This document shows positions 1 through 64,000 of a stretch of 64,000 bases of DNA, piece after piece (positions within the stretch are counted from its first letter, which is position 1; every line of letters starts with the position of its first letter). The DNA is taken from NCBI GenBank assembly GCA_022709905.1, contig JAKLHY010000003.1:1-64000 (forward strand), read 5' to 3'. Under the pieces are notes generated by a model. The model searched no databases. It saw nothing but the letters and a program-made list of their open reading frames with translations, and was not told the origin of the DNA. This stretch comes from Verrucomicrobiota bacterium. GTDB taxonomy: Bacteria > Verrucomicrobiota > Verrucomicrobiia > Limisphaerales > UBA1319. The translations under genes were made by a program, and so were the position numbers.

Positions 1-1
1 G

Positions 2-1450
2 GGCGGCATGGGTGGTTTCAACCAAGGTTTGCGCGGAGTCACCACTTTGACGCCGACGCAGACCATTCAGGATTTAGTGCGCCAGTTCTTTACGTCGGCG
101 CTCGGAGTCGACTTCGGCGGCGGCGGTGGCATGATGGGCGGCGGCATGGGTGGCGGTATGGGCGGCGGCTTCGGGGGTGGTGGTGGCGGTGGGCGTTATG
201 GTGGCGCCGCCGCAGGTCAGGCCGGTCTCGGTGTGCCAGGCCAAGCTGGAACTCAGCCGACCGCGTATCGCAGCCTCTTTTTCAACGATCGCACCGGCCT
301 TCTCTGGGTGCGGGCCACCCTCGAGGAACTGGATATCATCGAAGCGGCCATCCAAGTGTTGAACTCGACCCCTCCTCAAGTTAGCCTCGAATGCAAATTC
401 GTGGAAATCTCCCAGGACGATGCCAAGGCGGTTGGATTCGATTGGTATTTGGGGAATTGGTTGATGCGCAACAATTCGATTGGGACGCAAGCTGGAACGG
501 CCCCTTCGTTTGTGGGCGAGCCTTCTCCCGCAAACCCGACAGGCATTTTCCCAGGCGCGGGTGGTCCTGGGACCGTGGCTCCTGCGGCGACGGACGGGTT
601 GCTGACGGAGGGTTTGCGAAATCAGGGTATCTCCACGCTGGCGACCGTGACGGGCATTCTGACCGATCCTCAATTCCGCGTTGTGATCAAGGCTTTGGAA
701 CAACGCAACGGAGCCGAAATCATGTCGGCGCCCAAGGTTATCACGGTGAGCGGACGTCAGGCTCAAATCCAGGTTAACACGATCCGCAGTATCGCAACGG
801 GAGTTCAGGCAGGGGGCATTGGCGGTGTTCAGGGCACGGGAACAACCACTGGTACAGGCGGAGGTGCGATCACGGCTTCGACGAGCCAGGTTACGCCCGG
901 CTATAACAACGGCCTGATCGCAAACCCGGTTCCCATTATTCAACCCCAGTCGGTTCCCCTCCCAACAGGACCGACTCTGGACGTGTTGCCATTCGTTTCA
1001 TCCGATGGTTATACCATTCAGATGGCTTTGATTCCTTCCATCATCGATTTCCTCGGTTATGGCAATCCGGATATTCAAGAGGCGGCTGAGTTCGAGCGCA
1101 CTCTCACCGCCCAGGCAGGCGTTGCCCGCGCGCCGGTTCCTCTGCCGCGATTCCTGGTCCGGCAAGTGACGACCAGCGCCATAGTGTGGGACGGCCAGAC
1201 CGTCGTGCTGGGTGGATTGATTTCCAATGATGTCCGACGCCGGAAAGACAAGGTGCCGATTTTTGGTGATCTTCCTTTGTTTGGCCGTTTCTTCCGCAGT
1301 GAAAGCAACAATACCAGCAAGAAGAATCTGGTAGTGTTTGTGACTCCGACAATAGTGGATCCGGCAGGCAACCGAGTCTTTACCGATGACAACCTGCCGT
1401 TTGATCCCAATACCATTCCGAAAACGGCTGGGGAATCAGCCAAGAATTAG
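2..1450 (+). CDS. Secretin (type II/III secretion or type IV pilus family), 3' part
   Basis: The frame is open from the window edge, so the start and the N-terminal domains lie upstream. What remains is the last N-domain region and the C-terminal secretin ring domain that forms an outer membrane export channel. A Gly/Met-rich tract (about residues 39-64 of the visible protein) separates an N1/N3-like segment from the ring domain. The secretin signature is clear near the end: VPIFGDLPLFGRFF, followed by a run of beta-strand ending in NLVVFVTPTIVDP. It could be GspD-like or PilQ-like; the visible part does not decide. The prepilin-like gene at 40.9 kb is a possible distant partner. Next gene starts 82 bp downstream. 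Confidence 0.88.
   Translation, partial: GGMGGFNQGLRGVTTLTPTQTIQDLVRQFFTSALGVDFGGGGGMMGGGMGGGMGGGFGGGGGGGRYGGAAAGQAGLGVPGQAGTQPTAYRSLFFNDRTGLLWVRATLEELDIIEAAIQVLNSTPPQVSLECKFVEISQDDAKAVGFDWYLGNWLMRNNSIGTQAGTAPSFVGEPSPANPTGIFPGAGGPGTVAPAATDGLLTEGLRNQGISTLATVTGILTDPQFRVVIKALEQRNGAEIMSAPKVITVSGRQAQIQVNTIRSIATGVQAGGIGGVQGTGTTTGTGGGAITASTSQVTPGYNNGLIANPVPIIQPQSVPLPTGPTLDVLPFVSSDGYTIQMALIPSIIDFLGYGNPDIQEAAEFERTLTAQAGVARAPVPLPRFLVRQVTTSAIVWDGQTVVLGGLISNDVRRRKDKVPIFGDLPLFGRFFRSESNNTSKKNLVVFVTPTIVDPAGNRVFTDDNLPFDPNTIPKTAGESAKN
116..193 (+). repeat. Gly/Met low-complexity tract inside the secretin gene
   Basis: About 26 codons are almost all GGN with scattered ATG, so the DNA is a short imperfect GGC/GGT repeat. 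It encodes a flexible Gly/Met-rich linker in the secretin. Such a tract is prone to slippage and to length differences between strains (inference). Confidence 0.85.
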
Positions 1451-1532
1451 CGGTGAAACTTCCTGACGGGGCCGCGATAACCCGGAATTCAGGTTCAAGG
1501 GTTGGCGACGTTGGGGACGCGACCATGAAATC

Positions 1533-2483
1533 ATGTGTGGAGCTGAATGCCACGGGGGAGCAGAAGGGACAAGCAGAGGCCGACGGCTCCTGTTGATCGA
1601 TGGGCATGCGTACGCGTACCGGGCGTTCTTTGCCATCCGGAATTTGAATGCGCCGGATGGCCGGCCCACGAATGCAATTTTTGGATTCGTGAAGATGTTG
1701 GGCCGTCTACAAGAAATGCTGCGTCCCAGCCACTGCGCTGTCGTTTGGGATGGCGGGATCGACCGACAACGATTGGAGGTCCATCCGGAATACAAGGCCA
1801 ACCGGCCGCCCATGCCGGCGGATCTTGGTAATCAGATTGAGGCCATCGGCCGATTCCTTGTTGCCACTAAAACTTGCTCGGTTCGAAGGCCCGGCGTCGA
1901 GGCTGACGATTGCCTGGCTAGTCTGACTCGGCAGGCCGGCAAGTTGGGTATGCCTGTCGTCATTGCCAGCAGTGACAAAGATTTCATGCAACTGGTATCA
2001 GACACCGTTGGGTTGATTAATCCGGGTGACATGGAACGGGGAGTATGGAGTATCGAGACCGTGGTGGAAAAGACCGGCGTCCGACCCGAGCAGATTGTGG
2101 ATTGGCTGAGCTTGACGGGGGACGCCGTTGACAACATCCCGGGAGTACCGGGATGTGGTCCCAAAACTGCTGCCAAATTATTGGCGCAGTTTCAATCGTT
2201 GGACGAGATTTTGAAACGCAGTGATCGGGTCCAGCCGGAACGTTTGGGAACCGAGGTGCGACAGTCGGCGGAAAGGCTCTTGCGTAACCGGGATCTGATC
2301 CGCCTTCGGGATGATCTGGAAGTGACGTTGGACTTAACCGAAATGGAAATCCAACCGGCGGACAACGCCGAACTGGCGTCGTTATATCGGCAATGGGGCT
2401 TTAAATCCCTTGCGACCGAGGCCGAGGTGCGATGTCAGCCGATGGAGCAAGATTTGTTTGCGCTGGTTCGAGATTCGAGATGA
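1533..2483 (+). CDS. Stand-alone 5'-3' exonuclease (PolA N-terminal domain / FEN family)
   Basis: A 316-residue protein equal to the 5'-3' exonuclease domain of DNA polymerase I without the polymerase. It would remove RNA primers and flaps. Acidic metal-binding residues are all visible: Asp23 in LIDGHAYAYRAFF, Asp73 in VVWDGG, the VEADD group (123-126), SSDKD (146-150), and TGDAVDNIPGVPGCGP (195-210), which is the helix-hairpin-helix DNA-binding element. YKANR near residue 90 is the family's helical arch start. The first 16 residues are poorly conserved-looking, so a later start is possible, but the core begins at RRLLLID. Its stop overlaps the next ATG (ATGA), so the two genes are probably co-translated. 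Confidence 0.9.
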   Translation: MCGAECHGGAEGTSRGRRLLLIDGHAYAYRAFFAIRNLNAPDGRPTNAIFGFVKMLGRLQEMLRPSHCAVVWDGGIDRQRLEVHPEYKANRPPMPADLGNQIEAIGRFLVATKTCSVRRPGVEADDCLASLTRQAGKLGMPVVIASSDKDFMQLVSDTVGLINPGDMERGVWSIETVVEKTGVRPEQIVDWLSLTGDAVDNIPGVPGCGPKTAAKLLAQFQSLDEILKRSDRVQPERLGTEVRQSAERLLRNRDLIRLRDDLEVTLDLTEMEIQPADNAELASLYRQWGFKSLATEAEVRCQPMEQDLFALVRDSR

Positions 2484-3037
2484 ATGAACCCATGAATAGT
2501 CCGGCAAATCGAAGTGGGTGGTGGCCAATGCCGGTTCTTTGGCTTTGCCTGAGCCTGATGCCGGTATTCGCCGCCGACCAGGAGAACGTTGGCGCGGAGA
2601 AAGCGACGGGTATCGTCGAGAAACAGCTTCCTCCCGAAAAGAATGTTGCCAACAAACTGAAACTGATTGTCGGAAAACAGCCCCTGTGGGTCGAGGTGGC
2701 GATCACTCCCGCGCAACAGCAGCGCGGTTTGATGTATCGAACCAAGATGGAAGAAAACGAAGGCATGCTCTTTGTGTTCCCGACACCAAGAAAAGCGAGT
2801 GTTTGGATGAAAAACACCATCTTGCCGCTCTCATGCGCCTTCCTGGATTTTCAGGGCAGAATACTGGAGATCAAAGATTTGGTTTCGTTGGATGAGAAGA
2901 TGGTTTACTCGAAACAGGCGAACGTCCGGTTTATGCTCGAGACGAACCGCGGGTGGTTTGCCGACAACGACCTTGCCGAAGGCGACTTGGTGGTCACCGA
3001 ACGTGGATCGTTGGCCCAGGCTTTTGGATTGAGATAG
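2480..3037 (+). CDS. DUF192 family exported protein
   Basis: A small protein of the DUF192 fold, whose function is not established. The N-terminus has a Trp-rich hydrophobic signal peptide (about residues 12-31, ending near VFAA). The family core follows: RGLMYRTKMEENEGMLFVF, then the WMKNT motif and LDFQGRILEIKDL. The start at 2480 is chosen because it makes an ATGA overlap with the exonuclease stop; an in-frame ATG at 2492 is also possible. The pairing with an exonuclease looks accidental in function, since this protein is exported. Length of 185 residues is normal for the signal-peptide-bearing versions. Confidence 0.85.
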   Translation: MNEPMNSPANRSGWWPMPVLWLCLSLMPVFAADQENVGAEKATGIVEKQLPPEKNVANKLKLIVGKQPLWVEVAITPAQQQRGLMYRTKMEENEGMLFVFPTPRKASVWMKNTILPLSCAFLDFQGRILEIKDLVSLDEKMVYSKQANVRFMLETNRGWFADNDLAEGDLVVTERGSLAQAFGLR

Positions 3038-3100
3038 AACCGCGCGAAAAGTGAGACTAGTGGACAACACCGATTGGCTTTGTTAGATAGTCGTAATCAT

Positions 3101-5008
3101 ATGTCATCGATCATGCGAATTTTAGGAAGGGTGGTCGTCGCCGGGATTCTGGCGGCGTTGCCCGTTGGTTCCCGGGGCCAATCCGCATATTCCGCCATGG
3201 GAGGGGAATACCTGTTAACCGATCACATGGTGGGCGATCAGGTGCTGTCCTCTCTTGCCTTGGGATCTCGCGGAGGGGTGGCCGTGTGGCAGGATAACGG
3301 TATTGATGGCCATGGATCGGGCATTGGAGCGCAGTTGTTCAATGCCAGTGTGGCCCGGGTTTACAGCCCGTTTCGGGTCAACAGCATCACCAAGGATGAG
3401 CAGGAAAACCCCCAGGCCGCGCCGCTTCGCAATGGAGGGACCGTCTTTGTCTGGCAGGGCGGAAAGACCGGATTCCAAAAGATCTATGCCCGAGTTCTTT
3501 CCGCGACCAACACCTTTTTGCAGACTGAGTTTGCCGTCAGTGGTTTCAGTGGAAACCAGACCGATCCCAGGGTCGCCGTGCTCAAGGACGGAACCGTTGT
3601 GGTCGTCTGGGCTAGCTTTGGTCAGGATGGAAGCCTCCATGGCGTATTCGGTCAGCGCCTCGATGCCAACGGCAAGAAGCTGGGCACCGAGTTTCAGGTC
3701 GCCCAAACCAGCGCCCTGAACCAGCGCAATCCCGCCCTGACCGCCCTTGCTAACGGCGGTTTCGCGGTGGCATGGATCTCTGAATCCCCCAAGGGTGTTG
3801 ATACCCGGAATGTCGCATTATACGGCGTCGACGTCTATGTCCGCCTCTTTGACGCCCAAGGCAAGGCCATAACTCCCGAGACCAAGATCAATACCCAAAG
3901 GGTGATCTGCGCGAATCCTGCGATCGCATCGACGGAGGACGGTGCCATCGCCATCGCCTGGGGGGCCAAGCTGGACCGAATTGAAAATGATAACGCCGCT
4001 ATCAGTAACGGTTGGGACATTGTCACTCGCACCCTGGACGCCAATGGATCCCCAATGACTTCCGAGGTTGTTCTCAATGCGTATCTTTTGGGTGATCAGT
4101 ATGTTCCCCAACTAGCCTCCTATGGGAATGACATCTTTGCGGTCTGGACTAGCATGGGTCAGGATGGATCCTGGGAAGGTGTCTTTGGGCGGTTCTTAAA
4201 GTCGAGTGGTGAGCTGGACGGGATTGAGTTTCAGGTAAACCGGACCATCGTCAGCCGCCAGATGCAACCGTCCATCGCCTCGGATGGTTCCGGCCGGTTC
4301 CTGATCGCCTGGTCGGCCTTTACCGAGGGGGTGAACAGTTTTGAGTTGGTCGGAATCCGATACGGAGCGGCGGAATTGACTCCGAAACCGTCCGTGTTAT
4401 TTGTATCCGCGCTGAGCCAGAGTCGGTTGAGCGTCAATTGGCCCGAAATGGCCGGCTTGCCGGTCGATCATTACGAGCTTTATGTGGATTCGAGCGCCAC
4501 GCCGATCCTGACAACCAACAATCAATACACGGTGGCTCAACTCGTTCCCGGCAGCACTCACAGTTTCCAACTGGCGTATCAATTGACCGATGGCCGAAAA
4601 TCGCCGATGTCCGATCCCATCACTGGAACCACCTGGGGTGAGGATCTGAACGCGGATGGATTGCCCGACGACTGGCAGAGCGCATACTGGGGTAACGATC
4701 CCGCATCGTGGCCCGCGCCAACGGCCGATTCCGATGGAGACGGCGTGACCAATCAGAAGGAGTTTCTGGCCGGAACACAACCCACGGATGCGTCCAGTGT
4801 GCTGAGGATTGATCTCATGGAATCCGATTCCACTTTGCAGCTCATCTGGAATACCCAGCCTGGCTTGGTCTATCAGGTGCAGGTATCGACAAACGTGAAT
4901 ACTTGGGAGAACCTGGGCCAGGCGCGCTTGGCTGTCGGATCCAGTGATTCTTTGAGCGTGGACGGTTCTCAGGGTTTGAATTACTACCGGGTTGTCCGGT
5001 TGCGTTAA
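3101..5008 (+). CDS. Large exported protein with fibronectin-III-like and calcium-loop segments
   Basis: A 635-residue protein with a signal peptide (MRILGRVVVAGILAALPVGS near the N-terminus). Most of the protein is made of repeated beta-rich units with the pattern AVWQDNG / VFVWQGG / VVVWASFGQDGS / IAWGAK / AVWTSMGQDGSW, about 45-60 residues apart, which suggests a beta-propeller. A fibronectin-III-like domain follows (about 425-510), then two Asp-rich loops resembling type-3 thrombospondin or EF-hand sites (DLNADGLPDDWQ and DSDGDGVTNQKEF). The C-terminus is a beta domain ending NYYRVVRL, shared with the gene ending at 9423. An upstream TTG at 3074 is in frame, but ATG 3101 gives a normal signal peptide. 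No enzyme motif was recognised. First gene of an apparent three-gene unit. Confidence 0.75.
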   Translation: MSSIMRILGRVVVAGILAALPVGSRGQSAYSAMGGEYLLTDHMVGDQVLSSLALGSRGGVAVWQDNGIDGHGSGIGAQLFNASVARVYSPFRVNSITKDEQENPQAAPLRNGGTVFVWQGGKTGFQKIYARVLSATNTFLQTEFAVSGFSGNQTDPRVAVLKDGTVVVVWASFGQDGSLHGVFGQRLDANGKKLGTEFQVAQTSALNQRNPALTALANGGFAVAWISESPKGVDTRNVALYGVDVYVRLFDAQGKAITPETKINTQRVICANPAIASTEDGAIAIAWGAKLDRIENDNAAISNGWDIVTRTLDANGSPMTSEVVLNAYLLGDQYVPQLASYGNDIFAVWTSMGQDGSWEGVFGRFLKSSGELDGIEFQVNRTIVSRQMQPSIASDGSGRFLIAWSAFTEGVNSFELVGIRYGAAELTPKPSVLFVSALSQSRLSVNWPEMAGLPVDHYELYVDSSATPILTTNNQYTVAQLVPGSTHSFQLAYQLTDGRKSPMSDPITGTTWGEDLNADGLPDDWQSAYWGNDPASWPAPTADSDGDGVTNQKEFLAGTQPTDASSVLRIDLMESDSTLQLIWNTQPGLVYQVQVSTNVNTWENLGQARLAVGSSDSLSVDGSQGLNYYRVVRLR

Positions 5009-5017
5009 GGATTTCAT

Positions 5018-6493
5018 ATGTGCCGATACGTCAAAACACTGGTGTTAATGTTGTTGGTCCTTGTTGGGACCCAGAGAGCCAGCGCGTTCTCGCTGATGGG
5101 GCCGCTGACAGAATGGATGTCGGGTGAATGGGGGTACGGGCCGCCCACCGCCGCCGATGTTGGGGGGCCAATGAATCTCACCGAGGAGTATCGATGGAAT
5201 ACAGAAACTATCACCTATGCTTTTGATCCATCGTTTATCGGATATTTCGGGGAGAGGGGCATGCAAGCGGTAGAACAGGCCTTCAAGGTTCTGGCGGATT
5301 TGCCGAATTTTTCGTCCATGAGTGAAAGCCTGTCCGAATATCCATTGACGAGCCGGCGGACCAATTATCGTGCCCAGACCCTCCGGTTGCTAGATATGAA
5401 GTCAATAGTCCTGGGCATTCTTTTGGAGGAAATGGGGGTGGCTTCGTCGGATCGCTTTTGTTTCAGCGTGCGAAACGAATATCATGAAACGGTCGGCGAC
5501 CAGGAAATGCGCTATGTAACGATCGCCATGAGGAACTTTGATCCCGTGACGCTTGTTCCTACTCCTTACGTCAACGGCACTTTGTATACCTATCACATTT
5601 TCCATCAAGGCGATCCCGTGCATCTGGTCGATGCCGTGGAAGATCTCGTCAATCCTATCGCCCAGAATTACACGGCGGTCTCCTCTTCGGCCATCGGCAT
5701 AGGCACTTACTATACGGGCTTGACCCGGGACGACGTGGCGGCCCTTCGCTACATCTACCGCAAGAACAACTACAACGTGGAGAATCCTCCCGCGACCGTC
5801 ACGGGTCCTGCGTCGGGAAGTCCCTGGGCTCCCGTTGGATCGATCGGGTTGACCAACTACGTCACCACCGCTCTCCGACCTGGTCTGGACAAGCTGAAGT
5901 TCAAACGGTTGGATTATGATTCCTTGCTGGGCCAGACCATCGTGAGCGAGACCAACCAGACCTACAAGGATTACTACATTGTCGGCGGAAAGATGAACAC
6001 TCAGACTCTGAACCGCCTGACGACCACGCCGGATTTTCTGTTTGTGGCCTCGGATTTTGCCTTTGAGAATCCTGAGACCGCTCCGGGTATGGCCTTGCGG
6101 ACGATTGCCGGAGACACCGCAACGGGGGCGACCAACGCTCCTTGGGTGAACAACTCGGCTTTAAACAGCACAGCAGCCCAGGCTGGGCCAGGGGTGATTC
6201 AAGGGCAGATCGTCGTTCAGTTGAACAAAGTCGGGCCGCTGTTTATCAATGTTCATCCCACGACGATTACCGAGGCTAACTCCACAGGTTACGTCACTTG
6301 GGGATCGTTCGATGGATCGGTCAACGAACCGGTGGTCTATCCGAATGCGAGCGATATGCGCGCCACCGAGGCGCAGGTCTTCAAAATCAAAGGCGTTTAC
6401 AACCCGCCCTGGTATCCCGCGTTGTTAACCGCCACCACAACCAACCAGGCGCCAACCACGGATACCGGCGATACAACCACTCCGACGCCTTAA
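5018..6493 (+). CDS. Exported metzincin-like protein lacking the zinc motif
   Basis: A 491-residue protein with a signal peptide (residues 1-23). The region ITYAFDPSFIGYFGERGMQA and the later LTRDDVAALRYIYRKNNYNV resemble the start and end of matrixin-type metalloprotease domains. The helix where HExxHxxGxxH would be expected reads LDMKSIVLGILLEEMG, with no histidines, so catalytic zinc binding is not expected. The second half has no recognised domain; the C-terminus is Thr/Pro-rich and may be wall- or surface-exposed. It starts 9 bp after the previous gene and 44 bp precede the next, so the three large exported proteins are probably co-transcribed. Function unknown. Confidence 0.75.
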   Translation: MCRYVKTLVLMLLVLVGTQRASAFSLMGPLTEWMSGEWGYGPPTAADVGGPMNLTEEYRWNTETITYAFDPSFIGYFGERGMQAVEQAFKVLADLPNFSSMSESLSEYPLTSRRTNYRAQTLRLLDMKSIVLGILLEEMGVASSDRFCFSVRNEYHETVGDQEMRYVTIAMRNFDPVTLVPTPYVNGTLYTYHIFHQGDPVHLVDAVEDLVNPIAQNYTAVSSSAIGIGTYYTGLTRDDVAALRYIYRKNNYNVENPPATVTGPASGSPWAPVGSIGLTNYVTTALRPGLDKLKFKRLDYDSLLGQTIVSETNQTYKDYYIVGGKMNTQTLNRLTTTPDFLFVASDFAFENPETAPGMALRTIAGDTATGATNAPWVNNSALNSTAAQAGPGVIQGQIVVQLNKVGPLFINVHPTTITEANSTGYVTWGSFDGSVNEPVVYPNASDMRATEAQVFKIKGVYNPPWYPALLTATTTNQAPTTDTGDTTTPTP

Positions 6494-6537
6494 CGAATCG
6501 CGCTCGAATTTTGGCCCATGATTCCCACAACGAAGTT

Positions 6538-9423
6538 ATGAAGAAGATACTGAGTATAGCAACCCTTGGTGCTTGCCTGGCGCTTCCAGCCCTTCGCGCG
6601 GCCGACGCGACTTATATCAATTACGCCAGCACGAACAATCCGCAAATCGATGCGCGCGTTGTCGTCAATTACGGGACCATCCAGACGGCAGACAACGACC
6701 TGTTTGGCACCCAGAACACCCAGTATCTGACCAATCAAAGCAGCGGAGATTTTTGGGGTTATCCGGGGTTCCGTTTTGACTATGCCTCGCCCACCAGCCG
6801 CGGGCCCATGGTTAATTTTGTAAACAAAGGGCTCATCGAGTCTTATGGCGCCGGCGGTTCTTTCGGTGGCGTGTCGGTTGGATTTCTTGAAGGCGAAATT
6901 GGCCCGATGGGTTTTCTCAGTGGATCCTACATCGTCGTGTCCTCCTCCAATATCGAGAATCCGGGCCTGATGACCACCGACGAACAAGGGCTGATTCGTT
7001 TGGAAGGCCAGAATGTGGATCTGACCCGAGGCGGCATGCGGGCAGGTCAGGCAGCGGAGGAATCCGACTTCGGTGAGATGCGCGGTGACTTCGATGGAAC
7101 CAATTACAACAATGTCGCGGGGATCGTTGACAGCAGGCCTTCTCGGGTTTCGACCAATACGGTTCGGATTGCCCAGTTGGACAGTCCCCGGGGCTATGTC
7201 TCGTTTGCCTACACGAACGCCATCTCCGAAAGCAATTTCACTGTGCAAGTGATCTATGTGACCACCAATAACGTGGATTCGAATATTCTGGCCAGCGTGC
7301 GCTTTGCCCCGCCGGACAGCACGGCGCACGCCGACTATTTTCAGCCGGATGTCATCAACGACGGCATGATCGGCGTGGTTCAGTTGGGAATGACCAATCT
7401 GGATATCATCACGGGCAAGCCGTTCACAAATTTCGTTTACGTGCTCGATACCGCCGCGATGGCTGGCGCGCAAACCAACTGGTCCTTGATGACCAACCGG
7501 TCCACGTTGCCGCGGGTGGGAACCCGGCCGGTTCCGTTCGAGGTGACCCGATCGACTCCAATGGAGTGGCGGGCGGGGACCACGAACAATACTGTTTATA
7601 CGAACACCTTGTTGCTGAATCCAGCGTATGCCAACACCGCCGTGACAAACCTCTTGGGCGTATATAATTTCGAGGTCGGCATTCCGATTGCCCAAGGTAA
7701 TGTTGCCGGCGGAGAAGATCCGATTTACGGAGGATTCTATAGCATTTATGAAGTGGGAATCCAGGAACCCACGAACTGGCCCGGCCGAGTCGAGATCGAG
7801 GCAAACACCCTGACCCTGGATCGGGCTCGAATCCGCGCCGAGAGTATGATCAGCTTGAAGGCGGATAAGCTGGTTTACAAAGAGGATCCCCTGCTTGATG
7901 CGCCGCATTTGTATCTCGATTTGGGAACTGACACCGGTCTGTTGGTGGTCTCCAACCTGATCGCGCAATCTGTGAAGCGCATGGCCGGCACCGTCTCGGT
8001 GGAAACTCACATCTATACCAACCAATTACTGGTGGCGGTGACCAACGCGCCCGAGGGCGAGGGCGAGCCCACGATCGAAACCAACGCTCTGGATGTCAAG
8101 ACCCACGTTCTCCTGGTCGATTATACCCAATTAAAGGCCGAGGCCGTGGTGAACGCCGACGAGGTGCGATTCCGGGGCAAGAACGTTGACCTGTATGATA
8201 ACATTAACGCCAATCGTTTATTGGTCATCGACAGTGTTGGACTAAGAAATGCCGGCGAGATCAATCTCTTCGATCGTCTCCAAAGTTTTGGAGCGCCCAA
8301 TTTCCCGCGCATGAAGTATTTCACAAACCTTGGGACCTTCACGGTTCCCAATCAGTCGTGGATTGGCGCCGATCGGGCGACGCCCTACGAGACCATCGTG
8401 AATGCCGGTTTGATGCGCAGCACCTCGCAACATATCAAAGCCAAGCTTTTCGAGAATTCAGGCATCATCGCCGCCCTCGGCGGCCCTGTCGAGATCGAGG
8501 CTACCGAGGCGGCCAAGCTGGATCTCGGCACCATTCTCGCCGCCTCTTCATTTTCGCTGACCGCCGGAGAAGTGAAAGCCCGGAATACGAAGGTTACTGC
8601 GACTGGATTCTCGATTGATACCGATCACATTGCCGATGGCGGGAGCAATGTTTGGCAGACCTATGACGGATTCCAGCTGGCGAGAAAGCCCGAGGGCGAC
8701 CTGTTTGGGTTTGACATCACATCTTTGCCGCCGGTGTTTGCCCAAGCCCGGCATGTCTGGGCAGCTGAAGACCGGGGCAACTCCGCGGCTGGATTCACCA
8801 ACAATGCGGTCATCGGCCGGCTGTTTCTGATGCCGACCAATTTCTCCTCATTCTCCTTTGAGGGCGTGGGTAAAAACCAGGCGTTGTATGTGGATTATCT
8901 CTCTATTACCAACGTGCCGACCAACAGCTTGCCCGGTTTGATCACAATCGCAGAGGGATTCGACGTCTACTTTGCCGACTCGAACGTGCCGGTCGATCTC
9001 CTGGACGGATTGTCCGATGGGCGCCTGCACTGGTGCAAGAGTTTTGCCGGACCGAACAGTTCCGTGGGCATCCCCGATGCATACGGCAAGACCAATTACT
9101 ACAACCGCGCCCTGCGGAATCACCGGACGATCGATTCGGATGGCGACGGAATTGCCAACGCTAGCGATACCACGCCGTTCAGCGGGACGGTCATTAAGGA
9201 CATCGATGTGGTGATCACACCCAAGCCGGCCGCTTTGATCACTTGGCCGGCCATCACCAACTTTAATTATACCGTCCAGTATCTCACAAACCTCTCCAAT
9301 CTGAACTGGCAGACCTTGACCAACTTGACCTATCGCGGCGCCACCAACGGACCGGTGACGGTGCAGGATGTTCTCCCCAAGAACTCAGGCCAGAGGTATT
9401 ACCGAGTGCTTTACGGTTTATGA
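6538..9423 (+). CDS. Very large exported surface protein with calcium loop and YYRV C-terminus
   Basis: A 961-residue protein. The start at 6538 gives a textbook signal peptide (MKKILSIATLGACLALPALR, then AADA); the frame is open further upstream but overlaps the previous gene. The body is Asn/Thr-rich beta structure with repeated phrases about nodes such as IRLEGQNVDLTRGGMR, LTLDRARIRAESMISLKAD, VNADEVRFRGKNVDL and IEATEAAKLDLGTILAAS, a pattern typical of beta-helix or adhesin-like passenger proteins. Near the end are an Asp-rich calcium-type loop (DSDGDGIANASD) and a C-terminal beta module ending YYRVLYGL, matching that of the gene ending at 5008. No catalytic motif seen. A strong terminator follows 24 bp after the stop. 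Confidence 0.75.
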   Translation: MKKILSIATLGACLALPALRAADATYINYASTNNPQIDARVVVNYGTIQTADNDLFGTQNTQYLTNQSSGDFWGYPGFRFDYASPTSRGPMVNFVNKGLIESYGAGGSFGGVSVGFLEGEIGPMGFLSGSYIVVSSSNIENPGLMTTDEQGLIRLEGQNVDLTRGGMRAGQAAEESDFGEMRGDFDGTNYNNVAGIVDSRPSRVSTNTVRIAQLDSPRGYVSFAYTNAISESNFTVQVIYVTTNNVDSNILASVRFAPPDSTAHADYFQPDVINDGMIGVVQLGMTNLDIITGKPFTNFVYVLDTAAMAGAQTNWSLMTNRSTLPRVGTRPVPFEVTRSTPMEWRAGTTNNTVYTNTLLLNPAYANTAVTNLLGVYNFEVGIPIAQGNVAGGEDPIYGGFYSIYEVGIQEPTNWPGRVEIEANTLTLDRARIRAESMISLKADKLVYKEDPLLDAPHLYLDLGTDTGLLVVSNLIAQSVKRMAGTVSVETHIYTNQLLVAVTNAPEGEGEPTIETNALDVKTHVLLVDYTQLKAEAVVNADEVRFRGKNVDLYDNINANRLLVIDSVGLRNAGEINLFDRLQSFGAPNFPRMKYFTNLGTFTVPNQSWIGADRATPYETIVNAGLMRSTSQHIKAKLFENSGIIAALGGPVEIEATEAAKLDLGTILAASSFSLTAGEVKARNTKVTATGFSIDTDHIADGGSNVWQTYDGFQLARKPEGDLFGFDITSLPPVFAQARHVWAAEDRGNSAAGFTNNAVIGRLFLMPTNFSSFSFEGVGKNQALYVDYLSITNVPTNSLPGLITIAEGFDVYFADSNVPVDLLDGLSDGRLHWCKSFAGPNSSVGIPDAYGKTNYYNRALRNHRTIDSDGDGIANASDTTPFSGTVIKDIDVVITPKPAALITWPAITNFNYTVQYLTNLSNLNWQTLTNLTYRGATNGPVTVQDVLPKNSGQRYYRVLYGL

Positions 9424-9446
9424 TCGGTTTTGCGAAAGTCTGAATC

Positions 9447-9473
9447 AGGCCGCCTGCGGGCGGCCTTTTTTTT
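9447..9473 (+). terminator. Intrinsic terminator after the three exported-protein genes
   Basis: A G+C-rich stem of AGGCCGCC pairing with GGCGGCCT around a TGCG loop is followed directly by a run of eight T. This is a classic rho-independent terminator and marks the end of the 3.1-9.4 kb unit. Confidence 0.93.
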
Positions 9474-9536
9474 CGTGATTTCAGGCGACTATTGATGGAA
9501 AAGAAATAGACGGAAGGATAGAATACGCCAATACCC

Positions 9537-9980
9537 ATGAAAGCAACGATTCCATCCCGATTTCTGATTGCATTTCTTGGACTCAGCATGGCGAAGCCGC
9601 TTGTTCTTGGGGCTGAACCCGAGATGCAACCGCAAATCGCCGTCCAGACCGGCACCAATCAGGCGAAGGCCTCCGTGACCTCAACCAACCGTCCTTGGGC
9701 CCAATCGATCGAGATCCGACGTCGCCCCTTTGTCCTCGAAGGGCCATTGGTTGTACCCTTGCAGACCGCTCGAAAACAGTCCGGGGCCAAAAGCTGGGCC
9801 GCCGGCACCAAAGCCTTCCTGAACCTGTTCAATCCTCTGGCGCCCATCTCTCACGCGGAACCGGTTGTCTTTTCCACCGCCGTCGAGTTTGATCCGTTCC
9901 AACGAGGCTGGCCTCGCCCCTTTGCTTTTCAGGATGAACGGACTCATGAGCCGCTTCCCCTGATTTCCTTAAGCAAATAA
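9537..9980 (+). CDS. Small exported protein of unknown function
   Basis: A 147-residue protein not recognised as any family. It has a convincing signal peptide (FLIAFLGLSMAKPLVLGAE). The mature part is Pro/Arg-rich without transmembrane segments and holds a central basic stretch (IEIRRRPFVLEG) and an FDPFQRGWPRPFAF segment near the end. A purine-rich CGGAAGGA at 9511-9518 is rather far from the ATG to be the ribosome-binding site. It stands alone between a terminator and the convergent queA. Codon use is like its neighbours, which supports a real gene. Confidence 0.6.
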   Translation: MKATIPSRFLIAFLGLSMAKPLVLGAEPEMQPQIAVQTGTNQAKASVTSTNRPWAQSIEIRRRPFVLEGPLVVPLQTARKQSGAKSWAAGTKAFLNLFNPLAPISHAEPVVFSTAVEFDPFQRGWPRPFAFQDERTHEPLPLISLSK

Positions 9981-10065
9981 ATCAAGCGAGGATTGACTCC
10001 CCAAAAACTCGGATAGAACATCTCCCGCGGAATGGACGCTCATCAACGCCAATAAAGGCAAGACC

Positions 10066-10100
10066 GAAAAGAGTCAAAGGAAGTCGGATCTCCGGCTTCC
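10066..10100 (-). terminator. Intrinsic terminator of queA
   Basis: Immediately after the queA stop (minus strand) a 9-bp stem (GGAAGCCGG with its partner, one G-T pair) with a 4-base loop at 10079-10100 is followed on the minus strand by a T-rich tail (TTTGACTCTTTT). It lies between convergent genes. Confidence 0.6.
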
Positions 10101-11213
10101 CTAGAGGATCAGCATGGCATCCCCATAGCTGAAAAACCGGTACCGCCGCTCGATTGCTTCAGCGTAAGCTCCCTTGACCCGGCCAATCCCCTCCAGATTG
10201 CCCGGGCCCGCCAAGGCGCTCACCAGCATCAATAGAGTGGATTTGGGCAGATGAAAATTCGTCACCAGAGCATCAACCACCCGAAAGGCATAGGGAGGAT
10301 GGATGAAAACCGTTGTGCGGCCGCAGCCGGGCTTCAGGAACCCATTGTTGGCCGCCGCCACCCCTTCCAGCACCCGCACGGTCGTGGTGCCCACAGCGAT
10401 GACCCGGCGGTGCTTCACCCGCGCGGTTTGGATGGCGGTCACGGTCTCGATCGGCAGTTCAAATCGCTCCTCATGCATGAGGTGATCGTCGACCATCTCG
10501 GTTTTAACTGGTGTAAAAGTGCCGGCGCCGACGTGAAGCGTCACCCAGGCCACCATGACCCCCTGGCCTTCGAGCCGACGCAATAGGTCCTGGGTAAAAT
10601 GAAGGCCCGCGGTCGGGGCGGCGACGGATCCCGGGGAAGAAGCGTAGACCGTCTGGTAGCGGGTTTCGTCATCCATCCCGACACTGTTGGGAGCGCGGGT
10701 AATATAGGGCGGCAACGGCATATGCCCCAATTCTGTCAAGGCATTTCGAAGATCCTCCGTTCCCGAAAAACACACGGCGTATTGCCCGGAATCATTCTTA
10801 TTTATAACACTAATATTTATGTTTGTTAACCTGTTATCTTTATCAAAAATATATATCTTACTTGTTTTTGACGCCCGTTTTCCCGGTCGCAACAAAACCC
10901 GCCAGTGGTTGGGTTCGATTTCCTCGAGCAACAGGATTTCAAAACGGGTTCCCGCCGGGTTTTTACATCCGAAAAGGCGGGCCGGAATGACCCGGCTGTT
11001 GTTCATCACGAGCAGATCCCCCGGACGGAGGTATTCCCCAAGATCCTGAAATCGCCGGTGTTCAATCCGGTTCGTCTGGCGGTCCATCACCAGAAGACGC
11101 GACATATCCCTTTGCGGCAATGGTATTTGCGCAATCAGTTCTTCCGGCAGTCGATAGTCAAAATCGCTCGTTTTCACCCAGGAAGGCCCGGGGTTGGGCC
11201 TGATGGAATGCAT
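10101..11213 (-). CDS. queA: tRNA preQ1(34) S-adenosylmethionine ribosyltransferase-isomerase
   Basis: QueA transfers and rearranges the ribosyl group of S-adenosylmethionine onto preQ1 at position 34 of tRNA, giving epoxyqueuosine. Family motifs are clear: DFDYRLPEELIAQIPLPQRD at the N-terminus, the LLVMNNSRVIPARL block, MPLPPYI, the YQTVYA...GSVAAPTAGLHFT block, HVGAGTFTPV, and VTNFHLPKSTLLMLVSA near the C-terminus. Length (370) is slightly above usual (about 340-350). An in-frame GTG about 12 codons later (VKTSDFDY) is an alternative start. A strikingly A+T-rich stretch lies inside the gene at about 10790-10870, in the variable insertion-domain region (KIYIFDKDNRLTNINISV). Divergent from mraZ. 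Confidence 0.95.
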   Translation of the reverse strand: MHSIRPNPGPSWVKTSDFDYRLPEELIAQIPLPQRDMSRLLVMDRQTNRIEHRRFQDLGEYLRPGDLLVMNNSRVIPARLFGCKNPAGTRFEILLLEEIEPNHWRVLLRPGKRASKTSKIYIFDKDNRLTNINISVINKNDSGQYAVCFSGTEDLRNALTELGHMPLPPYITRAPNSVGMDDETRYQTVYASSPGSVAAPTAGLHFTQDLLRRLEGQGVMVAWVTLHVGAGTFTPVKTEMVDDHLMHEERFELPIETVTAIQTARVKHRRVIAVGTTTVRVLEGVAAANNGFLKPGCGRTTVFIHPPYAFRVVDALVTNFHLPKSTLLMLVSALAGPGNLEGIGRVKGAYAEAIERRYRFFSYGDAMLIL

Positions 11214-11281
11214 TTACACCGGGCAATGGAGGTGTTCGTCAAGCACTAGTGGAGAGCGACCACAAAAAAGTCAGATTCGGA

Positions 11282-11310
11282 TTGACCTCTGTGGGGGGAT
11301 GTGTGCTAAA
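11282..11310 (+). promoter_or_regulatory. Probable promoter of the dcw cluster
   Basis: TTGACC at 11282-11287 and GCTAAA at 11305-11310 are 17 bp apart, with a TG just before the -10 element. This would start transcription near 11317, upstream of the GTG start of mraZ at 11344 and inside the TGGGG box array. The -10 match is weak; position and spacing support it. Confidence 0.5.
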
Positions 11311-11336
11311 GTGGGGCGTTGTGGGGCAAAAGTGGC
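11292..11336 (+). promoter_or_regulatory. MraZ-type operator: TGGGG boxes at 10-bp spacing
   Basis: TGGGG occurs at 11292, 11312 and 11322, with degenerate copies at 11302 (TGTGC) and 11333 (TGGC). The exact 10-bp period puts all boxes on one face of the helix. In E. coli, MraZ binds TGGGN repeats separated by 5 bases in its own promoter, which is the same arrangement. The array overlaps the proposed promoter, so binding would repress the cluster. Confidence 0.7.
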
Positions 11337-11343
11337 ATCTAGT

Positions 11344-11820
11344 GTGAGTTCTGAGCGTTCAACGTGGGAGAGTCGTGGGCAGGTTTTTTACACCTGGCAG
11401 TATGCTCACGGTGTGGATGCGAAGCGGCGTATCCAGTTGCCTGCCAAGTGGAGATCCCCGCAGACGAACGCGGTTTACTCACTGACTTTGTGGCCGCATG
11501 AGGATTGGGATAATGCTTGTGTGATGGTTTTACCGCACGAGCAATGGCTGGCTTTGGTGAAGAGTCTGCAGGAGACCAAGTCGGGGGATCCCAACGCCGA
11601 GGTTTTGCGTCGGTCGATAGGTCGCAAGTCGGTTTTAGTGGAATTGGATAAGGCGGGACGTTTTTGTTTGCCGGAAGAGATGACGAAGGCGACGGAGATT
11701 GGGAGCGATGCCTTGCTCGTGGGCATGGTGGATCGATTTCAGATATGGAGCCCGGCCAGGTTTGAGAAGGTGCAGAACTCGGATAAGGCGGCATCGGGTC
11801 CTGCGTTTAGACTGATCTGA
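11344..11820 (+). CDS. mraZ: Transcriptional regulator and dcw operon repressor MraZ
   Basis: MraZ is a SpoVT-AbrB-type DNA-binding protein made of two similar halves; it binds the dcw promoter. The first half is seen as FYTWQYAHGVDAKRRIQLPA and the second as VLVELDKAGRFCLPEEMTKA, each with the expected basic DKxGR-like turn (DAKRR and DKAGR). The GTG at 11344 is preferred because it leaves the promoter and TGGGG boxes outside the coding region; an in-frame ATG at 11299 would bury the boxes in the gene and add 15 atypical residues. The resulting 158 residues are close to the family's usual 140-150. First gene of the dcw cluster. Confidence 0.88.
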   Translation: MSSERSTWESRGQVFYTWQYAHGVDAKRRIQLPAKWRSPQTNAVYSLTLWPHEDWDNACVMVLPHEQWLALVKSLQETKSGDPNAEVLRRSIGRKSVLVELDKAGRFCLPEEMTKATEIGSDALLVGMVDRFQIWSPARFEKVQNSDKAASGPAFRLI

Positions 11821-11826
11821 GAGATT

Positions 11827-12405
11827 ATGAGTCTGATGCAACTGCTGACAGTGGGGCGGAGTCTGGTGAAGCCCACAGTAGATCCGACGCGTTTTCGGAT
11901 GGCCGATCCGGGGTGGTTGCCTCGGTTTGGACCCAGTGGTGTTTCGAATCCTGCCGAGGGAGGGGAGGATCATGATCCGGCGAAAGGACTGGATCAGGTG
12001 GAGGGGGGCGGGCGACTGCGGCGGAGTATCCGATCTGTGCCGGCCGAAAACGCGATCAGCGGGCGGCAGATGGGTGGATCGGAAGTTGAGGCTCGGAGCC
12101 AGGTTGGCGCGACCTCGAGAGTCTCCCGGCTGTCGTCGGGCAGGTGGAGTTTGTCGCAACCGACGCTTTTTGAGATGCCCGAGCGGCCGAAGGTAGTGGT
12201 GCGTCCTGGAAGGCTGAAGGTGGACGAGGTGAGGGTGGTGCGCAACGATTTGCGGGATGAGGATTTGGAGCTCAAGCCGAGCTCGAGACCGGCATCGGCT
12301 CTCGGGAAAGAAGATCGCAAGGGAACCGAAGGTCGATCGGGGAATCGGGCGAGTCGTGTGGGATGGTTGGGCAAGTTTTTGGTCCTATGCCGTTTGGGCA
12401 GATAG
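11827..12405 (+). CDS. Unnamed protein encoded between mraZ and rsmH
   Basis: A 192-residue protein, not assigned to a named family. It has a hydrophobic N-terminal peptide (MSLMQLLTVGRSL), then a motif-like segment with RFRMADPGWLPRFG, a long polar Arg/Ser/Gly-rich low-complexity middle, and a more structured C-terminal part (VDEVRVVRNDLRDEDLEL). From memory, proteins with a similar first 40 residues and VRNDL...DLE ending recur in Verrucomicrobiota; this was not checked. It starts 6 bp after mraZ and ends 17 bp before rsmH, so it is part of the division operon. No transmembrane segment. Function unknown; a role in division or wall growth is only suggested by position. Confidence 0.65.
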   Translation: MSLMQLLTVGRSLVKPTVDPTRFRMADPGWLPRFGPSGVSNPAEGGEDHDPAKGLDQVEGGGRLRRSIRSVPAENAISGRQMGGSEVEARSQVGATSRVSRLSSGRWSLSQPTLFEMPERPKVVVRPGRLKVDEVRVVRNDLRDEDLELKPSSRPASALGKEDRKGTEGRSGNRASRVGWLGKFLVLCRLGR

Positions 12406-12422
12406 GGGCCTGGGCATGAAGC

Positions 12423-13361
12423 GTGTCCGAGTTCAGACACAGACCGGTCATGGTGGCGGAAGTGCTGGCGGCTTTGAAGCCGCACGCACAGGGGAAGTAC
12501 ATCGACGCGACAGTCGGTGGGGGTGGACACGCGGCAGCCATTTTGGAGGCCTCGAAGCCATCGGGAACGTTGTTTGGCTGCGATCGCGATGGCGAAGCGA
12601 TTGAGGCTGCGAGGCAGGTCCTGTTGCCGTATGCCGGGAGGTTTGAATTACGGCAGGGCGGATTTGCGAACCTGGATCAATGGGTGGAGGAAGGAGTCTG
12701 GGACGGGTGTTTGATGGATTTGGGTATCAGCTCCTTCCAGCTCGAGGAATCCCGGCGAGGGTTCAGTTTGCAGCGCGACGGACCCCTGGATATGCGCATG
12801 GATCAGCGGCAAGGCCTGACAGCGGCAGAATGGCTCGAAGAAACGTCGGCAGACGAGATGATTCGGATTTTTCAAGAGTATGCTGATGAACCGGCGGCCC
12901 GACGGGCGGCCAAGGCCATCGTGGCGGAACGCAGTCGAGGGCGTTTGCAGACGACGGGGCAGTTGGCGGCGCTGCTAACGCGGGTTCTGCCGAGAGCAGG
13001 GCGTCGGATCCATCCGGGGACGCGGGTGTTTCAAGCGGTGCGTATGGCAGTCAACGATGAGTTGGGCCAGTTGAAGCTGGGTTTGGCGGGCGCCTGGCGG
13101 GTTTTGAAGCCGGGCGGGCGTCTGGCTGTGATTACTTTCCATTCGGTGGAAGATCGGTTGGTGAAGGCTTTTGGACGCGTCATGTCGCGGGATTACGTTG
13201 TGCCGGGAGAGGTCGATATCCCGGAGTTGCGACAGCTACGCGCGCCTGAATTGTCGCAGATCACTCGCAGGCCGGTTGAGCCGAGCGAGGATGAGGTTCA
13301 AGAGAATCCCAGGGCGCGCAGCGCGCGTCTGCGTGTGTTTGAGAAAGTGCATGTCGCCTAA
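12423..13361 (+). CDS. rsmH: 16S rRNA (cytosine(1402)-N(4))-methyltransferase
   Basis: RsmH (MraW) methylates N4 of C1402 in 16S rRNA using S-adenosylmethionine. The start is GTG giving MSEFRHRPVM, the usual RsmH opening. The SAM-binding loop is DATVGGGGHAAAIL (about 28-41), followed by GCDRDGEAI, LMDLGISSFQLEE, GPLDMRM, and the C-terminal LKPGGRLAVITFHSVEDR block. The length of 312 residues is normal. The last 11 bp overlap ftsL. Confidence 0.97.
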   Translation: MSEFRHRPVMVAEVLAALKPHAQGKYIDATVGGGGHAAAILEASKPSGTLFGCDRDGEAIEAARQVLLPYAGRFELRQGGFANLDQWVEEGVWDGCLMDLGISSFQLEESRRGFSLQRDGPLDMRMDQRQGLTAAEWLEETSADEMIRIFQEYADEPAARRAAKAIVAERSRGRLQTTGQLAALLTRVLPRAGRRIHPGTRVFQAVRMAVNDELGQLKLGLAGAWRVLKPGGRLAVITFHSVEDRLVKAFGRVMSRDYVVPGEVDIPELRQLRAPELSQITRRPVEPSEDEVQENPRARSARLRVFEKVHVA

Positions 13362-13734
13362 TCGCAAAAGGAACGAGAATGGGGTCCGATACGGCGCGCT
13401 GATCAAGTCGCTTCTGCTCTGCATGATGATTGGGGGAGCGGGAGTGGGATATGTATGGCAGAAGCAGCAGGTCCACGCGTTGGGCAAGCAGAAGAAACAG
13501 GCCGAGATGCAGTTGGACGAGTATCGGCGTCAGAATGATCGTTTGGCGCAGAAACTGTCCTTGATGCAATCGCCCTCCTATCTCGAGCAGCAGGCCAAGC
13601 AGTTGAATCTTGGCCTGGTCCCGCCCACGCCCGACCAGGTGTTGCGTCTTGTGGAACACTCCACTGACGACTGGAAAACTGCTCCGCTTGCGATGGGATC
13701 CAATCAAAGTTCTCAGCGGGTGGTCACGCGGTGA
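13351..13734 (+). CDS. ftsL: Cell division protein FtsL-like
   Basis: A 127-residue single-pass membrane protein with a short basic cytoplasmic tail (MSPNRKRNEN), one transmembrane helix (about 17-34) and a periplasmic coiled coil (KQKKQAEMQLDEYRRQNDRL). This is the FtsL plan: it joins FtsB and FtsQ and activates FtsW-FtsI at the septum. Sequence conservation in FtsL is weak, so the call rests on topology, coiled coil and position between rsmH and ftsI. The longer open frame upstream overlaps rsmH; ATG 13351 is the sensible start. Its stop is part of a GTGA overlap with ftsI. Confidence 0.82.
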   Translation: MSPNRKRNENGVRYGALIKSLLLCMMIGGAGVGYVWQKQQVHALGKQKKQAEMQLDEYRRQNDRLAQKLSLMQSPSYLEQQAKQLNLGLVPPTPDQVLRLVEHSTDDWKTAPLAMGSNQSSQRVVTR

Positions 13735-15686
13735 TTCGAGTGGATCGAGGATCTGCGATCTCCGATCGATTTCGAGCAGACAAAGAAACTCACAAGATGA
13801 TATCGGCGACTCAAAGACGGCGGTTTATGATGCTCTCCTGGCTCATGGGACTGTCGTTTTTGGGGTTGGGGTATCGTCTGGTTGATCTGCAGGTTGTTCG
13901 GCATGAGGAATTTGTGGAGAAAGCCCGCAACAACACCGACAATGCGGTGCTGTTTCAGCCTCAACGCGGAAATATCGTGGACATTCGCGGCAATCTGCTG
14001 GCGACCTGTGTGCCGGTCAAAACCGTCTGGGCCGATCCCAGCCTGATCGGGGAGCACCAACTCGAAGTGGCGCGAGTTTTAGCTCCAAGCCTGAAGCTTC
14101 CGGAGGATTTTTTGGTCCAGGAGTTGTCGCCGCGTCCGATCACCAATGCCCAGGGCGTGGTCAAAAAGAGGCGGTACAAAGTGCTTGCCCGGAAGGTTCC
14201 GCTGGAAACCTGGCAGCAGATTACTCAAGGCATGGCCAGTCTGACGTTCGGTGTTGACGAAAAAAAACTGCGTCGTTCACAGCAAGAGTCCTACAAACAA
14301 TTGCGATCGATGGCCATTCAGTCCGATGATGACCAGCTCAGGCTTTATCCCAATCACCGCCTGGCAGCGCACGTTTTGGGGCACGTGGGCGTCGAGGAAT
14401 CGGAGGTCAATGACCGGCCCGTGCTGGAGATTGTGGGCCGTGACGGCATTGAGCAGACGATGAATGCCTCTCTGCGCGGCATCTACGGATGGCGCAAGAC
14501 ATCCAGGGACGCAGGGAGGCGAGAGCTTGTGGTTTTTCGGGATCAGGATATTCCTCCCCGGCATGGATACAACGTGGTGCTGACTTTGGACGCCCGAATT
14601 CAGGACATCCTGGAGACTGAACTGATGGCCGCAGTGGCCAAACATACGCCGTTGACCGCCCACGCCATCATGGTGCGTCCAGCCACAGGCGAAATCCTCG
14701 CCATGACCTCGTGGCCCAACTTCGATCCCAACGAACCCGGCAAGTCCTCGATCGGCTGTTTGAAAAACCGCATGATTGCGGATCAATTCGAGCCGGGTTC
14801 GACCTTCAAGATTTGCGCCGTATCGGCCGCCTTGCACGAGGGACTAATCCACCTGGACGATCTGATTGATTGTGAGAACGGGCGGTTTTACTACGGCGGC
14901 CGGCCTTTGAAAGAACACGAATCGCACGGATATGGACTGCTGTCGATATCGGGCGTTCTGATGAAATCCTCGAATATAGGCACGGCCAAGATCGGTCTGC
15001 GTCTGGGATCGCAAAAACTGTATGATTACATGCTGACCTATGGATTTGGGGCGCGCACCGGAATCCCGCTGCCGGGGGAGGCGGACGGGCTGGTGAATCC
15101 GATTCGGAAATGGTCCAAACCGACCATCACGCGGGTTGCCATTGGCCAGTCTGTGGCCGTGACCGCGATTCAGATGATGATGGCCATGTCGGCAATCGCC
15201 AACGAGGGACGTTTGATGCAGCCCATGTTGGTGCATGGCCTGACCGATCAGCAAGGCAACGAGCTGACCCGTTATTCTCCGAAAATGGTGCGCCAAGTGG
15301 TCCGTGAGAGTGTCGCCAAGGACATGGTTGCCGCTCTGAAAACAGTGGTGAGCACCAACGGAACCGGCTCGAAGGCGCGACTGCCCTACTACACGGTGGC
15401 TGGAAAGACGGGCACTGGGCAGAAGCCGATCAACGGCGTCTATGTCCCGGGCAAATATGTGGCGTCGTTCATTGGTTTTTTTCCAGCAGACCAACCCGAG
15501 GTTTGCCTGGGAGTTTTTTTTGATGAACCGAAGAACGGCTATTACGGAGGGACTGTGGCCGCGCCGGTGTTCAAGGCCATGGCCGAGCGTGTGGCGGCGT
15601 ATTTGGGTCTTCGTCCCGATATAACGCCTGTCGAAGCGATGACGGATGCGCGGTCTGGTTCCCGGTCGGCGAAAAGCCGAATGTGA
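13731..15686 (+). CDS. ftsI: Septal peptidoglycan transpeptidase FtsI (class B PBP)
   Basis: FtsI (PBP3) cross-links septal peptidoglycan in complex with FtsW. A transmembrane helix lies at about residues 33-52, then the non-catalytic pedestal, then the transpeptidase domain with the active-site Ser357 in GSTFK (S357-K360), the SSN motif (413-415) and KTG (559-561). Length of 651 is normal. The GTG start overlaps the ftsL stop (GTGA), giving translational coupling; an ATG at 13797 would shorten the cytoplasmic tail by 22 residues. No PASTA domain was seen. The 3' end again overlaps the murE reading frame. Confidence 0.95.
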   Translation: MIRVDRGSAISDRFRADKETHKMISATQRRRFMMLSWLMGLSFLGLGYRLVDLQVVRHEEFVEKARNNTDNAVLFQPQRGNIVDIRGNLLATCVPVKTVWADPSLIGEHQLEVARVLAPSLKLPEDFLVQELSPRPITNAQGVVKKRRYKVLARKVPLETWQQITQGMASLTFGVDEKKLRRSQQESYKQLRSMAIQSDDDQLRLYPNHRLAAHVLGHVGVEESEVNDRPVLEIVGRDGIEQTMNASLRGIYGWRKTSRDAGRRELVVFRDQDIPPRHGYNVVLTLDARIQDILETELMAAVAKHTPLTAHAIMVRPATGEILAMTSWPNFDPNEPGKSSIGCLKNRMIADQFEPGSTFKICAVSAALHEGLIHLDDLIDCENGRFYYGGRPLKEHESHGYGLLSISGVLMKSSNIGTAKIGLRLGSQKLYDYMLTYGFGARTGIPLPGEADGLVNPIRKWSKPTITRVAIGQSVAVTAIQMMMAMSAIANEGRLMQPMLVHGLTDQQGNELTRYSPKMVRQVVRESVAKDMVAALKTVVSTNGTGSKARLPYYTVAGKTGTGQKPINGVYVPGKYVASFIGFFPADQPEVCLGVFFDEPKNGYYGGTVAAPVFKAMAERVAAYLGLRPDITPVEAMTDARSGSRSAKSRM

Positions 15687-15706
15687 AGCAAAGGTGTGGT
15701 GAGATC

Positions 15707-17209
15707 ATGCAACTGAAAGAGATCGTCGCCCAGTTAGATCCCCTGAGTGTGGAAGGGACGCTGGATCGTGACATTGCGGGAATCACTTACGATTCACGCC
15801 GGGTCACTCCCGGCATGCTATTTGTGGCCGTCCCGGGCCGTCACGTGGATGGTCATCATTTTATTCCGGATGCGATTGACCGGGGGGCGGCGGGCGTTGT
15901 GTGCGAGCACAATGGATTTGTTTCCGCGCGGGCGGCCCGCATTCGCGTGGCGGATTGCCGGGCGGCTCTGGCACGCGCGGCGGCTGTCTTTTACGATTTT
16001 CCGAGCCGAAAAATCAAAGTCATCGGCGTCACGGGGACCAATGGCAAAACCACGGTTGCCTTCATGATCAAGCACCTGTTGGAGTCGGCTGGAATTCCCA
16101 CCGGTCTCCTGGGAACGATTCGGTATGAAATCGGAGAACGAGTGATACCCGCTCAACGGACGACGCCGGAATCGTTGGAGATCCAGCAGATGATGGCTCA
16201 GATGGTGCGGGCGGGATGTCAGACATGCGTCATGGAGGTGAGTTCGCACGCTCTCGAGCAGAAGCGGGTCCAGGGGGTGGAATTCGATGTGGCAGTGTTC
16301 ACCAACCTGACCCAGGATCATCTGGACTACCACGGGACTATGGAGTCCTATTTTGCCGCCAAAACCCGGCTGTTTACCGCGTTGCGCAGCGCCTGCAAGA
16401 AAAGTGGCGCTGTGATTAACATCGATGACCCTTTTGGCGATCGTCTGCAGGGACAATCGCGGCTCGAGGTATTGCTGACCTATGGTTTGGCGCAGTCGGC
16501 TCAGGTGAGGGCCTCGGGCATAGAGTTGGGGCGAGACGGAACTCGACTGACCCTGGAGACTCCTGCGGGCTCATGGCCATGTCATCTTCCGCTGCTTGGA
16601 CGGCACAATATTTACAACGCGCTGGCGGCTGTCGGGGCCGGCCTGGTTTTGGAAATGAAACCGGCCCGGATCGTGGAGGCTTTGCGTGATTTGCCGGCGG
16701 TGCCCGGCCGCCTGGAATCCATCCAGGAAGGCCAGCCGTTCGCCGTGCTTGTGGATTACGCGCACACAGACGACGCATTGAAAAACGTGTTGCGGACTTT
16801 GCGGGAAATCACGCCGGGCCGCCTGCTTTTGGCCTTCGGGTGCGGAGGCAATCGGGATGCTGGCAAACGTCCAAAGATGGGCCGGGTGGCCGCTGAACAG
16901 GCTGATCTGACGGTGTTGACCAGCGATAATCCGCGAAAGGAATCGGCAGCCCTGATTGCCCGGCAGATCGAGATAGGCTATCGCGAGGTTCGAAACGACG
17001 GCCTTCAGATCGAATTGGACCGGCGTCGGGCCATCGATGACCTCATCCGCCTGGCCCGGGCGGGCGACGCGGTGTTGATCGCCGGCAAGGGGCACGAGAC
17101 CTATCAGGAATTCGAAGACACGATCGTCCCGTTTGATGATCGGGTCTATGCCCGGGAGACCCTGGAGGCCTTGGGCTATGTCGCGGATCATCAATCCAAA
17201 GTCGCCTGA
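15707..17209 (+). CDS. murE: UDP-MurNAc-tripeptide synthetase, meso-DAP adding
   Basis: MurE adds the third residue of the stem peptide. The ATP-binding loop is GVTGTNGKTT (from residue 107), and the DNPR motif at 407-410 marks meso-diaminopimelate as substrate rather than lysine. SSHALEQKRVQGVEFDVAVF carries the carbamylated-Lys-region helix context, and the C-terminal domain has VLIAGKGHETYQ. The ATG at 15707 has a nearby GGTGAG; an in-frame GTG at 15683 overlaps the ftsI stop (GTGA) and would add 8 residues. The 500-residue length fits the family. Next gene starts 13 bp downstream. Confidence 0.96.
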   Translation: MQLKEIVAQLDPLSVEGTLDRDIAGITYDSRRVTPGMLFVAVPGRHVDGHHFIPDAIDRGAAGVVCEHNGFVSARAARIRVADCRAALARAAAVFYDFPSRKIKVIGVTGTNGKTTVAFMIKHLLESAGIPTGLLGTIRYEIGERVIPAQRTTPESLEIQQMMAQMVRAGCQTCVMEVSSHALEQKRVQGVEFDVAVFTNLTQDHLDYHGTMESYFAAKTRLFTALRSACKKSGAVINIDDPFGDRLQGQSRLEVLLTYGLAQSAQVRASGIELGRDGTRLTLETPAGSWPCHLPLLGRHNIYNALAAVGAGLVLEMKPARIVEALRDLPAVPGRLESIQEGQPFAVLVDYAHTDDALKNVLRTLREITPGRLLLAFGCGGNRDAGKRPKMGRVAAEQADLTVLTSDNPRKESAALIARQIEIGYREVRNDGLQIELDRRRAIDDLIRLARAGDAVLIAGKGHETYQEFEDTIVPFDDRVYARETLEALGYVADHQSKVA

Positions 17210-17222
17210 GGGCCAAGCACTT

Positions 17223-18638
17223 ATGGAACCACGAACTCTCGGCTATGTGAGTGAAGCCTGCCACGGGGTGCTGATAGGCGCGCCGAATGCCGGCCTAATC
17301 CAGCGCGTGAGCACGAATTCGCGCCAAGTGCGGGCCGGAGACCTTTTCTTTGCCTTGGAAGGACCGCGATTCGACGGGCATCAATACCTGGGCGATGCGG
17401 TCAAGGCGGGTGCGGCGGCGGTGGTCGTGGATCGCCGGAAGATTTCAACGGTGCCGGAGGGATGTGCGGCGGTGGCGGTGGAAAACACGCGCATCGCCCT
17501 CGGCCAGCTGGCTGCCCGGTACCGGAACGATTTCGAACTGCCTATCGTGGCGATAGGTGGATCGAATGGGAAGACCTCCACCAAAGAGCTGCTGGCGGCG
17601 GTGTTGCGTAAAAGGTTCAAAACCTTGTGGAGTGAAGCCAGTTTCAACAATGATATCGGCGTTCCGCTGACGTTGTTGAATCTGGATAATACGCACACCG
17701 CCGCCGTAGTTGAAGTGGGCACCAATCATCCGGGGGAACTCCGGCCTCTGCTGGAAATGATCCGGCCGCGTTACGGCATCGTGACCAGTCTGGGGCGTGA
17801 GCATCTGGAGTTTTTTGCTGGCATGGACGGCGTCATTGAAGAGGAGGGGTGTTTGGCGCAAATGCTTCCTGCGGACGGCGTTTTGTTTGTGAATGGCGAC
17901 TGCCTGGGGATGGAGAAGATTGCCTGCCGGGCTTTGGCACGCGTGGTGCGGGTGGGTATGGGGGTCGCCAATGATTGGCGCGGTCGTTTGGTGGTTCTCG
18001 ACGAGACCGGCACCACTTTCGGCGTGCGCGCGCCGCTATCCGCTTGGTGTGGCGGATACCGTCTTAATTTACTGGGACGTCATCAAGTGATCAACGCCAT
18101 GCTGGCGTTGGCTCTGGGGGCCGAATTGGGATTGCAGCGATCCGACATCCTGTGCGGCCTGGCGGGATGCCAGCCCGCCCATATGCGAATGCAGATGTGG
18201 CTTGCCAACGGTGTGCGGGTATTGGATGACGCTTACAATGCCAATGTCGACTCGATGATCGCGGCGCTCCAGACACTGCACGATCTTCCTTGTGAAGGCC
18301 GGCGTGTCGCCGTGCTGGGCGACATGGCCGAGCTCGGTTCTTATACGGAGGCCGGTCATGCCGAAGTGGGCAGATATGCGGCGGAACTTCGAGTTTCCCA
18401 GTTGTTTGCCGTGGGCCGAATGGCCTCGGTCACCGTCGAAGCCGCTCGAGCCGCAGGTCTGATGCAAGCCACAGAACTGGCTGACATTGACGAAGCGGTG
18501 CCTGTAGTGCGGCGTTTTTTAAGTGAAGGGGATACGGTCTTACTCAAGGCCTCTCGCGCTGCCCGCCTGGAACGAATCCGCGAGGCCCTGGTGGGGCAAG
18601 CTAAGCCGGAGAGGGAAGAGAAGTGCTTTACTATTTGA
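17223..18638 (+). CDS. murF: UDP-MurNAc-tripeptide-D-alanyl-D-alanine ligase
   Basis: MurF adds D-Ala-D-Ala to finish UDP-MurNAc-pentapeptide. The family order is clear: N-terminal uridine-binding domain (STNSRQVRAGDLFFALEG), central ATPase loop GGSNGKTSTKEL, WSEASFNNDIGVPLTLL, GTNHPGEL, and the C-terminal domain with LDDAYNANVDSM and VLGDMAELG. The frame is open upstream over the end of murE, but ATG 17223 gives the usual N-terminus and 471 residues. The end overlaps the mraY start by 16 bp. Confidence 0.96.
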   Translation: MEPRTLGYVSEACHGVLIGAPNAGLIQRVSTNSRQVRAGDLFFALEGPRFDGHQYLGDAVKAGAAAVVVDRRKISTVPEGCAAVAVENTRIALGQLAARYRNDFELPIVAIGGSNGKTSTKELLAAVLRKRFKTLWSEASFNNDIGVPLTLLNLDNTHTAAVVEVGTNHPGELRPLLEMIRPRYGIVTSLGREHLEFFAGMDGVIEEEGCLAQMLPADGVLFVNGDCLGMEKIACRALARVVRVGMGVANDWRGRLVVLDETGTTFGVRAPLSAWCGGYRLNLLGRHQVINAMLALALGAELGLQRSDILCGLAGCQPAHMRMQMWLANGVRVLDDAYNANVDSMIAALQTLHDLPCEGRRVAVLGDMAELGSYTEAGHAEVGRYAAELRVSQLFAVGRMASVTVEAARAAGLMQATELADIDEAVPVVRRFLSEGDTVLLKASRAARLERIREALVGQAKPEREEKCFTI

Positions 18639-19777
18639 GCCAATTCTTGCTCGATCAGACGGAAGGCACGGAATGGACGGCTCTCACCGTTCCCTTGCAC
18701 CGGTTGCTCGGATACATTTCCGTGCGGTGCGCCGGCGCGGCAATTACGGCATTGGCGTTGAGTTGGTGGCTTGGCCCCGGGGTGATAGCTTGGCTCAAGC
18801 GGCTTAAGTTTGGCCAGGACTACGATGATGAAGCCACCCAGACAGGAGGTTTGGGCGCCCGCATACTCAGCAAGCGAGGCACCCCCACCATGGGAGGCAT
18901 CCTGATCGTGCTGGCTTTGGATCTGGCGGCGCTGCTCTGGACCTTGTGGAATCCTCTGGTCATTCTGACCATGTTGTCGGTGGTCGTTCTTTGCGGGCTC
19001 GGCTTTTACGATGATTACCTCAAGATTACCCGGCAGAGCGGACGGGGAGGCACCAAGGCGCGCGTCAAACTCTGGGTGCAATTTGTTCTGGCAGCGTTTA
19101 TCGGCTATTACCTTTGGCGGTTGCCCGAAACCCGATCTCTAGTTACTGATATCATGGTGCCTTTTCAAAAGTATCCCGTCGCAACGGGCGCAACCGGATT
19201 GGGGCTTCTGATTACTGTTTTCACCATCGTGGGTAGTTCCAATGCGGTGAATCTCACCGATGGTCTCGATGGATTGGCGATCGGCTGCACCCTGATCGTC
19301 TCCTTTGTCTTCCTGGTGCTGACTTATGTGGCGGGGAACGCCCGTTTTTCGGAGTATCTTCAGATTCCCTTTGTTCGGGGCGCTGGCGAGCTGACGGTCA
19401 TCTGCGCCGCGATGATTGGGGCTGGCCTCGGTTTTTTATGGTTCAATTGCCATCCGGCGCAGGTGTTTATGGGAGACACAGGATCATTGGCGCTGGGAGG
19501 GGCCCTTGGAATTATGGCGGTTCTGGTGCATCAGCCATTTGTGCTGGTGATTGCCGGTGGGATCTTTGTTGCGGAGGCCATGTCGGTGCTCCTCCAGACA
19601 TCCTGGTTCAAGTATACCCGGATGCGGCATGGGGTTGGCCAACGCCTGTTCTTAATGGCGCCTTTGCATCATCATTTTGAAAAAAAAGGATGGTATGAGT
19701 CGCAAGTGGTCGTAAGGTTTTATATCTTGAGTATTCTGTGCGCCGTAATTGCCTTGAGCACGCTGAAGATTCGTTGA
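18623..19777 (+). CDS. mraY: Phospho-MurNAc-pentapeptide transferase
   Basis: MraY moves phospho-MurNAc-pentapeptide to undecaprenyl phosphate, forming lipid I. It is a multi-pass membrane enzyme of 384 residues. Catalytic Asp pair in FYDDYLKI (130-131), NAVNLTDGLDGLAIG (207-221) with the third key Asp, and the cytoplasmic HHHFEKKGW loop (about 342-350) are all present, as is the substrate-loop KRGTPTMGG. The GTG start has GGGAAGAG just upstream and lies within the end of murF. Confidence 0.97.
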   Translation: MLYYLSQFLLDQTEGTEWTALTVPLHRLLGYISVRCAGAAITALALSWWLGPGVIAWLKRLKFGQDYDDEATQTGGLGARILSKRGTPTMGGILIVLALDLAALLWTLWNPLVILTMLSVVVLCGLGFYDDYLKITRQSGRGGTKARVKLWVQFVLAAFIGYYLWRLPETRSLVTDIMVPFQKYPVATGATGLGLLITVFTIVGSSNAVNLTDGLDGLAIGCTLIVSFVFLVLTYVAGNARFSEYLQIPFVRGAGELTVICAAMIGAGLGFLWFNCHPAQVFMGDTGSLALGGALGIMAVLVHQPFVLVIAGGIFVAEAMSVLLQTSWFKYTRMRHGVGQRLFLMAPLHHHFEKKGWYESQVVVRFYILSILCAVIALSTLKIR

Positions 19778-21280
19778 GTGATTATGTGGATTGAACATCA
19801 GAAAGCCCTCGTGATCGGACTTGGAGCCAGTGGCCAGGCGGCGGCTCGACTGCTGCGCCGACGAGGGGCAAGCCAGGTGCTGATTGTTGACCAGGCTGTC
19901 AATCCGGACTTGAACCGGCTGGCGGACCGTTTGCGATCCGAAGGCGTGGAGGTGGAACTGGGCCTGCAGGCGCTGCCTCCGCTGGCTTTTGATCTTGCAG
20001 TGATCAGTCCGGGAGTGCCTTCGCAGGGCCTTCTCGCGCGCGAAGTGCGTCGTCGCGGCATCCCTTTATTGGGCGAGTTGGAACTTGGTTTCCGGGAGTA
20101 CCCCTCCAAGCCTGTTGTCGCCATTACCGGGACTAACGGGAAAACCACGACCACAGAACTGGTGGAGAAGATGCTGAACCACGCCGGAAAGACAACCCGC
20201 GCGGCGGGGAACATCGGTTTTCCGTTGTGCCAGCTCGCGATGGATCGGCCTGATCTGGAATGGCTAACCTTGGAGGTCAGTTCCTTCCAACTCGAGACGA
20301 TTGTCAAGTTCCATCCCAGGATAGCTCTTCTTTTGAATGTGACGCCCGATCATCTGGACCGCTATCCCGACATGGAGGATTACCTCCAAACCAAGGCCCG
20401 GCTGTTTGTCAACCAGACTTCTGATGATTGGGCCATTTTACAGATCGAGACCCTGGAAATGCTGCGGCGGATGAGCTTGAAGCCGCGGTCAAGAATTGTG
20501 ACTTTCAGTGCCTGTCGCGAGGAGGCGGATCTTTTTGCGCGCGAGGGAATCATCTGGCGCCGAAACGGTTCTGATACTGAGGCCCTTCTGCGGCTGGATC
20601 AGGTGCGATTACAGGGCCCCCACAACGCCGAAAACCTGATGGCAACCCTGGCCGTCGGAATGGCCGCGGAATTGCCTGTCAAAACCATAACCGAAGCACT
20701 GTCCGCGTATGAGCCCGCTCCGCATCGCTGTGAACGAGTCGCCAAATTCCGTGACGTGCTTTTCGTCAATGATTCGAAGGCCACCAACATCGATGCCGTG
20801 GCCAAGGCTTTGATGACGATGCCTCATGACCCTGGAAACGAGCGGAACATCTGGCTGATTGCCGGGGGCCGGGACAAGGGATTCTCTTTTGAAGGGCTTG
20901 AATCGTTGTTGGCACGGCGCGTCAAAGGAGCGGTTTTGATTGGAGAAACCGGCGAGCGGATTGCCGCCGCATGGAGGGGCTTTACGCCATGCCTGCTGGC
21001 TGATACGTTGGTTAAAGCGGTGCACGTCGCGGCAAAGCAGGCTGTTTCGGGTGACGTGGTTTTGCTTTCCCCGGCGTGTTCCAGCTTTGATATGTTCAAG
21101 AATTATCAGCACCGGGGCGAGACGTTCCGATCGGCCGTGCGCCAATGGATTGCCTCTGAGAGCGTCGCGGTGTCCGCAAACCTCCCCCTGCACGAGCACG
21201 GCCCCGGACCCGGTGCGTCCCTGATGAGTTTAGCGGCTCAATCCAAGACCATGACAACCTGGGCTGCTTCGACAATGTGA
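19778..21280 (+). CDS. murD: UDP-MurNAc-L-alanine-D-glutamate ligase
   Basis: MurD adds D-glutamate to UDP-MurNAc-L-Ala. The N-terminal nucleotide fold (VIGLGASGQAAARLL), ATP loop GTNGKTTTTEL (from residue 118), LEVSSFQLE, LNVTPDHLDRY, HRCERV, NDSKATN and LLSPACSSFDMFKNY are all canonical. The protein has about 40 extra residues after the usual end (IASESVAVSANLP onward), Pro/Ser-rich and without recognised function. GTG 19778 abuts the mraY stop; ATG 19784 is an alternative two codons later. Confidence 0.96.
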   Translation: MIMWIEHQKALVIGLGASGQAAARLLRRRGASQVLIVDQAVNPDLNRLADRLRSEGVEVELGLQALPPLAFDLAVISPGVPSQGLLAREVRRRGIPLLGELELGFREYPSKPVVAITGTNGKTTTTELVEKMLNHAGKTTRAAGNIGFPLCQLAMDRPDLEWLTLEVSSFQLETIVKFHPRIALLLNVTPDHLDRYPDMEDYLQTKARLFVNQTSDDWAILQIETLEMLRRMSLKPRSRIVTFSACREEADLFAREGIIWRRNGSDTEALLRLDQVRLQGPHNAENLMATLAVGMAAELPVKTITEALSAYEPAPHRCERVAKFRDVLFVNDSKATNIDAVAKALMTMPHDPGNERNIWLIAGGRDKGFSFEGLESLLARRVKGAVLIGETGERIAAAWRGFTPCLLADTLVKAVHVAAKQAVSGDVVLLSPACSSFDMFKNYQHRGETFRSAVRQWIASESVAVSANLPLHEHGPGPGASLMSLAAQSKTMTTWAASTM

Positions 21281-21319
21281 GACTTAACAACCTAAAAGAC
21301 GCGTGATTGCGCAAGACCC

Positions 21320-22153
21320 ATGAATACCCCGAACCTAATCAAACCCCAAGGATCACTTCTGGAACAACAGAAGTCTAAAACGAAATCCAATCTTTTCATC
21401 GCTGTCATCACCATTCTCACCCTGCACGTGGCGCTTTTTGGTGGGCTGCTCATCCAAGGCTGCAAGCAAAATGCCGGAAAGCAGGAAATGGCGGGCAACC
21501 AGACGGACACCGATACCGGTGGTCTGCCTCCGCTGCCGACGAACGAGATGGCCGCCATTCCACCCATCGATACCAATCCGCCACCGGTCCAGCCTCTTAC
21601 CTCTTCGCCGATCCTCCCGACTCCGCAGTTGCCCTCGACGGTGGCCGGTCAACCTACCCCTATTACACCGTCACCAACATTGCCGGCCGAGACCGCCGGT
21701 GCGGTCAAGGAGTACACGGTGGCCAAGAACGATTCGTTTTCCACCATCGCCAAAAGCCATGGCGTGACCGTATCCGCCATCGCCAAGGCCAACCCTAACG
21801 TCGATTCGCGAAAACTCAAGGTGGGCCAGATCCTGCAAATCCCCGCCCCTGCCGCCGCCAGCGCCGCCGATGCCGGTGTCGCGTCCACCGAAGGCCCGCA
21901 GACCGGGGCGCTCAAGACCTATACCGTCAAGGCGGGCGACACCTTAACTCGCATTGCCCGCATCCACGGCACCACCGTTAGAGCCCTCCGAAGCGCCAAC
22001 AACCTCAAGACAGATCAATTGCACGTGGGAAAAAAGCTGAAGATCCCCGCGGGAAAAACTCCCGCTCCGACGACGGAATCGTCTTCGGCGACGACCTCCC
22101 CCGCGGGAGGCCCGCCCGATGTAACCCTGCCCCTGTCGAGCTTGCAGCGATAA
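21320..22153 (+). CDS. LysM-domain membrane-anchored protein in the dcw cluster
   Basis: A 277-residue protein with a cytoplasmic basic start, one transmembrane helix (about 24-46), a Pro/Thr-rich periplasmic linker (65-125) and two LysM peptidoglycan-binding domains (about 131-174 and 200-243; YTVKAGDTLTRIARIHG is a typical opening). It has no catalytic domain. LysM binds GlcNAc-containing glycan, so the protein probably ties the inner membrane to the wall. Its place between murD and ftsW suggests a role in division or wall assembly, but that is inference. It is not a standard member of the E. coli dcw cluster. Confidence 0.85.
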   Translation: MNTPNLIKPQGSLLEQQKSKTKSNLFIAVITILTLHVALFGGLLIQGCKQNAGKQEMAGNQTDTDTGGLPPLPTNEMAAIPPIDTNPPPVQPLTSSPILPTPQLPSTVAGQPTPITPSPTLPAETAGAVKEYTVAKNDSFSTIAKSHGVTVSAIAKANPNVDSRKLKVGQILQIPAPAAASAADAGVASTEGPQTGALKTYTVKAGDTLTRIARIHGTTVRALRSANNLKTDQLHVGKKLKIPAGKTPAPTTESSSATTSPAGGPPDVTLPLSSLQR

Positions 22154-22315
22154 TAACTGTAACCTTCTCGAGTCATAAATAATAAGTGTTTTCCATCAAT
22201 TAGTATTTTATTAGCATGGTGAAGTAACTTGCCGGGACAATGGCGCGTGACCGCCGCGCTCTCGAGAGCGCGCAGGCGTCTTGGGCAGGCATTCAACTCC
22301 GAGCTTATCCTGAGG
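22154..22315 (+). promoter_or_regulatory. A+T-rich leader with an 18-bp palindrome upstream of ftsW
   Basis: This is the largest gap in the dcw cluster. It opens with an A+T-rich stretch (22175-22215) unlike the neighbouring DNA, as expected for an internal promoter, although no convincing -35/-10 pair was found. A perfect 18-bp palindrome, CGCGCTCTC followed by GAGAGCGCG, occupies 22255-22272 and could be an operator or a small hairpin. Confidence 0.45.
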
Positions 22316-23440
22316 ATGAAACTGTCGGCGACCGTGATGTTTCTCTGTGTCTGCGGACTCCTGGCGTTGGGACTGGTGATCCTCTACAGCCTGGGGATGG
22401 CAAAAGAGGGGGCATCGTATCTGGCGCGGCAGACCCTTTGGTGCGGGGTGGGAATGGTGGTGTGTTTGGGGGTGAGCGCGATCGATTATCGGCATCTCAA
22501 GAAGGTCTCGATGCTGATGTATGTGGCGGCCCTGGTGCTGCTGGCGATGGTGCTCGTGTGGGGAGTGGGCCTGACCTCCAACGGCGCGCGTCGGTGGCTG
22601 CGTTATGGCAGCGTGGGATTTCAACCTTCCGAGTTTGCTAAAATTACATTGATTATTGTTTTGGCTCATTATGGAGAGCATTTTCAGCGCCAGATGGGAT
22701 CGTTCCGGAGGGGGGTGCTGCCCGCCAGTGCGGTCATCGGGAGCATGCTGGCCTTGATCTTTCTGGAACCCGACCGGGGCACCACGGTTTTTCTCGGGGG
22801 GATCAGTTTGATCATGCTAGTGCTGGCGGGTGTCCGATGGCTGGTGATCATCCTGCCGGCCTCCTTGGGGGCTGCCGGCCTGGGATTCCTGCTCTGGCGG
22901 GATCCCCTGATCATTTCCCGTGTGACCAAAGGCTGGTGGAACATGGAGCTGCACAAAACGGGGCCGGCCTATCAGTCCTGGCAAGGATTAATCGCATTTG
23001 GAGCCGGGGGGCCGACGGGCCTTGGATTGGGCGACGGCCGGCAGAAAATGGGATTCATTCCTGAACTGCAGACGGACTTTATCCTTCCTGTGGTGGGAGA
23101 GGAACTGGGTCTGGTTGCCACAGCGGCGGTAGTGATAACCTTCCTGGTGTTTGTGATTTGCGGATTTCGGATTGCGCGCCATGCGCCGGATCTCTTTGGT
23201 TTTCTGCTGGCCTCCGGTTTGACCTGTTTGATTGGGATGCAGGCGTGGATCAACATTGCGGTGGTGACAAGTATTTTGCCCAACAAGGGGCTTTCACTGC
23301 CGTTTGTCAGCTACGGGGGGTCGAATCTGGTGATGATGCTTTTTGCGGTCGGTCTTTTGCTCAGCATTGCCCGGCGCTCGGCTGAGGAACCATCGCTGGT
23401 AACGGGGTTTGGCGATGCCGTGGAGGAACTTCCGGCGTAG
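22316..23440 (+). CDS. ftsW: Septal peptidoglycan glycosyltransferase FtsW
   Basis: FtsW is the SEDS-family polymerase that makes septal glycan from lipid II with FtsI. The protein has about ten transmembrane helices. Family motifs: NGARRWLRYGSVGFQPSEFAK, LIFLEPDRGTT with the catalytic Asp region, GPTGLGLGDGRQKMGFIPEL, TDFILPVVGEELG, and the terminal LPFVSYGGSNLV. The ATG at 22316 gives a normal N-terminus of 374 residues; the frame is open to a TTG at 22229, which would add 29 arginine-rich residues across a palindrome and seems unlikely. Confidence 0.95.
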   Translation: MKLSATVMFLCVCGLLALGLVILYSLGMAKEGASYLARQTLWCGVGMVVCLGVSAIDYRHLKKVSMLMYVAALVLLAMVLVWGVGLTSNGARRWLRYGSVGFQPSEFAKITLIIVLAHYGEHFQRQMGSFRRGVLPASAVIGSMLALIFLEPDRGTTVFLGGISLIMLVLAGVRWLVIILPASLGAAGLGFLLWRDPLIISRVTKGWWNMELHKTGPAYQSWQGLIAFGAGGPTGLGLGDGRQKMGFIPELQTDFILPVVGEELGLVATAAVVITFLVFVICGFRIARHAPDLFGFLLASGLTCLIGMQAWINIAVVTSILPNKGLSLPFVSYGGSNLVMMLFAVGLLLSIARRSAEEPSLVTGFGDAVEELPA

Positions 23441-23445
23441 GAACG

Positions 23446-24657
23446 ATGAACGTGACGCAGACTAGCGCGGGAGTGGCCATCGCATGCGGCGGGACGGGAG
23501 GGCATCTGTTTCCCGGCCTGGCTGTCGCGCTTTGCTTGCAGGATCGCGGTGTGGCGGTCTCGTTGTTGGTATCCCCCAAGGAGGTGGATCAGGCGGTGGT
23601 GCGATCCGTATCGCCGTCGCAGGTGACCGTTCACACACTGCCGGCGGTGGCGATGGTCTCGGGACATCGCATCGGCTTCATCAAAGGATTTGCCCGTTCC
23701 CTGTTGTTGTCTCGAAGTCTGTTCCGCCGGGAGAAGATCTGCGCGGTATTGGCGATGGGCGGTTTTACATCGGCGCCTCCGATTCTGGCCGGCAAACTGG
23801 GCCGAGCGCTGACCTTTCTGCACGAGGCCAACTCCATTCCTGGCCGGGCCAATCGGTGGCTGGCTCCCTGGGTGGACGAGGCATTCGTCTATTTTCCGTC
23901 GGCTGGACCCCGTTTGCGCAATCCCCGAACGCGGGTTTGCGGCATGCCGGTGCGCCCGCAGTTTCAGCCCATGGATGCGGGCGCCTGCCGGATGAGTCTG
24001 GGACTTAAAGCGGATCGCCCGACGCTTTTGATTACCGGGGGCAGTCAGGGAGCTCAGAGTCTGAACGAGAAGGTGATGTCGGCAGTGCCGGCTCTTGCCG
24101 CCCGTTGGCCAAGGCTGCAATACCTCCATTTGACGGGGCCAGCGGACGTGGAAAAGGTCCGGCGGTTTTATGCATCCCATCAATGTGTGGCGGTGGTGAA
24201 GCCTTTTCTGACCGAGATGGAACTTGCGATGAACGCCGCCACCTTGGCCCTCAGTCGGGCGGGGGCTTCCTCGCTCGCCGAGTTGGCGGCATTGCGGGTG
24301 CCTTCCGTTTTGGTTCCGTATCCGGCCGCGGCGGACAACCATCAGGAGTTTAACGCGCGGGCTTTTGCCGAGACAGGCGCCGCCTTGCCTCTAACCGCAT
24401 CGCAATCCAGTTCCGAATCGTTGGTTGGATTGATCACCGAGCTGCTGGAGGATGACCCCAAGCGCGAAGCCATGGGCCGGGCTCTGGCTTCCTGGCACTC
24501 GGCCGACGCCGCGGCTTCCATAGCCGATGCCATGATGAGGGAAATGGCGGCATCGGGTTGGAACGGAATCCACTCGTTGATGCCCGATTCCGCGCGGAAA
24601 TCCGAAAATTCACTGGTCGGGAGATCAGGTCCCTGGCCCCGCTGCCGTGTCTCATGA
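23446..24657 (+). CDS. murG: UDP-GlcNAc-undecaprenyl-PP-MurNAc-pentapeptide GlcNAc transferase
   Basis: MurG converts lipid I to lipid II on the cytoplasmic face. The N-terminal glycine-rich loop ACGGTGGHLFPG (13-24), MGGFTSAPPILAGKLG, LHEANSIPGRANRW, the C-domain ITGGSQGAQSLNE, LSRAGASSLAELAAL and PYPAAADNHQEFNA are all present. The 403-residue length is slightly above the usual 355-380 because of a C-terminal tail (SDAAASI onward, ending PWPRCRVS). It starts 5 bp after ftsW, and its stop overlaps the next ATG (ATGA). Confidence 0.97.
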   Translation: MNVTQTSAGVAIACGGTGGHLFPGLAVALCLQDRGVAVSLLVSPKEVDQAVVRSVSPSQVTVHTLPAVAMVSGHRIGFIKGFARSLLLSRSLFRREKICAVLAMGGFTSAPPILAGKLGRALTFLHEANSIPGRANRWLAPWVDEAFVYFPSAGPRLRNPRTRVCGMPVRPQFQPMDAGACRMSLGLKADRPTLLITGGSQGAQSLNEKVMSAVPALAARWPRLQYLHLTGPADVEKVRRFYASHQCVAVVKPFLTEMELAMNAATLALSRAGASSLAELAALRVPSVLVPYPAAADNHQEFNARAFAETGAALPLTASQSSSESLVGLITELLEDDPKREAMGRALASWHSADAAASIADAMMREMAASGWNGIHSLMPDSARKSENSLVGRSGPWPRCRVS

Positions 24658-27038
24658 GTCTCGAGGTTCCAACCCACCTGGAAGCCCTGCTTGCGGATAC
24701 GCGTGTTGGGAAACGGGCCTATTTGTTGGGCGCCGGCGGCTGCGGCATGAGCGGGCTTGGACATCTGCTCCTGGATCAGGGTTGGTCTATCGCCGGTTCC
24801 GATTTGATCGTCAACGATGAAACTCGAGAGCTCGCGAGGCGGGGGGCGACTCTGTTTCAGGGGCATACTGCCGAACAACTGGAGCAAGTCCAACCGACCC
24901 TGGTCATCTATTCCACGGCAATTCCCGCGACCAATCCGGAGTGGGTCCAGGCCGAGCGCCTCAAGATTCCTCTGTTCCATCGAGCCGTTGTTTTGGCGGC
25001 CATGATGAACCGGCAGCAGGGGATTTGCGTTGCGGGCATGCACGGAAAGACCACGACGACCGCCCTGCTGACGTATGCCCTCATTCGCCTGCAGGCCTCC
25101 CCCAGCTACGCGATTGGGGGGCTTGTGCCTCAGGTCAAACCTCACGCCCGATGGTCGCCTCCACCTCATGCCGGACCCTCCCCCTGGTTCGTGGTCGAGG
25201 CGGATGAAAGCGATGGATCTCTCCGCGAGTTCAATCCTGTTCATGCCATCCTGCTCAATATTGATGAGGAGCATCTGGATCATTACAGCGATTTGAACCA
25301 CATCGCGCGTGTTTTCGGTGAATTCGCCTCGCAGACTCGGGGAACGGTTATCACCTGCGCCGACGACGATGGATTGTGCTGTTTGATGGAGACGCAGCCG
25401 GATGCCTGCTCGTATGGGATGGCCGCCCATGCCGATTATTGCGCGGCGAGAATCGAGAGCCCGGGAGTGTGGCGCTTTACCGTGAGGCATCGGGACGAGG
25501 TGCTGGGACCGTTTGAAACAGGACTGTTAGGGGAACAGAACCTGGCCAATGCGACCGCCGTGGTGGCTATGCTTCACCAGTTGGGCTACAAACCGGAAGC
25601 CATCGCCGCTGCGATCGCTGGTTTTCGCGGTGTGGTCCGTCGCCAGGAGCTGTTATTTGCGAGTGATCGCTGCCGGATTTATGATGATTACGGGCATCAT
25701 CCCCGTGAGATCGCCGCCACAATTCGCGCGCTGAGGACTTTGAGGCCCAAGAGGCTTCTGGTCGCTTTCCAGCCTCATCGATTCACCCGGACACAACACC
25801 TGCTCTCCCAGTTTGGCGGTTGTTTTCGGGGAGCGGATCGGCTGTGGATCACGGAGATTTATGCCGCGAGCGAACCGGCCATCGCCGGAATCAATGGCGC
25901 CCTGCTGGCTGACGCCGTCCGCCAGCAGGGCCAGGATGCCCAATTCATCGGTTCTTTAACGGAGCTACAAGCGGCGGTGGAGGCGGCTATGCGGCCGGGG
26001 GACATTGTGTTGTTTCTTGGGGCAGGGGACATTACCCTGGCGGCTCGCCGGATGGCCGCAAATCTAGCGAACGGAGCCCGGCCCGCCGGCGTGAATGGCA
26101 TGGCCCAAGTCGCCGGCTCGCCGGCCTCTGCGAGCCTCGATCGGCTCCGTCCGGTGATTGACGCGATCTCGGAGGAAGGATCCTGGCGTCGGGACGAGTC
26201 TCTTGCCAAGCACACCTCTTTGCGTATCGGGGGGCCTGCGGATCTGTATGTGGAACCGGCCAGCGAAGCCGAGCTCGCTCGGTTGCTGGTTTGCTGTCGT
26301 CATCAGAAAATACCGATGTTCTTCCTGGGGCGAGGTTCCAATCTCCTGGTCCGCGACCGGGGGATTCGAGGCGTGGTGTGTTGTTTGAATCATCGGAACT
26401 TTTCCCGCATTCGGATTGAGGGGCGGATGATTCATTGCGGAGCAGGGGCTCGTTTAAAGTCGTTGGTTTTGGAGGCCAAACGCCACGGTTTGGGGGGGCT
26501 CGAGTTTCTGGAGGGAATCCCGGGCAGCGTGGGTGGCGCTTTGCGGATGAACGCCGGGGCCATGGGGGCCAGTGTTTTCGATGTTGTCGAATCGGTGCGT
26601 GTAATGGATTCCGCGGGCCGGATCCAGGTAAAAGCGGCGAGCGATCTCCGGGTCGAATACCGTTGCTGTCCCTCCCTCTCCGGCGCCGTTGTCTTGGAAG
26701 CCGTTTTTCGAGGTGAACCGGCGCCGCAGGAACAGATCTCTCAGACGCTGGCGGCCTTTAGTGAGCGGCGATGGAACACGCAGCCGGCTGCGGCGAGTGC
26801 GGGATGCGTGTTCAGGAATCCGCGGTCGATTCCCGCCGGCCGATTGATCGACGAACTCGGCTTGAAGGGCCAGCGGATCGGAGGGGCCTTGGTGTCGGAT
26901 CTTCATGCCAATTTCATTGTGAACACCGGCAGTGCCACGGCGGACGACGTTCTGCGGTTGATTGAGATGATTCGGGATCGAGCCCGCAAAGAGCGAGGCA
27001 TCGAACTGGAAACGGAACTGATGATTGTGGGGGAATAG
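24654..27038 (+). CDS. murC-murB: MurC-MurB fusion: UDP-MurNAc-L-Ala ligase and UDP-MurNAc dehydrogenase
   Basis: A single 794-residue protein joins two enzymes. The N-terminal MurC part has LLGAGGCGMSGLG (24-36), the ATP loop GMHGKTTTT (128-136), EADESDGS, LNIDEEHLDHY and YDDYGHHPREI. A short Ala/Gly-rich linker (about 473-495) leads to MurB, a flavin reductase that makes UDP-MurNAc: TSLRIGGPADLY, RGSNLLV (560-566), LEGIPGSVGGALRMNAGAMG, and GCVFRNP with Cys718 at the usual position of the proton-donating Ser. MurB makes the substrate MurC uses, so fusion joins consecutive steps. The ATG overlaps the murG stop (ATGA), which fixes the start. Confidence 0.96.
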   Translation: MSLEVPTHLEALLADTRVGKRAYLLGAGGCGMSGLGHLLLDQGWSIAGSDLIVNDETRELARRGATLFQGHTAEQLEQVQPTLVIYSTAIPATNPEWVQAERLKIPLFHRAVVLAAMMNRQQGICVAGMHGKTTTTALLTYALIRLQASPSYAIGGLVPQVKPHARWSPPPHAGPSPWFVVEADESDGSLREFNPVHAILLNIDEEHLDHYSDLNHIARVFGEFASQTRGTVITCADDDGLCCLMETQPDACSYGMAAHADYCAARIESPGVWRFTVRHRDEVLGPFETGLLGEQNLANATAVVAMLHQLGYKPEAIAAAIAGFRGVVRRQELLFASDRCRIYDDYGHHPREIAATIRALRTLRPKRLLVAFQPHRFTRTQHLLSQFGGCFRGADRLWITEIYAASEPAIAGINGALLADAVRQQGQDAQFIGSLTELQAAVEAAMRPGDIVLFLGAGDITLAARRMAANLANGARPAGVNGMAQVAGSPASASLDRLRPVIDAISEEGSWRRDESLAKHTSLRIGGPADLYVEPASEAELARLLVCCRHQKIPMFFLGRGSNLLVRDRGIRGVVCCLNHRNFSRIRIEGRMIHCGAGARLKSLVLEAKRHGLGGLEFLEGIPGSVGGALRMNAGAMGASVFDVVESVRVMDSAGRIQVKAASDLRVEYRCCPSLSGAVVLEAVFRGEPAPQEQISQTLAAFSERRWNTQPAAASAGCVFRNPRSIPAGRLIDELGLKGQRIGGALVSDLHANFIVNTGSATADDVLRLIEMIRDRARKERGIELETELMIVGE

Positions 27039-27058
27039 TCAAACCAATAAGTCTGACG

Positions 27059-28021
27059 ATGAGTGAGGAACGAACCTCGAGAAGGGAACCTGTGTGGCGA
27101 ATCACCGTCATGCTGGGCGGGCCGTCCGCCGAGCGCGACGTCTCGCTGAGATCCGGTCGGGCCGTAGTCGCCGCCCTCCGAAAGCACGGACACCAGGTGT
27201 GGGAACTCGATCCAGTGGATGCGGCCTGGACTCTGCCGGCATCCACGCAAGTTGTTTTTTTGGCATTGCACGGAACTTATGGCGAGGATGGCACTGTTCA
27301 GAGACAGCTGGAGACTCTGGGGATTCCGTTCACAGGCTGCGACGCGGATAGCAGCCGGGTGGCTTTCGACAAAGTCCAGACCAAAAAACGATGCGTGGAG
27401 GCCGGCATCCCCACGCCAAGGTATCAGGTGATCGAGTCTCCCTCGGCGTCCTGGCCGGAAGGTTGGGATCCGCCCCTCGTTCTCAAGCCGGTCCGCCAGG
27501 GGTCCAGCGTCGGCCTTCAGCTGGTTCGGAAAAAGTCCGAGTGGATCGCCGCCTTGACAGACGCGTTTCGTTTCGACACGCAAGTTTTACTCGAGGAATT
27601 CATCCCTGGACGAGAGCTTACCGTGGGGATTTTGGATGGGCGAACCTTGCCGATTGTGGAGGTGCGTCCCAAGGAGGGCGCGTATGACTATCGCAACAAA
27701 TACACCGCAGGGGCAACCGAGTATCTTTGTCCCGCTCCTCTTCCGGTGGCGGTGGCGGAACAGGCCAGCCAGGCGGCCCTGCGCGCCTTCCAGGCGGTTG
27801 GCGGCCGGGATTACGCGAGGGTGGATCTCATGCTGAGTTCCGATCACCAGCCATTCGTGCTCGAAGTCAACACCCTTCCGGGCATGACCGATACCAGTCT
27901 GTTGCCCAAAGCTGCGGCAGCGGCTGGCATCAACTACGAATCCCTGTGTCACCGGATGGTGGAATTGGCCTGGAGGCGTGCGGGCGGCATTGAATGCGAA
28001 ACGAACGTGTCATGTGGCTGA
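27059..28021 (+). CDS. ddl: D-alanine-D-alanine ligase
   Basis: An ATP-grasp enzyme that makes D-Ala-D-Ala for MurF. Motifs: MLGGPSAERDVSLRSG near the N-terminus, FLALHGTYGEDGTVQ, LKPVRQGSSVGL, EEFIPGRELTVGIL, the omega-loop region KEGAYDYRNKYTAG, ARVDLML and the metal-binding EVNTLPGMTDTSLLP. The YxxKY-type omega loop fits a D-Ala rather than D-Lac ligase. The 320-residue length is normal. It starts 20 bp after murC-murB and overlaps ftsQ. Confidence 0.97.
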   Translation: MSEERTSRREPVWRITVMLGGPSAERDVSLRSGRAVVAALRKHGHQVWELDPVDAAWTLPASTQVVFLALHGTYGEDGTVQRQLETLGIPFTGCDADSSRVAFDKVQTKKRCVEAGIPTPRYQVIESPSASWPEGWDPPLVLKPVRQGSSVGLQLVRKKSEWIAALTDAFRFDTQVLLEEFIPGRELTVGILDGRTLPIVEVRPKEGAYDYRNKYTAGATEYLCPAPLPVAVAEQASQAALRAFQAVGGRDYARVDLMLSSDHQPFVLEVNTLPGMTDTSLLPKAAAAAGINYESLCHRMVELAWRRAGGIECETNVSCG

Positions 28022-28974
28022 AGTCTAAACCCAAGAATCGGCGGCTGAAGCGGGAGCACCTGCTGGAAGTCAAAGCCAGTTCCCAACAACGGCGAAACGC
28101 CCGCTGGCGGGTCGCCACAATGGTCGCCAGCGTGTCCATTGGCATGCTCGGTTTTGTGGCGGTGTTCTGGCTGGGAGGCGCCTGGCTGGTCAACCGCCTC
28201 GTCTACCACAATGAGGCCTTTTCCATTACCCGGATTGACATCGAGACCGACGGCGTGATTCCGATCGAACAGATCCGCAAGTGGGCTGGCGTCAAGAAAA
28301 ACGATAATCTCATGGCGCTCGATCTCCCGAACATCAAAAGGAACCTGGAGCTGGTTCCTCTGATTCGAGAGGCGGCCGTGGAACGGATTCTACCCCGGAC
28401 GTTGAAACTTCGGGTGATGGAACGGGTCCCCATTGCCCAGGTGCATGCATTGGAGCCGCGGTTGGACGGTGAGGGGGATGATGTAGTCATCTATTACCTG
28501 GATGAAAAGGGCTATGTCATGATGCGGCCGGACAAGTGGTTTCCCGGAGCGAAGGCCTGGCGGTCTGTCGATGCCCTTCCGGTGATTTGCGGGATCGATG
28601 CTTCCGAGCTGCATCCGGGCTGGGCGGTCGGTTCTCCGCGAATCCGGTTCGCCCTGGAATTGCTCCAGGCCTTCGAAGATTCCCCCATGTACCCTTATGT
28701 TTATCTGGTTCGAATTGACGTGTACGCCCCGCAGGTCATCAAGGTGATTACCCACCAGGGAAGCGAGGTCACGTTAATGCCGGACAAGTGGGATAAGCAG
28801 TTTTTCCGGTGGCGACTGATCCACGACAAGGGAGCGGAGCAGGGCAACACGATTGCCACATTGGATTTGTCTGTCTCAAACAATTTACCCGTCCGCTGGG
28901 TGGAGGCCAGCAGTGTGCCTCCGGTGAATTCAAAACCGCCAAGAATTAACCGTGTGAAAAGAAAAAATGTTTAA
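27994..28974 (+). CDS. ftsQ: Cell division protein FtsQ
   Basis: A bitopic membrane protein with a basic cytoplasmic tail (KSKPKNRRLKREH), one transmembrane helix (about 42-64) and a POTRA domain (about 75-150: FSITRIDIETDGVIPIEQIR to LKLRVMERVPIAQV). FtsQ links FtsL/FtsB to the early divisome. The 326-residue length is slightly long, with an extra basic tail ending KRKNV. ATG 27994 overlaps ddl by 28 bp; an ATG at 28012 is also possible. The last 8 bp overlap ftsA. Confidence 0.9.
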   Translation: MRNERVMWLKSKPKNRRLKREHLLEVKASSQQRRNARWRVATMVASVSIGMLGFVAVFWLGGAWLVNRLVYHNEAFSITRIDIETDGVIPIEQIRKWAGVKKNDNLMALDLPNIKRNLELVPLIREAAVERILPRTLKLRVMERVPIAQVHALEPRLDGEGDDVVIYYLDEKGYVMMRPDKWFPGAKAWRSVDALPVICGIDASELHPGWAVGSPRIRFALELLQAFEDSPMYPYVYLVRIDVYAPQVIKVITHQGSEVTLMPDKWDKQFFRWRLIHDKGAEQGNTIATLDLSVSNNLPVRWVEASSVPPVNSKPPRINRVKRKNV

Positions 28975-30226
28975 ATCACCCGAAATTATCGTTGGTTTGG
29001 AGATCGGCACCTCGAAAATCTGCGCGGTGGTTGGCGAGATCAACGCTGCGGGCGCGATCAGCGTCATCGGCGTGGGCCAATCGCGTTCACGCGGGGTTCG
29101 CAAGGGCGAGGTGGTGGACGGTTCTCTTGCGGAAGAGGATATTCGGAATGCGGTGGCGGAGGCCGAGCAAATGGCCGACGTGGAGATTCGCAGCGTATTC
29201 CTCGGCGTGACCGGCGCCCACATCCAGGGCTCGAACAACCGCGGCATTCACACCGTGTTGTCCGCCGATCGTGAGATCACCGAGGAAGATGTCCAGGATG
29301 TCATCAAGAACGCCAAAGCGATCACGCTGCCGGCCGATCACCATGTGATTCACGCCGTGCGCCAGCACTTCATGGTCGACGAACAGACGGGGATTCTCAA
29401 TCCGGTCGGCATGCTTGGCACCCGGCTTGATGTCGACATGCATGTCGTGCACGGCAAGCTGAATCGCCTGCAAAATCCGATCCGCCTCGTGAAGGGATTG
29501 CAGCTCGAGGTGGAAGACATCGCTTTCAACGGACTGGCGTCGTCGCTCGCGGTTCTGACCAGCGAACAGAAGGAATTAGGCTCCCTGGTCATTGACCTGG
29601 GGGGCGGCACGACGGAGTATGTGGTTTACGCGGATGGAGTCATCAAATTAACGGGAGTCCTGGCGGTGGGGGGGGATCACATGTCAAATGATCTGGCGAT
29701 TGGGCTCAAGGTGCCGCTGGGTCGGGCCGAGCAATTGAAGATTGACCAGGGCCGGGCGATGGTGGATGGATCGGTCAAAGGCCAGTGTATCACCCTTCCC
29801 GGCGAGGCTTACCTTCCGGAAAAAAAGATCAATTTGGAGCATCTTCGGCTGATCATGCATCTTCGATTGGAGGAGATCTTCGAGATCATCGCCCGCAGGG
29901 TAAGTGAGGCTGGCTTGTTGGATTACCTGCGTGCCGGTGTGGTTCTCTGTGGAGGCGGGGTGCGAACACCCCAGATTCAGGAACTGGCGGATGGAATTTT
30001 TCATTTGCCCGCCTGTTTGGGGCGCACCCACTCGCTGGGCGGCATCCGAACCGCGCTGGACCAACCCGAGTTCGCCACCGCAATTGGCCTGGTGAAGTAC
30101 GGTGCCGGTCAGATTCGGCGCCGGTCAGCCCGGACCGCCATGAGTCAGGGATTTCGACAGACGGTCCGCCAGTGGTTCCGTGGGGATCGGCGAAGCCGCC
30201 GTCCGTCGTTGACACAAATGGATTAG
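28967..30226 (+). CDS. ftsA: Cell division protein FtsA
   Basis: FtsA is the actin-like protein that tethers FtsZ to the membrane. The actin-fold phosphate loops are visible: VGLEIGTSKICAVVGE at the N-terminus, VIDLGGGTTEYVVY (about 208-221) and the adenosine-contact VVLCGGGVRTPQIQEL. The 1C domain region follows LGVTGAHIQGSN. The C-terminal basic amphipathic peptide (FRQTVRQWFRGDRR) is the expected membrane anchor. The 419-residue length is normal. Stop is 3 bp before the ftsZ start. Confidence 0.96.
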   Translation: MFKSPEIIVGLEIGTSKICAVVGEINAAGAISVIGVGQSRSRGVRKGEVVDGSLAEEDIRNAVAEAEQMADVEIRSVFLGVTGAHIQGSNNRGIHTVLSADREITEEDVQDVIKNAKAITLPADHHVIHAVRQHFMVDEQTGILNPVGMLGTRLDVDMHVVHGKLNRLQNPIRLVKGLQLEVEDIAFNGLASSLAVLTSEQKELGSLVIDLGGGTTEYVVYADGVIKLTGVLAVGGDHMSNDLAIGLKVPLGRAEQLKIDQGRAMVDGSVKGQCITLPGEAYLPEKKINLEHLRLIMHLRLEEIFEIIARRVSEAGLLDYLRAGVVLCGGGVRTPQIQELADGIFHLPACLGRTHSLGGIRTALDQPEFATAIGLVKYGAGQIRRRSARTAMSQGFRQTVRQWFRGDRRSRRPSLTQMD

Positions 30227-30229
30227 CCG

Positions 30230-31579
30230 ATGGCCACAAATATGAATTCAGAAAACTCCGCCAAAATGGGGCTGCCCCTCGAATCTGTCCAATTATCGGT
30301 AAAAATCTTTGGCGTGGGGGGCGCCGGAGGCAACGCCGTGAACTACCTGGCGACCGCCGCGATTCCCGGAGTGACTTTGATTGCGGTTGACGCCGATGCT
30401 CAGGCGTTGTCTACAAGCAGTGTCCCCCACCAATTGCAGCTGGGAATGACCGATCTAAGGGGGGTAGGAGCCAGTGGAGAACCAGAACTCGGCTGGGCCG
30501 CCGCAGAAAAAGATTCCGCCGCTCTACGCCAGCATTGCATCGGCGCCGACGTCGTCATGATTCTCACCGGTTTGGGAGGGGGCACTGGCACGGGAGCCAG
30601 CCCTGTGTTGGCCCGCGTGGCGAAGGAAGCCGGGGCGTTGGTGTTGGTATTTGCGATTCTACCCTTCGAATGCGAAGGCATCCGACGGCGACGCCAGGCC
30701 CAGTTCGGAGTGGAACAGTTGCGGATCGCAGCCGATGGCGTGATCTGTTTCTCCAACCAAAGGCTTTACCAATTGCTGGACAATCGAACCAGCGCCGTTG
30801 AAACTTATCAGTTTGCCAACAAGTTGTTAGGTCAGGCTGTGCGGTGTTTCTGGCAGTTGCTGGTTCAACCGGCGTTGATCCGGATCGACCTCTCCGAACT
30901 GCGCGATTTCCTCAAGGACAATTCTGGAAACAGCGCCTTTGCAACAGCGGCATCCCAAGGACCGAACCGGGCTGCCGAAGTCGTGGATGCGCTTCTCGAC
31001 AGTCCTCTGCTCGAAAAAGGCCGGTTACTGCGGGAATCTCACGCGGTCTTGATCAGCCTGGTGGGTGGACCGGACTTGACGATGTCGGAGGTGAACCGGG
31101 TTGTGGATCTCATCAAGCGCCAAGGGGAGGATCTTGAAATTGTTTTGGGCGCCGCTGTGGATCCCAGTTACGCGGATCGCCTCGAGATCGTGGCCTTCTT
31201 ATTGGGGAAAAGCGTTCCCAATCAATCCGGCTCCGTTCAACAGCCTGTATCCCAGGACGAACCTTCCTCATTTGCGGGAGTGGCGAGTGAATCCTATTCG
31301 GATTTGAACACCAACGTTTTAAGAGAACCAACGATTCGCCCGCCCGCCCGCCTGGTCCCGCCCGCCCCTGAACTCACCCAGGAACGGGCAGAAAACCTGT
31401 TGCGACGTCATAATGGCAACCCCTCGCGATCCCGCAAATTGGCAGACAAACTGATGCAAGGCCAGCTGCCTCTGGAAATTGTCTCGAAAGGACGTTTTGA
31501 AAAAAGCGATCCGACCTATCATAAAGGCGAGGATCTCGACTTGCCAACCTTTATCCGAAAACGCGTTCCCCTCAATTGA
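30230..31579 (+). CDS. ftsZ: Divergent cell division GTPase FtsZ
   Basis: The 449-residue protein has the tubulin signature GGGTGTG (116-122), the N-terminal VGGAGGNAV loop and the ADAQAL segment, a disordered linker (about 330-430) and the C-terminal peptide DLPTFIRKR (about 436-444) that binds FtsA. It departs from typical FtsZ at several places: the catalytic T7 loop NxDxxD reads R218-I-D220-L-S-E223, the loop after it lacks the usual glycine-rich stretch, and GGGGG and NTDAQ are GGAGG and DADAQ. GTP hydrolysis on filament assembly may therefore be altered. It ends the dcw cluster and is followed by a terminator. No second ftsZ is in the window. Confidence 0.93.
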   Translation: MATNMNSENSAKMGLPLESVQLSVKIFGVGGAGGNAVNYLATAAIPGVTLIAVDADAQALSTSSVPHQLQLGMTDLRGVGASGEPELGWAAAEKDSAALRQHCIGADVVMILTGLGGGTGTGASPVLARVAKEAGALVLVFAILPFECEGIRRRRQAQFGVEQLRIAADGVICFSNQRLYQLLDNRTSAVETYQFANKLLGQAVRCFWQLLVQPALIRIDLSELRDFLKDNSGNSAFATAASQGPNRAAEVVDALLDSPLLEKGRLLRESHAVLISLVGGPDLTMSEVNRVVDLIKRQGEDLEIVLGAAVDPSYADRLEIVAFLLGKSVPNQSGSVQQPVSQDEPSSFAGVASESYSDLNTNVLREPTIRPPARLVPPAPELTQERAENLLRRHNGNPSRSRKLADKLMQGQLPLEIVSKGRFEKSDPTYHKGEDLDLPTFIRKRVPLN

Positions 31580-31650
31580 AACGGGATGCTCATCTTCTCG
31601 TTATAGTTTTTAGTAACATTTCGGCCGGAGAGGTGTCTAAAACAAGACTT

Positions 31651-31679
31651 ATCCCGTTCAAAGAGTCGGGATTTTTTTT
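31651..31679 (+). terminator. Intrinsic terminator at the end of the dcw cluster
   Basis: ATCCCG pairs with CGGGAT around a 10-base loop and is followed by eight T. It lies 72 bp after the ftsZ stop and before the next ribosome-binding site. Confidence 0.75.
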
Positions 31680-31735
31680 GGCTATTTCCGTCAGATGATT
31701 GAGATGAGAGACTTGAAAGGAGAGGAAAAACACCG

Positions 31736-33112
31736 ATGAACACACTGTTCCACCCCCTCATGGTCCTTCTGGCCGGTGGCGTGTTGGTTGAGGCTCAGGA
31801 GTTTACCTTAAGCGTCAAGAACATGACTTTGGACGAATCGCGCTCCTGCCCGGGGGGCTACGGCGGCTACGCGATGGTCATGACCAAGGTGAGTGAGGTG
31901 AAAAAAGCGCCGAAGGCCGTCTCCGCGTCGCCTCTTTACGGCAGGATGGATAACGCCAAATCCGAACGGTTGCTGTTCTTTTTGGATGAATCCCAGGGAA
32001 CCGGGAAGGGATATGACCGACTGGTGGCCGACCTGAACGGCAATGGAGATCTTACCGACGATCCCGTTTTTTCAAAGCTGAAGGAAGGTCCTCAGGAACA
32101 AAATGAGGACTATGAGCAGGCCAATTTCGGACCTGTCGAGTTGCCTGAAAGCAAGAGCCAGGGCATCTGGCGCCCGAGGTTTTACGCTGACATGTATCTC
32201 TATAACAAGCGCGAGCTGAAGTCCGCCAGCACCGAAGAAAGGCATATTGGCCAGATTCGGATCATGACAGCTTCGTTGCTCGAAACCACAGTGGAGGTCA
32301 ACGGCATCAAGCAAAAGTTCGGCGTGGTGGATGGCAACTGCAACTTTTCGCTGCCGGATCCGGCTACCGTGACCACAATCCATCGTCGTCCGAACGATCC
32401 CGGCAGTTGGTATCTAATGCCCGGTGATTTCTACGTGCGAGATATGAACGGATCCGGCATCTATGACCGAACCGCCACGGAATCGGATGCTCAGATTTTT
32501 TCATCGGTTGTCTACTTCAAGGGAAAGCCGTTTTTTGCCCGATTAAGCCAGGATTTAAAAGGCATTCGGTTTGAACCCTACACGGGTGCCACAGGCCAGA
32601 TCTCGGTTAAGGAAGGAGTGGACAGTATTATCCTGGGCTGGCAAGGAGGCGCTGGGGCATGGGATGGACTGACGCCTGATATCATTGAAGGAAAGGCTGA
32701 AGTTCCTGCAGGCGCCTATCGAATAAGTTCCTTCACGTTGACGGGCAAGAAAACCGCCAGTGACTGGATAAAAACGACCAGCCGTGAACTGCCGGAGAAG
32801 AGTTACGCGGTCGCGACCGGCAAGATAGTGAGACTCGATGTCGGATGCCCTCTTGTGGTGGAGGTCTCTGCAAACAAGGAAATCGATAATCAAGGAAGGG
32901 AATCGAGTTTAATGGGAGCCGCGCGGAGCCTATTTGGGGGCGGTTCGTCCAAGGCCACGATCCTGCGTCTGGATGTGGTGGTTCTGGGAGCGGCTGGTGA
33001 ACGATACTCCGGTTTCTTTGGATCCGCGGGAGGCTACGTCCCTCCGCCCCGGTTCGAGATCAAGGACTCGACGGGCAAGGAGCTTGCATCTGGGAACTTT
33101 GAGTATGGCTGA
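31736..33112 (+). CDS. Exported protein with DxNxNGD loops; reading frame continues past its TGA
   Basis: A 458-residue protein with a signal peptide (LMVLLAGGVLVEAQ) and a strong ribosome-binding site (AAAGGAGAGG about 10 bp upstream). The family was not recognised. Two loops look like calcium sites: DLNGNGDLTDD (about 102-112) and DMNGSGIYDRT. The C-terminal half is beta-rich with FEPYTGATGQI and YSGFFGSAGGYVPPPRF. The stop is TGA at 33110 in the context FEYG-TGA-GGTC, but the same frame continues with coding-like sequence to a TAG at 33251. So this may be a truncated gene, or one read through. No operon partner: a terminator lies before it and the next gene is convergent. Confidence 0.75.
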   Translation: MNTLFHPLMVLLAGGVLVEAQEFTLSVKNMTLDESRSCPGGYGGYAMVMTKVSEVKKAPKAVSASPLYGRMDNAKSERLLFFLDESQGTGKGYDRLVADLNGNGDLTDDPVFSKLKEGPQEQNEDYEQANFGPVELPESKSQGIWRPRFYADMYLYNKRELKSASTEERHIGQIRIMTASLLETTVEVNGIKQKFGVVDGNCNFSLPDPATVTTIHRRPNDPGSWYLMPGDFYVRDMNGSGIYDRTATESDAQIFSSVVYFKGKPFFARLSQDLKGIRFEPYTGATGQISVKEGVDSIILGWQGGAGAWDGLTPDIIEGKAEVPAGAYRISSFTLTGKKTASDWIKTTSRELPEKSYAVATGKIVRLDVGCPLVVEVSANKEIDNQGRESSLMGAARSLFGGGSSKATILRLDVVVLGAAGERYSGFFGSAGGYVPPPRFEIKDSTGKELASGNFEYG

Positions 33113-33253
33113 GGCGGCACCTGCGCGTACTCATGGCGAGTACCTCAAAATGTGGTCGGCAAGAAGGTGAACGTCAGAGCCATTTTTGACCTGGGACCGC
33201 TGAATAGCAACGGTAAGCCGCTTGAGAGCAAAGTGATCGAGATGCAGCTTTAG
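33110..33253 (+). other. In-frame coding extension after TGA (possible readthrough, Sec or nonsense mutation)
   Basis: Starting at 33113, 46 sense codons in the same frame as the upstream gene read GGTCAYSWRVPQNVVG and then KKVNVRAIFDLGPLN, ending EMQL before TAG (33251-33253). The alternation of polar and hydrophobic residues and lack of other stops look like the natural C-terminal beta domain. A Cys five residues later (TGA-G-G-T-C) makes Cys or selenocysteine plausible at the TGA. A perfect 6-bp stem (GTACTC/GAGTAC, 33127-33143) with a 5-base loop ATGGC lies 14 bases downstream; its loop G sits in third position, so it fits only loosely to the usual bacterial SECIS rules. Confidence 0.6.
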
Positions 33254-33310
33254 GACTGTCGGCGAGCTTGGGAAAGAGCCGCCGTCATGAAACGCGATCC
33301 TGCTCGAAGA

Positions 33311-36241
33311 TCAGGGTGTTCGGGTATAGAGTGCGCGCACTTGATCTGGGGTGACCTGAATTCGGGGATGGAACTTAGAGTCCGACAGGTAGTTAAGGAG
33401 GCTGCGGCGGAACTGGCTGACAACGGGGCTCGATTGGTTATCGAGATCAATGCTGCACACGAGGAGGCTGCCTTTGCCCAGTTTGGCTTCGAACACCAAG
33501 CCAAGGCGTCGGGCCGTGAACCAATCGTCGATGACTTGGACAGTGGGACGAATGTCCTTTGGAAGCGTATCCAGACACATGACGCCTGACTGAGACAACA
33601 GATACCACCATTGCCAATTGCTATGAAAATCGGTTGGGAATTCCGACAATAGTGGGTGGCTGGGATTGCACAGGATGCCGAGGGTATGGGGAGGTTGACG
33701 GCCTGTCCAAGCTGTGTTCCAGAAGATGCTCGAGAATCCTAACGCGATCGGTTTCATGCCAATGCTTGCCACGCGGCTTGGAGGAAGGAGCAATAGCACT
33801 TTGCCACCGGCCTCAAGTGAGGTCAAAGCGGTCGCGTCAAGCGAGTGTGCGATGGTAAGTTTTGGCGGGATCGATACTTGCGGATTTTTAGGATACACCC
33901 AAATATCCCAGTCGTTTTCCCAGTTTGGCGAAGGCGCGCGAATCGCCGATCTGGATTTTCCGGATTGGGCGGGGGGGGAGGCCTGTGCTAGTCCGACGAC
34001 AAGCTGATAACCCGCGGGGACTGGCAGCGATCGAAGGTCAATTCGGACATTTCCGAGAGAGACCGCGTTGTCGACAGGGATATGTCGGACAGGCCTTTGG
34101 TCAGAGGCCAATGCTCGGCCAGTGTCATTGATGAGTTTCCAATAAACGATCATTTCGGTCAAGGGGGCATCGCCGAAGTGCGCGACTTCGAGATCGGCAG
34201 TCAGGATTTCCTCGGAGGTGAAGATCCGTTTGGATAATCGGGCTAACGGGACGGTGGTGTTACAGAATCGGCGGTATTCCTCAGGTTTTACATAGCCCTT
34301 TTCTTCCCAGAAAGGATCCAAAACGCCGACCAATGCGGTGCCTTGACCTGGGAAATCGTGAAGATCCAGCAACTGGAATCCTCCCATGCCGGGAGTGCGG
34401 AGGGCTGATTCGATTTCTTCTTTGTAGCACAGGGTTTGCAGCTTCCCCGAAGCCAGAAGAAACTCCCGGGCTTGACTCCACATATTGTGGGCCTTGAGGG
34501 TGTCGCGAAAGATTTCAAAGTTACGGGGCTTGAGATAGCCGGTGTACTTTGGGATTTCCTTGAAGTTAGGATAAACGCACCATTGTCCGATTTCATGGCT
34601 GATGACGGGGACGGGGCGAGTTCGAATGTAATCTCGATAGTCAGTTGTTGTTTCAGGTGGGTATGCATTGATGCGGCTCTTGAGTCCCTGGCCCCATCCT
34701 TGGATTCGAGGATCGGGAGCGACATGGAATTGGTTTTCTGGGATTTGTGGCCAACCGGCGCCACTGCTGTACAGACGCCGGCTGTCCCTGGCCCGGTAGT
34801 GGCTCACCCATTCTTTGAGAAACGCCTCATGGCGATTGCCGCCCGGTTCGTTGCCGTAGAGCAGGAAGACAAAGGAGGGATGGTTGCCGTAGGCTCGCAG
34901 GATTCGATCAGCCTCCTGATAGATCCAGGCATCCACAGGAAGGCCATCGCCCAGGGATGTCGATTGATTAGCCCAAGACCCGCATTCCACGTGGAGATAG
35001 AACCCCAGCTCATCCGCAGCCGCAAACGCGGCGTCGGGAGGACACCACGAGTGAAAGCGCAAATTGTTTAAGCCGTGGGCTTTTGCAGCGCGAATCACCT
35101 TCTTCCAGGAATCCGCATCGACTGGCGGGTGGCCGGTTTTTGGAAAAATAGCGCACTCCAACGTGCCTCGAATGAACGTTTTTCGGCCGTTGACGATGAA
35201 CTGGGTCCCCTGGGTCGCGATTTCGCGCATACCGAAAAGAACGGATCTTGAATCGCCTCCAGGATCCAGCGCAACCGTGGCGCGGTAGAGAACTGGAGTA
35301 AATTCGTCCCATTGCTGGACATTTTCTGTCAGGGGAAGTTCGGCTGCAAAGAAGGCCCCCGTTGGATCGCAGGCGGCTGAAATGCGCTGTTCCACCAGAG
35401 GAACAGGCGTGATTTTGGATTCGTTTTGAGACACGGGGCTCAAGGTCAAATTGGCCAGGATTTGGCCTGAGGATCCTGAGGCATTTCCCACGGAAACGCG
35501 AATTTGCGCCGAACGCCGTTTAATATCGGGATAGACCTGGATATCATCCACCCAGATAGGAGGAGTGGTTTCCAGTTCGATTCGGCCCACAATACCGTTC
35601 CAGTTGCCTTGGGTATGATCGCTGATGCTATGGGAGTTTTCGCCGATATCAATGACCATGCGGTTGTCCACACGCACGGTGAGGACATGGCAACCCGGGC
35701 GGATGACCGTGCCCAGATCATACATATGGGGCGTCGAGAGGCTGGTGTTTGTCCCCAAAATCCGGCTATCCAGCCAGACCTGGGTCTCCCAATGCGGGCG
35801 TTCGAGCCTGAGCACGATCCGCTGGCCATGCCAAGCAGCGGGAATTTCGATCTTCCGCTGATACCAGGCGGCTCCGGCATAATAGAGCTCAGGTTGCAGC
35901 CAAAAAGGAACCTTCACATGCCCAGGCTGGCGGTATTCTTCATATCGGGGATCTGTAAACCAGGAACGATCGACGATGCCGCCTGTCCACTGGGTATCGA
36001 CAGACACGGGTTCTCCTATACCTTGGGCGGACAGACAACCGGGCAGTTTGAACCGGCCGGATAACTGTCTCTCAAACCATCGCTCCTCCAAACCGCGATT
36101 GTTGCGGTCCAATTCAAAACGCCACGAGCCTGCCAGTGAAATCCGATCCGCTTTTACGATGATCGAAAGGGGCATGATCAAGGCACAGGCAACGCCCAGC
36201 CCCAAGGCCTGTGCAATACGATAAGGCAGGTGTTTTTTCAT
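33311..36241 (-). CDS. Exported glycoside hydrolase family 2 protein
   Basis: A 976-residue retaining glycosidase of family 2 (beta-galactosidase, glucuronidase or mannosidase type; substrate not decided). Signal peptide at residues 1-31. A sugar-binding jelly-roll domain (about 35-225) contains AWYQRKIEIPAAWHGQRIVL and RPHWETQVWLD; an Ig-like domain follows (230-340); the TIM barrel (about 340-650) has Glu465 in YGNEPGG as acid/base and Glu550 in SHEIGQW as nucleophile. The long C-terminal part has no recognised domain. Last of three minus-strand genes with a second glycosidase and a terpene-cyclase-like protein upstream; gap to the previous gene is 87 bp. Confidence 0.9.
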   Translation of the reverse strand: MKKHLPYRIAQALGLGVACALIMPLSIIVKADRISLAGSWRFELDRNNRGLEERWFERQLSGRFKLPGCLSAQGIGEPVSVDTQWTGGIVDRSWFTDPRYEEYRQPGHVKVPFWLQPELYYAGAAWYQRKIEIPAAWHGQRIVLRLERPHWETQVWLDSRILGTNTSLSTPHMYDLGTVIRPGCHVLTVRVDNRMVIDIGENSHSISDHTQGNWNGIVGRIELETTPPIWVDDIQVYPDIKRRSAQIRVSVGNASGSSGQILANLTLSPVSQNESKITPVPLVEQRISAACDPTGAFFAAELPLTENVQQWDEFTPVLYRATVALDPGGDSRSVLFGMREIATQGTQFIVNGRKTFIRGTLECAIFPKTGHPPVDADSWKKVIRAAKAHGLNNLRFHSWCPPDAAFAAADELGFYLHVECGSWANQSTSLGDGLPVDAWIYQEADRILRAYGNHPSFVFLLYGNEPGGNRHEAFLKEWVSHYRARDSRRLYSSGAGWPQIPENQFHVAPDPRIQGWGQGLKSRINAYPPETTTDYRDYIRTRPVPVISHEIGQWCVYPNFKEIPKYTGYLKPRNFEIFRDTLKAHNMWSQAREFLLASGKLQTLCYKEEIESALRTPGMGGFQLLDLHDFPGQGTALVGVLDPFWEEKGYVKPEEYRRFCNTTVPLARLSKRIFTSEEILTADLEVAHFGDAPLTEMIVYWKLINDTGRALASDQRPVRHIPVDNAVSLGNVRIDLRSLPVPAGYQLVVGLAQASPPAQSGKSRSAIRAPSPNWENDWDIWVYPKNPQVSIPPKLTIAHSLDATALTSLEAGGKVLLLLPPSRVASIGMKPIALGFSSIFWNTAWTGRQPPHTLGILCNPSHPLLSEFPTDFHSNWQWWYLLSQSGVMCLDTLPKDIRPTVQVIDDWFTARRLGLVFEAKLGKGSLLVCSIDLDNQSSPVVSQFRRSLLNYLSDSKFHPRIQVTPDQVRALYTRTP

Positions 36242-36328
36242 GGGTATGAGAATAGGATAGCCAATTGTCCCGGCATTTCCAAGGGTATCTGTTCGAGGGG
36301 GGGGCAGGCGGGCATAAGCCCCCTCATC

Positions 36329-38791
36329 TCACGGATGGGAATATACCCAGGCGGGACCGCAGAAAAAGAGAGTGCCAGAGGTCTGAGATCGACGGCTGTC
36401 GAGCACCAGCAAGGTGTCCAAATGGAGCGCGCCTCGCGGGACGCCGTCATTTGCGCCCCCCCAATGACCGGCCTCCTTCAACCCGTTGAGATCGAACTCG
36501 ATCCAACGCCAGCCATTCCACGTAATTTCGGGACCATCGGGCTGAAAGGTTTGACCGCTTTCATCCTGGAGCCGAGTCCGGAGGATGTTGCCGGAACGAT
36601 CCCCCTTGATCCATAGACCCAAAGCCAAAGGTTTTCCCGCAACAATGGACTTGGCTGTATCCGCGCAACGAACAAAGCGCCAGCCACGATCAAAGCGATA
36701 GTCTAATTGCCATTGGCGCGTGAACGGTTGGTCCGATATGGGAGACGCGTTTCTGGAGGAAAGAAGGGCGGTGGCCGGCACGGTCGAATCCCCGTCGAGA
36801 TGGGCTTGGCAGGTTTCCAGTTTAACGGGGACAAAGCGTCGTTCAATGCCCGGGACCACGTCATTATGGTCTTGGTCTGTCAAGGACACCTTGATCGTGC
36901 CTTCGGGGGGCCTCAAGGAAGAGTGGATGTGATAGTCGAAGGTTTGTGGTTGCCATCGAACTGGATAAGACCGGTTGTTGATGATCGCCTGACCCTGAAA
37001 GGCCTCGCCCGAGGGATTATGGAAGCCGAGCCGCACGCCGGTTTCGACCGGCGCCAAGGTCAGCAAGAGCGGATTACTTACGCTGAACCGGTATGGCTCG
37101 GCGAAACGAGTTAGAAATCGCCAGTGATTGTCGTCGCTGTGCTCGGAGAAGACGGCGTAAACATAAACGACCGCGGGCCCATTGGCTCGAGTCGGATGAA
37201 ACGCAAAGTCCACCAGCCATTCCTGTCCTGGCGCCAGAATTTTGCTGTGAGGAAAACGCATTCTGTTTTCCTCATGAAGAGAGGAAAAGATGGCGGCCGA
37301 CTCAAAGGCTCCAGCCGGAACGTCTGGGGTGATTCGATCGCGATCGGGTCCGCTCAACTGGACGCGGATGCGGTCCGGAAATGGATTTCGGACGCGCACG
37401 GCTAATCGCGCGGGCTGAGCCGCGTGGCCGCCGCGCAGCAGAGACGGCAGCGGACCCTGGATTTCGAGCGCGGCTCGAGCCATGAGGGGACGATTGGATT
37501 TCAAGAAGGTCAGGAAGCGGGGAAGGGGGGACAACTCGATGCGAAGCGAACCATTTTCGCTGCGATTGACCCGTGCGGAGGCTCCAAAGGCATCCACCAT
37601 CGACACGTCCTCGGGGGAGGCAATCTGGATGGGAAGTTCGCGGGTTTGGGGTTTGTCGGTGATCCAGCAGGCCAATTTTTGGATGCCGGCGCGGTTGGTG
37701 AGCAAGAGAAGCCACGTGTTGGCATCCGGAAGGAGTCGGCGCGCGATTTGGAATCCGGACAGTTCCCGGCCCATTGTTTGAATGGCGCGGTAACTGGGTT
37801 TTGGCATCAGCTCGTGAGTGACAACCCCGAAATTGTGTTCATTGTAGTTGGTATCTGTCCCGTCATTTTTCCAGTCATACCAGATCGAGAGCGGCACCCC
37901 CAGATGCAGGTTGACCAACTGTTGTCGGACAATAAAAGCGGCCTGGGTTTCGAGTGAAATCCCTTGGGCATGGGTGGCATAACCCCATTCTCCACTAATG
38001 ACCGGGAGGAATCTTTTTTCCGGCGGTGCGTAACGTTCGATCATCGTGCGGAGTTTAAAGAAATCTGTGGCAACGGTCTCAGGGCTTAGACTGTAGTTAC
38101 GATACGGGTGCACGCTGATCCCGTCCAGATAGCGCAAGATGCCTGACTGAAACAAATCCTCGAGGAATTTCCAGGGAAATCCGGAAGAGGCGGGTGCGAG
38201 AAGGGTGGCTTGAGGATCGGCCGCGCGAACGGCCTTGCAGGTGGCTATCGCCAAGGCTTGGTATTGTTTGACATCCGGTTGAGGTTTCCAGAATCCGATG
38301 TTGGGTTCATTCCAGATCTCCCACAAAATGCGTCGTCCCTCGAAATGTTTGGCTGCGGCAGCCGCCCAGCGGGCAAAGGCCGCCACACTCTCGGTTTTGG
38401 CGGGTGACGCGACAGCGCGCACTTCTTTTCCGGATACCGGATCCCGACTGGTGATGATGTCCTCATACAAGCCATTGGAGTAATCCAGAATGTAAAGGGC
38501 GCGCAAACCGCGGTTTTCGAGGTTGGCGGTGAGTTCGTCGTAATCCGCCCAGGTGTATTCCCCGCGTTTTCGTTCGGTGCCGCTCCATGAGAAATCCATG
38601 CGAACAAACTTGAAACCTGCCGCGGCAATGAGATCCAGATCCCGTTCGTGCCCGCGCGTGAAATGGATATTGATGCCGACGCCTTCGGGCAGGACAGCCG
38701 GGGGAAGATGGGAGGCGGACGTGTCGCTTGCCGGTAACCATGCCGTCAAACCTATCCAGATTGAGGCAGCCAAAAGGGCACGCAATTTCAT
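36329..38791 (-). CDS. Exported clan A glycoside hydrolase
   Basis: An 820-residue protein with a signal peptide (residues 1-21) and an N-terminal TIM-barrel of clan GH-A type. FKFVRMDFSWSGTERKRGEY opens the barrel, ILWEIWNEPNIGFW carries the acid/base Glu162, and VISGEWGY carries the nucleophile Glu268. Layout is closest to families 5 or 39 by eye; the family and substrate are not decided. After residue about 400 come beta-rich domains, ending in a carbohydrate-binding-like module (RQWQLDYRFDRGWRFVRC, LGLWIKGDRSGN, WRWIEFDL). Situated 53 bp downstream of the cyclase-like gene and probably co-transcribed with it and the family 2 enzyme. Confidence 0.85.
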   Translation of the reverse strand: MKLRALLAASIWIGLTAWLPASDTSASHLPPAVLPEGVGINIHFTRGHERDLDLIAAAGFKFVRMDFSWSGTERKRGEYTWADYDELTANLENRGLRALYILDYSNGLYEDIITSRDPVSGKEVRAVASPAKTESVAAFARWAAAAAKHFEGRRILWEIWNEPNIGFWKPQPDVKQYQALAIATCKAVRAADPQATLLAPASSGFPWKFLEDLFQSGILRYLDGISVHPYRNYSLSPETVATDFFKLRTMIERYAPPEKRFLPVISGEWGYATHAQGISLETQAAFIVRQQLVNLHLGVPLSIWYDWKNDGTDTNYNEHNFGVVTHELMPKPSYRAIQTMGRELSGFQIARRLLPDANTWLLLLTNRAGIQKLACWITDKPQTRELPIQIASPEDVSMVDAFGASARVNRSENGSLRIELSPLPRFLTFLKSNRPLMARAALEIQGPLPSLLRGGHAAQPARLAVRVRNPFPDRIRVQLSGPDRDRITPDVPAGAFESAAIFSSLHEENRMRFPHSKILAPGQEWLVDFAFHPTRANGPAVVYVYAVFSEHSDDNHWRFLTRFAEPYRFSVSNPLLLTLAPVETGVRLGFHNPSGEAFQGQAIINNRSYPVRWQPQTFDYHIHSSLRPPEGTIKVSLTDQDHNDVVPGIERRFVPVKLETCQAHLDGDSTVPATALLSSRNASPISDQPFTRQWQLDYRFDRGWRFVRCADTAKSIVAGKPLALGLWIKGDRSGNILRTRLQDESGQTFQPDGPEITWNGWRWIEFDLNGLKEAGHWGGANDGVPRGALHLDTLLVLDSRRSQTSGTLFFCGPAWVYSHP

Positions 38792-38844
38792 GGTGAGTAA
38801 ATGTTAAAGGGACCCCGGATCCGACTCAACCTGAATTGTCCGTC

Positions 38845-40668
38845 TCAAGCGAGCGCTCGCGCAGCTCGATGGATCGCGCCGAGGGCGAAGATCAACGGAT
38901 AAAGTTCCTCATCATACCACAGCGAAGCGAAATAAAGCCCGACCGGCGCCTGGGAGAGAACCGTGCCTTTCCGAGTGGTTTTCAGCAGCCACTGGAAGCC
39001 GCGCTGGACGGAGGGATGGCGAACGTTTCCCGCGGAGATCAAAGCGCTCAAGGCCAGGCTGGTTTCCTCCACAGAACCGGCAGTGGTCAAGTGCCCCCCC
39101 CAGCTGCCCTCCGATTGTTGCGCCGAAAAAAGCCAGCTCATGGCTCGCGCCCGCATCGTCTGAAATTGCGCCGAATCTCGGGGATGGATTTTTTCAAGCG
39201 CGATCAAAACCTGGGCGGTGCCATAGGTAAGGTTCTGCTGGCCCGGCGCGCGCTGATTGCCAAACCACAGAGGCGCCCAGGAACCATCCTTGTTTTGCGC
39301 GTCCCGCAGATAGCCAAGACCGCATTGTCTGAACTTGTTCAGTGGTTTTTGCCAGGAGTCCGGCAGGTGCGGCCGCCAGGTTTCGGCCGCTAACAGGGCA
39401 TGCGCAGTGATGTCCGGACAACTCCGGTCAAAAGGCAGTTTGCCCCACCCCCGGCAGAAGGTGGGCATCCCGCCATCCCGATTCTGCAAATCGAACAACC
39501 ACCGGAGCCCCGCCTGCGCCGACGTGAGATTCGAGAGATTATCGGATCCAAGTCGGTGCAGGGCGAGCACGGCTCCAGCGGTGTCGTCGGCATCCGGAAC
39601 TCCGCCCGCCAGGTCCGTCCAGGCCCATCCACCGGGAGCGGCCTGGGTAAACGGGTGCGTCCGGGTATGTTGTTGGACCAGCAGCCAGGAGAGGATTCTG
39701 GCCTGTTGCTCCGGGGAAAGCACCGCGTTGAGGTCGATGTCGGCGAGCGCATGGTTGAGGGTGAGCGTAGTCAGCCAGGTTGCCAGGTTCGAATCAATAG
39801 CCCAGCTGCCGTCAGGACGCTGGGCCGCCTGAAGGAAGGCGACGCCTTTCTCGCACACCGGATGCTCCCGATAATTTGACGCAGCCAACGACATGACGAC
39901 AAAGGCCGTCAGTGGAATCGCCTCAAGAAAGCCACCCGTGGAAGGCTGGATTTGGGTCAGTAACTTCAGCGCGCCCGGAGTGATAAGGTCACGGAGCAGA
40001 TGTTGTGGATGATGGGCCGGCGGTCCAGACTTGTGCCTGACCAGTCCGATGGCAATGAGCGCTGGCAGGGCATAACTCACTACCTGAAGGTCCAACCAAC
40101 GAAAAAGAAAACGCGGCATTCGGGAAAGTTCGAAGGGCAACCGGGGCACCCATGTCCAAGCGCCTGGTTCGGCTCCAAATCGTCCGGTCAAAGCACAGAC
40201 TGTCAGAATTGGAACAGAGAAAGTCCGGTCCTTGCCATAGATACGCAAAAGGGCGTTCTGAATAGAGGCCGGCTCCAGATTGCCCATCCTGGCAGACAGC
40301 CAGGACACGGCCCGTGAAATCACCGAATCAGCCTCTTTTTGGGCCAGGGACGACAATACACTCCAGGCCAGCAGCGTGGTGCTCAGATTGCTCGGGCTCT
40401 CCGGGGTGTCTCCCCAACCGCCATCCGAATTGGCGTGGCCCGACAACCAATGCATGCCGGATTCGATTCCGATACGATGCTCGTCTCGATTGATCCGTGC
40501 CAATGCTAACAGGGCCACTGCGGTGGACAGGGCGCTGCTCGATAACCGCCCGGGCCAGAATCCCCGAGGATCGAACGTCGCCTGCAATCTCATTCTGAGG
40601 TTTTTCTTCGCTTGACGCAGGTCTTCCGTTAGATTCATCGCCCGGTTGTTGTCTCCAGCCGCGATCAT
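38845..40668 (-). CDS. Squalene-hopene-cyclase-like protein (class II terpene cyclase repeats)
   Basis: A 607-residue protein of alpha-alpha barrel repeats. The class II cyclase acid motif is intact as DADDTA (359-364), and QW-type repeats are visible (SDGGWGDTPES, RPDGSWAID, NRDGGMPTF, NKDGSWAPLW, SEGSWGGH). Known family members cyclise squalene to hopene or related polyprenes. It has no signal peptide; a short hydrophobic patch (about 193-210) could touch the membrane, as in hopene cyclase. No other hopanoid gene is nearby, so the substrate is open. An ATG at 40638 is an alternative start. First gene of the minus-strand group with two glycosidases. Confidence 0.8.
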   Translation of the reverse strand: MIAAGDNNRAMNLTEDLRQAKKNLRMRLQATFDPRGFWPGRLSSSALSTAVALLALARINRDEHRIGIESGMHWLSGHANSDGGWGDTPESPSNLSTTLLAWSVLSSLAQKEADSVISRAVSWLSARMGNLEPASIQNALLRIYGKDRTFSVPILTVCALTGRFGAEPGAWTWVPRLPFELSRMPRFLFRWLDLQVVSYALPALIAIGLVRHKSGPPAHHPQHLLRDLITPGALKLLTQIQPSTGGFLEAIPLTAFVVMSLAASNYREHPVCEKGVAFLQAAQRPDGSWAIDSNLATWLTTLTLNHALADIDLNAVLSPEQQARILSWLLVQQHTRTHPFTQAAPGGWAWTDLAGGVPDADDTAGAVLALHRLGSDNLSNLTSAQAGLRWLFDLQNRDGGMPTFCRGWGKLPFDRSCPDITAHALLAAETWRPHLPDSWQKPLNKFRQCGLGYLRDAQNKDGSWAPLWFGNQRAPGQQNLTYGTAQVLIALEKIHPRDSAQFQTMRARAMSWLFSAQQSEGSWGGHLTTAGSVEETSLALSALISAGNVRHPSVQRGFQWLLKTTRKGTVLSQAPVGLYFASLWYDEELYPLIFALGAIHRAARALA

Positions 40669-40915
40669 GTCCCGCAGTGTATGACGGCCATCGTTTCCTT
40701 ATCAACCCGGATTTCATAGGCCCAGATCCCTGCGGATCGTTATCAGACAGCGAGGAAGGCTGAAGGTTCTTTCCGAAGAGTCGATGCTCTGGATTGGTCT
40801 TGTCGGCTCGGGATCCTTTGCATCGATATATCGTGGCTTGAGACGGCAAAGGTTCTAGGAAAAGAGGATGATGACAGTCTTTGACACCCGGTCACTGCCG
40901 GTTCATTATCCGGGA

Positions 40916-41716
40916 ATGAACCACGCGCCTGATCCCACCCGATGCGGCTGTGGGCAAGACGGTTTGCCTCTACCCATCTCAAACCACTCCAGGTTTAGTC
41001 CTGTTCCCAGTCCTTTCGGCTTCACGTTGATCGAGTTGCTGGTGGTGATTGCCATTATCGCCATCTTGGCCGGCATGTTGCTGCCTGCCCTCGGCAAGGC
41101 CAAGAGTCAGGCCATCACTGCCAGTTGCCGCAGTAACGTGAAACAGTTCGGACTGGCCTCTCACCTCTATGCCCATGATCAGAATGATACCCTGCCTTTT
41201 GCCTGGGGAGACAGCCACAATCCCGATGCCAACAACTTCCACGGCCTTCTCATGCCGTACATGCGCTCCTCGGAATTTCGCGCAGGCACCGCGACCACCA
41301 ACAGCGATTTCGCCTACAGCATTTTCAAGTGCCCGGTCAGGATGAAGGAAAATCACTATCGCAAGAACCAAAAATACACCGGCACCGGCAATCCCTGGAA
41401 AATCAGCTACGGAATGAATCAGTATAATTCGATCAATTTTCCCACAACGGGCGGACAGTTGCCGTCCGCAAAGACTGCCAAGCTATCCTCGGTGCGCAAT
41501 CCAGCCAGCACATTCCTGATTTCGGATCTCTCCTTCGAACTGAATCATCCCGCCATCATCTATCTCGGAAAGTCGTCCGAGGGCTATTACGACGTCGGCT
41601 ATCGTCACAACCAACCCCATCCCAATGGCCGGGCTCTGATCGGCTTTATGGATGCGCACGTTTCTTTGGTTGGTCCAAAGGAAACCAATGGCATCCTGAT
41701 GGAATTCAAGAAGTAG
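40916..41716 (+). CDS. Prepilin-type N-terminal methylation domain protein
   Basis: A protein with a type IV pilin / pseudopilin signal: a long leader ending in Gly, then [20 protein letters not shown], the hydrophobic N-terminal helix cut and methylated by prepilin peptidase. The rest is the globular head common in Verrucomicrobiota and Planctomycetes (DUF1559-like region), with [15 protein letters not shown], and a conserved end [11 protein letters not shown]. The leader is unusually long (about 35 residues from ATG 40916; longer from ATG 40868 or 40871). No pilus assembly genes adjoin it. These solitary pseudopilin-like proteins are often numerous in such genomes (general knowledge); function unknown. 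Confidence 0.85.
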
Positions 41717-41752
41717 GCGATAACTCCCAGCAGAGGTTGGTCCAGCCTTCTG

Positions 41753-42574
41753 CTATCTTCCTGGAGATGGGCTATTTGCCGGCTTCCTGCGATACACTTG
41801 ATGGCCGCAAACCAAGCCAAGAACGATCACGGCTGCCCATGCGGCGTCGGCTGGTTCAGGGACTGCCAAAGGCGGCCCGATCATGTCTTGTCCGTATTGG
41901 GCATCCGGATTTGTTGAGTGCCACCAAGTCGTTTGATAAGGATAGACGCCCGAACCGTTCTGGCCCCAATTGCTGTTCAATCCCAGAGTGTAGTAGCCAT
42001 TGGCACCGGTCACCAGAGCCGTGATTTCGGGGCTCGCGGAAAACGTAAAGGCGTTCCCATATACTGCGTGCCATATCGAGAGTTGCAAGGCCGCACCCTC
42101 GTTTGGCGTGTCAGCTTGTGAGGAAAAGGTATTGTACAGATAGGCCGCCATTTTGCCGCCGTTTGCCTGCCAATAAGGATTCTCCGCAAGTGCGGAGGAG
42201 GGAAAAGATCTCGCCTCAGCTGTAAAATCGGTTGAATATTGGTAGAGATCCACACAGTACGCCGCGAAGGAGTTGCCGTAGCCAGGCGGAGGCGTGGTTC
42301 CGGTTGTAAAAGTGAGAGTGAACTCGCCAACGTCAACGCCGCTGTAAGATTTCGCGGTTTGGCCGGCAATTGCAGCAAGCGATACGTTGCTCACCCTTGC
42401 GTAGCGATCCGTAGTCAGGCTTTCAGTCATGCTATAGGTGCCAAAAACTTCATAAACCTGAGCTCGAGCCTGGAGCCCTGATATTGCGATAATTCCAGCG
42501 CTTACGAGCAGCAATCTCGAAATTCCCTCAAACCTTCTCTCGCGTTTCTCACTCCCAAACCACATTTTCTTCAT
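41753..42574 (-). CDS. PEP-CTERM protein with thioester-domain-like Cys and Gln motifs
   Basis: A 273-residue exported protein with a signal peptide (SRLLLVSAGIIAISGLQARA). The C-terminus is a PEP-CTERM sorting signal: VPEPA (238-242), a transmembrane stretch and a basic end (YRRKP), recognised by exosortase. The body has YCVDLYQ (Cys107) and LQLSIWHAVYG (Gln164), which match the Cys and Gln positions of thioester (TED/TQXA) domains that can form an internal Cys-Gln bond. ATG 42574 follows AAAGGG by 7 bp; an in-frame start at 42607 is less likely. Not part of an operon; divergent from the peroxiredoxin gene. Confidence 0.8.
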   Translation of the reverse strand: MKKMWFGSEKRERRFEGISRLLLVSAGIIAISGLQARAQVYEVFGTYSMTESLTTDRYARVSNVSLAAIAGQTAKSYSGVDVGEFTLTFTTGTTPPPGYGNSFAAYCVDLYQYSTDFTAEARSFPSSALAENPYWQANGGKMAAYLYNTFSSQADTPNEGAALQLSIWHAVYGNAFTFSASPEITALVTGANGYYTLGLNSNWGQNGSGVYPYQTTWWHSTNPDAQYGQDMIGPPLAVPEPADAAWAAVIVLGLVCGHQVYRRKPANSPSPGR

Positions 42575-42607
42575 CGGTAAACCCTTTTCTCGGCAGGCAC
42601 ATGCCAA

Positions 42608-42878
42608 AATTTTTAAGGCCTTTAGTCAAGATCATCAAGGTCTTTTTGTCGAATTAAACAGGGTCATTCGGACCTATGATGAGGCAAGTGTTGATTATCG
42701 ATTGTGATGGGATTCCCCATTTGCCTCGGGATTAGCATGAATCATGCCTTGATCATTGTTGCGAAGACCGACGGTCAGTTTTTCGGCGTTTAATAAGTTT
42801 TTTCGACAGCCATTTGACAAGACGTGGTTTTGGGTTTTATTGAAAATGCTGATGTATAAACCTTAACCTTAGGAAATT
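42608..42878. other. Divergent intergenic region
   Basis: A 271-bp A+T-rich gap between the PEP-CTERM gene (minus) and the peroxiredoxin gene (plus). It contains the promoter-like site listed separately at 42814-42843. No gene, tRNA or strong hairpin was seen. Confidence 0.6.
42814..42843 (+). promoter_or_regulatory. Probable promoter of the peroxiredoxin gene
   Basis: A perfect TTGACA at 42814-42819 is followed after 16-18 bp by TTTATT/TATTGA (42836-42843). The distance to the ATG (42879) and the ribosome-binding site TAGGA at about 42869 fit a sigma-70-type promoter. Confidence 0.5.
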
Positions 42879-43358
42879 ATGCCAATTCCCGTTGGAACAA
42901 AAGCCCCTGAGTTTACTCTGAAATCCAAACAAGCCACCGGTCTGGTGGATGTTTCCCTAAGCCGGAATCTCGGCCAGAAGAACACGGTTCTGCTGTTTTT
43001 TCCCCTCGCCTTCACTGGAGTTTGCACCAATGAAATGTGTGAAATATCAGGGGGACTTGCGACATACACGCAACTGAAGGCGGATGTGATTGCGATCAGT
43101 GTCGACAGCCCCTTTGCTCAGGAGGCATGGGCGCAGAAGGAAAGGATCACTTTAACCCTGGCCAGCGATCTCAACAAGAAAGTCGCCGAGGCTTATGGAG
43201 TGCTGCTGCCCGACCTGATCGGCTTGGGATCCGTGAGCGCGCGCGCGGCCTTTGTCATTGACAAGAACGGAATCATCCAATACAGCGAACAAACCGCGAC
43301 GGTAAAGGATCTGCCGAATTTTGAGGCGATCACGAATATTCTGGCCAAGTTGGGGTGA
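42879..43358 (+). CDS. Peroxiredoxin (AhpC/TSA family)
   Basis: A thiol peroxidase of 159 residues. The thioredoxin-like fold starts VGTKAPEFTL; the peroxidatic Cys is in PLAFTGVCTNEMC, which also carries a second Cys four residues on, so an intramolecular disulfide may form. DVIAISVDSPFAQEAW and AAFVIDKNGIIQYSE are typical. It resembles AhpE or archaeal-type 1-Cys/2-Cys peroxiredoxins. Cytoplasmic; no signal peptide. It probably starts a short unit with the TPR gene 37 bp downstream, and a consensus -35 element lies upstream. Confidence 0.92.
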   Translation: MPIPVGTKAPEFTLKSKQATGLVDVSLSRNLGQKNTVLLFFPLAFTGVCTNEMCEISGGLATYTQLKADVIAISVDSPFAQEAWAQKERITLTLASDLNKKVAEAYGVLLPDLIGLGSVSARAAFVIDKNGIIQYSEQTATVKDLPNFEAITNILAKLG

Positions 43359-43395
43359 GATCGGGTCCAAGGTTTCTCCGAGGAGAGAGCCGGGG

Positions 43396-44172
43396 GTGCC
43401 GTTGGCGTTCTGGCTGGCAAGAGCGGTAAGCCGTGGCTCGAAGTCCTGTCTACGGTTGGTTATCCTTATTACTGTCGGCGGTTCCATGGCGGTCGCATCA
43501 TTGCTGGCCTCGACCGAGACGACAAATGCGACAAGAGCATTTGAGGTTCGTCTGGCCGACTACCAAGCCAGTTTACAACGGGATCCCACCAATACCGCTC
43601 TCTTATTTGAGATTGCGGACTTCTGTTTTGACCATGGGGCACAGGAGAATCCTCGGGCCGTGGTCCTTGCCGAAAGCTATTTTCGTCGCCTCCTGGATCT
43701 GAATCCCAGCAATAGCCTAGCTCGAGTCATGCTGGGCAGCACGTTAACGATGCGGGGCCGTGACGCCTTTTGGCCCACGGCAAAGCTGCGACATGCGCGA
43801 GAAGGACTTCGTGAGATGGACACCGCCGTGGCCCAGGATCCCCAAAACCCTCGCGTTCGATTTGAACGAGCCGTTAATAATGTCCACATGCCCAAGTTGA
43901 TGCAACGCGAGGAGATCGTGAAAAGTGATCTGGAATGGCTCTGGAGCCTGGCGAATTCAGAATCCTCAAGTCTTACACCGTCCTTGCGTCAAAATGTCGC
44001 CCTTTATTACGGGGTTTTTCTCAAGAAAAGCCATCGGTCGGAGGAGGCAGAAAGGATCTGGCGAAGAGGATTGGAGTGGGCGCCCTCAAGCGAAGTCGGC
44101 CACAAAATCCGTAAAAATCTGAAGGGCCCTTTCAGCGCCGAAGAGAGAATTCCACCTTCATTGCACCGTTAG
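43396..44172 (+). CDS. Exported TPR-like protein
   Basis: A protein of about 258 residues of unknown function. The GTG at 43396 is preferred: GAGGAGAG lies just upstream, and the product starts with a basic region and hydrophobic segment (LRLVILITVGGSMAVASLLA) fitting a signal peptide or membrane anchor. Tetratricopeptide-like repeats follow (RDPTNTALLFEIADFCFDHG, YFRRLLDLNPSNSLARVMLG, MDTAVAQDPQNPRVRFERAV), with a further helical repeat near the end (SEEAERIWRRGLEWAPSSEV). TPRs bind partner proteins; no partner is evident nearby. A longer open frame from a TTG at 43321 overlaps the peroxiredoxin gene and is unlikely. Confidence 0.7.
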   Translation: MPLAFWLARAVSRGSKSCLRLVILITVGGSMAVASLLASTETTNATRAFEVRLADYQASLQRDPTNTALLFEIADFCFDHGAQENPRAVVLAESYFRRLLDLNPSNSLARVMLGSTLTMRGRDAFWPTAKLRHAREGLREMDTAVAQDPQNPRVRFERAVNNVHMPKLMQREEIVKSDLEWLWSLANSESSSLTPSLRQNVALYYGVFLKKSHRSEEAERIWRRGLEWAPSSEVGHKIRKNLKGPFSAEERIPPSLHR

Positions 44173-44233
44173 ACCCCAGTTTTTTGAGAAAAAAATTGTC
44201 TGATCATTCAATTCCCGGCAATCTGCAGCGGAT

Positions 44234-45559
44234 ATGCAGCAGGTTAATCTAGGCATGATCGGTGGGGGAACCGTCGGTAGCGGGGTGTACCACGCTCTGG
44301 AACAGAATGGAGACCTCATGGCTTCGCGGTTGGGCCTCCAGATCAACATCCTGAGGATCGCCGTCAAGGCTTTGAATGAGCCTAGGCCGTATGCGATTCC
44401 CGAATCCCTGATGACGACCGATTGGGCGGCGGTGGTCAAGGATCCGAAGGTTGACGTTGTTATCGAGCTTGCCGGAGGAACGACCGTTGCCCGAGCAATG
44501 GTCCTATCCGCCCTGGAATCCGGCAAGCCTGTGATCACAGCCAACAAAGCGCTGTTATCGGCCTATGGAGAGGAGCTGTTCGAGGCGGCTCGGAAGAACA
44601 AGGCCAATCTCTATTACGAAGCCAGCGTTGCCGGAGGGATTCCCATTATAAAATCTCTGAGAGAGGGATTCATTGGGAACCGTATTACCCATCTTTATGG
44701 GATTGTGAATGGCACCTGCAATTATATCCTGACTCGGATGAAGTTGGAGGGAGCGGAGTTTGAGACAGTGCTGGATGAGGCGCAACGCTTGGGGTACGCC
44801 GAAGCCGATCCGTCCCTCGATGTGGATGGTTACGATTCTCTGCACAAGATTGGGATTCTCGCGTCGTTGGCCCATGGTTTTTGGGTGAACCCGCGGGATA
44901 TTTATGTGGAAGGCATTCGCCAGGTGACTCAGGCTGACATTCGGTTTGCGAATCAGTTAGGCTACACGATCAAGCTGCTGGGCATCATCAAGCGTATTCC
45001 CGACCGGGTGGGCGCAAACAACAACGGTTCACATGTTCAGGTGTCTGTTTATCCGGTGCTGGTTCCTCATTCGCATGTGTTGGCCAACGTCAACAATGTG
45101 TTCAACGCCGTCTTTGTGCGAGGCGATCTAGTCGGGGACACTTTGTTTTATGGGCGAGGGGCTGGAAAAGACGCGACGGCCAGTGCGGTGCTGAGCGATA
45201 TTGCGGATGCGGCGTTGGATTTGAAGTTCGACACCAAGTGCCGGGTACCTCCTTTCGTGCCGCACGAAAAGCAAGGGGCTGTTCTGCCAATCGACGCAGC
45301 CGTTTCGCGGTATTACGTTCGGATGCATGTGGTTGATCAACCCGGTGTGCTGGCCAGTGTGGCAGCCCTTTTTGCCGAAAACCACATTGGCATTTCGTCC
45401 GTATTTCAACCCGAAGGCCACGAAGGCCAGGGGGTCCCGTTGGTCGTTATGACCCACGAGGCTCCGAATGCCGCCATGCACAGTGCTCTGGCCAAAATCC
45501 GTCAACTGCCCGTCAGTCTGGCCGAACCCCGCATGATCCGGGTGGAAGATTTCGAATAA
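44234..45559 (+). CDS. hom: Homoserine dehydrogenase
   Basis: Reduces aspartate semialdehyde to homoserine for threonine and methionine synthesis. The NAD(P) fold starts LGMIGGGTVGSGV; VIELAGG, TANKALLS and the catalytic-domain blocks YEASVAGGIPII, GIVNGTCNYILTRM and DPSLDVDGYDSLHK (with the catalytic Lys) are clear. A C-terminal ACT domain (about 357-430: YYVRMHVVDQPGVLASVAAL) implies feedback regulation, usually by threonine. The length of 441 is normal. lysC follows on the same strand after a 317-bp gap. Confidence 0.97.
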   Translation: MQQVNLGMIGGGTVGSGVYHALEQNGDLMASRLGLQINILRIAVKALNEPRPYAIPESLMTTDWAAVVKDPKVDVVIELAGGTTVARAMVLSALESGKPVITANKALLSAYGEELFEAARKNKANLYYEASVAGGIPIIKSLREGFIGNRITHLYGIVNGTCNYILTRMKLEGAEFETVLDEAQRLGYAEADPSLDVDGYDSLHKIGILASLAHGFWVNPRDIYVEGIRQVTQADIRFANQLGYTIKLLGIIKRIPDRVGANNNGSHVQVSVYPVLVPHSHVLANVNNVFNAVFVRGDLVGDTLFYGRGAGKDATASAVLSDIADAALDLKFDTKCRVPPFVPHEKQGAVLPIDAAVSRYYVRMHVVDQPGVLASVAALFAENHIGISSVFQPEGHEGQGVPLVVMTHEAPNAAMHSALAKIRQLPVSLAEPRMIRVEDFE

Positions 45560-45648
45560 TGCGTTGCTTGATTTCCAAGGATTTGCGCGTTTCGAGGTTC
45601 ATGGGCGCAATACGCGTAACTTGGTTCTGGGGCGGTCTGATTTGGGGC

Positions 45649-45676
45649 GCGGGTATGGGGCGGAGCCCGTGCCCGC
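45649..45676 (+). repeat. 11-bp G+C-rich hairpin
   Basis: GCGGGTATGGG pairs with CCCGTGCCCGC (two G-T pairs) around a 6-base loop. It is 90 bp downstream of hom and has no T-run, so it is not a typical intrinsic terminator. Confidence 0.6.
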
Positions 45677-45707
45677 AGCCCATGGCCATTTCAAGAGGTG
45701 CTTAGTG

Positions 45708-45753
45708 GTCTAATCCATAAATCCACTAACGTCAGTGTATTTATGGATTAGAC
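45708..45753 (+). repeat. Perfect 15-bp inverted repeat, 46-bp hairpin upstream of lysC
   Basis: GTCTAATCCATAAAT (45708-45722) is exactly repeated in inverse orientation at 45739-45753. Inside it, CACT and AGTG extend the stem by four pairs after one mismatch. The whole 46 bp folds into one long hairpin. It is A+T-rich in G+C-rich surroundings and has no following T-run. It could be a small palindromic mobile element, a protein-binding site or leader structure. Confidence 0.85.
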
Positions 45754-45876
45754 CCGTTAGGCGCTGGGCTGGTCCTTTGGACACAGCCGCGCTCCGGGCC
45801 ATAATGAGTTTCTGGGGCTTCGGGGATCCCCCTTTACTCGCAGGATCCAAGCTGCTAGTTTCGGCGCGGTTTTAAC

Positions 45877-47094
45877 ATGGCTTTGATTGTACAGAAATAC
45901 GGTGGGACCTCGGTCGGCAATCCCGAACGAATCAAGAACGTGGCCGCGCGCGTTGCGCGCTGCCGCCAGGAAGGACACAAGCTGGTGGTCGTGGTTTCCG
46001 CCATGAGCGGGGTGACCGACAGCTTGATCAAACTCGCCAAGGAGCTCATGCCTTTGCCCAACGAGCGCGAGATGGACATGCTCCTGGCTACGGGCGAGCA
46101 GACCACAATCGCCCTGACGGCCATCGCTTTGCACGCCCTGAACGTGCCAGCCATCTCCCTCACCGGAGCTCAGGCCGGCATTGTGACCGATGGGGTCCAT
46201 ACCAAGGCGAAAATTAAGAACATCACCCCAAAAAAGGTGCACGCGTTGCTCGATGAGGGCCAGGTGGTCATCGTCGCCGGATTTCAGGGCCAAACTATGG
46301 AAGGCCAGATCACCACCCTCGGACGGGGAGGTTCTGATCTCACCGCCATTGCGTTAGCCGCCGCCTTGAAGGCTGATCTCTGCCAGATTTACACGGATGT
46401 CGACGGAGTCTATACCGCCGATCCGCGCTTGGTGCCCGGAGCTCGCAAATTGTCCGAGATTTCCTACGACGAAATGCTCGAACTCGCCAGTCTGGGAGCT
46501 AAGGTCATGCAATCCCGGTCGGTGGAGTTTGCCAAGAAATTCGGCGTCGTGTTCGAAGTTCGTTCCAGTATGAATGAGAATCCAGGAACCCTTGTGAAAG
46601 AAGAAACCAGAAGCATGGAAGATGTCGTTATTCGCGGCGTCTCGCTCGACAAGAACCAGGCCAAGGTCACCGTAGTGGGCGTGCCGGATCGTCCGGGAAC
46701 CGCAGCGCGGATCTTCAAAGCGCTCGGGGATGCCGCGGTGAATGTGGACATGATCGTTCAAAACGTCAGCCATGCCGCCGCCTCGCCCTGCACGGATCTC
46801 TCCTTCACGGTCGATAAACCCGATTTGCTCAAGGCCCACAAGGTGATCGACTCGCTTAAGAGCGAAGTGGCCTTTCGGGAGGTTACCGCCGATGAGAACA
46901 TCAGCAAGCTTTCCATCGTTGGCGTCGGCATGCGCAGCCATTCCGGGGTGGCCGCCAAGATGTTCGATGTCCTCGCCAAAAATGGCGTCAATATCGAGAT
47001 GATCTCCACCAGCGAGATCAAGATCTCGGTTGTGATTGAGCTCGCCAAGGGCGAAACCGCTCTTCGAGCCATTCACGAGGCTTTCCATGCCTGA
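45877..47094 (+). CDS. lysC: Aspartate kinase
   Basis: Phosphorylates aspartate, the first step to lysine, threonine and methionine. The kinase domain shows IVQKYGGTSVGNPERI, VVVVSAMSGVTDSL, TTLGRGGSDLTAIALA and TDVDGVYTADPRLVPGA. Two ACT domains at the C-terminus (about 265-405: VTVVGVPDRPGTAARIF and SIVGVGMRSHSGVAAKMF) give allosteric feedback. The 405-residue length matches monofunctional LysC. It is linked on the plus strand with hom upstream and with a STAS gene 25 bp downstream. Confidence 0.97.
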   Translation: MALIVQKYGGTSVGNPERIKNVAARVARCRQEGHKLVVVVSAMSGVTDSLIKLAKELMPLPNEREMDMLLATGEQTTIALTAIALHALNVPAISLTGAQAGIVTDGVHTKAKIKNITPKKVHALLDEGQVVIVAGFQGQTMEGQITTLGRGGSDLTAIALAAALKADLCQIYTDVDGVYTADPRLVPGARKLSEISYDEMLELASLGAKVMQSRSVEFAKKFGVVFEVRSSMNENPGTLVKEETRSMEDVVIRGVSLDKNQAKVTVVGVPDRPGTAARIFKALGDAAVNVDMIVQNVSHAAASPCTDLSFTVDKPDLLKAHKVIDSLKSEVAFREVTADENISKLSIVGVGMRSHSGVAAKMFDVLAKNGVNIEMISTSEIKISVVIELAKGETALRAIHEAFHA

Positions 47095-47119
47095 AACAGG
47101 CTAGAAAAGGTCGTGTAAA

Positions 47120-47455
47120 TTGGATATTTCAACCGAAAAACTCAGTCATGCAGCCATTGTCAGGGCCATCGGGCGGCTCGACGCCGCAGGCGCCCCCATG
47201 GTCGAGGCCTCTTGCAGAGCCTTGATTCAGGAGAAACCGAAGTATCTCCTCCTCGACATGGCTGCGGTCAATTATGTCAGCAGCGCGGGCCTACGAAGTC
47301 TGCTGGTTCTGGCCAAGGCGATGAAGGCCGCGGGCGGCACCCTGGTGCTTTGCAGCCTCACTCCCTCGGTGCGCGAGGTGATGTGCCTTTCAGGATTTGA
47401 CAACATCCTTACGCTGGCCGCGGATCGTTCCGCCGCCCTGCGTCTTATGCAGTAG
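47120..47455 (+). CDS. STAS-domain protein (anti-sigma factor antagonist family)
   Basis: A 111-residue single STAS domain. [20 protein letters not shown] (about 42-61) is the core, with Ser55 at the position phosphorylated in SpoIIAA. Such proteins are switched by a kinase/phosphatase partner and can free a sigma factor or act in other regulatory switches; no partner is nearby. The start is a TTG with GAAAAGG about 10 bp upstream. It runs from the lysC transcription unit, and its last 11 bp overlap the convergent gene. Confidence 0.88.
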
Positions 47456-49559
47456 CTCCGGGCAGTCCGGCGGTGTAGTTCGAACTCAAGCGACGGAGCA
47501 ATGCCACGAGTTCGCCCGGGGTATCAACCGGAGCCTGGCAGGTGTTTCCCTGGCAGACTTGAGCCGCCGGCTGTTTTGTCGCGATCGGATCAGGGGAGGG
47601 AGAGGTGTCAGAAGATTCCCTTGATCGGCAGATGATCCTGTTGGGCCAGTAGATCTGATGAGCCGTCTCGATCAACGCCTGCGTCCTGGGGTCACTTGTG
47701 GAGCCGCTGATCGCGATACGACCGGGAGCTTGCAGTGAAAAATCCAAGGCCTGTATCAGCATGCCGAAGGCTTCGGGGAACCGGTGGAGCAGGGTTTGGT
47801 GAGCGCGCAAGCTTGCTTCGGCAAGCTGCCGCCACTCCGGCCGATCCGTTATTGCGGACAGACGTAACAAGGCGAGTGTGGCCACCGAATTGCCCGCAGG
47901 CTCGGCTCCGTCCTGATCTTCCTTGAGGCGCGCGGGAAGCTGGCCCGTTTCAGCGGGCGTCGTCCAGAACCCGCCTTCTATCGGATCGTGGAATCTGACG
48001 ATCATCGCATCCGCCAGGGATAGGGCGAACTCAAGAATCTTGTCTTCCAGGGTCGTTTCATACAGATCGATCACACCGCTCAGAAGAAAAGCGTAAGCAC
48101 TCAGCAACTGAACGGTGTCGTGCTCGCCGTCGCGCCACCGATGATACAATGTATGAGTTGTTGAGTCCCAAAGCTGGTTTTGGATGAACTCCAGGTTCTT
48201 TTCAGCGCATCGTCGATAGGTTGGATCCTTCAAAATGGCCGCTCCTCGCGCCATAGCTCCCAACATCAGGCCATTCCAGGAAGACAGGATTTTGTCGTCT
48301 CGATGAGGCCGGATCCGCCGGGATCGGACCTTGCGCATTTTCTCCAGGGCTGAGTTCAGTAAATGCCCGTCGGCCTCCGACAATTTTTCATGGGCAATCC
48401 GGAGCACGTTTTGTCCAGGAAGCGCCTCCGGATCGCTGTGATCGAGGAAATTTCCTTCATCCGTGATCCCAAAACGATGGACGGCAACATTGAACTCCTC
48501 AGGGCTCAAGCATCGGCCCAGTTCGGCCTTCGTCCAGCAGTAGAACTTGCCCTCTTTGCCTTCGCTATCGGCGTCTTCAGCCGAGAAGAAGCCCCCCATG
48601 GGATGCGTCATCTCACGCCGAACATAGTCGAGGATGCCCCGCGCCACATCCGCATGGCGCTCCTCGCCGGTGGTCAGGAAGACGTCCAAATAAAGCTGGG
48701 CCAGCTGCGCGTTGTCATAAAGCATTTTTTCGAAGTGCGGCACCTCCCATCTGTCATCGACGGAATATCGCGAGAAACCGCCGCCCAGATGATCGTAAAT
48801 GCCGCCGGCGGCCATCCGGTCGCAGGTGAAGACCACTTGGCGCCCTGCTGCGGCGTTCCGGAACCGGTGGCTGGCGCGCAACAACAGACCCCCCAGGCAT
48901 GGCTGGGGAAACTTCGGAGCTCGGCCAAAACCCCCGTGGTCCAAATCAAAACTGCTCCCGATCTTGACCATGGCTTGCCGTAAAACAAGATCCGTCAGCC
49001 CGGCGGGCTTCTCCGGTTCCAGATCGGCCGGTTTCCGCTGGATGTGCCCGATCAGTTCCGCCGCGCCTGATTCCACATCGCGACGGCGTGTTTGCCAAAG
49101 GGACTGAATATGTCGCAAGAGCTCCAACAACCCAATCCGTCCGCCTCGTGTTTCTGGGGGGAAGTAAGTGCCTCCAAAAAACGGCCGCAAGGCGGGGGTC
49201 AGGAACACCGTGAGCGGCCAGCCCCCCAGTCCGGTAATCGCCACCACCGCTTTCATATAAATCCGGTCCACGTCCGGTCGCTCTTCGCGATCCACTTTGA
49301 TGCTGATAAAGTGTTCGTTTAGAAATTCCGCGATCCCGGCATTCTCAAAAGACTCCCTTTCCATGACATGGCACCAATGACAGGTCGAATAGCCAATGCT
49401 TAGAAACAGCACCTTATCTTCGGCTCGCGCCCGCGCAAAAGCCTCTTCGCCCCAAGGATGCCAATCGACCGGGTTGTATTGGTGCTGCTGCAGATAGGGG
49501 GACTTTTCGTCGGCCAGGCGATTGCGTCTTGGAACGGAGGCGGAGAGGGGTGTGTTCAT
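47445..49559 (-). CDS. Thioredoxin-domain protein of the DUF255 (YyaL) family
   Basis: A 704-residue protein with an N-terminal thioredoxin-like domain (about 1-170: [16 protein letters not shown], then [14 protein letters not shown] with the CxxC) and a large alpha-alpha barrel resembling glycan-processing enzymes ([40 protein letters not shown]). Related to the human SPATA20 protein; biochemical role not settled. No signal peptide. The gene stands alone; its start is followed upstream by a G+C-rich hairpin (49573-49592), and its 3' end overlaps the STAS gene. Confidence 0.9.
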
Positions 49560-49572
49560 GGCTTCTCACGGT

Positions 49573-49592
49573 GAGGGGGTCGCCCCCCCCTC
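49573..49592 (-). repeat. G+C-rich hairpin just upstream of the DUF255 start codon
   Basis: GAGGGGG and CCCCCTC form a 7-bp stem around a 6-base loop, ending 13 bp before the ATG on the minus strand. It could limit access to the ribosome-binding site. No T-run follows. Confidence 0.4.
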
Positions 49593-49781
49593 AAAAGAAA
49601 TCCCCCTCCGGTGCAACGGCCGGTTGTCAAACGGAGTCGACTTTGCCGAGTGATTCATCCGTGCCAAACCAACCACACTCTTAGACTTTGTCCAGCGGGA
49701 ATTGGGACTATCCTCCGCAGGCCTTTCCCCTCAGGCCCGGCCGACAGCCCAATTCCCGGTTGAGATTGTTGGTTTGATTCC

Positions 49782-49811
49782 TTGACAAAAGTTGCGCAGT
49801 CCTGGTATCCA
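49782..49811 (+). promoter_or_regulatory. Probable promoter of the PEP-CTERM protease gene
   Basis: TTGACA (49782-49787) and TATCCA (49806-49811) are 18 bp apart, with TG one base before the -10 element. Transcription would start near 49818, only a few bases before ATG 49825. Confidence 0.55.
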
Positions 49812-49824
49812 ACTTTCCCAATTC

Positions 49825-50799
49825 ATGAAATTTATTAGTGACGCATACACAAGATCCCGGATGCTTCCAGTTGTCTTGAACTGCCTTTTGTGTGTTCAAC
49901 TCTCCGTAGTCGATGGATCGGCGATTCTTTTCAGTTTCACCGGCGATCCTGCCTATCACACCTCGGCTCCCACTGGAACTCTCAGCGGAAGCGGTTGGGA
50001 ATACGAAGGATCCTGGGGATCATACCTGGGCACGGCGATTTCGCCTTCGCATTTCATTACCGCGACTCATGTTTATGGATCGGTGGGAGATGTGTTTGTC
50101 TACAATGGCAACTCCTACACAACCATTGCCAAACATGTCAGCGCATTCTCCGACCTGACCATCTGGGAGGTTCAAGGATCCTTTGCCAGCTATGCGCCGT
50201 TGTATACCGGCATCGACGAATGGGGCAAAGACCTCATCGTTTTTGGACGCGGGACCCAACGGGGCGCGGCAATCACGGTTGGATCCGAGGAAAAAGGCTG
50301 GAGATGGGGCCAATCGGATGGGGTCCAAAGATGGGGACAGAACACGGTGAGCGGTATCGCGTCAGGGGGAGCCACCCTGGGCCAGTTTCTGGTTGCTGAC
50401 TTCGATCGAGACGCCGGCAAGAACGAAGCCCACCTCTCGCGAGGAGACTCCGGCGGTGGGGTCTTTATCCAGGACGAGGGCATCTGGAAATTGGCTGGGA
50501 TCAATTACGCCGTGGACGGTCCGTTCAGTCTGAACGGGACCACAGGCTCAGGGTTCGACGCTGCCTTGTACGATGCCGGCGGGCTTTACTACTACGCAAA
50601 CGGAACCTGGCATTTACGGGAAGACCAATCCCAGGACATTGCCACTTCATTTTATGCGACCCGCATCTCATCCAATCAAACCTGGATCCAGAGCATTGTG
50701 GCTGTGCCCGAGACCGAGTATGCCACAACAGCGGCATGTGTGGGTTTGGCCGTCTTTGCCGCCTGGTGTCAAAGGGGACAACGGCAGCGCCCCACTTAG
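49825..50799 (+). CDS. Trypsin-like serine protease with a PEP-CTERM signal
   Basis: A 324-residue exported protein. The N-terminal signal peptide is hydrophobic (MLPVVLNCLLCVQLS from residue 13). The chymotrypsin-like catalytic triad is visible: His82 in FITATHV, Asp110 in FSDLTIWEV and Ser209 in SRGDSGGGVF. The C-terminus has VPETE (294-298), a hydrophobic helix and a basic end, fitting a PEP-CTERM exosortase signal. The stop codon TAG (50797-50799) spans the boundary of the foldback element listed at 50799-51071, so the last residues may have been changed by that insertion. ATG 49861 is an alternative start with a longer leader. Confidence 0.85.
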   Translation: MKFISDAYTRSRMLPVVLNCLLCVQLSVVDGSAILFSFTGDPAYHTSAPTGTLSGSGWEYEGSWGSYLGTAISPSHFITATHVYGSVGDVFVYNGNSYTTIAKHVSAFSDLTIWEVQGSFASYAPLYTGIDEWGKDLIVFGRGTQRGAAITVGSEEKGWRWGQSDGVQRWGQNTVSGIASGGATLGQFLVADFDRDAGKNEAHLSRGDSGGGVFIQDEGIWKLAGINYAVDGPFSLNGTTGSGFDAALYDAGGLYYYANGTWHLREDQSQDIATSFYATRISSNQTWIQSIVAVPETEYATTAACVGLAVFAAWCQRGQRQRPT

Positions 50800-51071
50800 G
50801 GTCCGTGCAAAAAAAACTTCCGATTTTGGCGGGAGCGCCGCCGGGTCAGATGCTAGGCGCGTGGGCGGGAGTGTATCCTCGGCGATACTCGACCGTCCAC
50901 GCAACAACGCAGATGACCCGGCGCCGCCCCGCCCCGGAGGGCTGCGAGGCTTTGGCTCGCTGGCTTCGTTACTCCTCGGTCAGAGACCGCTGCGGGTATC
51001 TTCCCTCGTCGAGCCTCGCCAGCGAGCCAAATCCTCAGCTGCAAAATCGGAATTTATTTTTGCACGGACCC
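50799..51071. mobile_element. 273-bp foldback / MITE-like element
   Basis: Terminal inverted repeats of 30 bp (50799-50828 and 51042-51071; 28 of 30 identical) start GGGTCCGTGC. The element is flanked on both sides by TTA, a probable target duplication (50796-50798 and 51072-51074). Inside are two further nested inverted repeats: a long imperfect hairpin at about 50828-50933 (GGCGGG...CCGGGTCA arms and an inner GCGTGG/CCACGC stem) and an 18-bp pair at 50946-50963 and 51019-51036 (17 of 18). There is no transposase gene, so it would move only with help. It lies between two convergent genes. Confidence 0.85.
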
Positions 51072-51077
51072 TTAATC

Positions 51078-52385
51078 CTATTTCGGGGATAAATCGATGC
51101 AGGCGCCTTCCTTGGTGCTGCGGACGTAGAGGCGACCGTTGCTTAGAGCCGGCGTGCTCCAGCACTTGCCCTCGATGGCCTTTAAACGGCCCACTTCCTG
51201 ATACGCCGAAGGTGTGGCTGCCACAAGAACAAGAGTGCCCTGATCATCGAGCGCCAGCAGGTGGCCGTCCGCCAAAATCACATTTCCAGGACCAAAGCCG
51301 TTCTGGGACCATTTGATCACGCCTGATTCGAGTTCGACACATTTCAAGGGGCCGCTCCCGAATTCCTTAAAGCTAAACATGCCATAGAGATGGCCTTGAT
51401 AATAAACCGGTGTGCTCCAGTGATTGGGCAATTCCTTCGGCTTGCGCCAGACCTGTTTGGCGGTCATCTTGTCGCCCTCACGGGCAATTCGAACCAATCC
51501 CGCCCCGACATCGTAACCGGCCGAGCAGTAGACCCAATCCCCTGCGACGACCGGCGATGCGGCTGTGGAAACCTTGTATTCAAAGGGGTATCGCCATAAG
51601 ACGCCCCCCGTGGACGGCTCAACCGAAACCAATCCCGATTGCGCAAAGAAAATAACCTGACGCATCCCCTGGATCGTGGTTGCGATAGGCGTGGCATGGG
51701 TCATCTTGTCATTCTGACCTTTCCAGGCGATCGCCCCGTCCTTTTTCTTCAGAGCGACCAGGCATTGGTCCGAGCCGTTGGCATTGACATAAATGAACTC
51801 GCCTTCAATCAAAGGGGAGGCGGCATTCTGCCAAGGAATGAGCTTGCCCCCGAATTCTTTGGCCAGGTCCTTTGTCCAAAGAATCTTGCCTGTTTTGGCG
51901 TCCAGGCAGTGAAGGACAAGATAGGCGGTGTTGACATAAACCCGGCCGTCCTCGATCGATGGCGTGGACCGCGGCCCGTCGCCCCCTCGATTCTCTTTGG
52001 TGCCAGAATCCCCCCCGCCGTCGTATTTCGCCAGGCCCACGGGTGTCGCCCAGAGTTCATTCCCGCTGGCCGCGTCCAGGGCAACGCAGACCTCCTGGCT
52101 GGAACCATTGGCGTCGCGCCGGATCAGAGTGCAGGCAATGCCTTCCGCCACCGCAAACGAGCTCAATCCATCCGTCAGAGGAGCTTTCCACAGAATTCGC
52201 GGTTCAGCCTCTTTCCAGGCCTTCGATATTTTCTCTGTGGAAATTCCATTGTGAGCCGGGCCTCGGTAGCAAGGCCAGTTTTCGCCAAAGGCTGATGATG
52301 GCGACAGGACAACGCATAAAACGCCCAAGGCGATGCAACACTTGCCGAAATGATCTCCGATCGCAGATAATAACGTCATAATCAT
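51078..52385 (-). CDS. Exported PQQ-type beta-propeller protein (BamB-like)
   Basis: A 435-residue protein with a signal peptide (ALGVLCVVLSPSSAFG). It opens with NWPCYRGPAHNGISTE and has repeated propeller blades with an AxDxxxGxxLW pattern (ALDAASGNELWATPVG, CLDAKTGKILWTKD, SVEPSTGGVLWRYPF, CVELESGVIKWSQNGFG). Resembles outer membrane assembly factor BamB and the many quinoprotein-like exported proteins in Verrucomicrobiota and Planctomycetes. No metal or quinone residue set was identified, so a dehydrogenase role is not supported. The stop is 4 bp from the target duplication of the foldback element. Confidence 0.88.
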   Translation of the reverse strand: MIMTLLSAIGDHFGKCCIALGVLCVVLSPSSAFGENWPCYRGPAHNGISTEKISKAWKEAEPRILWKAPLTDGLSSFAVAEGIACTLIRRDANGSSQEVCVALDAASGNELWATPVGLAKYDGGGDSGTKENRGGDGPRSTPSIEDGRVYVNTAYLVLHCLDAKTGKILWTKDLAKEFGGKLIPWQNAASPLIEGEFIYVNANGSDQCLVALKKKDGAIAWKGQNDKMTHATPIATTIQGMRQVIFFAQSGLVSVEPSTGGVLWRYPFEYKVSTAASPVVAGDWVYCSAGYDVGAGLVRIAREGDKMTAKQVWRKPKELPNHWSTPVYYQGHLYGMFSFKEFGSGPLKCVELESGVIKWSQNGFGPGNVILADGHLLALDDQGTLVLVAATPSAYQEVGRLKAIEGKCWSTPALSNGRLYVRSTKEGACIDLSPK

Positions 52386-52423
52386 GAATGTAGGATTTAT
52401 GGATAACTTAAAGTCGCGACCTT

Positions 52424-55400
52424 TTATTTACCAGTCGGTTTCGTCGCTCGATTGGGATAACGCGGTTTGGAGATTTGCGGAGGCGGATCTTTCTTAAGCA
52501 AGCGAAGGGTTTCATCGATGGCACGCTCGAGTTGAGGATCGGAGCCCTTGGCCATTTGAGCGGGATCGTCCACCACCGGAATGTCCGGATCGACACCGTA
52601 ACCTTCAATGATCCATTCTCCTTGGGTGCTATAGATGCCAAAGGTGGGAACAGTCACCGATCCGTTGTCAATCAGCTGCGGGGCTCCTGTCATTCCGATC
52701 AGGCCGCCCCAGGTGCGAGAGCCGATCAGAGGTCCGAGTTTAGCCTTCTTAAAGTAATAGGGGAACGCGTCGCCCCCAGACCCGCTCCAGCCATTGATCA
52801 ACATCACTTTGGGGCCTTGATGGGCGACCGACGGCCACGGCCAGTCTCTCCCGTCTCGAACCCCCCAGTAATTCAGGAGTGGACGATTCAGAAGTTCAAT
52901 GAACCGGTCCGGGATCTGTCCGCCGCTGTTAAACCGCTCGTCGATGATTAAAGCCGCCTTTGTGAATTGAGCGCGGAACTGGCGGACCAGTTCGGTCTGC
53001 CCGCCTTGGCCCGTATCCGGGACGTAGACATATCCGACCTTCCCGCCGGAAGCCTCCTCGACGCGTTTTCGATTCGCCTCGATCCAGGACAGATGACGCA
53101 ATCGCGCTTCGCTCGAGAGGGTCTTGACCAGAACCTCGCGCGCGCCTTCTCGAACAGGTTTGTCGTTGACCAGCAGTTGGATCGTTTCGTTCGCCATGCC
53201 CTGGAAAGCCGCCCATGGATCGAGCGCTGTATCCAAGGCCATTCCATTCACCGCAAGAATGTAGTCGCCTTCCTTGACGTCGATGCCCGGTTCGCGCAAG
53301 GGGGACCGAACGGAATTGTCCCACGGAGCCGCCTCCAGAATTCGTTTGATCCGGTAGGCGCCGTTGTCGAGGGAGAAATCGACTCCCAGATAGCCCACGC
53401 CGCGCTGAGGGGCGCTCTCAGTCGCGCCTCCACTGCGATAGGTGTGCGAGGCGTTCAATTCCGCGATCAGTTCGCCCAGCAGATAGTTGACATCCCAGCG
53501 CGTTACGGCGTCTTCCAGCATAGCTCCATACCGTTCCCGCATGGCTTTCCAGTCGACCTGGTGCAAGCCCGGATCGTAGAAATAGTCCCGCTCCAACCGC
53601 CAGGCATCCGTGAACATCTGCCGCCATTCCGCCATCGGATTGATCAGCGCTTCCAGCCCGCCTGTATTGAGCTTTTTGTCCATTTTCTGCCCTTCCTTGG
53701 GTTCAATGATGGCATAGTCTCCACCCTGGCGAACAAGCATTTTTTCCCCTTTGGCCGCCAGTTGTGCGAATTGGACATTATCGAGGATTGCTTTTTCCTC
53801 CCGTTTCTCCAGATCATAAAAAAGCAGTGGGCTCCTGTCCTCGTCGGACCCGGTGCGGGGCAGGCGGCGATATATTAACTTGCCTTTGACAGCGGCGAGA
53901 TCGGCGTAACGTCCGGGTTTGGGCGTCAACACGACACCTCGCGCCTCAAAACCCTCCCGATCGATCTCGAGTGTCTTGGGCGGGTCAGTTTTTCCTGCGC
54001 CTTTTTCAGCATCGGCATTTTTCTTCTCTCCGTCCTTGCTCTCTTTGCCCTGCTTGGATTCTCCCGACGCGTCTTTGTCTTTGGCGCTGTCTTGTTTGTC
54101 TTTGGAATCGGGTTTGTCTTTCTTCTCCAATTCTTCGTCGTTTCGAGGCGCCAGTGGAGAGGGGACATCCTTGCGGAGCGGAACGGCGATCAGATTCTGT
54201 GTGTTTGCATAAATCCAGGTGTTGTCCAAGTCGCTGTAAATCGGGGCGAAAGTCCTACCCGAGCGGTAGTACAGGTACTTGTTGTCGGGATCGAAGACTG
54301 GTTCCTCGTCGTTGTAATAGCCACTGGTGACTTGGTATCGGCATTTCTCGAGGGTGTCGTAGAGAACAATGGCGCTGTTGCGATTGGTTTGATCCGCGGC
54401 GTAGGCAAGCCAGCGGCTGTCGGCTGACCAATTGAAAGAAAAACCATTCAACTCGCCATGGTACATCCAGAGTTGCCGGTCGATCGATCGGGTCTCGCGC
54501 GTTTCCCGATCGTGCAGATGGATCCCCATGGCTTGGTCAATAAACACGAGTTTCTTGCTGTCAGGCGACCAGGCCGGTGGGTAGCGAAAACCCGCCCCCA
54601 AAGAGGTCGCCACAGTCTCTTCGCCGGATCCGTCGGCGGCCCGGAGGGTCAACTCGTACTCGCCGGTCCGATCGCTGAAAAAGGCCACGTTGGTGCCATC
54701 AGGCGACCAGGCGGGAAAACGCTCGGCGACCCCCGGGCTTTGGGTCAGATTTCGGATGATGCCATTCTCCGCGGGAACGGTGAAGATTTCGCCTCGGGCG
54801 GAAAAGACCGCCCGTTTGCCCGAAGGAGACACCCCGGCGCTGTGGATGTAGCCGGAGACGTTTTCCAGACGAGGCTTGAGCGTTGCGCGATCGGTGGCCA
54901 CTTTGATCGAGATTTCACGGTATTGATCGTTCTCGAGATCCAACAGATAAAGCCGCCCGCCATTTTCAAAAACGATGTTGGCCGGACCGATGCTCGGAAA
55001 GTGAACATCAAAATCCTTGAAGTAAGTCACCTGACGAAAACGTTTCTTCGGCACTTCGTAAACCCAGAGGTTTGCCCGTTGATGCTCGTCCCGGTCTGAA
55101 AGGAAATACAGCCGGTCTTTGTGCCACATCGGCTGGGCGTCATTCGCATCGTCCTCAGTAAGATTGCGGGCGGTTCCGCTGCTGAGATCGAACAACCAGA
55201 TGTCGGGCGCCATTCCTCCGCGATAGCGTTTCCAGGTTCGGAAATCGACACTGATGGGTGTGTAAGCCAACGTCTTGCCGTCGCCCGAGATCGATCCGAA
55301 TTCGCCGTAAGGAACGGGTAATTGCTCGGGAAGTCCGCCGGACGAGCCAATCCGATAAAGCTGGTTAAATCGGTCCTTCTGGCTGGTCATCATGGTGGCG

Positions 55401-55807
55401 TACAGTAGGTCTCGCCCGTCCGGATACCAATCCACCAGCCGATCGGCTTCTCCATGATGCGTAATCCGCTGCGGCACCCCCCCCCCGATCGGCATCACGT
55501 AAATGTCCAGATTGCCGTCGTAATTGGCGCTGAAAGCTACCCGCGATCCGTCCGGAGAAAACCGCGGGAACATCTCCTCGCCCCGAGGCGAACTGAGCCG
55601 CTGGGCCACCCCACCCGTCTTGGGCACAATCCAGATATCACCCGCGTAAACAAACACAATGTGAGTGCTCGATACATCGGGATAGCGAAATAGCCGGGCG
55701 TCAATCGCCGCCGGCACTTCCGTCTGAGCCCCAGCCGCCGGCGCGCTGTAGAGGCACGCGCCCAGTAACAATCCCTCGAGTACTCGCTTCAAAACCAGTT
55801 TTTTCAT
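52424..55807 (-). CDS. Exported tricorn-type S41 protease
   Basis: A 1127-residue protein with a signal peptide (residues 1-27). Two WD40/TolB-like beta-propellers come first (PRGEEMFPRFSPDGSRVAFS, FPAWSPDGTNVAFFSDRTGE), then a very charged Lys/Asp/Glu insert (about residues 555-605), the C1 domain, a PDZ domain (about 850-930: GVGYLGVDFSLDNGAY) and the S41 protease domain with the HTY motif (ELNASHTY), the NGWSGSGGD serine loop and EGYGVDPD. Tricorn proteases degrade peptides downstream of other proteases; exported homologues are common in bacteria. Codon use matches its neighbours. It is 38 bp upstream of the PQQ-type gene. Confidence 0.92.
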   Translation of the reverse strand: MKKLVLKRVLEGLLLGACLYSAPAAGAQTEVPAAIDARLFRYPDVSSTHIVFVYAGDIWIVPKTGGVAQRLSSPRGEEMFPRFSPDGSRVAFSANYDGNLDIYVMPIGGGVPQRITHHGEADRLVDWYPDGRDLLYATMMTSQKDRFNQLYRIGSSGGLPEQLPVPYGEFGSISGDGKTLAYTPISVDFRTWKRYRGGMAPDIWLFDLSSGTARNLTEDDANDAQPMWHKDRLYFLSDRDEHQRANLWVYEVPKKRFRQVTYFKDFDVHFPSIGPANIVFENGGRLYLLDLENDQYREISIKVATDRATLKPRLENVSGYIHSAGVSPSGKRAVFSARGEIFTVPAENGIIRNLTQSPGVAERFPAWSPDGTNVAFFSDRTGEYELTLRAADGSGEETVATSLGAGFRYPPAWSPDSKKLVFIDQAMGIHLHDRETRETRSIDRQLWMYHGELNGFSFNWSADSRWLAYAADQTNRNSAIVLYDTLEKCRYQVTSGYYNDEEPVFDPDNKYLYYRSGRTFAPIYSDLDNTWIYANTQNLIAVPLRKDVPSPLAPRNDEELEKKDKPDSKDKQDSAKDKDASGESKQGKESKDGEKKNADAEKGAGKTDPPKTLEIDREGFEARGVVLTPKPGRYADLAAVKGKLIYRRLPRTGSDEDRSPLLFYDLEKREEKAILDNVQFAQLAAKGEKMLVRQGGDYAIIEPKEGQKMDKKLNTGGLEALINPMAEWRQMFTDAWRLERDYFYDPGLHQVDWKAMRERYGAMLEDAVTRWDVNYLLGELIAELNASHTYRSGGATESAPQRGVGYLGVDFSLDNGAYRIKRILEAAPWDNSVRSPLREPGIDVKEGDYILAVNGMALDTALDPWAAFQGMANETIQLLVNDKPVREGAREVLVKTLSSEARLRHLSWIEANRKRVEEASGGKVGYVYVPDTGQGGQTELVRQFRAQFTKAALIIDERFNSGGQIPDRFIELLNRPLLNYWGVRDGRDWPWPSVAHQGPKVMLINGWSGSGGDAFPYYFKKAKLGPLIGSRTWGGLIGMTGAPQLIDNGSVTVPTFGIYSTQGEWIIEGYGVDPDIPVVDDPAQMAKGSDPQLERAIDETLRLLKKDPPPQISKPRYPNRATKPTGK

Positions 55808-56052
55808 GGCCCAGAATCTGACATGTGGAGAATGAATCGGCCACAGAAAAAACCGTCGGAATCATCCTTGGCAAACAGGGCTGTGATGGATGTCAGAAAA
55901 ACTCAACTCATGGATGCGCATCAAACGATAGCATTCCCTATCCGACATTCCACGCCGCTGTGCGCCGATGAAATCGCTTGCCACGGCTCCGATGAACCAT
56001 TAGTTTTTCGCCTGACTCAGGGATTCTCCTTCCCAGGGATCCCGAGACATGT

Positions 56053-56127
56053 GCGCGCTTAGCTTAGTGGAAGAGCGCTTCCTTCACACGGAAGAGGTCG
56101 CAGGTTCAAGTCCTGCAGCGCGCACCA
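56053..56127 (+). tRNA. tRNA-Val (anticodon CAC)
   Basis: A complete cloverleaf: acceptor stem GCGCGCT/AGCGCGC, D stem GCTT/GAGC, anticodon stem CTTCC/GGAAG with loop TTCACAC (anticodon CAC), T stem GCAGG/CCTGC with loop TTCAAGT. CCA is encoded. It reads valine GUG codons. Confidence 0.96.
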
Positions 56128-56339
56128 TCGATTTTTCGTTTCCTTCAGGTCCTCCGTATTTAGCCTACAATGATTCGCGTTGATTGGCTTCGATTCGGTT
56201 AAGTCATTTTTTGCGGTTCAGCGTCCCAACACTGGTCTTGACATGGGATGCACTTGATTTAGCGTTGTTCACGAGCGACGCTCGCTTTGGTTCGGCAATC
56301 GTCTGTCTGATATGAACTTCCATATCGAAAGGATTCCTC
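56128..56339. other. Gap between tRNA-Val and the next gene
   Basis: About 210 bp without a gene. A TTGACA at 56238-56243 has no good -10 partner. A 6-bp inverted repeat CGAGCG/CGCTCG with a single central base lies at 56272-56284, possibly an operator. AAAGGA at about 56328 is the ribosome-binding site of the next gene. Confidence 0.5.
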
Positions 56340-58286
56340 GTGAAGATCCCATTATCGAAACAGCTCTATGTCCGTTTGTCGGTATGCGCCGGTTTGGTTC
56401 CTGTCTTGGCGGTGATGATGTTGGGGGGAACGATTCTTCAACTGGTGGCGCAGTCATCGGACTTCAATTCCGGCACGGATGCAGGCTGGACCCGTTATTC
56501 ACTTCCGGCCTATGGCGCCGCGACCTTCTCTTACCCATCCGATGACAGCGGAGGAAAAGCCTACCGAATTAGCGCGCCGCCAACCGGAGAGGATGCCCTC
56601 GGTCTGCAAAACGCCCGGGCAGGCAGTTATCGGGCTGGGGTGACCTACAGCGGAAGATTTTCTGCGGGAGCCGATATGCTCGCCTGGAATTCCACCTGGC
56701 ATCAGGAGACCGGTCTGCTGTTTTATTTGTCCGACGCGGGTCTGGGAACCTCCGATGGCTATTCCGCCACGTATTCGTCGGCGTATCAGAACCTTTACAT
56801 CAGCGCGATTACGGATGAATCCGAGGTAACCATCGGCCAATTGAACGGCATAATCCTCGACCAGACCCACGACTACCGATTGGTCGTTAGCAGTCACGAT
56901 GGAATCACCTTCCTGTTCCAGTTGTTCGATAAGATGGATCTCGATAATCCATGGGTCTCAGCGGTTTGTCAGGATCCTTTCATGGCCTATAGCTCGGGTT
57001 ATTGCGGGCTCTTTGTTTTTCAACAGAATTATCCGTCGATGACTGAGGGGGCGGAAGCCACCTTTGACAATTACCTGGCTGCGACGCCCGCGTCTGGGGC
57101 GATGCCCGCCACTGTGACCGATCTGAGTCCACCGCCCGGAGGAAAGGCAACCGCCGTTTATCCCACAATCACCGTGGTCGTCCTCGATCGCGATACCAGT
57201 GTCGAGGTGAGTTCAATTCGCCTGGCTTTGGACGGGGTGTGGATCCCGAGCGAATCCCTTGCGATTGATCCCCGGGTTCAAAAGAATGATAACCCAGCCA
57301 GTGGTCTCAGAGAATTTAGCGGTGCGACGGTGACCCATGCCATAAAGACCTTGTTGCCCTGGGGCAGCCCGCATACGAACACCCTTGTGTTTGCCGACAA
57401 CACCGGCGTCTGGCGGACCAATACCTGGGGATGGACAGCCGACTATCCCTACCTCAGCGCCAGCAACAGCTTGCCCCTGGGCAGCCTGACCGTCCGTGGA
57501 TTTGATGTTCGAACGGCGCAAAGCGCCAACAATGGTGACAACCTCGACAACACTCTGGAACGCGCCCGACAACAACTGGCCATCCCGCCCTTGATCCCCG
57601 TGGACCTGACGGCCACCAGTTTTGTCCAATTGCTGAGCTGGGATAAAACCGGCACCCCGACCAACGTGCCGGGACTGTGCCCTGGAACTTACATTAACAT
57701 TGCTGTGGAGTCCCTGGCATATCTGGAACTCACCGCCGGGATCCATCGTTTTCAAATCGACTCGGATGATCGGGCGGGGCTTTATTCGGGGGCCAACCTC
57801 AGGGATCCCAACGCGCTGGCGCTCTGGGAGAATCCCGGTAACACGGCCAACAGTACTTTCGAGTTCGTGGTCGAATCGGACGGGTTGTATCCGGTCCGGT
57901 GCCTCTGGGAAGAGACCGGGGGCGGCGCGCACCTTTACCTGCGCTCAGTCAATCTCGACGATCTGTCCGAAGTCCCCATCAATGATCCCAGCAATTCGAA
58001 GGGTGTTGTGAAGGCCTGGTACCCTCTGGTCTGCCTTTCGGCGTCTTCGGCCGCCGGTCCGTTCGCCGCCGATTCCGGCGCCGTGAATGCCTTGAACCTG
58101 GCGGACATCACCAGCGGCGACTGCGCGCCAACTCCCGTCGGTCAGATGGTGACCGGCGGCACATTCACCGTCCCGGTTTCAGGAACCGCGCGGTTCTATT
58201 GCCTGGATGGCCCACGACCAACCCGAATTACCAGCTTCGTAAAAAATGGATCGACCGTCGTGATCACCTACTTGTTCTCGGAATAA
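56340..58286 (+). CDS. Large exported protein of unknown function
   Basis: A 648-residue protein. GTG start with AAAGGA 6-7 bp upstream; signal peptide near residues 12-38 (LVPVLAVMMLGGTILQLVAQ). The N-terminal half looks like a concanavalin-like beta-sandwich (FNSGTDAGWTRYSLPAYG, TGLLFYLSDAGLG, GYCGLFVFQQ). Later segments resemble the beta domains of other large Verrucomicrobial exported proteins (GIHRFQIDSDDRAGLYSGAN, GLYPVRCLWEETGGGAHLYL; possibly PA14-like carbohydrate binding). No catalytic motif. The last 23 bp overlap the convergent hydrolase gene. Confidence 0.78.
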   Translation: MKIPLSKQLYVRLSVCAGLVPVLAVMMLGGTILQLVAQSSDFNSGTDAGWTRYSLPAYGAATFSYPSDDSGGKAYRISAPPTGEDALGLQNARAGSYRAGVTYSGRFSAGADMLAWNSTWHQETGLLFYLSDAGLGTSDGYSATYSSAYQNLYISAITDESEVTIGQLNGIILDQTHDYRLVVSSHDGITFLFQLFDKMDLDNPWVSAVCQDPFMAYSSGYCGLFVFQQNYPSMTEGAEATFDNYLAATPASGAMPATVTDLSPPPGGKATAVYPTITVVVLDRDTSVEVSSIRLALDGVWIPSESLAIDPRVQKNDNPASGLREFSGATVTHAIKTLLPWGSPHTNTLVFADNTGVWRTNTWGWTADYPYLSASNSLPLGSLTVRGFDVRTAQSANNGDNLDNTLERARQQLAIPPLIPVDLTATSFVQLLSWDKTGTPTNVPGLCPGTYINIAVESLAYLELTAGIHRFQIDSDDRAGLYSGANLRDPNALALWENPGNTANSTFEFVVESDGLYPVRCLWEETGGGAHLYLRSVNLDDLSEVPINDPSNSKGVVKAWYPLVCLSASSAAGPFAADSGAVNALNLADITSGDCAPTPVGQMVTGGTFTVPVSGTARFYCLDGPRPTRITSFVKNGSTVVITYLFSE

Positions 58287-60000
58287 TCGGCAGCAGGATG
58301 GAACTTGGGTGTTGGGCGTCGTGAAAGACCGTTTGTTCGGCCTTGACCCACTCCGTGTCCGCTCCAAATTCGTGGCCGGTGTTTGGATTCCGGTCGAACC
58401 GAGGAAAATTGCTGCTGGAAACCTCGACCCGCATGCGGTGACCAGGTTTGAACAGGTTGCTGGTTACCCCTAGATCGATTTCGAAACGATTGACTTCGCC
58501 GGGTTCGACGAGGCGGGTTGCTGTTCGGGATTCGCCAAACCGGGCACGGAGGATTCCATCACAGAGGTTGTAGGCTTTTCCATCCGGATGAACGTCCACC
58601 AGTTTCGCGGTGAAGTCCGTATCCCGTGCGCTGGTCGAGGCATAGAGCATGACTTTCACGGGCCCTGTGACCTCAAGGGCCTGCTCCAGAGGTGAGGAGG
58701 TGTAGACGAGGATGTCCTCCCGTTTTTCGAGGGCGGACTGATCGAACGGACCTGCCGGTGGACCCACCAGGTTGTTGCCGCCTGTCGTGGGAATGGGATG
58801 GGCCGGATCGTAGGTGAAATGATCCGCGGGTTCAGCCTCGGGCTTCGAGCCGTTGAGCGTGCCATCGCCGGCACTGGTGTTTGCGCGACCGGCGCTGTGC
58901 AGGTGCCAGGAAGTGAATTGGGTGCGGGCCAGCGGCCATTCCTGTTCATTGCGCCAAACGTTTTCGCCCATCACGAAAAGTCGCAAGGGCGGCCAGTCTT
59001 GCACGCCGGTTTCCTTTCCCTGGAGCCAATACTCGAACCACTCATACTGGAGCTTGCCCAGATCGAGTTTTGCCTCGGCGCCAAAATCAATCTCTCCGAC
59101 CTTCTGGCTTCCCGCGCCGTGCGCCCAAGGCCCCATGATTACATGTTGATTTCGGCGGACAAGACGGTTCGTTGAACTTGTCCTGACTCGCGCGAAGGCA
59201 TCCACAGTGGCTTTCGAAAAGATATCATACCACCCGCCCACATTCAGCACCGGCACCGTGATCCGGTCAAAACGATGGTCAATGCCCCGGGCCCGCCAAT
59301 AGTCGTCATAGGTGGGATGCGCAATCCAGTCGCGCATGAAAAACACGCGTTTGTCGCCCTGTTCATCCCACGATTTCAAGGGAAGATAATGGAAGGCTTG
59401 GGTGAGTTTGGCGGGATCAATCTTTAGGCCGCTGACGGCCGTTCCCCAACCGAAGAGCAGCGAAAGTTGGAAGCCCCCGCCCAGGTAAGCGGCATCGTCG
59501 TAAGCATGGCAGAACGGCACCACAGGGACCATGCACTTGAGAAAACGGCTGCCTTGCGACGCGGCCGACCACTGGGTCCAGCCTCCGTACGATCCTCCCG
59601 CGGTGCCGATGCTTCCATTGCACCACGGTTGATGCCCGATCCATTCCTGAGTATCAAAGCCATCCTCGATGTCATGGCGGAATGGATCCCAGATCCCTTG
59701 CGAATCGCCACGCCCTCGGCAGTCCTGGATCACCATCGCATATCCCGCCGCGCAGTAACGCCGCGCATCGCCGTTTTGCTCGTCGCCCTTGCCATAGGGC
59801 GTGCGCAGCAGGATCACAGGGGCTGGCCCTTCTTGTTTAGGCAGAAACAGATTGGCCGAAAGCTGGGTGCCGTCCCGCATCGGGACGACCACATTTTTTC
59901 GGAAGACAAACGGCGGATTCGTTGGGGTCTGTTGGGCGGGGATCCACGAAGTGACGAGGAACAGGAGAACGGCACACAATGCTCCGACTTTCATGTCCAT
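58264..60000 (-). CDS. CocE/NonD family hydrolase (X-Pro dipeptidyl-peptidase type)
   Basis: An alpha/beta hydrolase of about 578 residues with a signal peptide (VGALCAVLLFLVTSWIPAQ). VPMRDGTQLSANLFLP opens the fold, GGSYGGWTQW holds the nucleophile Ser, and GPWAHG holds the catalytic His; the C-terminal jelly-roll domain (TDFTAKLVDVHPDGKAYNL, FKPGHRMRVEVSSSNFPRFDRN) is typical of cocaine esterase and X-Pro peptidases. The substrate is not decided: esters, or peptides with Pro. An earlier start at 60030 is possible. It ends inside the 3' end of the convergent exported-protein gene. Confidence 0.92.
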   Translation of the reverse strand: MDMKVGALCAVLLFLVTSWIPAQQTPTNPPFVFRKNVVVPMRDGTQLSANLFLPKQEGPAPVILLRTPYGKGDEQNGDARRYCAAGYAMVIQDCRGRGDSQGIWDPFRHDIEDGFDTQEWIGHQPWCNGSIGTAGGSYGGWTQWSAASQGSRFLKCMVPVVPFCHAYDDAAYLGGGFQLSLLFGWGTAVSGLKIDPAKLTQAFHYLPLKSWDEQGDKRVFFMRDWIAHPTYDDYWRARGIDHRFDRITVPVLNVGGWYDIFSKATVDAFARVRTSSTNRLVRRNQHVIMGPWAHGAGSQKVGEIDFGAEAKLDLGKLQYEWFEYWLQGKETGVQDWPPLRLFVMGENVWRNEQEWPLARTQFTSWHLHSAGRANTSAGDGTLNGSKPEAEPADHFTYDPAHPIPTTGGNNLVGPPAGPFDQSALEKREDILVYTSSPLEQALEVTGPVKVMLYASTSARDTDFTAKLVDVHPDGKAYNLCDGILRARFGESRTATRLVEPGEVNRFEIDLGVTSNLFKPGHRMRVEVSSSNFPRFDRNPNTGHEFGADTEWVKAEQTVFHDAQHPSSILLPIIPRTSR

Positions 60001-60084
60001 GGTTATCCTGGATTGCGGGCGCTCCGACAAGAACGAAGATGAAACGAGCAGCGCCGCGCCCCAGCGCGCCGCGCCGTCGAAGAC

Positions 60085-62100
60085 TCACTTTTCCTGAAGC
60101 TCGATTTCCCCCGCCCAGTCCTCGTGGGGCGGATGTTTCCGGTAATGCTCGATCTGACGCAGGTAATACTGGGAAGGTTGGTCGTCCGGGCGTAATTCAA
60201 GAGTCCGACGGAAACCCGCCTCGGCGGCGGTGAAATTGCGGCAGTGAAACTGGTGCAGGGCTTCCGCGAAACTCTCGCGCCAGGAGCGCGTGGCTTCCGC
60301 CTGATCCAGGCCGCCGATGAGTTCATGCACCTCGACCACTCGGTCAAAGCCCTGAAGCCGAAAATAACCCACCATCCGGCTCACCACCCGGCCTTCGACC
60401 GATTTCTGAATATCCCGGCTCGCCAGAATGTCTGTGCCCAAATATTTGTTAAGTCCCTCCAGGCGCGAGGCCAGATTGACGCTTTCCCCGATGGCGGTGT
60501 AATCAAATCGAACTGAGCTGCCGACGTTGCCGACAAAAGCCAGGCCCGTGTGAAGGCCAATCCGGGTTCGCAACGGCAATCGCCCCTGCGACGTGTTGAA
60601 GCTCGCCAGGGCGTCCCGCAACTGCAAGGCCGTTGCGCAGGCCTTCTGCGGGTGATCCGATTGATCCACCGGCGCGTTCCAAATGGCGAAAATGGAGTCC
60701 CCCAGAAGCTTGATCACTGTGCCTTGCTGCTCATGCACGATGTTGAGCGACGTTTCAAAATACTGGTTCAACAGCTTGATCAAATCCTCGGTGTGCATGC
60801 GGCCCGAGATCTTTGAAAAATGGGCGATGTCGCTGAACATGATGCTGATGGTGACATGATCGCCGCCGCGTTTGCGCAAGTCTGGATTTCGTAACAGCTG
60901 CTGGACCCGGGCGGGATCCAGGTGCTGCGACAAGGAGTCTTTCAACAGGAGTTTTTCCGTGTGCAGCCGCATGAAATGGAAAAGCACCGATCCCGACAGG
61001 GCGACAGGAAGCTGCACGAGAAGTGTGACCAGCCAGCTGAACCAGGCATGGGCCGACCACAGCAGCGCAACAACCGTTCCGCCCAGCGCAAGGGCGAATC
61101 CCACACTCATGGCCAGGGCCGCCCATGGACGGAATAACACCAGCAAATACCCCGCCGCCACGCCTGCCATCAACAAGAGGACCACTTCCCAAGTGTCTGG
61201 AATCTTTCGCAGCCACTCCTTGTGCAGCAGATTCAGAAACGCGGTCGCATGCACTTCCACCCCCGGAATAAACTCCCCCGATCCCAGATTCATGGGATGA
61301 CGAAAGTAATCCCGGGTATCCCGGTAGGCCCCGGTTTGCAGACGGGCCCCTACAAAGACGATTTTATCTCGAAAAAAGCCCGGAGGTGTGCCCTCGGGAA
61401 GCACCGCATCCGCATAACTGACCTTGGGCAGCGTGCCTGACGGCCCGTAATAACGCATCCAACCGCTAAACAAATCAGGCCGAATCCCAGGGGGCGTGGC
61501 CTGCATCAACTCCAGGGTCTTCCATGGCAAGCCCGGATGCTCATCCATGGCCCCGAAAATCATGCGGACCGTATTGTCGTCATCGCAATCGACGGTTCCC
61601 AAGCCCCAGCCCCAGGCGTTGGTTCGGAGGTGATCGAACGGCAACTGGTATTGTTTAAAGGGCGTTCCGCTGGTTTGATCGATTTCCAGGCTTCCGGCCA
61701 GAATGGTTTTGCCGTGAACGGCCAAGGCCCTCGCGAATTCACTGTCTTCGGCGGCATCATCGCTTGGATCATCAAAAAGGATATCGAACACCACGCCTCG
61801 GGCTTGCTCGGCTCGCAGTGTGTCGATCAGTTTGGCGTGCCATCGTCTGTCCCATCGAGCAAAGCGCTTTTGCTGCAACAGATCGTACGAACGTTCGTCC
61901 TGATAAACGATCACCACCTCGTGAGGGGTCTTCAACGGCAGGAAGAGGAAGAGGAGGTCGTAGCTGGTGCGAGTCAGCCATTCGTTGGCCTGGAACTGCC
62001 ACGCCATCCATCCCACGAACGCGGTGGCCAAGGCCGTTGCCAGACCGCTTTTAAAGCGTTGACTGAACGGCTCAAGCCATGTCTTGGGGGAAGGCATCAT
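60085..62100 (-). CDS. CHASE2-domain adenylate/guanylate cyclase
   Basis: A 671-residue membrane sensor. A CHASE2 extracytoplasmic domain (about 40-290) is followed by three transmembrane helices (about 303-378) and a class III nucleotidyl cyclase domain (about 412-575). Metal-binding Asp424 and Asp468 (FSDIAHF, LGDSIFAIW), substrate-specifying Lys464 and Asp533, and the transition-state Asn542 and Arg546 (GESVNLASRLE) are all present, so adenylate cyclase activity is likely. A TPR-like tail (FTAAEAGFRRTLELRPDD) ends the protein. It starts 16 bp downstream of the TPR/barrel gene, so they are probably co-transcribed. Confidence 0.93.
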   Translation of the reverse strand: MMPSPKTWLEPFSQRFKSGLATALATAFVGWMAWQFQANEWLTRTSYDLLFLFLPLKTPHEVVIVYQDERSYDLLQQKRFARWDRRWHAKLIDTLRAEQARGVVFDILFDDPSDDAAEDSEFARALAVHGKTILAGSLEIDQTSGTPFKQYQLPFDHLRTNAWGWGLGTVDCDDDNTVRMIFGAMDEHPGLPWKTLELMQATPPGIRPDLFSGWMRYYGPSGTLPKVSYADAVLPEGTPPGFFRDKIVFVGARLQTGAYRDTRDYFRHPMNLGSGEFIPGVEVHATAFLNLLHKEWLRKIPDTWEVVLLLMAGVAAGYLLVLFRPWAALAMSVGFALALGGTVVALLWSAHAWFSWLVTLLVQLPVALSGSVLFHFMRLHTEKLLLKDSLSQHLDPARVQQLLRNPDLRKRGGDHVTISIMFSDIAHFSKISGRMHTEDLIKLLNQYFETSLNIVHEQQGTVIKLLGDSIFAIWNAPVDQSDHPQKACATALQLRDALASFNTSQGRLPLRTRIGLHTGLAFVGNVGSSVRFDYTAIGESVNLASRLEGLNKYLGTDILASRDIQKSVEGRVVSRMVGYFRLQGFDRVVEVHELIGGLDQAEATRSWRESFAEALHQFHCRNFTAAEAGFRRTLELRPDDQPSQYYLRQIEHYRKHPPHEDWAGEIELQEK

Positions 62101-62115
62101 TTTTCGGGGTGATGT

Positions 62116-64000
62116 TTAAAAACGGAACTGCAGCCGGCAGGTGAAGGTCCGATCGCGCTGCAGGTAAGGATGCAGGTTCAGAGGATTCAGATGATAATCC
62201 GTGTCCGTCAGGTTCAGGATCCCCACCTGGATTTCAGCCACGCGCCGCGGAAACCGGTACCCGGCAAATAAGTGCACCTGCAAGAAATCGTCCCCTGGCA
62301 TGGCCGATTCATACCCATGGTTCGATTGGGAATACCAGGAGGATTCCAGACGGCTGAAGAAACCGCACGCATGATGAAAGTCCAGGTAAAGATCCAGCCG
62401 GTGCAGGTCGGCCCGGTTTCGGTCATCAAAGATGATCCCCGAGTGAGCCTGAACCGCTTCCGGGATTTCGGGGAAAGCCGTTTCCAGATCGGCACGACTG
62501 AATCCATATCGGGCCCCGCATGACCAGTCCCGCCCCAACAATTGATGGATCGAAACCCGCAAGTTTTTTTCCTCATAGTCCAACTTCTGCCGTGTGTTGG
62601 AGGCTCCCGCCATTCCCCCCACGCCATAGGCAAACGTCCCCACCCAACGGTCGGCAGCCTGACTGAGTTGTTCAACTTCCAGGCCCAGGTAAGTGCCTGC
62701 GCCCAACCGGTGATCGATCCCCACCCCCAGCGTTTCGAACTCGGCCCCCGGCACCAAACCCGCCACGGCCCCCGGCGCGGATTCCGGAATCAGGCTGCGG
62801 TAAACCTGAGGAAAACCGCCCATCTGGGCCGGTTCCAGTCGCATGCTTGTATCATAATACATGCCCCCCAGAGAACGCGTCCATGCCCCGTAGACATGGG
62901 CGTTGGTCCGAATCGTCCAAATGCCTCCAAGCTTGGGCGACCATTGGTCCGAGGTCTTCTGCTCGTCGGTAATGGGGAGCGTTTCATTGCCGATGGGGTA
63001 GTCCAGATGATCGTAACTCAAGCCCGCGTGGATTTGAAAGTCATCCACAACTCGCCAAAAATCGTAAAGATAGACGCTGCCTCGGTTCAAATCGGATTCG
63101 ATCTCGTCGTAGGCGGGTGGCACCTGGAAAATGGGCGGGGGAGCCCCCGGATATCGGCGCAACGCGGCTTCGGTATTCAGCCAGCCGAACTGAAACCGCC
63201 CGCCTCCGATCAGGTTGTGGCGTCCACCGGTCCAGATCTGCTGGAGCTCGAATGAATAGGCCTCCAGCCGGCGTTCGTAGTCCTGCGAAAAATCCGCTGG
63301 AAAGAATGTGTTCGGCAAGACCGCTGCCGAAACCACCTGGCCGGGCGGGCTGTGAGTCAGCACCAGGCTGGAAGTGACCGGTTCACGCAGGGTCAGGGTG
63401 TCATCCAAACGGCCCGCCAAAAAAAGCGTATGAGATTCTGGAGACCACACCCGATGATACCCCAGAAAGAGATTCGGTTCCTGCTCTTCTTCAATTCGGA
63501 GGGTATGGCTGGCGTCCGTCGGATCGTAATACTGCCGGACATCGCCCGCCGCATAATCGTATGTGTTCGCAAAAACCAGGAGGCTGTCCTGGGGCGTCAG
63601 TTGCGCCTTGATTTTGGCGTAGAGGGTTGTGGATTCGAGATCGTCGTTGTAACGCTGGCCGTTTTCCTGGCGATAATCCAGATCGACCGCATAACTCAGA
63701 TGGTCCAGCGTCCCATACTGCGAGGCGGTTTGGCGCCAGTCGCCGTTGCTGCGATACTCCGTGCTCGAACTGAGTCCGATGCGGTTTTGCTCGAACAGTC
63801 TCGAGTATTCTTGTTGAGAAACAAACTGCGAAAGGGTGCCCGCTCCCACCGGGGCGAGCAAATGGGCCAACAGCAGCTCGTTGAACCATAGCGTCTCGTA
63901 ACGCAGGTTGACCTGGCGCGGATCCCGCCAGGCGTCGTAACTGTTGGCCAAAAAAAGGTGGGCCGAACTGTTGGCTGGATCGCTGTTCACCGCCCTTGCC
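62116..64000 (-). CDS. TPR/beta-barrel outer membrane protein, 3' part
   Basis: The frame is open to the window edge, so the true start is outside. The visible N-terminus still has a TPR-like end (DPANSSAHLFLANSYDAWRD), followed by a long beta-barrel like those of TonB-dependent receptors: aromatic strands separated by turns (NGDWRQTASQYGTLDHLSYA, GRRHNLIGGGRFQFG, FPRRVAEIQVGILNLTDTDY) and a final strand ending in Phe (CRLQFRF), the usual barrel C-terminus. From memory, TPR plus barrel proteins of this kind occur near FecR and CHASE2-cyclase genes; this was not checked. It could be an uptake or signal-transfer barrel. Confidence 0.8.
   Translation of the reverse strand, partial: ARAVNSDPANSSAHLFLANSYDAWRDPRQVNLRYETLWFNELLLAHLLAPVGAGTLSQFVSQQEYSRLFEQNRIGLSSSTEYRSNGDWRQTASQYGTLDHLSYAVDLDYRQENGQRYNDDLESTTLYAKIKAQLTPQDSLLVFANTYDYAAGDVRQYYDPTDASHTLRIEEEQEPNLFLGYHRVWSPESHTLFLAGRLDDTLTLREPVTSSLVLTHSPPGQVVSAAVLPNTFFPADFSQDYERRLEAYSFELQQIWTGGRHNLIGGGRFQFGWLNTEAALRRYPGAPPPIFQVPPAYDEIESDLNRGSVYLYDFWRVVDDFQIHAGLSYDHLDYPIGNETLPITDEQKTSDQWSPKLGGIWTIRTNAHVYGAWTRSLGGMYYDTSMRLEPAQMGGFPQVYRSLIPESAPGAVAGLVPGAEFETLGVGIDHRLGAGTYLGLEVEQLSQAADRWVGTFAYGVGGMAGASNTRQKLDYEEKNLRVSIHQLLGRDWSCGARYGFSRADLETAFPEIPEAVQAHSGIIFDDRNRADLHRLDLYLDFHHACGFFSRLESSWYSQSNHGYESAMPGDDFLQVHLFAGYRFPRRVAEIQVGILNLTDTDYHLNPLNLHPYLQRDRTFTCRLQFRF

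Follow-up and report, generated by a model that had tools for sequence, protein, structure and literature searches.

The window, a stretch of 64,000 nucleotides from a Verrucomicrobiota genome (G000, assembled into 347 contigs totaling 8.17 Mb), contains a 273-bp element at positions 50799 to 51071. It is situated between two convergent genes, as described in an initial sequence-only reading of this DNA. The upstream gene (49792..50799, plus strand) has no Pfam match, and its TAG stop codon is formed by the TTA duplication together with the first G of the element. The downstream gene (51078..52385, minus strand) encodes a PQQ-type beta-propeller (PF13360). The target is CTTAG, and the TTA flanks proposed by that reading are present as unstranded duplications on the left (50796..50798) and on the right (51072..51074). 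The terminal inverted repeats (TIRs) occupy 50799..50828 on the plus strand (GGGTCCGTGCAAAAAAAACTTCCGATTTTG, where most other copies have GGGTCCGTGCAAAAATAACTTCCGATTTTG) and 51042..51071 on the minus strand. The inverted-repeat search confirms their length of 30 bp with 28 of 30 matches and returns the outermost repeat as 50798-50828 / 51042-51072 (31 nt, 94%).

The interior consists of two capped hairpins joined by an unstranded linker (50929..50944) that contains a small G+C-rich stem. The left hairpin (50835..50928, minus strand; corresponding to L001 1541-1634) scores 44.5 bits and the right hairpin (50945..51036, plus strand) 105 bits with the covariance model R1 described below. The two are therefore inverse copies of one motif, and both stand on the TIR stem. 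The corresponding inner inverted repeats span 50832-50853 / 50909-50930 (22 nt, 82%) and 50946-50964 / 51018-51036 (19 nt, 95%). Both of the further inverted-repeat systems claimed earlier thus exist, but they lie side by side and are not nested in each other. The very stable multi-stem fold claimed for the element is borne out for RNA (z = -11.1) as well as DNA (z = -10.4), with 0 of 200 shuffles equally stable in either case. Mechanically called open reading frames cross the element; judged by its size and copy number, it is a short, multicopy sequence without coding capacity.

The genome contains 102 local matches to the window element, including about 25 full-length copies with 96 to 99% identity and a further group with about 80% identity; in all, it holds about 30 full-length copies plus fragments. 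Of the 31 F1-type elements, the type of the window copy, 26 are exactly 273 bp long. The flanks vary between copies, and a perfect 3-bp TWA (TTA or TAA) duplication borders 29 of the 31 F1-type elements that were measured, so that copies with the same TIRs and different TTA-like flanks, the suggested check, are found. Counting all end types described below, 81 of 85 elements show target duplications (F1, 29/31; F2, 0/1; F3, 13/13; F4, 9/10; F5-type, 21/21; F6, 2/2; F7, 7/7), the element counts being lower bounds taken from fetched loci. The sequence-only reading had named the lack of any other copy and of an empty site in relatives as arguments against mobility. Neither argument holds, as many copies occur in G000 and unoccupied paralogous sites exist for four sister families: F3 (L257 occupied; L005 and L318 unoccupied), F4 (L261; L292), F5 (L288; L324), and F7 (L308; L222). 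These empty sites are other copies of dispersed repeats aligning across the junction, the elements having inserted inside such repeats, and the comparisons are paralogous ones with 75 to 87% identity, all made for sister-family copies and not for the window's own copy. The repeat at L005 26-1127 and L318 2156-2318 (CAGGGACGCAAGAGATCCGGTGAAAGGCAT...), an insertion site for F3 elements, is a distinct multicopy dispersed repeat. The many copies that share these TIRs and are flanked by duplicated TWA support the earlier description of a mobile, MITE-like foldback element with a TTA target duplication. As far as sequence comparison can tell, the window element is a real, multicopy, gene-less mobile element and a non-autonomous MITE. 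Searches of plasmids, phages, and IMG/VR returned no match to the window element or to a 25-nt piece of the cap.

The search for a full-length transposon with related ends, proposed in the same reading, was successful, revealing GGGTCTGTGC... ends together with an ISAzo13-type transposase. Locus L067 of G000 contains a decayed element of 1.96 kb (1747-3705) with CTAAG flanks and related left (GGGTCTGTGCAAAAACAAG) and right (GCACCCGTGCAAAAATTAATTCCGATTTT) ends. Its interrupted gene encodes a PF07592 (ISAzo13-type) transposase (E = 6e-59), which lies between matching TIRs in a TWA target. A relative with 84 to 85% identity over the C-terminal part has an open frame of 396 amino acids, and the named relatives of the ISAzo13 transposase of G000 are mostly from Verrucomicrobia MAGs. 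The PF07592 elements of relatives show CTWAGGG(N)...CAAAAATAACTT ends (L178, CTAAGGGACAGTGCAAAAATAACTTCC; L180, CTTAGGGTCCATGCAAAAACTAATTCCGG) and TWA targets; intact ISAzo13 relatives elsewhere share the TIR pattern with F1, not the exact TIR. Ends matching an autonomous element are accordingly found both at L067 and in the ISAzo13 elements of relatives. This match of the TIRs to ISAzo13-family (PF07592) insertion sequences identifies the window element as a MITE, probably moved in trans. The proposed sequence of events begins with insertion of the MITE, bounded by its 30-bp ISAzo13-like TIRs, at CTWAG with duplication of TWA, where cutting and insertion would most likely be performed in trans by an ISAzo13-type DDE transposase. 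The element also occurs in relatives, one of which, genome G055 (L081, L095, and others), shows about 156 F1-type end sites, and no PF07592 match was found in its assembly, i.e., high-copy MITEs without a detected driver.

The sequence-only reading overlooked that the interior is common to elements with unrelated ends. Part of this interior matches sites in relatives where the surrounding TIRs differ, and in G000 the same layout of 267 to 276 bp occurs with five or more end types that differ from F1. Pairwise alignment of whole cores gives equally high scores for shuffled cores, and the homology of the core therefore rests on the covariance model. R1 comprises 92 positions from 19 aligned capped hairpins and was built without the F3, F5, F6, and F7 elements of G000. 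Of its 26 pairs, 17 have changed on both sides with pairing kept, and the covariation in this one-hairpin alignment is 0.495, compared to 0.150 for shuffled and at most 0.154 for slid alignments. When applied to the hairpins of the omitted families, R1 yields 42 to 91 bits, with hairpins paired minus then plus; complete elements repeat the order of the window element, with the left hairpin on the minus and the right hairpin on the plus strand. R1 matches 136 places in G000. Among 289 genomes sampled within the phylum, it has hits in 20 others, a number that is a floor because no more than 14 candidates per genome were scored. The Rfam search gave no match to the window element and one unrelated sub-threshold match for seven sister-element loci. 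Loci L233, L235, L238, and L240 from other members of the phylum apparently contain a single capped hairpin with still other TIRs.

The other end types are GGGTCCGTCAAGAAA (TWA duplication), GAGCCTGTTTGAAAA (TNA), and GTGTGGTGTTTGCGAAA, CACGACGTCATAAATA, and GACCGGTTGCCATAA (all TA). Family F3 (GGGTCCGTCAAGAAATAAGC) comprises 13 copies, all with TWA duplicated; F4 (GAGCCTGTTTGAAAATTAC) comprises 10, with TNA duplicated in 9, one being TCA. Duplications of TA are shown by all members of F5 (GTGTGGTGTTTGCGAAATACG; 18 copies and 3 variants, F5b and F5c), by the 2 copies of F6, which has the ends CACGACGTCATAAATA, and by the 7 copies of F7 (GACCGGTTGCCATAATAAATTTCC). Several families occur on the same contigs, as on C223 with F1, F4, and F5 elements together, which excludes a mixture of genomes. 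Two of the five other end types match IS630-family ends, and one weakly matches an IS5-type end. The PF13358 (IS630-type) loci of G000 have F5-like (CTAGTCTACTGTTCTCGAAATAG / CTAGTCATGTGTTTTCGAAATAA) and F7-like ends. L315 861-2052 on contig C112 is an IS630-type element with a DDE_3 transposase and ends similar, not identical, to those of F5, and L314 881-3164 on contig C268 contains two opposed PF13358 matches in the 2.28 kb between ends similar, not identical, to those of F7. A DDE_3 transposase between matching ends and a duplication of TA are therefore found for both F5 (18 of 18 copies) and F7 (7 of 7). The PF13340 (IS5-type) locus L317 resembles F4 at the left end only, a search for its right end being negative, and the link between F4 and IS5 is weak on this sequence comparison. 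L315 861-2052 lies within about 6 kb of L317.

Exchange between end families is visible in place. The inner TIR half AAATA(A)GCTATACATTCG is common to F3 and F5b, whose outer ends differ, and L310 1234-1507 on contig C301 combines the left half of an F5 element (97% over 135 nt) with the right end of F7; from these two parts, it is to be regarded as a recombinant of two end families. One structured core thus appears to be coupled to the ends of at least two, and probably three, unrelated transposase families. Since the core is homologous between elements with F1 and those with IS630-type, possibly IS5-type, ends, core and ends have been reassorted, which forms the second step of the proposed history. 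For these two steps together, mobilization in trans by an ISAzo13-type transposase and reassortment of core and ends, we are highly confident.

What preserves the core is a separate question. Of the 92 pairs predicted across 17 differently ended elements, 77 have changed on both sides with pairing kept, although the structures were picked by folding software, which favors paired cells. In a structure acting as RNA, G-U pairs are expected to be much more common than A-C mismatches. G-T mismatches are about as frequent as A-C mismatches in the core (28 versus 23) and in the single-hairpin alignment (10 versus 12), which suggests that pairing is important, or is being corrected, at the DNA level. 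As the third step, the core would be kept for its DNA structure, a multi-branched foldback that brings both ends together at the base of a single stem. This foldback may help any transposase to pair the ends; alternatively, it may aid the survival or excision of the single-stranded element. Such a role of the core in mobility or survival is put forward tentatively, with the odds slightly against it. An ancestral MITE interior without function could instead have persisted while the ends diverged or recombined, with palindrome correction during replication keeping the stems complementary. Template switching can yield compensatory changes, so that those seen here could derive partly from correction of palindromes and not from selection, and the hybrid at L310 demonstrates that recombination between elements does happen. 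However, correction of stems does not explain the unpaired cap positions, which are conserved across elements with different ends, and the length stays at 267 to 276 bp in nearly all elements despite unrelated ends. F1-ended palindromes of about 40 to 50 bp without the core do exist (L065, L064, L076, L077, L078, L079, L080, and L057), most of them with TWA duplications, but the internal junction differs in each, which fits independent deletions and suggests that elements without the core do not multiply. A core without function is therefore considered rather unlikely.

For the very stable fold between convergent genes, the earlier reading had proposed a possible bidirectional terminator. In a broader form, this would make the copies ordinary MITEs with a host role, their hairpin RNA acting as bidirectional terminators or mRNA stabilizers between convergent genes and being retained for this function. 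The very stable fold agrees with such a role, as does the placement of the 53 classified intergenic elements (24 convergent, 24 tandem, and 5 divergent), for which the gene context comes from a simple codon-based gene caller and other CTWAG sites nearby are too few for a firm control. Outside those 53, 12 elements apparently lie inside genes and 20 have too little flank. In about 20 elements, the window copy being one example, the overlap with a gene boundary equals the target duplication exactly. However, CTWAG contains a stop-codon sequence, which alone favors gene 3' ends and may explain much of the convergent placement. The scan shows neither a canonical intrinsic terminator nor a promoter within the window element, and the substitution pattern, in which G-T is hardly more common than A-C, argues against a role at the RNA level. 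Furthermore, of the 57 genomes sampled, no more than 15 gave a BLAST match to the window element or part of it. The terminator proposal is thus not upheld, and a host role as RNA is improbable. In the preferred reading, a fourth step is that insertion at stop codons and in intergenic sites would leave the copies nearly harmless, hence their accumulation. Taken as a whole, this explanation of a MITE mobilized in trans, with swappable ends, a DNA-foldback core, and near-harmless sites, is regarded as probable.

MITEs are normally seen as deletion remnants of, and tied to, one insertion sequence. One of the closest known systems is RUP of Streptococcus pneumoniae, an IS630-derived MITE of 107 bp with one proposed partner, which resembles the window-type elements in being short, gene-less, and intergenic, with IS-matching TIRs, a TA target, and a stable stem-loop (PMC2229807); the elements described here differ in a two-hairpin core combined with several end types. 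The CIR elements of Caulobacter likewise show two arms joined by a linker and a loop with a conserved motif, but the motif is another one (GANTC), and the review describes no such end families (PMC2229807). REP, BIME, and REPIN sequences share the inverse pairs of palindromic units and the intergenic location, often between convergent genes, but REPs are 20 to 40 bp long and tied to RAYTs (PMC3733652, PMC2817692), whereas the elements described here have TIRs of 30 bp, duplicate their targets, and contain hairpins of about 90 nt whose cap is conserved. An origin of the window element as a REPIN or BIME of a RAYT (Y1 transposase), with its inverse hairpins as REP sequences, would agree with the paired hairpins and the 13 Y1_Tnp matches in G000. 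Strong core matches, however, lie near only 1 of the 13 Y1_Tnp loci and weak ones near 1 more, which is about chance level, and the stems are long and variable, with the cap as the conserved part. Together with the target duplications, which are clear for 81 of 85 elements, this association at chance level leads to the rejection of a RAYT origin as most improbable.

The significance of these elements lies in the occurrence, within one genome, of a single conserved and strongly folded core between ends that belong to two or more unrelated transposase families, with a hybrid in place. If confirmed, the lasting unit would be the folded DNA with exchangeable ends, and promotion of transposition or persistence by DNA secondary structure would become testable. 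A more speculative extension, to which we give limited credence, treats the two-hairpin core as an independent genetic entity: a structured DNA module, distributed across Verrucomicrobia, that survives by taking over the ends of whichever DDE insertion sequences its host has active (ISAzo13, IS630, and probably IS5). Its cap would be recognized, in the form of a DNA hairpin, by a protein of the host or of the element. The ISAzo13-family insertion sequences (PF07592) of the relatives examined share the end motif GGG...CAAAAATAA and the TWA target with the window element, which differs in lacking a transposase and in having the hairpin core. Searches of the open-access literature for ISAzo13 MITEs, for reports of MITEs, REPs, or foldback elements in Verrucomicrobia, and for the cap strings found no description of such MITEs and nothing on this family; as far as this literature shows, the elements would, if confirmed, be the first ISAzo13 MITE family on record. 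In genome G007 (L111, L115, L119, L123, L127, and L130-L133), about 35 C-terminal PF07592 matches, mostly at contig edges, carry CTWAGGGCGGGCGAAATAATAACTTG ends; this ISAzo13-type element has apparently undergone recent amplification and breaks the assembly.
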